Virus record (IMG/VR): IMGVR_UViG_3300006802_000065
Span: 1 to 31,049 of that record
Reading direction: 5' to 3' (one strand)
From: a virus
Length of the DNA: 31,049 bases
Part shown: positions 1 to 31,049 of the stretch, piece by piece
How the letters are laid out: each line of letters begins with the position of its first letter
Numbering within the stretch: the first letter of the stretch is position 1
Position numbers and translations under genes: made by a program
The notes under the pieces: model-generated
The model's input: the letters and a program-made list of their open reading frames with translations, nothing else
Told to the model about the DNA's origin: nothing
The model's database searches: none

Positions 1-123
1 CACAGCCTTGACAGCGCTGAGGGCTGACGCTGGCGCCAGTGATGGTGATCTGTACCAGCTTGCCAATGATATGACCTTCAACGCCTTCACCAGTGAAGGG
101 CCTGGCATCCTGATACCTTCTGA
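1..123. repeat. Direct terminal repeat, copy 1 (identical to 30927-31049)
   Basis: Bases 1-123 match the last 123 bases of the window without a visible mismatch. The repeat lies inside an open reading frame that continues across the join, so it is more likely the overlap of a circular assembly, or of a circularly permuted headful-packaged genome, than a physical terminal repeat. Confidence 0.95.
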
Positions 124-763
124 TCTCTATGACAGGGTGTCTGGCTATGTAAGCAATGTCACTGGCGCCAGCTATTTGACCACATCAGACAGCAAAACTG
201 ATCTGACCACCAGGGGCTGGGCTGTCACTGAGAGCAATGAAGGCACAGTGACAGGGGGTGAAGGCTCAGCCTTCAGGTGTGATGCTGGCACCAATATCGG
301 TGGCTCTTCTGACAGCGCCATTTTGAGCTTTACACCATCATCAAGCCAGACCAGTGTTTTACTCTTGGTGAAGCTTCAGCCGATATCGGGCACCCTTAAT
401 GGCCAGTCATATGCCCCTGGCATTTATACGGGTGCGGATCAATTCAGGGTTGTCTGCACAGATGGGTCTAATGGATCGTTTAATGTGCTCCAAAGTGGAA
501 CAACAAACCTAAGCGCTGCAATCGGTGACATCACAGAGACAGCTGCGACGTGGTTTGTCATGTATTGCGACACAACAGCATCCACAAATGTTGTTTATTT
601 CCGTCGCATTGCAAGCGCGCCAGAGGAGTGTCTGTCTGCTGAGACTTCCGATCTGCCTGCCAACAGCAATGACCTTGTGCCCTATCTGGGGTGCTTTCAG
701 GGCTCGGTTGGATCACACACTGTAATTGACTTTTATGAAGCTCATACACTGGTGACAACATGA
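1..763 (+). CDS. Putative virion surface / tail-fibre protein, 3' part (continues from 30862)
   Basis: This is the C-terminal part of a gene that starts at ATG 30862 and runs through the contig join; 65 bp before the join plus 763 after it give about 275 residues in frame. I recognise no family. The product is rich in Ser, Thr, Gly, Asn and short hydrophobic beta-type segments, with little charge, as in phage appendage proteins. It sits at the end of the tail-tip block and directly before the putative lysin, the usual place for a receptor-binding or tail-fibre protein. Its base usage (more AT, more CGT/ACG words) looks different from most neighbours, which may reflect exchange. The stop overlaps the next start (ATGA at 760-763). 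The surface role is inferred from position and composition only. Confidence 0.6.
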   Translation, partial: TALTALRADAGASDGDLYQLANDMTFNAFTSEGPGILIPSDLYDRVSGYVSNVTGASYLTTSDSKTDLTTRGWAVTESNEGTVTGGEGSAFRCDAGTNIGGSSDSAILSFTPSSSQTSVLLLVKLQPISGTLNGQSYAPGIYTGADQFRVVCTDGSNGSFNVLQSGTTNLSAAIGDITETAATWFVMYCDTTASTNVVYFRRIASAPEECLSAETSDLPANSNDLVPYLGCFQGSVGSHTVIDFYEAHTLVTT

Positions 764-1086
764 GAATTTATACAGCGATTGATGATATGCCACCACCAGG
801 CAGGGTGTGGATCAGGGGTCTGGCTGGCTATCTGGTGACAGCAGGCACACCAGTGCAGGCGCTATACCTTGCCAGCGCTCAGAATGTGGCTTTGACTGGC
901 ACAGCCATCAGCACCATTGATGCTGGCCTGAGCCTGTCAGAAGCCCATGCCATGCTGACTGATGGCTTGACCAAGGCTGAGCTGGTGGCGCTTGGCGCTG
1001 ATCTTGGCCTGAGCCTGTCTGAAACATCATTGAAGGCTGAATTGCTTGATGCGATCCAGACACACCTTGAAGGGCTGGCACCATGA
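760..1086 (+). CDS. Small protein with C-terminal SAP/HeH-like helical motif
   Basis: The product has 108 residues. The N-terminal half (about 1-50) is beta-like and carries a PPPG turn. The C-terminal part (about 71-102) has the pattern LTKAELVALGADLGL followed by LKAELLDAI, which resembles the short helix-extended-helix/SAP-like modules seen in phage structural and connector proteins. It is translationally coupled on both sides, with ATGA overlaps at 760 and 1083. It lies between the putative fibre gene and the lysin, so it may be a small virion or fibre-associated protein. The domain is called by eye from the helix pattern, and the function is unknown. Confidence 0.65.
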   Translation: MRIYTAIDDMPPPGRVWIRGLAGYLVTAGTPVQALYLASAQNVALTGTAISTIDAGLSLSEAHAMLTDGLTKAELVALGADLGLSLSETSLKAELLDAIQTHLEGLAP

Positions 1087-2141
1087 CAGAGCACATTCAA
1101 GTGGGCGCTTGGATTGATGGTCCCCAGCCAGGCAAAACAGATGAAGCGCTGGCGCAGTGGGCACAAGCCATCACAGCCTGTGGCATCACCAGGCCATGCA
1201 TTGTCACCAATGTGGGCATCAAGCCCCTCAACAGATCCAGATGGGCTGTGAGCCATCTGAGGCGCGCCATTGCAGCACTGAGGCTTGCAGGCGCTGATGA
1301 AGTGGGTGTGATGATCTGGCCTGTGGCGCAAGCTCAGGCAGTGGATGACACCATTGAAGACATGGGCAGGCTCTATGGCTGGCGAGACCTCGACAAGCCA
1401 GCGCGCCAGCTGGTGCCAGACTTCATCAGCATTGATGCTGAGGGCAACAGCAATGCCTCAGGCTGGGGTCCGGCTGGCGCCACCCTGGCAGGCGATTTGG
1501 CAGAGGGCCTGGCTGAGGCTCAGGCTGGCCATGATGGCTGTTATCTCAGCTGCACAGCAGTGCCTTTCAGGAAAGGTCCAAGGCTTCAAGACGCTGCCTT
1601 GCTTGCAAGGCCTGAAGTGCGCGTTGGCGAGCCTCAGGCCTATAGCCAATATCAGGCAGACAAGGCATGGACACACAGCCCCTTCTTCAGGCCTGGTGTG
1701 ATTCAAACCAACACCTGGCAGACATGGAGCCCAATGCTTGAAGATGGGCACCTTGATGCGCTGGTCTTTGGCATGGCGATCTATGCGCAAGATCACCCCA
1801 CAGGGGTCACAGGCGTCGACGCGCTGTGGCTCGCTGCACAGACCAGCATTGATCTGGGTGTGCGACGCTTCAGCTATTGGTCATGGAAGCACATTAAGGG
1901 CAGCACTAAAGAGCGCTTGCAGCGTCAAGACTTTCTCAGGGAGCTTGCAAAGGTCAAGTGCCCTGAGCCAGGGCCTGAGCCTGAGCCAGGGCCAGACGCT
2001 GAATACACCTTTGCAGATGCGCTTGACAGGCTGATGTGGGGTGATGAATTCGCCAGCATGTGGCGCGCTGGCACCACACTGCGCAAAGAAGACACTGAAG
2101 CAGACGACTGGCGCCTGACTGAAGCCCATGATTGTGGCTGA
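1083..2141 (+). CDS. Putative TIM-barrel glycoside-hydrolase-like endolysin
   Basis: The product has 352 residues. Residues 1 to about 285 show repeating strand/helix units typical of a (beta/alpha)8 hydrolase, with an acidic strand end FISIDAEGN near 114-121 that would fit a catalytic Asp/Glu pair, and aromatic-rich ends (TWQTWSPM, FSYWSWKHI). A Pro/Glu/Gly linker (PEPGPEPEPGPD) separates a short C-terminal segment that could bind the wall. It is the first gene of a cluster of small membrane and lipoprotein genes, which supports a lysis role, probably cutting peptidoglycan in the periplasm. No signal peptide is visible, so release would depend on a holin. A carbohydrate-active tail enzyme is the main alternative. 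The exact family is not recognised. Confidence 0.6.
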   Translation: MTEHIQVGAWIDGPQPGKTDEALAQWAQAITACGITRPCIVTNVGIKPLNRSRWAVSHLRRAIAALRLAGADEVGVMIWPVAQAQAVDDTIEDMGRLYGWRDLDKPARQLVPDFISIDAEGNSNASGWGPAGATLAGDLAEGLAEAQAGHDGCYLSCTAVPFRKGPRLQDAALLARPEVRVGEPQAYSQYQADKAWTHSPFFRPGVIQTNTWQTWSPMLEDGHLDALVFGMAIYAQDHPTGVTGVDALWLAAQTSIDLGVRRFSYWSWKHIKGSTKERLQRQDFLRELAKVKCPEPGPEPEPGPDAEYTFADALDRLMWGDEFASMWRAGTTLRKEDTEADDWRLTEAHDCG

Positions 2142-2265
2142 TGTCGCGCTGGCTGGCCTGGTGGGCATGATAGCCCTGTGCTGTGTCTATCTTGCGCTGA
2201 TTGCATTGGGGCAGATCTTCAGCGCCCTGTGGCGCTGTGTCTGCCAATGGAGGGCAAAGCCTTGA
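2128..2265 (+). CDS. Hidden 45-residue single-span membrane protein (holin or inner spanin-like)
   Basis: An ATG at 2128 lies inside the end of the lysin gene in another frame and gives 45 residues. Residues about 4-35 are one long hydrophobic span (IALCCVYLALIALGQIF), followed by a basic tail with Trp, Cys and Arg (WRCVCQWRAKP). The stop at 2263-2265 overlaps a possible TTG start of the following lipoprotein gene. Nested small membrane genes of this size are typical of lysis cassettes, so a holin, antiholin or membrane-anchored spanin is plausible. No strong Shine-Dalgarno sequence precedes the ATG, and coupling to the lysin stop may drive translation. Recognised only from topology and position. 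Confidence 0.5.
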   Translation: MIVADVALAGLVGMIALCCVYLALIALGQIFSALWRCVCQWRAKP

Positions 2266-2537
2266 AACGAGATTGCACAATAATCACACTACTGGCGCTG
2301 GCACTTGTCTTGACTGCCTGTGCTGGCAAGCGCCCATCTGGCGCAGACATTGACTGGTCTGATCTGGCGCGCTCAGCAGCTGTGCCAGAGTTTGGTGAAG
2401 ACGAGTGTGGCCAGACCCTGGTGTGGAGTTATGAGCTTGGGCGCTGGCAGATCGCTGGTGGTAAAGAAGTGGTGGCTGAGAATAGGACAGTCATCAGGGT
2501 AGACTGCAAGCCAGCCAGCGAGCCTGAGGCGCAATGA
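2247..2537 (+). CDS. Small lipoprotein, outer-membrane spanin candidate
   Basis: The ATG at 2247 gives 96 residues; a TTG at 2262, after an AGGG, would remove five residues and overlap the previous stop. A short basic start (KR) is followed by a hydrophobic stretch and the lipobox LTAC, with Cys near residue 24, so signal peptidase II processing and lipidation are expected. The mature part is soluble and contains two more Cys (DEC and VDC) that could form a disulfide. It is less Pro-rich than classical o-spanins. In this position, next to a membrane-anchored coiled-coil gene, an outer-membrane spanin subunit is the best guess. A surface-exclusion lipoprotein is the alternative. Confidence 0.6.
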   Translation: MEGKALKRDCTIITLLALALVLTACAGKRPSGADIDWSDLARSAAVPEFGEDECGQTLVWSYELGRWQIAGGKEVVAENRTVIRVDCKPASEPEAQ

Positions 2538-2541
2538 AAGC

Positions 2542-2841
2542 ATGGAGGCGCGGCCAGACATGGATGAGACAGAGAAGCCTGAAGAAGTGCCTGAGAAGGC
2601 CACTGACAAAGCCCCTGAGGCGACACACAGCCCCATTGACTTTGACAAGGATGGCAAGGCGAGCACGCAAGAAACTGCCATAGCCATCACATTGTTGCTG
2701 GTGGGTGGTGGCTTGCTGGCCTGGCTGATGTGGCTGGCGAGCCAAGGCCAGATCACTGAAGAGACGATCCAGCCACTGATTGTGGTGCTGGCTTTCCTAT
2801 CTGGCAAAGAAGGCTTCAAGCGCCTTTCAGGGGGTGGGTGA
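2542..2841 (+). CDS. Acidic membrane protein with EF-hand-like loop, holin candidate
   Basis: The product has 99 residues from ATG 2542; an ATG at 2560 follows GGAGG and would remove six residues. The first 40 residues are highly acidic and contain DFDKDGKASTQE, which has Asp at loop positions 1, 3 and 5, Gly at 6, Ser at 9 and Glu at 12, the pattern of a calcium-binding EF-hand loop. A strong membrane span follows (about residues 45-69), then a second, weaker hydrophobic stretch (PLIVVLAFLSG). Two spans and its place in the lysis block suggest a holin. The calcium loop is unusual for that role. Its stop overlaps the next ATG (TGATG). Confidence 0.55.
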   Translation: MEARPDMDETEKPEEVPEKATDKAPEATHSPIDFDKDGKASTQETAIAITLLLVGGGLLAWLMWLASQGQITEETIQPLIVVLAFLSGKEGFKRLSGGG

Positions 2842-3182
2842 TGTCTGCTGAGTCTTTGGCCATTCTGATGGCTGTAGCATCTGGGGTCTTTGGCATCATC
2901 ACCAGCATCATTGGCTGGGTGGTGTCTCGCCTGGTGGCGCAGCTTGATAGACTTCGAGAGCGCACTGAGCAGCTGGAGCAACGGAACGCAGCCAGCCAAG
3001 CCAGCCTGAGCGCCCTGCCAACACTGGACAGCTTCAAGGAATTGCTGGTGACTCAGCTGGAGCCCATCAATGGGCAAATGAGCGCCATTGCCAAGCAAGT
3101 TGGCGAGATTGCCACACAGGTGGTGGATGTGGACAGGCGAGTGATCAGGCTTGAAGAGCGCAGCAAGCACGGAGACGGGTGA
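2841..3182 (+). CDS. N-anchored coiled-coil protein, inner-membrane spanin candidate
   Basis: The start is taken as ATG 2841, which overlaps the previous stop in TGATG; a GTG at 2838 is possible. The 113-residue product has a membrane span at about residues 5-30 (ILMAVASGVFGIITSIIGWV), then a long charged heptad-rich segment from about 32 to the end with a central break (LSALPTLDS). This is the topology of an i-spanin (Rz-like): anchored in the inner membrane with a periplasmic coiled coil. Short phage coiled-coil proteins of unknown role look similar. The adjacent lipoprotein gene favours the spanin reading. The stop overlaps the next start. Confidence 0.55.
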   Translation: MSAESLAILMAVASGVFGIITSIIGWVVSRLVAQLDRLRERTEQLEQRNAASQASLSALPTLDSFKELLVTQLEPINGQMSAIAKQVGEIATQVVDVDRRVIRLEERSKHGDG

Positions 3183-4243
3183 TGTGGGTCAATGCCAGAG
3201 AAGCTGCTGAGCACTTTGGCATAGGCCAAAGCACCCTGAGAAGCAGATGTGAGCGTGGCACAGCTGGCTGTCCCCTCAGGCGCAAAGACCCAGCCCATCC
3301 ACTGCGCTGGCAGTATTGGACAGGCCAGCACCCACCCACCACTGAAGACTTCCTGAGCGCCACACAGCCATTGCCTGTGGAAGTGATGAGACCCCAGCCC
3401 TTGCCAGATGAGCCCATTGAAGAATGGATCAAGGCCAGGGTGCGCGCCAGCAAGCGCAAGCGAGCAAAGCACAATCCAGCGCGCCTGGTGACACTGCCAG
3501 CTGAGCCCATGGCCATTGCCATCATAGGCGATCCACACGTTGACAATGATGGCTGTGACTGGTCTGCGCTCCATGACCACATCAAGCTGCTGTCAGAGCC
3601 AGGGGTGCTGATCACTTGCATTGGGGATATGCAGGACAATTGGATTGGGCGCCTTGGAAAGCTCTACGCCAATTCATCAAGCCTGGCTTCTGAGGGGTGG
3701 AAAGCCAGCGAGTGGCTTCTGAGCCAGGGGCAGTGGCTTGCAGTGGTGGGTGGCAATCATGATGCATGGTCACATGTGCCAGGCCTTGACCCCTTGCAGT
3801 GGCTTTGTGAGCAGAATGGTGTGAAGTGCTATGACCCTGATGAACTGCGCCTATATCTGCAATGGCGAGACAGGCCAGACCTTGAAGCCCTGGTGATCAA
3901 GCTCAGGCATGACTTCAGGGGGCGGTCATGGTTCCACCCCACCCATGGCCCACATAAAGAGGCCCTGCTTGATGGTGAAGCCCACATCTTTGCAGCTGGC
4001 CACATCCATCAGTGGGGTGAACTGACCAGCGAGCACAGACGTGGCAGGGTCACAAGTGCAATCAGAGTGAGGGGATATAAGAAGGCTGATGGCTATGCCA
4101 AGCGGGGTGGCTTTCCTGAACAGCAGCATGGGGAGTCTGCTTTAGTGGTGGTTCAGCCTGAGATTGAAGGGCCTGGCAGATGTCAGATCTTTTGGGATCT
4201 GGCGTCTGGCATCAAGTGGCTTAGGCATCTGCGCTCAGGCTGA
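3182..4243 (+). CDS. HTH-metallophosphoesterase fusion
   Basis: The start is ATG 3182, overlapping the previous stop (TGATG). The product has 353 residues. Residues about 1-46 look like a MerR/Nu1/excisionase-type winged helix (NAREAAEHFGIGQSTLRSRC, then a wing ending LRWQYW). A Pro-rich linker and a basic patch (KARVRASKRKRAKH) follow. From about residue 110 comes a calcineurin-like phosphoesterase with all the metal motifs visible: GDPH (116-119), GDMQD (148-152), GNHD (191-194) and GHIH (273-276). A di-metal phosphodiesterase or nuclease acting on DNA or nucleotides is expected. The DNA-binding front end suggests a nuclease or phosphatase brought to specific DNA. The 3' end overlaps the convergent gene by 23 bp. 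Confidence 0.85.
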   Translation: MWVNAREAAEHFGIGQSTLRSRCERGTAGCPLRRKDPAHPLRWQYWTGQHPPTTEDFLSATQPLPVEVMRPQPLPDEPIEEWIKARVRASKRKRAKHNPARLVTLPAEPMAIAIIGDPHVDNDGCDWSALHDHIKLLSEPGVLITCIGDMQDNWIGRLGKLYANSSSLASEGWKASEWLLSQGQWLAVVGGNHDAWSHVPGLDPLQWLCEQNGVKCYDPDELRLYLQWRDRPDLEALVIKLRHDFRGRSWFHPTHGPHKEALLDGEAHIFAAGHIHQWGELTSEHRRGRVTSAIRVRGYKKADGYAKRGGFPEQQHGESALVVVQPEIEGPGRCQIFWDLASGIKWLRHLRSG

Positions 4244-4742
4244 TGATGTGCGCCATGACCTTGCTGGCACGCTCTTCTTCAGTGCCAGGGCCTGAGATGA
4301 TGCCAGCGATGTCTTCAAGCGCTGGCGCCTGGCTGAGCTTGAAGCCCATGGCATCCACAATGCCACAGATGATGCTGGCAGCTTCAAGGGGTGTGGCGTC
4401 ATAGCTCACACCATCAATCTCATCATGCACCAGGGCTTCCAAGTCACACTTGGCATTGTCAAGCCACTGCACAGCCATGGCCTCAATGGCAGGCTCAGCG
4501 CTGGCCAGATCCACAGGGCCATGCTCGCCATGCAGCTGGCCATCTTCAAAGACGAGATCAAGCCAGTCACTGCCACCACCAATCTGAAGCAGGTGATCAG
4601 CGTCATAGATGAAGGGGCTGGTATCGCCAGCGTCAAAGCGCTGTGGCATGGCAGCATTCAAGGCCTCAATGGCTTCAATGCTGTTGAGATCCTGGCTGAA
4701 GACATAGATGGCAAGGCGCTGAGCAGGGGTCAATTCAAACAT
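4221..4742 (-). CDS. Hypothetical acidic protein, last gene of the leftward block
   Basis: The start chosen is ATG at 4742 (MFELTPAQ), because the upstream strand reads AAAGGA seven bases before it; the frame is open further upstream into the leader. The product has 173 residues and is acidic and largely helical, with no recognised domain, signal peptide or membrane span. It has its own promoter/leader copy (4743-4845) nearly identical to that of the first gene of the block, so it can be transcribed independently. Its 3' end overlaps the convergent metallophosphoesterase gene by 23 bp with no terminator between. Function unknown. Confidence 0.75.
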   Translation of the reverse strand: MFELTPAQRLAIYVFSQDLNSIEAIEALNAAMPQRFDAGDTSPFIYDADHLLQIGGGSDWLDLVFEDGQLHGEHGPVDLASAEPAIEAMAVQWLDNAKCDLEALVHDEIDGVSYDATPLEAASIICGIVDAMGFKLSQAPALEDIAGIISGPGTEEERASKVMAHIISLSADA

Positions 4743-4845
4743 GGTTTGTCCTTTGGTGTGATGTGGGCTCCATTGCTCACATCGATGATTCATGTTTAAG
4801 CCCACTTATCCCCACTGTCAACGGAATTCTAGAAAATGTTCTGAC
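4743..4845 (-). promoter_or_regulatory. Promoter and leader module, copy A
   Basis: On the - strand this holds a perfect -35 box TTGACA (complement of 4816-4821), a TTAAAC about 16 bases downstream as a candidate -10, an AT-rich upstream stretch (ATTTTCTAGAATTC) and a leader with GCAATGGAGCCCA and AAAGGA before the ATG at 4742. The same ordered elements occur at 8697-8790. The upstream end overlaps the last codons of the resolvase gene. Confidence 0.65.
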
Positions 4846-5308
4846 TGGCTTGATGCAAGGTCAATTCAAGGTGTGGATCTTCACCAGGCGCAGCATGGCA
4901 CTTGACCACCCTGGCATCCACCACCAGGCGATCATCATGAACCACCCCAGCCCTTTGCAGCGCATCAAGGGCGCTCTTCAAGAAGTTATCAGCATCAGGC
5001 GCTGTGAGCTTTGGTGTGCGCTCAGTGCAAGCGCGCCAGCTGGCTGAGGTAAAGCCAATGCTTTTGAGGCTGGCAGGCAGGCTGGCAGGCCTTGCACACA
5101 CAGCCACCACATCAACCCTGAGAGGGCCTGTCAGTGGTGGTGTGGCGCCCCATTGAAGGCGCAGCTGCACAGCGCTGGATTGATACCACTGCTCTAGCTT
5201 GGCTGGTGTATAGACTGTGGCCTTTCTGCCCCTGGCAGCTGCGCGAGGTCTCATATAGGCCACAGGCTGGCCTTCAATGGTCAATGTTGTGATGCTGTCT
5301 TGTGTCAT
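4829..5308 (-). CDS. rusA: RusA-like Holliday-junction resolvase
   Basis: The product has 159 residues, near the usual 120-150 of the family. The C-terminal half carries the RusA signature: PDADNFLKSALDAL (about 104-117), then GVVHDDRLVVDARVVK (about 121-136). The Asp residues in PDADN and HDD match the metal-binding acidic residues of the family. RusA homodimers cut four-way junctions, resolving recombination intermediates or trimming branched DNA before packaging. The start ATG at 5308 follows AGGGG and overlaps the upstream gene by 35 bp, implying coupled translation. The N-terminal basic segment (RPRAAARGRKA) fits DNA contact. Confidence 0.85.
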   Translation of the reverse strand: MTQDSITTLTIEGQPVAYMRPRAAARGRKATVYTPAKLEQWYQSSAVQLRLQWGATPPLTGPLRVDVVAVCARPASLPASLKSIGFTSASWRACTERTPKLTAPDADNFLKSALDALQRAGVVHDDRLVVDARVVKCHAAPGEDPHLELTLHQASQNIF

Positions 5309-5963
5309 GGATCAGGCCCCTGGCTCTATCAAGCGCAGCCTGCCTGGTGATGAAGATCTCTTCAGACCATGGATCAAGCAAGCGCCATTCTCTTCTAATG
5401 CGCCTTGCCACAGTAGCCTGCAAGCCTGTGGTTTCATCCTGCCAGCTTTCAGCGCCTTCTACGATCTCCACCAGGCGCCAGCCCCTAATGTGCTTTGGCA
5501 TCTGCTTTGGCAGGCTGATGTCAGTGTCTGCCTTCATCCACTGCTTGACTTGATCCTGAGTCACACCACACAGCTTGGCCACTTTGGCTGATGAGTAGCC
5601 AAGGGCAACAAAGCTCAGCGCGCGCAATCGGCAGCGCTCAGACTCGCCATGCATCTGCTTCAGTGGCTGCAAGCCTTTGAGCCTGATGGCTTTGAGCACA
5701 CTTGACGAGCTGCGCCTGGTGATCTTCACAATCTCAGGCACACTCAGGCCCTGCTTGCACAGCCTGCCAATGTGGTCAATCTCAGCATCAGACATGGCCT
5801 TGACCTTTGGGGCTGGCGAGCCAAGGCCAAGGGCTTGCTTCACTCGATTGACAGCCCTGGTGGATCTGCCAATGGCTTTGGCGATCTCACCTGTGAGCTC
5901 GCCAGCCAGGGTGCGTGCTTTGATGGTGGCGATCTCTTCAAGGCTCAGTGGCACTTTCAACAT
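5274..5963 (-). CDS. Triple helix-turn-helix DNA-binding protein
   Basis: The product has 229 residues. Three consecutive HTH-like units can be read: about 8-45 (GELTGEIAKAIGRSTRAVNR), about 58-97 (GLSVPEIVKITRRSSSSVLK) and about 110-145 (GYSSAKVAKLCGVTQDQVKQ). The rest is charged, with an Arg/Trp-rich segment near 185-200. The ATG at 5963 follows GAGGG at a good distance. It precedes rusA in the same transcript and overlaps it. Such tandem HTH arrays occur in transposase-like and regulatory phage proteins. A role as a regulator or replication accessory is inferred, and no catalytic domain is visible. Confidence 0.7.
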   Translation of the reverse strand: MLKVPLSLEEIATIKARTLAGELTGEIAKAIGRSTRAVNRVKQALGLGSPAPKVKAMSDAEIDHIGRLCKQGLSVPEIVKITRRSSSSVLKAIRLKGLQPLKQMHGESERCRLRALSFVALGYSSAKVAKLCGVTQDQVKQWMKADTDISLPKQMPKHIRGWRLVEIVEGAESWQDETTGLQATVARRIRREWRLLDPWSEEIFITRQAALDRARGLIHDTRQHHNIDH

Positions 5964-6026
5964 GGGCAGGCCCTCACAGCAAAGGGCGCTTCAGGTAATG
6001 CACTTGATCACATCGCTCTTAAGCTA

Positions 6027-6347
6027 ATGATCTGTCCGGTCCCTAGTTGTGACATCAGAGACACTGGCCGATCAAGCGCAAGCACCATCAGCACCAGGCC
6101 CCTTGCACAGGCTTGCACTGTGTGTGGCAGCTGGCCTGCCAAGGGGATAAGCCCACAGGATCATGGTTCCATATTGGGTGCCAATCAAGAAAGTGATCAG
6201 CAAAGAGGGCAAAGCCACTGCGGGCGCTGGCATTGCTTGAAAGCTGATCTGCCAGCCCATCACCCACCAAAGGATAAGAAGCGATGCATCTGCCAGATCA
6301 AGGCGCTGCTGAGGCACTGCCCCTCAGAAGGTCTCTTCAGCGCATAG
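6027..6347 (+). CDS. Doubtful Cys-rich small ORF opposite to its neighbours
   Basis: This frame gives 106 residues from ATG 6027, with Cys pairs at the start (CPVPSC), middle (CTVCG), and end (HCGRWHC, CIC), a pattern that could bind zinc. It ends just before a GC-rich hairpin at 6359-6374. Against it: there is no ribosome binding site, it is opposite to both neighbours, and the same frame stays open far upstream antisense to the HTH gene, so openness alone is weak evidence. Listed so that the gap is not left undescribed. Confidence 0.2.
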   Translation: MICPVPSCDIRDTGRSSASTISTRPLAQACTVCGSWPAKGISPQDHGSILGANQESDQQRGQSHCGRWHCLKADLPAHHPPKDKKRCICQIKALLRHCPSEGLFSA

Positions 6348-6358
6348 GCTCAGCTGTT

Positions 6359-6374
6359 GGTGGTGAGCACCACC
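6359..6374. terminator. Small GC-rich hairpin GGTGGT/ACCACC
   Basis: The sequence GGTGGT-GAGC-ACCACC folds into a 6-bp stem with a 4-base loop and is followed on the + strand by CCTTT. It could act as a weak terminator, or as an attenuator within the leftward transcript. The T tract is too short for a strong call. Confidence 0.25.
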
Positions 6375-6428
6375 CCTTTGAGCTTTGAAGGCCATGGCGG
6401 GCTGAGCCATCCACCATGGCCAGGCATG

Positions 6429-6776
6429 TCAGTGTGTCAATGCCTCAGACTCAGGCTGTTGACTCAAGTTAAGCTCAAAGATCATCTGAGCACAGGCCCT
6501 GAGCCCATAGGCTGCAAAGCCCTGTCCTGCCCTATCAAGGCCACACAGGCGCCAGAGGCCATCATGCCAGTCAAGCCAGCCAATGCCCTTGATATAAATG
6601 GTGTGCTTGAAGGCTGAAGCGCTCTTCATCCTGGCTGGCAGTTCTAGCACTTGGAGCCAGTTCGCCACATGCTGGCAGGCCTTCTTCTGTTGTGCGCCAT
6701 CATCGCCATCAGCCATCAGCTCAGCGCCCTGCCTCAGGGCAGTGGCAATGTAGTCATAAAGTGGGGCTGTCTTCAT
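6429..6776 (-). CDS. Hypothetical protein
   Basis: The start is ATG at 6776, overlapping the upstream stop in ATGA (6773-6776). The product has 115 residues. The first half is helical and charged (PLYDYIATALRQGAELMADG, then QQKKACQHVANWLQ). The second half is aromatic and Gly-rich (YIKGIGWLDWHDGLWRLCGL). No family, signal or span is recognised. It is co-translated with the double winged-helix protein and followed by the 465 bp gap. Function unknown. Confidence 0.65.
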   Translation of the reverse strand: MKTAPLYDYIATALRQGAELMADGDDGAQQKKACQHVANWLQVLELPARMKSASAFKHTIYIKGIGWLDWHDGLWRLCGLDRAGQGFAAYGLRACAQMIFELNLSQQPESEALTH

Positions 6777-7726
6777 TGCGCACCCCCTGCCATGGTCAAG
6801 GTCATTTTGATGGGCTTCTGCTTTGTGGGCGCCTGCTTCGTCGATGCCAGCCCCTTTGAGCGCAGCCAGTAAATGCATCTGATCGCTGTGCTGGTGCTGA
6901 TGTCTGCTTCTTTGGCGAAAGTGGCAGCGCTTGCCACCACTTGAAGATCAGCCCCCTGCCACTTGGCGAGCCTGGCACAGGCGCCGATGATCGCCTTCAA
7001 GGCCTCAGGGTCTGCTTCACCAGTCTTACGATTGGCCAGTGACTTCAGCGCGCCAGCCAGCCAGTCTGGCCTGGTGATGGCTGTGGGCTTTGTATCAGGC
7101 AGGGTCAAGATCCAATGACAGCCATCTGAGGCCCATGGGTTATCATCATTTGCAGGCCTGATCAGGCCAGCGAGCTTCAGCCAGCGATTGATCTTCTGCA
7201 CCTGTGACTTGCTGCACCCCAGATGCCTTGCCACCTTGACCTTATCTGCCTTGATGACATCACCCACCATGACCCCTTTAGGCTGAGTGGCATAGACCCT
7301 GATCACTGATAGGATCGCCTTGGTGGATGGCTCGCCTGGCTTGCGCTTCTGCACTGCCTTTGACCCAGCATCAAGCCAGTCTTCAGTGGTGGCGCGCTTG
7401 CTGGCTGGCGCTGGCGCGCTGGCAGGCTCAGGCAAGGCGATCTGCGCAAGCCTCAGAAGCGCCTGATGTGTCTCACCAGGCGCCAGAGCCACATCAGGCT
7501 GTGGCAGTGGATCAGGCTCGCTGGCAGGCTCAGGCGCTGAAGAGCTCTTCAAGGCTTGCTGCCAGGCCAGCTGGCCACCAAGGCTGGCGCTGATGTCTCG
7601 CACATCCACCAGGGCTTCAATCAATGATTGATGCTCGCTGGCTGGCTGGCGCGGCGCCTGCTTCAGTTCTTTGATGGCATCGCTTGCCATCTGATGAATG
7701 GTGAGAATGGTGCTGATCTTCAACAT
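6773..7726 (-). CDS. Double winged-helix DNA-binding protein, early regulator or replication factor
   Basis: The start chosen is ATG at 7726, preceded by AAAGGAG; the product has 317 residues. A helical N-terminus (1-60) is followed by a Pro/Ala/Glu-rich linker (about 63-110), then two winged-helix units: about 160-190 (VARHLGCSKSQVQKINRWLK, then LAGLIRP) and about 265-297 (ADISTSTAIRCIYWLRSKGL). Each has the pattern of a recognition helix followed by 'L..LGLI/L', as in phage replication and regulatory wHTH proteins. It may bind early operators or help initiation. It is the third gene of the leftward block, and its SD lies within the end of the preceding gene. Confidence 0.7.
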   Translation of the reverse strand: MLKISTILTIHQMASDAIKELKQAPRQPASEHQSLIEALVDVRDISASLGGQLAWQQALKSSSAPEPASEPDPLPQPDVALAPGETHQALLRLAQIALPEPASAPAPASKRATTEDWLDAGSKAVQKRKPGEPSTKAILSVIRVYATQPKGVMVGDVIKADKVKVARHLGCSKSQVQKINRWLKLAGLIRPANDDNPWASDGCHWILTLPDTKPTAITRPDWLAGALKSLANRKTGEADPEALKAIIGACARLAKWQGADLQVVASAATFAKEADISTSTAIRCIYWLRSKGLASTKQAPTKQKPIKMTLTMAGGAQ

Positions 7727-7728
7727 GG

Positions 7729-7956
7729 TCACTCCTTTGGTGGTGGGCATTGGTGTATGAGTCTCACAAGCAGCGCCCCCTTTGATGCCTGCAAGATGGG
7801 CACAATGTGCCCTGTGACGATCTGTCTTGATCTGGGGTGCCAGGCGCGCTGAGTGCCCTTGCCAGCTTCAAGCGCCCACAGTGAAGCGCTCAGCAGCTGG
7901 CCCTTGAAGTGGGGGCTGGTGTCCAGCCCCACAGCGCCACACATGGCACACATCAT
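7729..7956 (-). CDS. Small protein with N-terminal CxxC
   Basis: ATG at 7956 gives 75 residues; a TTG at 7962 overlapping the upstream stop in TTGA would add two. It begins MMCAMCGAVG, a Cys-x2-Cys pair like half of a zinc ribbon, with further His and one Cys near the end (HQCPPPKE). The last codons contain the ribosome binding site of the next gene (AAG GAG TGA), showing tight coupling. Position between SWIM and winged-helix genes fits a small DNA- or RNA-binding accessory. The metal site is incomplete in sequence, so function stays open. Confidence 0.55.
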   Translation of the reverse strand: MMCAMCGAVGLDTSPHFKGQLLSASLWALEAGKGTQRAWHPRSRQIVTGHIVPILQASKGALLVRLIHQCPPPKE

Positions 7957-7958
7957 CT

Positions 7959-8696
7959 TCAATCCTTGGCAAGCTCAGTGATGACTGCGCTGGCATCTGC
8001 GCTGAACTGCCTGATGGCAGACACCACATCAATCTTGTTGCGCCTGATGGTGGGCGCCTGATCCAGCGTCTGGCGCCACATGCTGGCCACAGTCTGTGCG
8101 CGAGTCTTTGGGGTGAATTCGGGGCTGAGCGCAGCATAGAGGCTGCGCGCTGCAAACTCCCATGCTGGCGCAAGCTCAGCAGCTGACAGATGCCAGCACT
8201 TACGATGTGCGGGACAATTGCAGGCTTTGCCACCCACCACTGAATAGGCCTTCTGCGCATCAGTGCGACTGCGCACAAAGACACCGGGCACACCATCAAC
8301 CTCATAGGCTGGCGCCGCCGCCATCAGGATGGCTTCAGCTTCAAGCTCAGCAGCATCATCTTCAGTGTCTTCAGTGGTCATGGTGTCTGCCCACCACTGC
8401 GCAACGATGTCTTCAGTGTCAGGCAGGATATCATCGCTGATGTTGACCCACTGCCCAGCGCAGCGCGCCATCACCAGGCCGTCACTGTAAAGGGTCAAGT
8501 CATGGCCAATGTGCAGTTCAGCGCAGCCACCAATCTCTTCAAAGCGCAGAAAGGTCTGGCCATTGACCTTTGACCACAGGCCATTGAGCGCCTGCAAGCG
8601 AGCCTGCTTGACAGTGCCAGTCTTGATGAAGGCTTGCACCATGACATGAAGAAGGGTGGCTGAGGTCTCAAGCAGTTGTGAAAGTGTGTAGTCCAT
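7959..8696 (-). CDS. SWIM zinc-finger protein, first gene of the leftward early block
   Basis: The start is ATG at 8696 (MDYTLSQ) after AAAGGAG; the product has 245 residues. A SWIM zinc finger CxCx(5)CxH is visible as CNCPAHRKCWH (C159, C161, C167, H169), preceded by a beta-type segment ending YSVVGGK, the usual SWIM context. SWIM modules bind DNA or protein partners. An acidic run (TTEDTEDDAAELEAEA, about 107-122) precedes it. It is the first leftward gene, expressed from the control region at 8739-8790 with a duplicated leader. It may bind host DNA or a host protein early in infection. That role is inferred. Confidence 0.75.
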   Translation of the reverse strand: MDYTLSQLLETSATLLHVMVQAFIKTGTVKQARLQALNGLWSKVNGQTFLRFEEIGGCAELHIGHDLTLYSDGLVMARCAGQWVNISDDILPDTEDIVAQWWADTMTTEDTEDDAAELEAEAILMAAAPAYEVDGVPGVFVRSRTDAQKAYSVVGGKACNCPAHRKCWHLSAAELAPAWEFAARSLYAALSPEFTPKTRAQTVASMWRQTLDQAPTIRRNKIDVVSAIRQFSADASAVITELAKD

Positions 8697-8790
8697 GATG
8701 GCTCCTTTGGTGATGGGCTCCATTGCCCTGCCATGCATCTAACTTAAACCCACCCACCCCCACTGTCAACAGAATATTGGAAAATAATCG
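8697..8790 (-). promoter_or_regulatory. Leftward early promoter and leader module, copy B
   Basis: On the - strand a perfect TTGACA (complement of 8764-8769) is followed by a G/T-rich spacer and TTTAAG/TTAAGT about 16-17 bases on. Upstream lies the AT-rich ATTTTCCAATATTC. Downstream the leader has GCAATGGAGCCCA, then CACCAAAGGAG before ATG 8696. The order and most bases match copy A at 4743-4845. Confidence 0.7.
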
Positions 8791-8805
8791 AAGTGGGTTG
8801 ACAGT
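8762..8805. promoter_or_regulatory. Inverted repeat between divergent promoters, operator candidate
   Basis: ACTGTCAAC (8762-8770) and GTTGACAGT (8797-8805) form a perfect 9-bp inverted repeat with a 26-base AT-rich centre. The arms contain both -35 boxes. They may simply be two facing promoters, or they may be an operator pair for the HTH protein encoded at 8859. Confidence 0.45.
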
Positions 8806-8829
8806 ATGCAAGGCCATTGGCATTTAAAT
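8798..8829 (+). promoter_or_regulatory. Rightward early promoter
   Basis: A perfect -35 box TTGACA at 8798-8803 is followed, 17-20 bases on, by the AT-rich CATTTAAAT (8821-8829) as the -10 region. The -10 match is poor, so activation or a non-standard sigma contact is possible. It drives the HTH gene at 8859 and the replication genes. GTTGACAGT here (8797-8805) is the exact inverse of ACTGTCAAC at 8762-8770. Confidence 0.55.
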
Positions 8830-8858
8830 GGGTGTGCCGATGAATGGAGGGCATTGAG

Positions 8859-9110
8859 ATGAAGACACAGAGGAAGAAGATCAAGGCCTGGCTGGCCTTC
8901 AATGATCGCTCAGTGGCTCAGCTGGCTCAGGCAGCTGGGTGCGCCACACAGAGCCTTTATGATTATTTGGCAGGTCGCACCCCATGGCGCGCTGATGTGG
9001 CCCTGGTGGTCTCGCTGATCACTGGCATTGAGCTTGCCAGCCTGCTTGACCCTGATGGCAAGTGCGCCAGCGCAGCTGATGACTTCTGCAAGGATCTGGA
9101 CAATGATTGA
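8859..9110 (+). CDS. Cro-size helix-turn-helix regulator
   Basis: The start is ATG 8859 after GGAGG at 8846-8850 (8-base gap); the product has 83 residues. A basic N-terminus (KTQRKKIKAW) is followed by an XRE/Cro-like HTH at about 17-40 (SVAQLAQAAGCATQSLYDYL), then a helical dimerisation-like part. It is the first rightward gene beside the divergent control region, so it probably represses the early promoters on both sides. No longer CI-type repressor with a cleavage domain is present in the genome, so it is either a Cro-like switch or a lone regulator of a lytic phage. The DNA site is not known. Confidence 0.75.
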   Translation: MKTQRKKIKAWLAFNDRSVAQLAQAAGCATQSLYDYLAGRTPWRADVALVVSLITGIELASLLDPDGKCASAADDFCKDLDND

Positions 9111-9453
9111 TCTGACCACCATCAAAGACCACAGGCCATGCAAAGGGCCTGAGAAGCTTGGCAAGTCTGAGAAGGATGAAGCCATCAGACACTATGTGTG
9201 GGGGCTGCGCTGGCAGAAGCGCCAGCAACACAGAGTGCCTGTCAGGAAAAGCTACATCGGTATGCAGTGGGCTGCTGATGGCAGCGCTGGCCTGGTGTGG
9301 GTGCCTAAATATGAGAAGGGCATGTCTGGCCTGTGGTATCGCCTTGATGACTTCAAGTGGTGGGGATATCACAGGCGCTCAGCTCTAAACGCTGGCATCG
9401 AAGCCAGATTCAAAGCAGCCACCAGGCTTGCCAGCGATAAGGCAGGTGTGTAG
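9103..9453 (+). CDS. Hypothetical basic, Trp-rich early protein
   Basis: The start is ATG 9103, after AAGGA and overlapping the previous stop by 8 bp; the product has 116 residues. It is rich in Lys, Arg, Trp and Tyr (YVWGLRWQKRQQHR; GLWYRLDDFKWWGYHRR), which suggests nucleic-acid contact. No family is recognised. It lies between the HTH regulator and the replication initiator, so an early DNA or RNA related role is likely but unproven. Confidence 0.6.
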   Translation: MIDLTTIKDHRPCKGPEKLGKSEKDEAIRHYVWGLRWQKRQQHRVPVRKSYIGMQWAADGSAGLVWVPKYEKGMSGLWYRLDDFKWWGYHRRSALNAGIEARFKAATRLASDKAGV

Positions 9454-9528
9454 CCTGATACACCAATGGCGAGCGGGTTGCAGCCCATATGCTCGCCATT
9501 GGTGAAAACTCAAAACTTGGAGATCATT

Positions 9529-10407
9529 GTGATCAACCCTACAAAGCCAGTCAAGACCTATGACTATCAGCGCATCATCAGAGATGATCAGCGCCTGAGC
9601 GCATCACACAAGCTCACCTTGTTTGTGCTCACCACCTATCTGCCATCAGTGCACCCATCAGTCACAGCCATTGCCAAAGGCGCCAGGCTGAATATCAAGA
9701 CTGTCTCAAAGGCGCTGAGCGCACTTGAAGACCTTGGTTACATCAAGCGCATCAAGCGCCCTGGCAAGCCTTCAAGCTATCAGCTGACCACCCCCAAATC
9801 AGACCCTACCACCACCCCCAAATGGATACCCACCCCAAACGAGTACCCACCCCAAACGAGTACCCAACACCACCCCCAAATGGATACCCAACACCACCCC
9901 CAAATGGATACCCACGAAGAAATAAAGAAGAGACAAAGAAGAGAGCAAGCAAGCGAGGGGGCGCACATCGCCAGCAAAGAAGCCAAGGCAGAGCGCCTGG
10001 CTGGCTGGCAGGATGTCTGGAATGAAGTGGTGGGTGTGGGCGCCTTGCCAACACTGGCTCAGCTCAGGCGAGTCAGGCTTGATGTCACTGAAGACATGCT
10101 GAGCCACTGTCTAGGTGAAACTGCGCTGGCTGTGGGCACCAAAGACATTGGCAATGCCAGAGGGCTCTTCTTTGCCGAGCTGCGGAAAGCCAAAGGCGAT
10201 GAAGCGCCATGGACAAAAGAGCAAGTCAAGCGCGCGCTCTACCCTGCCAGCCTCACCAAGGGCAGGGATATGCGCAGACCTTCAAGCCAGCCAGCGCCAA
10301 AGCCACCACCCCCTGAGACTGAAGAAGAGAAGCAAGCCAGACGCGCGCGCACAGCTGCTGTGCTGGCCTCGCTGGATCGATCCATTCTCTTTGGGGGTGA
10401 TGCATGA
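9529..10407 (+). CDS. Replication initiator with N-terminal winged helix and internal iterons
   Basis: The chosen start is GTG 9529, preceded by GGAG; an ATG at 9466 would add an unlikely tail. The product has 292 residues. Residues about 24-87 form a winged helix common in phage replication proteins (HPSVTAIAKGARLNIKTVSK, then ALEDLGYIKRI). Residues about 88-129 are a low-complexity Pro/Thr/His/Gln stretch coded by the repeat array at 9787-9914. A basic region and a helical C-terminus follow, where a helicase-loading domain would be expected. The next gene is a DnaB-type helicase, coupled by ATGA. Function by analogy to lambda O: binds origin repeats in its own gene and recruits the helicase. 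Confidence 0.75.
   Translation: MINPTKPVKTYDYQRIIRDDQRLSASHKLTLFVLTTYLPSVHPSVTAIAKGARLNIKTVSKALSALEDLGYIKRIKRPGKPSSYQLTTPKSDPTTTPKWIPTPNEYPPQTSTQHHPQMDTQHHPQMDTHEEIKKRQRREQASEGAHIASKEAKAERLAGWQDVWNEVVGVGALPTLAQLRRVRLDVTEDMLSHCLGETALAVGTKDIGNARGLFFAELRKAKGDEAPWTKEQVKRALYPASLTKGRDMRRPSSQPAPKPPPPETEEEKQARRARTAAVLASLDRSILFGGDA
9787..9945. repeat. Iteron-like repeats plus purine-rich tract: candidate replication origin
   Basis: Five full copies of ACCCC(C)AAANNNNTACCCA are seen: ACCCCCAAATGGATACCCA at 9814-9832, 9872-9890 and 9896-9914, and ACCCCAAACGAGTACCCA at 9832-9849 and 9849-9866. A degenerate copy starts near 9790. The same DNA word is read in two different frames, so DNA rather than protein is conserved. 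Right after it, 9915-9945 is an A/G-rich strand (GAAGAAATAAAGAAGAGA) that could melt, as beside the lambda origin iterons. Confidence 0.7.
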
Positions 10408-11723
10408 AGATGGCAGACACCATCAAGAGCCTTGACTCAGAGCGCTGCCTGTTGGGTGCCATGCTGGCAGATCCAGACCAGATTGATCAGCTGGTGGCTG
10501 ATGGCTTGCAGGCCACTGACTTCTGGGCGCCACTTCACAGGCGAGCCTGGCAGGCCCTGGTGGCGCTCAGGCTTGGCTCAGAGCCTGTTGATGAAGTGAC
10601 CCTGTGGCAGGCGCTGCAAGCAAGCGCACCCACCAGAGACGAGCACTTACGCGATCTGGCTTCATGGTCTGCCATGGGTGGCGCAATCCCTGCCCATGCC
10701 AGCAAGCATGCTCAGACGATCATGCAGCTGGCTCGCCTCAGGGATCTGCGCTTTGCAGCCTTGCAAGTGGCTGAGGGCTGTGAAGCGCCTGGTGCTGATC
10801 CTGTCAAGCTGGGTGCCAGGCTCACACAGCAGCTGGACACCACAGCGCCCCCTTCATCGACGCTGCAAGGCATGCACAGCATCATGCAAAGTGTCTTTGT
10901 CGAGATTGAAGAGCGCAGCAAGCGAGAGGCGCCAGCTGGCATCAAGACAGGCTTCGCTGAGCTTGATGGCTTCATTGGCGCGCTTGAAGCCACCAGGCTC
11001 TATGTGCTCGCTGCCAGACCTGGCATGGGCAAGACAGCCATGATGCTTCAGCTGTGCCTCACAGCTGCGCTCAAAGGGCCTGTTTACATCGCAAGCCTTG
11101 AAATGACAGGCAAGGGGCTGGGTGAAAGGGCGCTGGCGCTTGAAGCCAGGGTGGATGCTGGCCTGATCAGAGAGCCATGGCGCCTGAGCCAGACGCACTG
11201 GTCTGCCATCCTGCAAGCGTCTGCCAGGCTCGCCAAGCTGCCCTTGCACATCGACGATGCCAGCAATGTGACACCAGCTGAGCTTGCATCAAGGGTGCGC
11301 GCCTTTGCTCGCAAGCATGGCCAGCCAGCCCTGGTGGCTGTGGACTATCTTCAGCGCCTGAGCGCACCAGACACAGGCACTGCCAACAGGGCTGAGCGAG
11401 TGGGGGCAGGGTCATGGGCCTGCAAGGCCATTGCCAAAGACCATCACTGCCCTGTGTTGCTGCTGAGCCAGCTGAATCGCGAGTGCGAAAACAGGCGAGA
11501 CAAGCACCCAAAGATGAGCGATCTGAAAGAGTCAGGCGACATTGAGCAGGATGCTGATGTGGTGCTGGCGCTCTATCGTGAAGGCTATTATGAGGCAGAC
11601 GCTGATCAGACGCTGGCTGAAGTGCTGGTGCTGAAGAATAGGCATGGCAGCATGGGCACTGCCAATGCTCGCTGGATAGGCGCTCAGACGCGCTTTGCAG
11701 ATGTGGGGTTTGGATATGAGTAA
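10404..11723 (+). CDS. dnaB: DnaB-type replicative helicase
   Basis: The start is ATG 10404, overlapping the previous stop (ATGA). The product has 439 residues, close to bacterial DnaB (about 470). The N-terminal helical domain (about 8-110, beginning SERCLLGAMLADP) is followed by a RecA-like ATPase domain: Walker A RPGMGKT (205-211), Walker B VAVDYLQ (311-317), SQLNRECENR (355-364) and SGDIEQDADVV (377-387), all in family order. It unwinds the fork 5' to 3' as a hexamer and would be loaded by the preceding initiator. No separate loader gene (DnaC type) is visible, so loading may be by the initiator itself or by the host. Confidence 0.93.
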   Translation: MKMADTIKSLDSERCLLGAMLADPDQIDQLVADGLQATDFWAPLHRRAWQALVALRLGSEPVDEVTLWQALQASAPTRDEHLRDLASWSAMGGAIPAHASKHAQTIMQLARLRDLRFAALQVAEGCEAPGADPVKLGARLTQQLDTTAPPSSTLQGMHSIMQSVFVEIEERSKREAPAGIKTGFAELDGFIGALEATRLYVLAARPGMGKTAMMLQLCLTAALKGPVYIASLEMTGKGLGERALALEARVDAGLIREPWRLSQTHWSAILQASARLAKLPLHIDDASNVTPAELASRVRAFARKHGQPALVAVDYLQRLSAPDTGTANRAERVGAGSWACKAIAKDHHCPVLLLSQLNRECENRRDKHPKMSDLKESGDIEQDADVVLALYREGYYEADADQTLAEVLVLKNRHGSMGTANARWIGAQTRFADVGFGYE

Positions 11724-11952
11724 GAAGCAATGGACACAGCAGCCAGGGAAATTCATCGTCGGCCCTGATGACTCAGGCACATGGAACATGGCAGGCCTTG
11801 ATGGTGGGTTTGTATCAGCCAGCATTTACAATCAAGACCACCCCAGCGCGCGCATTCTGGTGCATGCTAGCGCTTCAATGACACCAGATCAGGCGCGCCA
11901 GCTTGCCAAAGTGCTCAGTGATGCTGCTGACAGGGCTGAGGGGCTGCAATGA
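11716..11952 (+). CDS. Hypothetical protein after the helicase
   Basis: The start is ATG 11716 (MSKKQW), overlapping the helicase stop by 8 bp; the product has 78 residues. The first part is beta-like (FIVGPDDSGTWNM, GFVSASIYN). A helical end carries the pattern MTPDQARQLAKVLSDAADRAE. No family is recognised with confidence. It is the first of three coupled small genes before the methyltransferase. Confidence 0.65.
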   Translation: MSKKQWTQQPGKFIVGPDDSGTWNMAGLDGGFVSASIYNQDHPSARILVHASASMTPDQARQLAKVLSDAADRAEGLQ

Positions 11953-12152
11953 TTGAAGTCATGACCATCAAAGCCATCAGCCAGGCCAGAAGAGATCTTC
12001 AGACAGTGCGCAAGCTCAGCAAGCAAGCCACCACTGAGGATGAAGCCAGGCAAGCTAGGCAGGCCTTCTTTAACCAATGGCGCTGCCATCGTCGTCTGGC
12101 TGATCTGACACAGGCCTTGATAGAGGCTCAGCCTGGTGGTGGTGTGCGATGA
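11949..12152 (+). CDS. Small basic helical protein
   Basis: The start is ATG 11949, overlapping the previous stop (ATGA). The 67 residues are highly charged and predicted helical throughout (ISQARRDLQTVRKLSKQATT, EDEARQARQAF). No domain is recognised. Tight coupling to its neighbours supports it as a real gene. Function unknown. Confidence 0.6.
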   Translation: MIEVMTIKAISQARRDLQTVRKLSKQATTEDEARQARQAFFNQWRCHRRLADLTQALIEAQPGGGVR

Positions 12153-12355
12153 ATTGCGAAAAGATCAGACGCATTGCGAAAATTGGCAATGGGCTCGCCA
12201 GCGATGCAAGCGCGCTGGCTGGCTCAGCTGGCAGGGTCTGCCTGTGGACAGGGATTGGTATTGGTGTGGCTGGCCTGGTGGTGGTGCTGATCGCCAAGGG
12301 AAATGTCAGGATAGAGCAAGCGCGCTGGCGCCAGCGCAGAGGGGGTGAAGCATGA
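12149..12355 (+). CDS. Small single-span membrane protein
   Basis: The start is ATG 12149, overlapping the previous stop (ATGA). The product has 68 residues with one membrane span at about 32-50 (LWTGIGIGVAGLVVVLIA) between basic ends (CEKIRRIAKIG and RWRQRRGGEA). The overlap with the methyltransferase start (ATGA at 12352) shows coupling. It may be a superinfection, membrane-tethering or antiholin-like protein. Only the topology is seen. Confidence 0.6.
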   Translation: MNCEKIRRIAKIGNGLASDASALAGSAGRVCLWTGIGIGVAGLVVVLIAKGNVRIEQARWRQRRGGEA

Positions 12356-13416
12356 CACATTTTGATATTAAAGCGCCTTTCCCGTGGTTTGGTGGCAAGT
12401 CAAGGGCAGCTGAGGCTGTGTGGTCTGCCCTTGGTGATGTGGATCACTACGTTGAGCCCTTTGCTGGCTCGCTGGCTGTGCTTCTCAGGCGCCCACACAA
12501 AGCCAACAGGGCCTATCACAGTGAAACAGTCAATGACGCTGATGGCTTGCTGGTGAATTTCTGGCGCGCTGTGCAGGCTGAGCCTGAAGCTGTGGCTGAG
12601 CACGCCAGCTGGCCTGTGGCAGAGGCTGATCTTCATGCCAGGCATCTTGCCATCTTGAAGTGGCGCACTGACGAGATGTTGCTGAAGCTGATGGGTGATG
12701 CTGAGTTTTATGATGCGCGCATCGCTGGCTGGTGGGTGTGGGGGCTGTGTTGTTGGATAGGCTCAGGGTGGTGCTCAGGCAAGGGCGCATGGATCGCTGA
12801 TGATGACGGCAGGCTGGTGAAGCAGCCAAAGACAGGCAGGGGTGTGGTGCGTGGCAAGCCACAGATATATGATGGTGGCAGGGGTGCATTAAAGCCACAG
12901 CTGAGAGATCCAGGCATAGGCGAGCCACACTCCATGGCCATGCCAAAGCTGATCAAGTGGATGAAGGCGCTGTGCGCGCGCTTGCGCCATGTGCGCATCT
13001 TGAATGGCGATTGGTCAAGGGTATGCACCAGGGGCAGCACACACACCCTGCCAGTGCGCATGGGTGGCGTGGCTGGGGTCTTCTTAGATCCACCCTATGG
13101 GGCTGATGGTGTGGCTGATGTCTATAACCATGATTCATCCACAATCGCTGGCGATGTGGCGCAGTGGGCGCTGGCGCATGGCGATGATCCAAAGCTGAGG
13201 ATTGTGCTCGCTGGCTTTGAGGTAGAGCACCAGGCGCTTGAAGATGCTGGGTGGGCTGTGGTGGATTGGTATCAAGGCGCTCAGGGTGGTCAAGTCTTTA
13301 TGAAGGGTGGCATGGGCAACAAAGGCGCCAAGGGCAGTCAGATGCACAGAGATCGCCTGTGGCTATCACCCCATTGTATTCAGCAAGCCAGCGCGCAACA
13401 GAGCCTGTTTGCTTGA
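12352..13416 (+). CDS. D12-class N6-adenine DNA methyltransferase (Dam-like)
   Basis: The product has 354 residues; ATG 12352 follows GGGGGTGAAGC. Motifs of the D12/Dam family appear in order: PFPWFGGK (9-16), VEPFAGSLAVLL (34-45, the SAM-binding loop), NDAD (61-64) and the catalytic FLDPPYG (244-250). It transfers a methyl group from SAM to adenine N6. The recognition site is not readable from sequence, but Dam relatives modify GATC, and GATC is unusually frequent in this genome. No partner endonuclease is adjacent, so it is an orphan enzyme that may shield phage DNA from restriction or mark it for replication or packaging; the terminase genes follow directly. Confidence 0.88.
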   Translation: MTHFDIKAPFPWFGGKSRAAEAVWSALGDVDHYVEPFAGSLAVLLRRPHKANRAYHSETVNDADGLLVNFWRAVQAEPEAVAEHASWPVAEADLHARHLAILKWRTDEMLLKLMGDAEFYDARIAGWWVWGLCCWIGSGWCSGKGAWIADDDGRLVKQPKTGRGVVRGKPQIYDGGRGALKPQLRDPGIGEPHSMAMPKLIKWMKALCARLRHVRILNGDWSRVCTRGSTHTLPVRMGGVAGVFLDPPYGADGVADVYNHDSSTIAGDVAQWALAHGDDPKLRIVLAGFEVEHQALEDAGWAVVDWYQGAQGGQVFMKGGMGNKGAKGSQMHRDRLWLSPHCIQQASAQQSLFA

Positions 13417-13439
13417 AGGGGTGGTGATGCGCATATATT
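13413..13439 (+). promoter_or_regulatory. Possible promoter before the terminase genes
   Basis: TTGAAG, a 15-base gap and TATATT (5 of 6 to TATAAT) lie in the 49-bp gap after the methyltransferase. Spacing is short for sigma-70. It would let the packaging and virion genes be expressed separately from replication. Confidence 0.3.
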
Positions 13440-13465
13440 GGCCAGACAGGCAGAGGGGCTGAGCG

Positions 13466-13843
13466 ATGCCAGGTGGCAGACCATCAAAACTCAACGCAAG
13501 CACGCAGAAGATCATCTGTGATGCTGTACGCAATTGCCTGCCATACGCCACAGCAGCCACGCTGGCTGGCGTCTCGTATCAGACGCTGCACACATGGATG
13601 ACAAAGGGCAAGCAGCCTGATGGTGGCAAGTACACAGAGTTTCTTGATGCCCTTAAAAAGGCAGAGGCAGAGGCTCAGCAGATCCTTGCCAGTCGAATCG
13701 CTGAAGAAGACGCACAGAAGGCCAAAGGCTGGCAAAGATGGGCCTGGCTGTTAGAGCGTCGATGGCCTGAGACATGGGCAATGCGCCAGCCTGAGGCCAA
13801 TGCTGATGAAGAGATCATTGTGAATTTGGTGGGTGATGACTGA
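13466..13843 (+). CDS. terS: Terminase small subunit
   Basis: The product has 125 residues, with GAGGGG before ATG 13466. It starts with the typical MPGGRPSKL, followed by an HTH (AAVRN-type helix; ATAATLAGVSYQTLHTWMTK at about 28-47) and a helical oligomerisation region (EFLDALKKAEAEAQQILASR). The end is acidic (ANADEEIIVNLVGDD). It binds phage DNA at the packaging site and feeds the large subunit. It sits directly before terL with a TGATG overlap. Family assignment rests on layout, HTH and length. Confidence 0.85.
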   Translation: MPGGRPSKLNASTQKIICDAVRNCLPYATAATLAGVSYQTLHTWMTKGKQPDGGKYTEFLDALKKAEAEAQQILASRIAEEDAQKAKGWQRWAWLLERRWPETWAMRQPEANADEEIIVNLVGDD

Positions 13844-15048
13844 TGGCACAGTTCATCTGCAAGCCCCACAAGATCCAGCGCGCCTTTCTGTGCGACCCAT
13901 CAAGGGTGCGCCTGTTTGTGGGTGGCATTGGCTCAGGCAAGACATGGGCAGGCGCTGTGGAGCTGGTACGCCAGCCACCAGGCACCAGGGTCATGGTGGT
14001 GGCGCCCACTTATCGAGTGCTCAAAGATGCCACACTGCCAGCCTTCATGGAGTCTGCCAGGCCCTTAGTCAGAAGCCACAGGCGCGCTGATCTCGTCACG
14101 CACTTGATCAATGGCACTGAGATCTTGTGGCGCACTGCCACTGAGCCAGATCGCTTGCGTGGTCCAAACCTTGGCGCCATCTGGATTGATGAAGCTGCCA
14201 TGATCAAGACACCTGAGGCCTTCGAGATCTTGGTGGGGCGCTTGCGCTTGAAGCCTGGTAAAATATGGATGACCAGCACACCCAAAGGGTTTAATTGGCT
14301 TTACCAGCTGAGCAAAGATCAAGGCACAGCCACACACTTTGCATCGACGAAAGACAACACAGCCCTGCCTGATGACTTCTATGAATTTGTAAGTGGCCGG
14401 TACACCACCGAGCTTGCACAGCAGGAGCTTGAAGGCCAGTTCATTGACATGGCTGGTGGGCTCTTCAAGCGTGATTGGCTGCCTGTCTTCACTGGCTCGC
14501 TGCCAGATGCTCACAAGGGCCTGAGGTATCGCTTTTGGGATCTCGCTGTGTCTACCAAGGCCAGCGCAGACTTCACAGCCACTGCCAGGGTTACAGTGAC
14601 TGATGATGCCAGGGTCTTCATTGATGGGCTGTGGCAGGGTAGAGCCAGCTGGCCTGAAGTGAAGAAGCGCATTATTGACACAGCCAGATCTGAGCCAGAC
14701 ACTGAAGTGGGCATTGAGACCATTGCAGGCTTTGAGATTGCCCATGCTGAGCTTTTGCAGGCGCCTGAGCTTGCCCATGTGGCAATGCGCTCTATAAAGC
14801 CTTCAAGGGACAAAGCCACCAGGGCTGCGCCTTTGGCTGCAAGGGCTGAGCGTGGCAAGGTCATGCTGATGGCTGGCGCGTACACAGAAGACTTGATAGG
14901 GCAGGCTGTGGCCTTTCCTGATGTCAAGCATGATGACTTGATAGACGCTGCCTCAGGGGCGCTGGCGATGACTGTGGGCTCCATTGGAGCTCGCATCAAA
15001 GTTGGCAGGTCTCGCACACAGGCTGGCAAGCGAAAAGTGGAGTGGTGA
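13843..15048 (+). CDS. terL: Terminase large subunit
   Basis: The product has 401 residues. ATPase motor: Walker A GGIGSGKT (27-34), Walker B with catalytic Glu IWIDEA (113-118) and coupling motif TSTP (144-147). Nuclease domain: Asp in FWDLAVS (233), Glu in GIETIAG (292) and the closing HDDLIDAASGAL (363-374), the RNase H-like metal triad of this family. It pumps DNA into the prohead and cuts the concatemer. A circularly permuted map would suit headful cutting. Coupled to terS by TGATG. Confidence 0.95.
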   Translation: MAQFICKPHKIQRAFLCDPSRVRLFVGGIGSGKTWAGAVELVRQPPGTRVMVVAPTYRVLKDATLPAFMESARPLVRSHRRADLVTHLINGTEILWRTATEPDRLRGPNLGAIWIDEAAMIKTPEAFEILVGRLRLKPGKIWMTSTPKGFNWLYQLSKDQGTATHFASTKDNTALPDDFYEFVSGRYTTELAQQELEGQFIDMAGGLFKRDWLPVFTGSLPDAHKGLRYRFWDLAVSTKASADFTATARVTVTDDARVFIDGLWQGRASWPEVKKRIIDTARSEPDTEVGIETIAGFEIAHAELLQAPELAHVAMRSIKPSRDKATRAAPLAARAERGKVMLMAGAYTEDLIGQAVAFPDVKHDDLIDAASGALAMTVGSIGARIKVGRSRTQAGKRKVEW

Positions 15049-15050
15049 CG

Positions 15051-16466
15051 ATGAAAGCAACTGACACACAGATCGCTGTGAGCCTGGCTGAAGATGGCTC
15101 TACAGTGGCCACATACAGAGGGCAGTCACTGACAGTGCGCCCATCAGACTGGCTGCACAGGGCTTCAAGGTCTGGCCTGCCTTTCAGCGCTGGCAGAGAG
15201 CGCCTGGAGCACACACAGGCCTTTAAGCCAGTGTATGCCAGGGGCAGATCTGGCGATGTGGGGCTCTTCTGGCGCCTGAGCACCACAGAGCCCATGGTGC
15301 GTGATGCGATACAGGGCGCTGTGTCTGCCATCGGCGCTGCCCCTTGGCGCATTGAGAAGCCCACACTGCCAAGCCATCTGGCAGGCAACCCAGCTGCACA
15401 GGCTGCGCTGGATCGCCACTATGATTATGCCAGCCTGGTGTGGTCTTCATGGACTGACACAGGGCTTGACAGGGTGTGGTCTGATTGGATCGCTGATATC
15501 CTTCAGTTCAGCATGATCTGTGGCTTCTACCTTGGCGAGATCACAGCCATTGAGCGCCAGCTGGCGATGCCACAGGGCCCTGTCAGAACCTATCTTATCC
15601 CTGAGATACCCTTGACCATCATGCCAAAGAGCGTCGATGAGTGGGTTTTTCAAGGCAATCCTGACACAGGCATGGTGGCAGTGGTCCAAGAGACCTTCGA
15701 CCAGATTGACACCTTTGGCAATGCTGGGCCTGGCTCCAAGGTGATTCAGTGGGAGAAGCTGATTCATGTGCCCTTCATGCCAGCAAGCAAAGGCGATCTT
15801 GAAGGGCGCTCCATTCTCAGGGCCTGTGCTCGCCTGATTGAGATGAAGCAGAAGGCCTTGCAGCTGTGGGCGCTGGCCACTGAAGTCAATGCCCTTGGCA
15901 TTATGACAGTCAAGCAAGACCCACAGCGCCCCTTGACCACTGAGGCTGAAGACAAGTTGGATGATGAGCTTGGCAACAGAACTGCTGAGCATGTCAGTCA
16001 CATCATCATGCCACCAGGCGACCATGAACTGCAGATCATCAGCCCTGCCAGCGCCACTCCAGATCTGGGCCCACAGATCGACGCGCTAGACAGGCAGATC
16101 GGTCATGCCCTTGGCAATGTCCACAGGCTGATGTCACTGCAAGGCACTGGCAGTTATGGAGCCAGGCAGGATGCCAGCGCTGAAGCGCGCGATGCCTATG
16201 ACTATCTGGCAGACTTGCCAGCCAGGGCAGCTGAGCGCCTGCTTCGTCGCTTCATCATTCTCAACTTCCCAATGGATGCGCGCCTTGGCATGATCTTCAC
16301 CCCCAATGTGGCACATGCTGTGGTGGAAGAGAAAGACAACGCCAAGCGCGCCAGCACCCTTGCAACGCTGAAGAATGCTGGCCTGCTGACACCCACACCT
16401 GAGATTCAAGCGCAGCTGGCCAAAGAGAATGACTTGGCCATGGGCATTGTGGATGAAGAAGGCTGA
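15051..16466 (+). CDS. Portal protein
   Basis: ATG 15051 is chosen because GGAG lies 8 bases before it; a GTG at 15042 is possible. The product has 471 residues. It has the alpha/beta layout of portals of the Mu-gp29/DUF935-like type: an N-terminal region with WRLSTTEPMVRDAIQGAV, a middle with HVPFMPASKGDLEGRSILRA and a helical clip/stem region rich in Glu. It forms the 12-mer ring at the capsid vertex, acting with terL. The position right after terL supports the call. Confidence 0.85.
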   Translation: MKATDTQIAVSLAEDGSTVATYRGQSLTVRPSDWLHRASRSGLPFSAGRERLEHTQAFKPVYARGRSGDVGLFWRLSTTEPMVRDAIQGAVSAIGAAPWRIEKPTLPSHLAGNPAAQAALDRHYDYASLVWSSWTDTGLDRVWSDWIADILQFSMICGFYLGEITAIERQLAMPQGPVRTYLIPEIPLTIMPKSVDEWVFQGNPDTGMVAVVQETFDQIDTFGNAGPGSKVIQWEKLIHVPFMPASKGDLEGRSILRACARLIEMKQKALQLWALATEVNALGIMTVKQDPQRPLTTEAEDKLDDELGNRTAEHVSHIIMPPGDHELQIISPASATPDLGPQIDALDRQIGHALGNVHRLMSLQGTGSYGARQDASAEARDAYDYLADLPARAAERLLRRFIILNFPMDARLGMIFTPNVAHAVVEEKDNAKRASTLATLKNAGLLTPTPEIQAQLAKENDLAMGIVDEEG

Positions 16467-16480
16467 AGCGCCCCTGCTTG

Positions 16481-16511
16481 ACGCAAGCGATCAGCGCCCC
16501 TAATTATAAAC
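16481..16511 (+). promoter_or_regulatory. Possible late promoter before the KTSC gene
   Basis: TTGACG, an 18-base gap and AATTAT, next to TATAAA, lie in a 72-bp gap that is clearly AT-rich against its surroundings. The next gene starts at 16539. Confidence 0.4.
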
Positions 16512-16538
16512 AGACTGACGAGTCGGTTTTGAGGCATC

Positions 16539-17474
16539 ATGGCACCATTGACAAAAGTCACTAGCAGCAATGTGGATCAAGTCGGAAGGTCTGGCGATGA
16601 TCTCAGGGTGATCTTTCGCAATGGTGGGGTGTATGACTACAAAGGCGCCGCTGAGAATTTGCGTTATATGCTCGCTGCAAGGTCCAAGGGCAAGTATCTG
16701 CACTGGCTTGTAAAGCGCTTTTACCCATATGAGAAGGTCACACAGCTGGCTCAGCTTGGTGATGGGCGCACACAGGCGCAGACCCCAGCCCCCAAAGAAG
16801 ACCGCATCAAGGGCAGCAAGCGAAACCCCAAAGGCTCAGCCTCAGGCACCAGGGGCGGCATTGAGATTGACAAGGCCACTGAGAAGGCGCTGAGAGCCAA
16901 AGTGGATGCGCTCAAAGGCAATAAACGCACTGTGGACATTGGCACCCTGAAAGCTGTCTATCGTCGCGGCGCTGGCGCATTCTCGACAAGCCACAGGCCT
17001 GGCATGTCTCGCAATCAATGGAGCATGGGCAGGGTCAATGCCTTTCTGAAGCTGCTGAAGACTGGCCAGCGAAAGAGGTCTTACACCACTGACCTTGACT
17101 TGCTGCCAAAGGATCACCCCCAAAGCACCAGGCAGGCTGAGTCAGTGAAGCCACCACAGTGGATGCGCAACGCTGCCAAGTGGGCGCTCAAAGTGCGCGC
17201 TGAAGCACCACCCAGCAAGCGCGCTGGCACGCCTGTGGGCATTGCCAGAGCCAGGGATCTTGCTGGTGGCAGGCCACTGAGCAAAGAGACGCTTGAAAGG
17301 ATGCGAGACTACATCAATCGGGCAGCTGGCACAGCAGACAAGGCGCCAGCCAGAGACGAGCAAGGCCATGTGCCAAAGGCCAAGCAAGCCCTTGGCCTGT
17401 GGGGTGGCAGACGTGGCAAGCGAGTGGCCAGGTGGGCTGCACAGCAGCTGCGCAAGATGGAGGCAGACAAGTGA
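16539..17474 (+). CDS. KTSC-domain protein with basic C-terminal phage module
   Basis: The product has 311 residues. Residues about 1-65 match the KTSC domain pattern (SSNVDQVG, LRVIFRNGGVYDYKG, SKGKYLHW, YPYEK). The middle (about 105-175) has the segment KAVYRRGAGAFSTSH...MSRNQWSMGRVN, seen in phage structural-block proteins of unknown role. The C-terminus (about 205-311) is the recurrent phage module with GTPVGIARARDLAGG, LSKETLERM and LGLWGGRRGKRVARW. Very basic overall. It may bind DNA or RNA, or act in head assembly between portal and protease. The functional assignment is open. It overlaps the next gene in GTGA. Confidence 0.7.
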   Translation: MAPLTKVTSSNVDQVGRSGDDLRVIFRNGGVYDYKGAAENLRYMLAARSKGKYLHWLVKRFYPYEKVTQLAQLGDGRTQAQTPAPKEDRIKGSKRNPKGSASGTRGGIEIDKATEKALRAKVDALKGNKRTVDIGTLKAVYRRGAGAFSTSHRPGMSRNQWSMGRVNAFLKLLKTGQRKRSYTTDLDLLPKDHPQSTRQAESVKPPQWMRNAAKWALKVRAEAPPSKRAGTPVGIARARDLAGGRPLSKETLERMRDYINRAAGTADKAPARDEQGHVPKAKQALGLWGGRRGKRVARWAAQQLRKMEADK

Positions 17475-18580
17475 GACAGGGATTGGTGTTGACACTCAAT
17501 GGCCTGCCACCAAAGCCAAAAGACCCAGCTGACCGCCTGGTCAAGTGGGTGGTGATCGCTCAGGCCCCTGGCTTTGTCTATCAGGGGCGCCACTTTGATG
17601 TGGATGGCAGCTGGATTGAAGACAGGGTGGCCGAGTATCGCAAGCTGGCCAAAGGCGACTATACAGCGCCCATGCTCAGGGAGCATGACAGAGATGGTGA
17701 GCGCCATGGTGATGTGCTGGCGCTCAGGCGCCACAGCATTGATGGTGTTGACAGTCTCATCGCTGCTGTGGCCTTTGCAGATCCTGAGGCAGAAGACAAG
17801 CTGAAGCGCGGACAGATCAAGTATGTCTCGCCAAGCTTTGGCCCCATTGAAGATGACAGGGGCAATACATATGACTTTGCATTGCGCGAGGTCTCACTTG
17901 TGGCAGCGCCACATCAGAAGCACTTAAAGCCTGGTGACACACATGTGCTAGGCACAGAGGGAGAAGTTATGCCTGAGCATTACGATGACAAGGAGAAGGC
18001 TGAGCTTGCTGATGAAGCAAAGCCTGAAGAAGACCGCCTGAGCCAGCTTGAAGCTGTGGTGGGCAAGCTGGCTGGCCAGATGGCTGAGATGATGGAGCTG
18101 AAGTCTTTGATGGAAGCTGCCATGATGGAGGCTGAGGCTGGCGAGGATGAAGACAAAGAAGACGCGCCAGCGCCTGAGATGTCTGAAGAGATCGCCACCC
18201 TGAGGGCTGAGCGTGACCAGCTGCAAGCTGAGCGAGACAAAGCCATCTTCACCCAGATTCAGCCCCAAAGCCTGATCTGGACTGCTGAGCTTGCTGAAGT
18301 GGTCTTCAACGTCTGGCGCGCTGATAAAGATCGTGTTGGCGCCATCCTGGCTGAAGCCACCCCAAAGGACACTGAGCCAGCGCAGCGCAAGCTTGAGCCA
18401 GCCCCCATGAATCCATGGGCAGTGCGCCTGTCTGAGGCCAGCGCCCCCATCGTCGATGAAGACCCCACACTGAGTGATGCTGATCTCAATGCCAAGGCTG
18501 TGCAGATGGCTGAGGGTGATCAGATCAAGGCGAACGCCATTTACAAAGAACTGAAGAAGGCTGCGCTGGCGCGCGCCTGA
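17471..18580 (+). CDS. Prohead protease fused to scaffold
   Basis: The start chosen is GTG 17471, 7 bases after a perfect GGAGG and overlapping the previous stop. The product has 369 residues. Residues about 1-150 resemble Mu-I-type prohead serine proteases, with a His in LREHD (about 72), YVSPSF (Ser about 120-122) and the closing EVSLVAAPHQK. Residues about 165-250 are a charged coiled coil (EEDRLSQLEAVVGKLAGQMA) with an acidic stretch typical of scaffolds. The protease would cut scaffold and capsid tails during head maturation. The catalytic residues are placed by pattern, not proved. Confidence 0.75.
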   Translation: MRQGLVLTLNGLPPKPKDPADRLVKWVVIAQAPGFVYQGRHFDVDGSWIEDRVAEYRKLAKGDYTAPMLREHDRDGERHGDVLALRRHSIDGVDSLIAAVAFADPEAEDKLKRGQIKYVSPSFGPIEDDRGNTYDFALREVSLVAAPHQKHLKPGDTHVLGTEGEVMPEHYDDKEKAELADEAKPEEDRLSQLEAVVGKLAGQMAEMMELKSLMEAAMMEAEAGEDEDKEDAPAPEMSEEIATLRAERDQLQAERDKAIFTQIQPQSLIWTAELAEVVFNVWRADKDRVGAILAEATPKDTEPAQRKLEPAPMNPWAVRLSEASAPIVDEDPTLSDADLNAKAVQMAEGDQIKANAIYKELKKAALARA

Positions 18581-18591
18581 GGAGACTGAAG

Positions 18592-18975
18592 ATGTCTGAT
18601 CAGAACACGATTCTTGGCAAGGCTGGCGCCAGCGCGCTTGCTGCCTATTCCATTGTGGTGAACAACGCTGGTGTGCTTGACACAGCTTCAGTCGCCACTG
18701 ATCAAGCCTTTGGCGTGGTGCTGAATTCGCCAGACAGTGGCGCTGAAGCCCTGGTGGCTGTTGAAGGCTTCAGCCTTGTTGACTTTGGTGGTGTGGTGCA
18801 ACCCTATGCTGACATCACCACCAATGGCAGTGGCCAGGCTGTGGCAGCGACTGCTGCCGATTTGATCATTGGCTTCTATGCGCCTGAGCCTGTGGATGGC
18901 GCTGTGTCTGCCACTGCCAGTGGCGACCGTGCCCGTGTTTACCTTCACAGCTACAAAGGCAACGTGAAAGCCTGA
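18592..18975 (+). CDS. Head decoration protein
   Basis: The product has 127 residues, after GGAG. It is a small beta-rich, Ala/Gly/Val-rich protein with the layout of DUF2190/decoration proteins (AFGVVLNSPDSGAEALVAVE, later DRARVYLHSYKG). It sits between protease-scaffold and the capsid gene, the usual place. It probably trimerises on the capsid surface and stabilises it. Both Arg codons are CGT, as expected for a highly expressed protein in this genome. Confidence 0.75.
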   Translation: MSDQNTILGKAGASALAAYSIVVNNAGVLDTASVATDQAFGVVLNSPDSGAEALVAVEGFSLVDFGGVVQPYADITTNGSGQAVAATAADLIIGFYAPEPVDGAVSATASGDRARVYLHSYKGNVKA

Positions 18976-18990
18976 TAGGAGATATGACCC

Positions 18991-20076
18991 ATGGCAACGC
19001 CTTCATACATTGTCACTGATGTTGACATCAATCGAGTCAGTGAGTCTTTTGTCCAATCGAACATGGACAAATTCGCCATCAGCACCATGCCTAAAGCTCT
19101 TTGCTTGGACAAAGAGACAGGGCGCAGCAACACCACCAGTTATGATCTGGCTGCGCTGTCTAATGCCCTGATGGAAGGCACCAATCTGCGCGATTGGTCC
19201 CCTGGCATCGACCCACCCAGCGCTGGCACCTTGCTTGAAAGCGCTGTCGAGTTCACTGTGCGTATCCGCTCTACGCTGGATCTGCCCCGCCCCCTGCGAC
19301 GCGGCCAGACCTTTGAACATCGCTTTGCTGATCTGGAGCGCAACATTGTGCCCATCCAGCTGAGCAAGATCTATCAGGCCCATGACGCTGACATCGCAGC
19401 TGCGATGGTCAACAGCAGCCTGTTTCAGGAGCAATCCTTCACCACCAGCATTGGCAGTGGCCTTGATAACCCTGCTGACTATGCGCAGCAGAACCCTGTG
19501 GGTGACATTGAAGCTCGCCTGGTGGGCTTGCGCCCATACAGCAACTTCGCTGGCTTGGAGCTCCGCTGCTACATGTCTGGCAAGGTCGCTGCCACCCTGG
19601 CTGTGCACCCTGCCTACACTGGTGGTGGCACTGGCTCAGCTGTGGCTTCAGGCCTGCCCCGCGCAGACTTCATCAGCCGCTTCAGCAGCTTGCATGGTTG
19701 TAAGACCTATGTCTTTGACAACCTGATCAACAGCGCTGCCCTTGGCCAGTCTGCCAGCATTGTTGAGACCTTCAACCAGACCAACAGCACTGCTGTGCTC
19801 TTCTTTGGCCTGTTTGATACGCGCGCTGGCTCTTTCGATCTGCGCAGCCAGGAAGCCAGTGATGCGCCTGATGGCGCGCTGGTGTGGGCCTGCTCGCAAG
19901 ATCCCAACGTCGTTGAGTACACTGATGGGCGCAAGATGGTGCAATCCTTCTGGGGTCGCGCTGGCTACACCATTTACAGCCCACGTGGCACAGGCGCTGG
20001 CATCTCGTCTGATCTTGGCTTCTTCATGAAGCAGGTCTCTGGCGCTGGCTCTGGTGGCATCTTCACCACTGCCTGA
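18991..20076 (+). CDS. Major capsid protein (HK97-fold)
   Basis: The product has 361 residues, with a strong AGGAGAT ribosome binding site before ATG 18991. Its place after protease-scaffold and decoration protein, its length, and the mixed alpha/beta sequence with long helical and beta stretches fit an HK97-fold capsid subunit. All 20 Arg codons are CGC, CGA or CGT, and none is AGA or AGG, unlike the portal or tail genes. This marks it as the most strongly translated gene. A hairpin follows at 20138-20168. No close family is named with certainty. Confidence 0.85.
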   Translation: MATPSYIVTDVDINRVSESFVQSNMDKFAISTMPKALCLDKETGRSNTTSYDLAALSNALMEGTNLRDWSPGIDPPSAGTLLESAVEFTVRIRSTLDLPRPLRRGQTFEHRFADLERNIVPIQLSKIYQAHDADIAAAMVNSSLFQEQSFTTSIGSGLDNPADYAQQNPVGDIEARLVGLRPYSNFAGLELRCYMSGKVAATLAVHPAYTGGGTGSAVASGLPRADFISRFSSLHGCKTYVFDNLINSAALGQSASIVETFNQTNSTAVLFFGLFDTRAGSFDLRSQEASDAPDGALVWACSQDPNVVEYTDGRKMVQSFWGRAGYTIYSPRGTGAGISSDLGFFMKQVSGAGSGGIFTTA

Positions 20077-20137
20077 TGATTGATGGCTTCAATGGTGGCG
20101 AGCATCCACACATGGATCAGCCACCAGGCCACATGCT

Positions 20138-20168
20138 GGCCAGCCCCTGTGCTGTATTGGGGCTGGCC
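20138..20168 (+). terminator. Strong hairpin after the capsid gene, attenuator
   Basis: GGCCAGCCCC at 20138-20147 and GGGGCTGGCC at 20159-20168 form a perfect 10-bp stem with an 11-base loop. Only a weak T tract follows (TT), so partial termination or transcript protection is more likely than full stop. It lies in the 117-bp gap between capsid and neck genes. Confidence 0.6.
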
Positions 20169-20193
20169 TTCACACATCCACAATGGTGAGACC

Positions 20194-20718
20194 ATGGCAA
20201 CAGTGGAAACCTTTGGCGTCGACGCTGATCGCATTCTGGCTGATCTGCCACAACTCGTCATTGACACAGGCGCTGGCATCTTGCTGACCACTGCAAGGGC
20301 CACAACGCTGATACAGGCTCAGGCAGCGCGCATCAACGCCATGCTTGATGGCGCCTTTGGCGCTGGCACATCAGCTGCCATTGCAGCGCTTGGCGCCACT
20401 GATTCACAGTATCTCAACGCTCAGCGCCTGGTGGTGGCTGCTGTGATTCCACAGGTGTTGCGAGCAAGCCATCACCCCACCACCATTGATGCTGACACCA
20501 GGGCCTTGCTTGAAGACTTGCAGGCTCAGCTGGCATTGCTTGAAAGCGACCCAGCCAGGGCCATTGGCAGGGTGTCTGATGACTCTAGTGTGTCCATGCC
20601 GCGTACTCGCTTTGCAGACTTGCAGCTGAGCACCACACTGGCCAGCAAGCGAGCCAGGCGCAAGTTTGATGGGCGCTCCAATTTGCTTGGTGTGGATGAA
20701 GGGGGCTTTGAGTTTTGA
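20194..20718 (+). CDS. Head-tail connector (neck) protein candidate
   Basis: The start is ATG 20194, because the frame upstream is the intergenic hairpin. The product has 174 residues and is mostly helical, with many Ala (DRILADLPQLVIDTGAGILL, later LLEDLQAQLALLES). Its place directly after the capsid gene fits the gp6-like connector/adaptor that binds the portal. The C-terminus is basic (KRARRKFDGRSN). Family not recognised; function from synteny. Confidence 0.55.
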   Translation: MATVETFGVDADRILADLPQLVIDTGAGILLTTARATTLIQAQAARINAMLDGAFGAGTSAAIAALGATDSQYLNAQRLVVAAVIPQVLRASHHPTTIDADTRALLEDLQAQLALLESDPARAIGRVSDDSSVSMPRTRFADLQLSTTLASKRARRKFDGRSNLLGVDEGGFEF

Positions 20719-21086
20719 GCATCAAGGGTCAAGAGGTCTTCAGACGCGCGCTGGCCAGCCTGCCCTTCACCATTGATCAAGAATTGATTGATGTGGTGGA
20801 TGAGGCTGTGGTGTCTGAGTTCAGGCGCCAGAGCCAGGATATCCCCTTCTATGAGGGCAAGCCCTACACAGACAAGTATGGCAAGCACGGGGGACCACTG
20901 CGCAACTCGCTGACGAGCACCACTGATCCATACCACTTTGCAGGTGTGGTGGGTGACACCATTGAGATTGGCACAGAGGTTGAGTATGCGAAATACAACA
21001 CACTGCCTGAGCCAGACCCCAGAGCCATTGAGGCAGCCATCCTGAGGCTCTTCATGGAGCGCTTGCGCAGAGGGGGTGGCACATGA
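20715..21086 (+). CDS. Neck / tail-completion protein (gp10-like candidate)
   Basis: The start is TTG 20715, overlapping the previous stop in TTGA, after GAAGGGGG. The product has 123 residues. A GPLRNSLTSTT segment and VVGDTIEIGTEVEYAKYNT fit the HK97-gp10-like family, whose members have 'LR-S' and 'IGT..YA' patterns. It would close the head or join the tail. The stop overlaps the next gene (ATGA). Confidence 0.6.
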   Translation: MSIKGQEVFRRALASLPFTIDQELIDVVDEAVVSEFRRQSQDIPFYEGKPYTDKYGKHGGPLRNSLTSTTDPYHFAGVVGDTIEIGTEVEYAKYNTLPEPDPRAIEAAILRLFMERLRRGGGT

Positions 21087-21649
21087 CCATTGACATCAAT
21101 CAAGGCCACTACACCCTGTTGAAGGCCTGCAAAGCAGTCATCAGAGACAACTTCAACACAGCCAGAGCCACTGTCAGTGGTGAAGGGGTGTCTGATTATC
21201 TGCCTGATGTGCGCCAAGATGGCGCCACACTCAATGGGCGCAACGTCTATGTAAGCCAGGGCGATAGGATACCCATACAAGCCAGCCAGTTCATCCTTCT
21301 CAGCGCGCGCAAAATTGGCGAGCCAAGGCGCACCAATGCGCTTGCAGTTGAAGATCAAGACTATGAACTGAGCGCCCTGGTGGGTGTCAAAGGCTTGACC
21401 CTGGCAAGGGCTGGCAGTGATCCAGCGCCCACCCCAGAAGACGCTGGCTGGCAAACAGCAGGCCTGCTTGAGCAGATCGCAAGCTATTGCCTCAGACGCT
21501 ATCTGTGCGCCAGCACTGCTTCAAGTGCTTACAATATTACACCCACAGGCTTTGACCCTGTGCCCTATGACAGGCGAGATCCTAGCAAGTATGCTTACAT
21601 CAGCCGATACACCATCACCATGAGAGTGCTTGATGCACGGGGGCTTTGA
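21083..21649 (+). CDS. Tail terminator / neck protein candidate
   Basis: The start is ATG 21083 (ATGA overlap). The product has 188 residues. It has mixed alpha/beta sequence with a helical start (TLLKACKAVIRDNF) and a beta end (YAYISRYTITMRVLDARGL), a common finish in tail-terminator proteins. It precedes the tail tube gene, where a terminator is expected. Family not recognised; assigned by position. Confidence 0.5.
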   Translation: MTIDINQGHYTLLKACKAVIRDNFNTARATVSGEGVSDYLPDVRQDGATLNGRNVYVSQGDRIPIQASQFILLSARKIGEPRRTNALAVEDQDYELSALVGVKGLTLARAGSDPAPTPEDAGWQTAGLLEQIASYCLRRYLCASTASSAYNITPTGFDPVPYDRRDPSKYAYISRYTITMRVLDARGL

Positions 21650-21652
21650 CGT

Positions 21653-22828
21653 ATGAGTGAGAACAAACTGATCATCCCTGCCATTGGCAAGGTGCTGGCC
21701 AAGGTCGAGACCACGCCAGGAACCAAGGTGGCGCTTGCTGATGCTGATGCTGTCTTCTTTGAAGAGATTGAATGGCAATATGCATCAGACAATATCCAGC
21801 GAGTGCCACTTGCGCCTGAGCGCCATGGCGTCAAGTCTGTGGAAGGTCCAAGGCGCATCACATGGAGTGGCTCTACAGAGATGGCGCTGCCTGATGCCTA
21901 TGACACAGCCAGCGATGTGCCACACCCTGATGTGTGGATTCAATCCTGTGGCTTTCAGCGCGAAGACTTCACAGACGCTGCCCATGAAGCCAGCTTCTAT
22001 GCGCTGGCCAGCACCAATCATAAAGCCATCAGCTTTGAGGCCTATGAATTCACAGCTGATGGCGCAGACGCTGATTTTGTGCAAGCCAGGGGTGCGCGCT
22101 GTGATTGGGAACTGTCCATGGTCGATGGTGAAAGGGTCAAGCTCACACTGAGCAATGGCCTGGCCACTGAAGCCAGCGATGAAGACGAGACCTATCAGGC
22201 CAGCGCTGGCGAGTCCAAGGCAGTCACTTACTACACAGACAAGCCCTATGTGGTGAACAGGGGCAACACATCAGCAGAGCTTGTTGACATCAGCAATGCG
22301 CTGGCGCCTGTGGTCTTTGGTGGTGGCACTCAGGGTTCGCCAGCTGGAAACTTTCAGATCATCAGCGCCACTTTCGCTGGCAACATGGAGCCAGAAGAGC
22401 AGAGGGGGCTGGGTCTTCAGCGCAACCGCCTGGCAGGCTCAGGGCCTGTCACTGGCACCATCGTCATTGAAGAAGGGCTGCTGACCAATGCCAGCGCCTT
22501 TGACCCCTATGCCCTCAGGCGCACTGGCGCAGCCCTTGAATGGCGCTGCAAGGTCACACAGAATGACATCAGTGGTAACAGCACCTTCTTTGCCACCCAT
22601 GCCTATCTTCAGATTGTGGGTGTGAACCACACTGACGCTGGCAAGCGTAGAGTGTGGGAGCTCGAAGTAGAGGTCAAATACCCTGAAGACCCATCAGACA
22701 GTGATCCAGCTGTGGGCGCCAGCCCCACCCAGACCTTTGACTATACCGATGGCACCAAGGGTCTTTATGAGAACCTGGCAGTCACCAATGTGGGTGTCTT
22801 TGGCATCTGCTTCTTCAGAACAGTGTGA
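21653..22828 (+). CDS. Major tail tube protein
   Basis: The product has 391 residues. It begins with the tail-tube style KLIIPAIGKVLAKVETTPGTKV and has repeated beta stretches with paired motifs (FGGGTQGSPAGNFQIISATF; TGTIVIEEGLLTNASAFDPY). Position directly before the chaperone pair and tape measure is standard for the tube protein. It polymerises around the tape measure. It is larger than simple tubes (about 200-250), so an added surface domain is likely. Confidence 0.75.
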   Translation: MSENKLIIPAIGKVLAKVETTPGTKVALADADAVFFEEIEWQYASDNIQRVPLAPERHGVKSVEGPRRITWSGSTEMALPDAYDTASDVPHPDVWIQSCGFQREDFTDAAHEASFYALASTNHKAISFEAYEFTADGADADFVQARGARCDWELSMVDGERVKLTLSNGLATEASDEDETYQASAGESKAVTYYTDKPYVVNRGNTSAELVDISNALAPVVFGGGTQGSPAGNFQIISATFAGNMEPEEQRGLGLQRNRLAGSGPVTGTIVIEEGLLTNASAFDPYALRRTGAALEWRCKVTQNDISGNSTFFATHAYLQIVGVNHTDAGKRRVWELEVEVKYPEDPSDSDPAVGASPTQTFDYTDGTKGLYENLAVTNVGVFGICFFRTV

Positions 22829-22846
22829 ACCTGAGAGATTGAATCA

Positions 22847-23245
22847 GTGGGATACTTTGTCAAAAGAGAAAGGATCTTTGCAGCGCTAGACGCTGATCGA
22901 GTGGATGAAGGCAGCTTCAAAATTGAAGGGCCTGATCATCCATGCTTTGTGCTGGCGCCACACATCACCCTGGCAGGCGCTGAGGTCATGGCCATGTTGA
23001 AAGGCGACACACCAGCTGACCACATCCACGCCATGGCAGCTGGCGCCGCTGTCATTGTCGAGAGCCTGGCAGGCAAGTGGGCGCTTTACCCTGGTGGTGA
23101 AGCAGACTGGCCTGAGAAGTGGCAAGGGGCAGACATGGCTGAGCGCCAGCACATGGCCAGCGCCTTTGATGTGCGCTCGCTGGCGCGCCTGGCGCAAGCT
23201 GCACAGCGTAAAGCGACACTGAGCGAGACAGAGCAGGGGGAATAG
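22847..23245 (+). CDS. Tail assembly chaperone, first frame (G-like)
   Basis: The start is GTG 22847. The product has 132 residues; it is a helical, acidic protein with no motif beyond its position between tail tube and tape measure. It ends at TAG 23243-23245 just after GGGGGAA. The next gene is in the -1 frame and open across the stop, the layout of lambda G/GT. It would keep the tape measure soluble during tail assembly. The ribosome binding site is weak. Confidence 0.7.
   Translation: MGYFVKRERIFAALDADRVDEGSFKIEGPDHPCFVLAPHITLAGAEVMAMLKGDTPADHIHAMAAGAAVIVESLAGKWALYPGGEADWPEKWQGADMAERQHMASAFDVRSLARLAQAAQRKATLSETEQGE
23236..23242 (+). promoter_or_regulatory. Candidate -1 frameshift site GGGGGAA
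   Basis: In the chaperone frame this reads G GGG GAA followed by TAG. A -1 slip keeps GGG in the P site and continues in the frame of the next ORF, which is open from about 23212. The A-site re-pairing (GAA to GGA) is imperfect, so efficiency may be low. Confidence 0.45.
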
Positions 23246-23253
23246 TCAAGGCA

Positions 23254-23472
23254 GTGCGACTCATCAAGGCAGGACATGGCAAGGCTGTGTCACGCGTCGC
23301 ATCGCCTTTCATACTGTGGCAGCTGGGTCTTCACAATGATGTGTGCCCTGAGACAGGGGGCTTGATGCCTTGGAAAGCTGCCACACTCTATGATCACCCT
23401 GTGAGAGAAGTGCTGGCACAGCGAGCCATCAGGGCAGCATGGGCAGACGAGCGAAAGAAGAAGGGCAGATAA
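23254..23472 (+). CDS. Tail assembly chaperone, second frame (T-like)
   Basis: The frame is open for 72 residues from GTG 23254 and further back to about 23212 if entered by a -1 slip. The sequence has the C-terminal chaperone look with PWKAATLYDHPVREVLAQ and a basic end (DERKKKGR). It is probably mostly made as a fusion extension of the preceding protein and would contact the tape measure. Independent start from the GTG is possible, since AAGG lies nearby. Confidence 0.65.
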   Translation: MRLIKAGHGKAVSRVASPFILWQLGLHNDVCPETGGLMPWKAATLYDHPVREVLAQRAIRAAWADERKKKGR

Positions 23473-25224
23473 ATGGCTAGCTTTCCAATCGTCGTCGACG
23501 TGATGATCAAGGGGCTTGATCAGATCAAGCGCCTGGTCGAAACCACCAAGCAAGCTGCTGATGTCCTTGATGATGCGCAGAAGCCACTTAAAGAATGGCC
23601 TGAGTCAAGCAAAAAGGCAGGCAATGCTTCTGAAGAAGCTGGCGAAAAGATCAAGGGCGCTGGCAAGGCTGCAAAGCAAGCTGGCATCGACCTTGAAAGA
23701 ACAGCCACCAAATTCAGAGCCATGGGCTCAGCTGGCACCCTGGCAGGCGATAGCTTAGAGCGCCTGAGCATTGTCACCAGTGGCCCATTGGGCGCTGCAA
23801 TCGGCGCCGCTGTGGTGGGCTTTGCAGCCTTGCAGGCTGGGGTGGCTGTCTTCAAGGCCACAGTGGATGGCCTGATCGCCAGCGTCAATTCCTACATCAA
23901 GACAAGCAAGCCCCTGCAAGATGCTCAGGGCAGGCTCAATCAACAGTTTGAAGACTTCAAGGCCACACTTGGAGCAGCCATCACAGGGGGTGAAGGCTTT
24001 GCAAAGGTCATGGATACTGTTGGTGGGGTGATCAGCGATCTCACAAACTTCATCGCTGAAAACTCAGACCACATCCTGAGCTTTGTGAAGGTCGCTGCCA
24101 CAGTGACAGCCACCATTGCCAAGGTCGCTGTCACTGGCATCATGGCGCTCTTTGCACCAGTCACCATGACTGTTGATGCTGCCATCAAGGTAATGAGTGA
24201 ATTGCTGGCCTTTGCTGGTAGGGCTCAGCAGAGTGTCATTGAATTTATGATGGCGCTGCCTGAAGCAGCCATAGAGGCAGCTGGCTTCAGCACAAAGGGC
24301 CTGGCTGCCATGTATCGCCAAGCAAACAGGCTGGCCATGACAGCTGGCAAGTCAAGTGGCGAAGCCCTTGTCAATGGCTATACAGTGGCACTGCTGAAAG
24401 GCAACACAGCCATCAATCAGGCCATTGATAAGATCAATGCGAGCATTCAAGGTGTGGGTGGTGGCACTGGCAGGATCAAGGGTGTGGTGGATGACCCATC
24501 AGCGCCTGGTGGCGCGCCACAAGATCAGCTGGCGCCAGAGCGCATCACTGTTGGGCTTGGCTTTGGTGAAGGTCTCATCAGGCGCGCCTTGCAGCTTGAA
24601 GAGATGCGCAAAGAGCGAGAAAGGCAGGGTGCTGAAATTCAAGCCTTGATCGCATCCATTGATGAAGCTGAGCTTGCGCAGAAGGCCTTCAACACCAGGC
24701 TGGCTGCTGAATTCACCAAGGTGGGTGAATTGGGTGTGGCATCTTTTCAACAGCTTGGCTCTTCAGTGTCGTATGCCATGGGCGAGATGATTGCTGGCAC
24801 ATCAACGCTCAAAGACTTTGGCGATGCCATGGCCAATCTCGCTGGCCAGATTGCAGCCAGCTTTGGCCAGCTGTTTATTCAGATGGGCACAGGCTTTCTC
24901 ATCACCAGCCCTGCTGTGGGTGTGGGCTTGATTGCAGCTGGCCTGGCTCTTCAGGGCCTGGCTGGCTTTCTCAGTGGCAAGGGCGCAGCCAACAAAGGCA
25001 GGGGCGCTGGCGCTGGCAGGGGCGCTGGCGCTGATGCCAGCAAAGCTGTGGCCAGAGAAGTCACCAGAAGCCTGAGACCATCAGGGGCTGGTGGCGAGAA
25101 TGTGACCAATATTGAAGTGGTGATTGGTGGGCGCTCTATCCAGCCTGAGATGGTGGCCATCGTCGATGACATCGCCAGACAGCGCAGATCCAGATATCTT
25201 GGCAGACGTATGGGGGCTTTCTGA
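23473..25224 (+). CDS. Tape measure protein
   Basis: The product has 583 residues, starting right after the previous stop (TAAATG) with a GAAGGG site. It shows the tape-measure pattern: N-terminal helical repeats with Lys/Ala/Glu (about 1-80), hydrophobic spans (about 100-125, 200-235 and 465-500), a charged middle and a Gly/Ala tail. At roughly 0.15 nm per residue it would give a tail of about 90 nm. It sets tail length and is ejected with DNA. Short for siphophages (often 700-1,500). Confidence 0.9.
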   Translation: MASFPIVVDVMIKGLDQIKRLVETTKQAADVLDDAQKPLKEWPESSKKAGNASEEAGEKIKGAGKAAKQAGIDLERTATKFRAMGSAGTLAGDSLERLSIVTSGPLGAAIGAAVVGFAALQAGVAVFKATVDGLIASVNSYIKTSKPLQDAQGRLNQQFEDFKATLGAAITGGEGFAKVMDTVGGVISDLTNFIAENSDHILSFVKVAATVTATIAKVAVTGIMALFAPVTMTVDAAIKVMSELLAFAGRAQQSVIEFMMALPEAAIEAAGFSTKGLAAMYRQANRLAMTAGKSSGEALVNGYTVALLKGNTAINQAIDKINASIQGVGGGTGRIKGVVDDPSAPGGAPQDQLAPERITVGLGFGEGLIRRALQLEEMRKERERQGAEIQALIASIDEAELAQKAFNTRLAAEFTKVGELGVASFQQLGSSVSYAMGEMIAGTSTLKDFGDAMANLAGQIAASFGQLFIQMGTGFLITSPAVGVGLIAAGLALQGLAGFLSGKGAANKGRGAGAGRGAGADASKAVAREVTRSLRPSGAGGENVTNIEVVIGGRSIQPEMVAIVDDIARQRRSRYLGRRMGAF

Positions 25225-26114
25225 TGGCAGACTTCACAAGGTGTCTCTTCACCCTGCCTTATAAGATCACCACAGCCACCCAGATCAGGGTGGTCTTTGC
25301 TGACTCAGCAGTGGGCGCCACCACAGTCACAGCCACTGCTGTTGCTGGCACTTACTTCAATGACCTTGACGTGGATGGCACAGCATTGGGTGTCAACCTG
25401 TTAGAGCATCTGATCAGCCAGCTTGCCAATTCTGAGCTTGCAGCTGGCACTAATGGCACTTGGAGCATAGAGCACATATCAGGCACCTATCAGGGCAAAT
25501 ACAAGATCCAGCGAGAGAAGGGCAATCCGGCTGATGATGTCACCAGCCTTGAAGTCATTGGTGGTGAAGTGTCCATGCTCACCTTTGGCTTTGCTTCAGC
25601 AGCTGCACAGGCGCCAGCTGTGAGCACTGATGATCCTGCTGTGTGGACAGCACCCAACAGGGCACAGGGCCTGTGGATCATTGATGACTACCCTGGCCTG
25701 AGCGCTGGCGCTGAAGAGCGCACCACCACCACAGTGCTGAGCGCCACCAGCCCTGATGGCACCACAGCCAGAGACACCTATGGCGATGTGACCAGAAAAG
25801 TGATTGATCTGCTCACACTGCCAGCTGCCAGTGTCTTTAAATTCTATGTCAATGACCCTGATTATGCTTCAGGCCTTGGCGCAGCCACAGGCGATGTCAA
25901 TGCCTGCTTTGACGAGCTAAGGCGCCTGTGGTCTCGCCTTGATGCTGATGTCTATTGCCGATTCTACCCAGACGCAGCCACACTAACGAGCTTTGTGCAG
26001 CTTCAGCCAGGCGCTCAGGATGGCTGGCTGGCGAGCCTTGACGCTGTGGCTGATAGGGTCTCTTCTAACCCTGTGCTCTACAATCTCACCATCACAGCCT
26101 ATGTGGTCGAATAG
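25224..26114 (+). CDS. Tail tip protein (distal-tail candidate)
   Basis: ATG 25224 overlaps the tape measure stop. The product has 296 residues, is beta-rich with many Thr/Val stretches (VGATTVTATAVAGTYF), and lies directly after the tape measure, where the distal tail protein is usually encoded. No family is recognised; function inferred from order. A GGGGCGCCCC palindrome (26114-26123) lies between its stop and the next start and contains the next ribosome binding site. Confidence 0.6.
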   Translation: MADFTRCLFTLPYKITTATQIRVVFADSAVGATTVTATAVAGTYFNDLDVDGTALGVNLLEHLISQLANSELAAGTNGTWSIEHISGTYQGKYKIQREKGNPADDVTSLEVIGGEVSMLTFGFASAAAQAPAVSTDDPAVWTAPNRAQGLWIIDDYPGLSAGAEERTTTTVLSATSPDGTTARDTYGDVTRKVIDLLTLPAASVFKFYVNDPDYASGLGAATGDVNACFDELRRLWSRLDADVYCRFYPDAATLTSFVQLQPGAQDGWLASLDAVADRVSSNPVLYNLTITAYVVE

Positions 26115-26123
26115 GGGCGCCCC

Positions 26124-28382
26124 ATGCCAAGATATCTTCATGCCATAAAGATTGAAGGCCTTGGCGATGTCACAGCATCTGCCACTGATAAGCGCTATCG
26201 CATCTGCTATGCGCGCGCATTCTTTGATGCGCCATCCACAGCAGACGCTGATGGGCTCTTCATCGATGGCTTGCAGATGTGGCCTTCTGAGCTGAGCGCT
26301 GATGTTGACTTCAGGGATGGCAGAGCCACTATCAGCAACCAAACCTTCACACTGCGCGCAGACACCACCACCAGGCCCCTGCTATATCGCCTCAGACACG
26401 GGGTGGTAGCGCGCTTGATCGCTGCCATGACAGCCAGCCAGACCACCATTGATGTGGATACATCAGGGCTTGATGGCGCTGTGTACCTAGAGCGAGAGTG
26501 CTTGATCGTCGATGGCGCCAGTCAGTCAAGCATTGCAGGGGGCTTCAGGTATGATGTCACCAGGGCAGCGCTTGGCACATCTGCACAGGCCCATGGCGCA
26601 GACACCACTGATGATGTGGAGATCTTCAGCACATGCAACACCTTGGCAGGGCGCTTGATCCAGCTGCTGAGGGTGCCACTAGACAGCACAGATGCGCCAG
26701 CTGATGAAGTGGTGATGTGGTCTGGGGTGATCAGAGACATCAACACCAATGACACAGGGCTAAGCTTGACCATCAGCGCTGATGGCTTGCTGGCCTTGGT
26801 GGATGCTCAGCAGATCTTCGCTGAGCGCTGCCAGGGCAGGATGATCAACGCCATTCTTGACGGGCAGAGACCTCGCCTTGACAGGCTGAGCGCCACCATG
26901 CTGACACAGGAAGCGCCAGCTGGTGGCTCAGGTGTAGTAAGCGACCCCAGACAGGCGCTCTTCATGCTGGGTGATGATGCTGCCATCAAGGGCACTTACA
27001 CCTTCTTTGATCAGGGCGCCACATTCTATCTGCACATGCTGGCAGACTCAGAGACCTTTGCAGGGCGCCCCCTGCCTGAAGATATGAGTGTGTACAAAGA
27101 CACACCCACCAGGGAGGTCTTCAGCACTCGCGCAGACTCACCAAGCAATGTGGATAGTGGGTCGATTGGTGACAACACACTGCCCCTGTCCAGCCACCCT
27201 GGCAAGCTGATCTTACAGCTGCTGACCACCACCAGAAACGACAACTCAGCAGGCCCCAATGGAGCCTATGACACTGGCATCAATGCGCTGGCTGGCTCTA
27301 TCCCTGTGGGCCTGGTGGATGTAGAGGGGATCTTGCTGTGGGGTGATGAGATAGGCATCACCCTTGATGATGTCTTCTTCTTTGAGGATGGCAGCAAAGC
27401 CCTTGGCGATGTGATCAGGGAAATACTCACACCACTGCTGAGCGCCCTGATCAGCACACCAGCTGGCAAGCTCAGCATCATCAGGCTCAAAGACTCAGCG
27501 GATTATGGCAGCGCCCTGAGCCTGAGCCAGTCACAAGTGCGCTCAGCCAGCATCATCCACAATCGCAACTTGATTGATGCCATTGACAAAGTGCAGCTGG
27601 CCTACAGGGTTGAACCTGGCTTGCCACCAAGCAGGATCAGCGCGCGTGACACCATCAAATACAGGCGCCAGCCACCAGGCGAGCACAGCAGCCTGAGCTT
27701 GACCCTGAGAGGCACCAGACGCCGAGATCTGGCCACACAGGTGATCCAGACCATTATTCAGCGCTACCATGACCCCATACCCATGCTCTTTGTGGAATGC
27801 CTGCCCACAGCACAGTTTGAGCTTGGCGATGTGATCAGCGTGACACACAGCCTGATCCCTGATGGTGATGGTGGCAGGGGGCGCACCAATGCGCCCATGC
27901 TGGTGATCAGCAGAAGGGAAGTCTTCAGTGGCGAGCCAGGCCAGATGGGCGAGCATATCATGGTTTATGGCCTGCTTGATGTGGGTCTGATCCATCCAAG
28001 GGCTGGCTTGATTGCGCCATCAGCCACTGTGGCATCATCGCCAGCGCCCACAGCCACAGTCTTCACTGTCAATGTCAATGACTTCACTGAAGTGGATGGC
28101 TCAGGCCCCTTTGATGCTGACATTGAAGGCTTTGCTGTGGGTGATGCCATAGACATCATGGATGAATTCGGCACGCCTGTGGACACAGGGCTATTCATTC
28201 AAAGCATCGCCACCAATCAAATCACCTTGACTGCGCCAGCATCGCCAGCGCCATCAGCTGGCGATATCATCAGGCCAAGTGCCTATGCTCAATGCGTGAC
28301 ACAGCAGCAAGATGATTGGGTCTTCATCGCAGACGCTGATGAAGAGCTAAATACAGATCTGCCAAAGACCTATCGGAGCTGA
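26124..28382 (+). CDS. Tail hub / baseplate protein
   Basis: The product has 752 residues, the largest gene. The N-terminal half is beta-rich with repeated hub-like segments (VVMWSGVIRDINTNDTGLSL, LGDVIREILTPLLSALISTP). The C-terminal part has a loop-rich region (PTAQFELGDVISVTHSLIPD) found in tail hub proteins. The final 130 residues are Ala/Thr/Pro-rich and may be a separate beta domain (TVFTVNVNDFTEVDGSG). Expected to hold the tail tip and bind fibres. Function is by position plus style, not by named family. Confidence 0.6.
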   Translation: MPRYLHAIKIEGLGDVTASATDKRYRICYARAFFDAPSTADADGLFIDGLQMWPSELSADVDFRDGRATISNQTFTLRADTTTRPLLYRLRHGVVARLIAAMTASQTTIDVDTSGLDGAVYLERECLIVDGASQSSIAGGFRYDVTRAALGTSAQAHGADTTDDVEIFSTCNTLAGRLIQLLRVPLDSTDAPADEVVMWSGVIRDINTNDTGLSLTISADGLLALVDAQQIFAERCQGRMINAILDGQRPRLDRLSATMLTQEAPAGGSGVVSDPRQALFMLGDDAAIKGTYTFFDQGATFYLHMLADSETFAGRPLPEDMSVYKDTPTREVFSTRADSPSNVDSGSIGDNTLPLSSHPGKLILQLLTTTRNDNSAGPNGAYDTGINALAGSIPVGLVDVEGILLWGDEIGITLDDVFFFEDGSKALGDVIREILTPLLSALISTPAGKLSIIRLKDSADYGSALSLSQSQVRSASIIHNRNLIDAIDKVQLAYRVEPGLPPSRISARDTIKYRRQPPGEHSSLSLTLRGTRRRDLATQVIQTIIQRYHDPIPMLFVECLPTAQFELGDVISVTHSLIPDGDGGRGRTNAPMLVISRREVFSGEPGQMGEHIMVYGLLDVGLIHPRAGLIAPSATVASSPAPTATVFTVNVNDFTEVDGSGPFDADIEGFAVGDAIDIMDEFGTPVDTGLFIQSIATNQITLTAPASPAPSAGDIIRPSAYAQCVTQQQDDWVFIADADEELNTDLPKTYRS

Positions 28383-28386
28383 TCCA

Positions 28387-29907
28387 ATGGCGTTTAAGAA
28401 GCTGGACAGTGCAGCCATTGACTTGACCCTGAGCAGGCCCCTTGATGCCTTTGTGTCACAGGGCATGGACGCCAATGGTGTGCAAGCATGGGCAGACAGG
28501 GGCAGGGGCGCTGGCATGTCGTATGGCTCAGATGCCAGGCCCACCCTGGCAAGCGCTGGCCTGTCTTGTGTGCCACTGAGCCCATGGCACATCAGCCCCA
28601 CATGCACTGAGCTGACGCTGAAGATCAGAGGCCTTGCCAGCATTGATGGTGCTGGTGGCACAGCGCTCAATGCTCGCCTGGTGCTGATGGCGCTCAGTGG
28701 GGTGGTCTATGACAATGTGAGCATGACCCCTATCCTTGATGATGCCTCAGATCAGGAAGTTGAATTCACCTTTGATGTCACCAATCTTGCTGGTGATGTG
28801 GTGGTGCCATGGCTGGTGTTTCAATCAGCCCTGAACACTGGCAATCAAGCAAGCGATGATCGCCATGCCAATGACATCACTGCTAATCGATACAAGATTG
28901 ACCTTGGCTCCACACTCGCTGGCACCTATGACGACACCAAGCGCTGGCAGATGACTTTCAGTGAAGACAGCACAGGCACACATCCATCTGATGTGTATGA
29001 ATACCAAGGGCCTGTGATGATTGTGGCTGAGAATGGGCATGATGAAGTCTATGTGCTGCCACGCCTAGACAGGCGCCTGGTGGCTTATCAGCAATTCAGA
29101 GTCACCATCACTGAGCTTGGTCGCTTCTTACTCTATGGCTGGAGCTTGACAGAGACTGCCTTCACAGCGCCAGCAAGCCAGGCCAATGCGCTCAGGCCTG
29201 GCATGGCTCCAAGGGCTCGCACCTATTCGGAGATCTACAGGCGCCAGCGCGCGCTTGCAGCTGAGCGCACCAGGGTGGTCAATGTGGGTGGCTCGCCAGA
29301 TGCGCTGGCTGATGGGCGCAGATGGGGCGCCAGCGAGTTTTACACAGAGTCCACTTACACTGATACATATCTGGCTGTGGGTGGCGAACTGCCCACCTAT
29401 CGCATCGACACCAGAACAGCCACACTCAACACCAGGCGCCGCTATAGGGCGCTGGCCTTGGTGGCTGGCGCTGTGTCCCAAAGGAATGAAGCCAGGGAGT
29501 TTACAGTGCGTCTGCGCGCCACCCTTCAAGATATTGGGGGTGGCGATGTGGCCACACCAGATGTGCAAGGCGCAGCCATCGATGTGACACCCATCACAGG
29601 GGCTGGGGTGGGTAACAACGAACTGGCTGACAGGCTTTACTTCATTTACAACTTTGGCAGTGGCTTTGTGACTCAGCACCTTGATGGCACATGGCCTTAT
29701 TCAGATGTGCTCAATGGCACCCATGGCCTCAGGCTGATTGATGCGACCTTTGAAGAGCAAGCAGCCAGCGCCAGCGACACAGCGCGCCTGATGCGTCTTC
29801 AGCTCAGGCCTGAGGGCATAGAGCCAGCCATCAGCACTGGCACCATTGAAGCATCAATCAGGCTTTATTATCCGGCTTGCACAGTGCTGATTGCTGAGGG
29901 CTTCTGA
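28387..29907 (+). CDS. Tail tip / upper fibre structural protein
   Basis: ATG 28387 follows GGAG. The product has 506 residues, is beta-rich with few Cys and has alternating aromatic and Thr/Asn segments (YQQFRVTITELGRFLLYGWS; NNELADRLYFIYNFGSGF). No domain recognised. It overlaps the next gene by TGATG. It sits in the tail-tip group, so it probably forms part of the adsorption apparatus. Confidence 0.55.
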   Translation: MAFKKLDSAAIDLTLSRPLDAFVSQGMDANGVQAWADRGRGAGMSYGSDARPTLASAGLSCVPLSPWHISPTCTELTLKIRGLASIDGAGGTALNARLVLMALSGVVYDNVSMTPILDDASDQEVEFTFDVTNLAGDVVVPWLVFQSALNTGNQASDDRHANDITANRYKIDLGSTLAGTYDDTKRWQMTFSEDSTGTHPSDVYEYQGPVMIVAENGHDEVYVLPRLDRRLVAYQQFRVTITELGRFLLYGWSLTETAFTAPASQANALRPGMAPRARTYSEIYRRQRALAAERTRVVNVGGSPDALADGRRWGASEFYTESTYTDTYLAVGGELPTYRIDTRTATLNTRRRYRALALVAGAVSQRNEAREFTVRLRATLQDIGGGDVATPDVQGAAIDVTPITGAGVGNNELADRLYFIYNFGSGFVTQHLDGTWPYSDVLNGTHGLRLIDATFEEQAASASDTARLMRLQLRPEGIEPAISTGTIEASIRLYYPACTVLIAEGF

Positions 29908-30458
29908 TGGCGATTCAAAACAACACCTTCTTCAGAGTCACAGGCTCAGTGGCAGACGAGACAGGCGCCAGCCAGATCAGTGTGGCTGATGGTGTCAACA
30001 TCATTGGTGGTGGCAGCGTCGATGAACAGCAGATACTGCTTGAGAACAGCAATCACGTATACAGCACCATCAACAGGCGAGCCCTGCTTGATGTGTGGAG
30101 CCCTGGTGTCATTGGTGACAGCACCACCCAATACATTTACAAAGAAGCCACAGCGCCCACAGTGACCTTTGCCATAGCCCTTGAATCGCCAGCCCTGGTG
30201 GGTGTGGATCGCTTCAGCGTGACATGGGTGGCGCGCTACCAAGGCCAGATCAAGGTTGACATCAGGCGCACAGACACAGGCGCCAGCCTGAGTGCATATA
30301 CTGGTGGCGCTGAGATTGCGCCCATCACTGAGACCCAGACCCAGACATGGAGTGGTGTCCAAGATGTCTTCATCAGAGTAAGCATGGCGCCTGTGCCAGT
30401 GAGCACAGATGCCATCCTGTGGGGCTTCAGGGCGCTTGAAGACCAGACGAGCATTTAG
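29907..30458 (+). CDS. Small beta-rich tail or fibre protein
   Basis: The product has 183 residues, coupled to the gene before by TGATG. It begins IQNNTFFRVTGSVADETGAS and continues in beta-type repeats with Trp in the second half (VTWVARYQGQIKVDIRR). No family is recognised. It probably belongs to the host-binding group; the gene after it is separated by a 102-bp gap with its own signals. Confidence 0.5.
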   Translation: MAIQNNTFFRVTGSVADETGASQISVADGVNIIGGGSVDEQQILLENSNHVYSTINRRALLDVWSPGVIGDSTTQYIYKEATAPTVTFAIALESPALVGVDRFSVTWVARYQGQIKVDIRRTDTGASLSAYTGGAEIAPITETQTQTWSGVQDVFIRVSMAPVPVSTDAILWGFRALEDQTSI

Positions 30459-30560
30459 GCGCTGGCTTGCAGGCCTGTAAGCTGGCATTAAATTGATATC
30501 AACTCGCCAGCCACCAGGCGCTGGCGCCACACACAGTGGCATCCAATAGGAGTCAAGACC
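30459..30560 (+). promoter_or_regulatory. Promoter/operator gap before the last surface genes
   Basis: This 102-bp gap holds TTGCAG, then TAAATT (spacing 16), and the perfect palindrome TTGATATCAA at 30493-30502. GCTGGC and GCCAGC flank the palindrome. AGGAG before ATG 30561 is the ribosome binding site. The palindrome looks like a regulator site on the promoter. Confidence 0.4.
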
Positions 30561-30857
30561 ATGAGAGTTATTTCGCACAATGTGCCCTATACCTTTGGGG
30601 GCGCTCAGTCAGTGGTGGATGTGCTTCACACAGGCTCAGGTGAAGTGCTGGCAGCTGGTGTCAGAAAGTATCTGCTTGTGCAGAACATTGGGTCAAACAA
30701 CATTTACTTGACCTTTGATGGCGATACAGCTTCATCCACCACAGGCTTCAAGCTGGTGGCTGGTGGGTCAATCGAGTTTGCCACAGCTGTGCCCAATGGC
30801 CAGATCAATGGCATTGCAGACACTGCCACTACAAAGCTGGCCATTCTTCAGGGGTGA
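30561..30857 (+). CDS. Small virion surface protein
   Basis: ATG 30561 follows AGGAG at a good distance; the product has 98 residues. It has the pattern of small phage beta-sandwich proteins (RKYLLVQNIGSNNIYLTFDG, then GFKLVAGGSIEFA, ending AILQG), which are common near tail fibres. The next gene (30862) begins 4 bases after its stop. Likely a capsid or tail surface accessory. The family name is not recalled with certainty. Confidence 0.6.
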   Translation: MRVISHNVPYTFGGAQSVVDVLHTGSGEVLAAGVRKYLLVQNIGSNNIYLTFDGDTASSTTGFKLVAGGSIEFATAVPNGQINGIADTATTKLAILQG

Positions 30858-30861
30858 TATC

Positions 30862-31049
30862 ATGGGTTTCTTTTCATGGGGGATCACACCTTCTGAGGGT
30901 GTGAAGGGCCCATATGCTGACTATGACACAGCCTTGACAGCGCTGAGGGCTGACGCTGGCGCCAGTGATGGTGATCTGTACCAGCTTGCCAATGATATGA
31001 CCTTCAACGCCTTCACCAGTGAAGGGCCTGGCATCCTGATACCTTCTGA
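30862..31049 (+). CDS. 5' part of the surface/tail-fibre gene continued at 1-763
   Basis: ATG 30862 starts MGFFSWGITPSEGVKG and the frame continues through the join, since bases 30927-31049 equal 1-123. Joined length is about 275 residues. The short hydrophobic-aromatic start (FFSWG) is not a signal peptide but may be a docking segment, as in fibres that attach to the tail tip. It is coupled closely to the gene before. Confidence 0.65.
   Translation, partial: MGFFSWGITPSEGVKGPYADYDTALTALRADAGASDGDLYQLANDMTFNAFTSEGPGILIPS
30927..31049. repeat. Direct terminal repeat, copy 2
   Basis: Identical to bases 1-123. It supports a closed circle or permuted genome of about 30,926 bp. Confidence 0.95.

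Follow-up and report, generated by a model that had tools for sequence, protein, structure and literature searches.

The leftward strand of the phage analyzed here carries a putative promoter and leader of about 100 bp at two places, which raises the question of why the last gene of an early operon should be preceded by a second version of the segment that stands before the first. The window, meaning the whole 31,049-nt stretch of IMG/VR record IMGVR_UViG_3300006802_000065 that was analyzed, is a tailed-phage genome of 31 kb. The 123 bases at both ends (1–123 and 30927–31049) are identical, which makes the record either a complete circle or a circularly permuted phage genome. Pfam and PHROG scans of the window recognized genes for terminase, portal protein, a DnaB-like helicase, an O-like replication protein and RusA. 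A terminase profile search of GTDB genomes reached only one distant MAG contig, and no host could therefore be assigned. Within the O-like replication gene (9466–10407) lie three imperfect copies of a repeat of about 45 bp (9787–9915), possibly origin iterons as in lambda.

The early operon runs on the minus strand from 8696 down to 4221. Its first gene (gene B, 7959–8696, 245 aa) follows copy B of the module and has a CxC...CxH zinc-finger-like motif; a weak SWIM match was found in three of six aligned members of this family, the window's own member having none. The single gene behind copy A (gene A, 4221–4742, minus strand, 173 aa) was 96% identical in a close relative and had no match in Pfam, PHROG or phage records. 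The start codons behind copies A and B are at 4742 and 8696 (corrected positions). Directly upstream of copy A is a RusA-like Holliday junction resolvase (4829–5308, minus strand; PF05866, E 1.9e-18), and divergent from gene B is a small HTH protein, likely a repressor (8844–9110, plus strand; phrog_4583 transcriptional repressor, E 1.8e-6), which is kept beside copy B in relatives. An exonuclease-like gene (3179–4243) and gene A are convergent and overlap by 23 bp; gene A is hence the end of the leftward operon, and the overlap leaves no space for an intervening terminator. Within the operon, 465 bp (5964–6428) had no convincing gene, and the ORF at 6072–6317 showed no codon-position bias; divergence of this stretch from the close relative was 3.9%, as conserved as coding DNA. 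GenBank phages gave no match to gene A, gene B or 5274–5963, nor to the region as DNA, and AlphaFold models of genes A and B were too poor for interpretation. That the two genes are themselves duplicated paralogues was ruled out, as there is no similarity between them.

The initial annotation had described the module as present twice, and alignment bore this out. On the minus strand, copy A (4743–4845) and copy B (8697–8790/8800) were 73% identical over 89 columns (blastn within the window, E 3e-10), with the listed blocks of shared letters present. Their local alignment score was 58, whereas 2000 dinucleotide shuffles reached 33 at most, and nowhere else in the window came near it. The likeness exceeded chance when the −35 box was set aside, since the leader alone, after the promoter spacer, scored 34, a value reached by none of 5000 shuffles. 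The spacer alone was borderline (24 of 5000), and the stretch upstream of the −35 box had no significance by itself (1037 of 5000), becoming meaningful only once relatives are added. Blocks common to both copies included TTGACAGTGGGG (4810–4821 and 8758–8769) and GCAATGGAGCCCA (4764–4776 and 8714–8726), and GCAATGGAGC occurred exactly twice, both times inside the modules. A weaker echo of the leader had been noted before the start at 7726; this proved to be the ribosome-binding part only (ACCAAAGGAG, best E 0.05 in the window), with neither promoter nor hairpin.

Searches with genes A and B found a single close relative, IMGVR_UViG_3300025674_000355, which is about 95% identical to the window over the early region and keeps both copies. 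A wider group (L026–L031, L033–L036, and L043–L048) was obtained by terminase search at 71–79% identity, and module placement was read only where the contigs of these relatives reach the early region. Every genome whose sequence spans both sites, namely the window, the close relative, L034 and L035, has two modules in matching positions, so that the control module precedes both the first and the last part of the leftward operon in each. L034 and L035, which belong to the relatives with 71–74% identical terminase, represent two lineages besides that of the window; the letters of their modules differ, as does the gene that follows copy A. In L028, L034, L035, and L044, module B is flanked by the HTH gene and the gene-B homologue, with gene-B identity of about 30%, while module A lies directly behind rusA in L034 and L035, before a gene of 96–97 aa unrelated to gene A. 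IMG/VR DNA pattern scans, using the leader or the combination of UP element, promoter and stem, retrieved no member beyond the phage family that the searches above had yielded. In L033, a 34-kb relative whose early region is different, sites that resemble promoters and are followed by strong hairpins precede start codons (1414 and 1499, minus strand; 6510–6587, plus strand).

The history of the module may be less simple than the duplication first proposed. Copies within a lineage were 73–81% identical, whereas the same position compared across the two main lineages was about 59–71% identical. Two copies certainly exist, but a single old duplication is uncertain given that likeness within lineages is at least as high as at the same position across them. 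Homogenization, repeated duplication, or shared constraint would each fit, and the approximately 95 nt available allow no firm choice. Between the window and its close relative, the promoters differed by 10–11% and the genes mostly by 2–6%, the module being no better conserved than its surroundings. Mere inheritance from a recent duplication, with a functionless shared leader, would account for copies that resemble each other most within a lineage. Two modules nevertheless persist where early proteins are only about 30–50% identical, they stand before unrelated genes, and they retain compensating stem changes and fixed spacing, all of which makes this reading very improbable.

Both copies have the layout of a sigma-70 promoter. 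Copy A comprises an AT-rich, UP-element-like stretch CAGAACATTTTCTAGAA (4827–4843) that overlaps the last RusA codons, a −35 box TTGACA (4816–4821), a proposed −10 box TAAACA (4793–4798) after a 17-nt spacer, and a ribosome-binding site CAAAGGA (4749–4755) common to copy B. The corresponding parts of copy B are TCGATTATTTTCCAATA (8775–8791), TTGACA (8764–8769), the proposed −10 box TAAGTT (8741–8746), again after 17 nt, and the ribosome-binding site AAAGGAG (8702–8708), all on the minus strand. UP elements were scored against the consensus AAAWWTWTTTTNNNAAA (PMC2412878). Both copies agreed at 10 of 14 positions and were two of eight positions genome-wide tied at the top score in the window. 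In the close relative the best match within the stretch scored was copy A (11/14), and in L034 (A), L035 (B), and L044 (B) the module was the best position on either strand (13/14 each). The spacer was 17 nt in all ten modules, and the −35 box was TTGACA or close to it.

The −10 boxes were more uneven. Those of the window are weak (3/6 consensus each) and those of the close relative are TAAACA and TAGATT, while the wider group has TATATT, TATTGT, TATATA or TATAAA, copy A of L034 and L035 carrying TATATT or similar. Consensus −35 and −10 boxes spaced by 16–18 are present in L034, L035, L028, and L044. Under one fixed promoter rule, modules A and B were among the predictions in L034 (two of three) and L035 (two of four), and module B was the sole prediction in L028 and L044 (one of one each), all with strong hairpins, compared with 4–6% at random positions. 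The window promoters, with their perfect −35 boxes, fail this rule because their −10 boxes are poor; they may be weaker or in need of help. A conserved G-quadruplex in the G-rich spacer was rejected, as it is missing in L044 B and in copy A. Terminator prediction for the minus strand gave none between 8696 and 4742, and read-through should therefore reach gene A in addition to the transcripts that it has to itself. The suggestion of equal expression for the first and the end gene is unsupported, and equal levels are unproven.

Comparison with relatives identified the leader block GCAATGGAGCC as the loop plus 3′ arm of a stem-loop. In copy A this hairpin is GATGTGAGC-AATGGA-GCCCACATC (4760–4783, minus strand) with one A–C mismatch, its counterpart in the close relative being a perfect 10-bp stem; in copy B it is GGGC-AATGGA-GCCC (8715–8728, minus strand). 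The arms pair as GATGTGGGC/GCCCACATC, GGGC/GCCC, GCGGC/GCCGC, GCAGC/GCTGC, and GGAGC/GCTCC around loops that read AATGGA (two lineages), GATGGA, GATGA, GCTGG or GCTAG and are always closed by GC...GC. Over eight distinct arm pairs, 85.4% of stem cells were paired, compared with 65.6% after shuffling, with double changes in eight cells at three positions. The covariation score was 0.440 (0.157 shuffled), no shuffle of 500 was as good and every slid register was worse, a strong rather than final result since the arm pairs are few and were aligned, with loops removed, around the structure that we had proposed. Perfect stems of like quality occurred at 2–6% of random positions in these sequences, and folding energy alone was unremarkable in most single leaders. 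In each of the ten modules, the stem began 8–12 nt downstream of the −10 box, which places it at about +2 to +6, the predicted 5′ end of the mRNA. A conserved upstream peptide (ATGGAG...) was rejected for the leader, because L034 A and L044 B lack the ATG and the copies differ in how its frame relates to that of the gene.

Another covarying hairpin, whose loop TCCAC is constant, directly abuts the ribosome-binding site of a 123-aa gene in L034 (2687, GCAAGC-TCCAC-GCTTGC), L035 (2641, GCAGAC-TCCAC-GTCTGC), and L028 (1367, GCAGGC-TCCAC-GCCTGC), on the minus strand in each; no promoter was found before it.

On balance, the modules are probably strong-expression cassettes serving both ends of the early operon, each made of an UP-like element, a sigma-70 promoter, a 5′-terminal stem-loop and a ribosome-binding site, although our confidence in this is only somewhat better than even. 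Sequence comparison establishes the duplication, its retention in relatives, and the covarying hairpin with its fixed position; promoter activity, the start sites and stabilization of mRNA by the module are what we infer from it. The UP-like element and the TTGACA box would recruit host RNA polymerase through the alpha C-terminal domain and sigma-70, and transcription would start about 7 nt after the −10 box. A short GC-rich stem-loop (AATGGA loop in the window) would be transcribed first, followed by the strong ribosome-binding site, and this stem-loop would most likely shield the mRNA from 5′-end-dependent decay and hold the ribosome-binding site open. The cassette would be used twice, heading the operon and recurring behind rusA; at the latter place it would provide the last gene with a separate mRNA, stable and well translated, besides read-through, and in relatives it would serve a cluster of small variable genes. 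The mismatch in the copy A stem and the poor −10 boxes of the window count against such a cassette, as do the unremarkable folding energies of most single leaders and a conservation between window and close relative that does not exceed that of the surroundings.

The loop counts against a pure stabilizer, since it is partly conserved (AATGGA in two lineages) where structure alone would not need it. The hairpin could instead be the site of an RNA-binding protein or a modified polymerase, acting as a translational operator or put-like antitermination RNA and co-regulating both transcripts. In favor of this, it immediately precedes the ribosome-binding site in the opening stretch of each early transcript, and its loop recurs or varies slightly within a constant GC...GC closure. 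Yet loop length and letters vary among close relatives and even within one genome (AATGGA and GCTGG in L034), no Rfam match of any kind was returned in 4000–9600 up to E 1, and no candidate protein is tied to the hairpin, so that we consider this reading unlikely. It is rather unlikely, too, that the hairpin of the leader is a phage regulatory RNA element of a new kind whose loop is recognized by a factor of phage or host and which couples the ends of the early operon, with the TCCAC hairpins as a second class.

Alternatively, the shared letters might be mainly operators at which the divergent repressor (8844–9110) shuts off the operon and the end gene together; the leader palindrome may then belong to the site on the DNA. 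A perfect 9-bp inverted repeat, ACTGTCAAC ... GTTGACAGT (8762–8805, arms 8762–8770 and 8797–8805), joins and overlaps the −35 boxes of both divergent promoters, GTTGACAGTGGG of copy B recurs at copy A, and the spacers of the two copies are borderline alike. However, the repeat is present at B only, the second, inverted site being absent from copy A, and the common GTTGACAGTGGG coincides with the −35 box. Copies A and B of the relatives have no obvious operator in common beyond the UP element, −35 box and hairpin, and lysogeny has no firm footing because no integrase was recognized among the scanned window genes, despite the repressor-like HTH gene. The palindrome arms, moreover, change freely with pairing kept and the loop is five or six long within one genome, which favors a role at the RNA level, as do the TCCAC hairpins that abut ribosome-binding sites where no promoter was found. 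Operators as the main content of the module are therefore quite unlikely, while the GTTGACAGT repeat at module B is possible as a DNA operator in its own right.

If the cassette reading is right, this phage group, which is uncultured and has no close isolate, offers a concrete and testable control unit in which promoter and leader hairpin are kept together before unrelated genes. Such natural combinations of promoter, stabilizer and ribosome-binding site could provide reference points for early gene dosage in phages as well as portable expression parts.

Each part has known counterparts. UP-element sigma-70 promoters are typified by rRNA promoters (PMC2412878), which the module resembles in the AT-rich stretch just upstream of the −35 box (13/14 in L034 A, L035 B, and L044 B); modules of the window and close relative differ in matching at 9–11 of 14 positions, and those of the window in their weak −10 boxes. 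Stem-loops at the 5′ end are established mRNA stabilizers (reviewed in PMC7509114), as in the ompA, papA, and aprE leaders (PMC3997798, PMC7509114). The module likewise has a stem-loop at the (here predicted) 5′ end followed by an exposed ribosome-binding site, but it is known from comparison only, its loop letters are partly conserved and it comes with a duplicated promoter. The closest phage parallel is the start-associated sequence of Cluster K mycobacteriophages, a 13-bp element (GGGATAGGAGCCC) with 11–19 copies per genome, about half of which adjoin an inverted repeat (PMC3203893). Both are short repeats before start codons of non-structural, often unrelated phage genes. The Cluster K elements are positioned as translation-start elements, whereas the module occurs in two copies, each linked to a promoter, and has a covarying stem from which the ribosome-binding site is separate; it fails as a member of that class on both pattern and copy number. 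The put antitermination RNA of phage HK022 is likewise a hairpin RNA close to where two early transcripts begin, but it consists of two stem-loops and is not known to have a ribosome-binding site attached, as the present module does. All components of the module are of known kinds; the covarying hairpin matches no Rfam family. It is the arrangement of the components that is modestly new.
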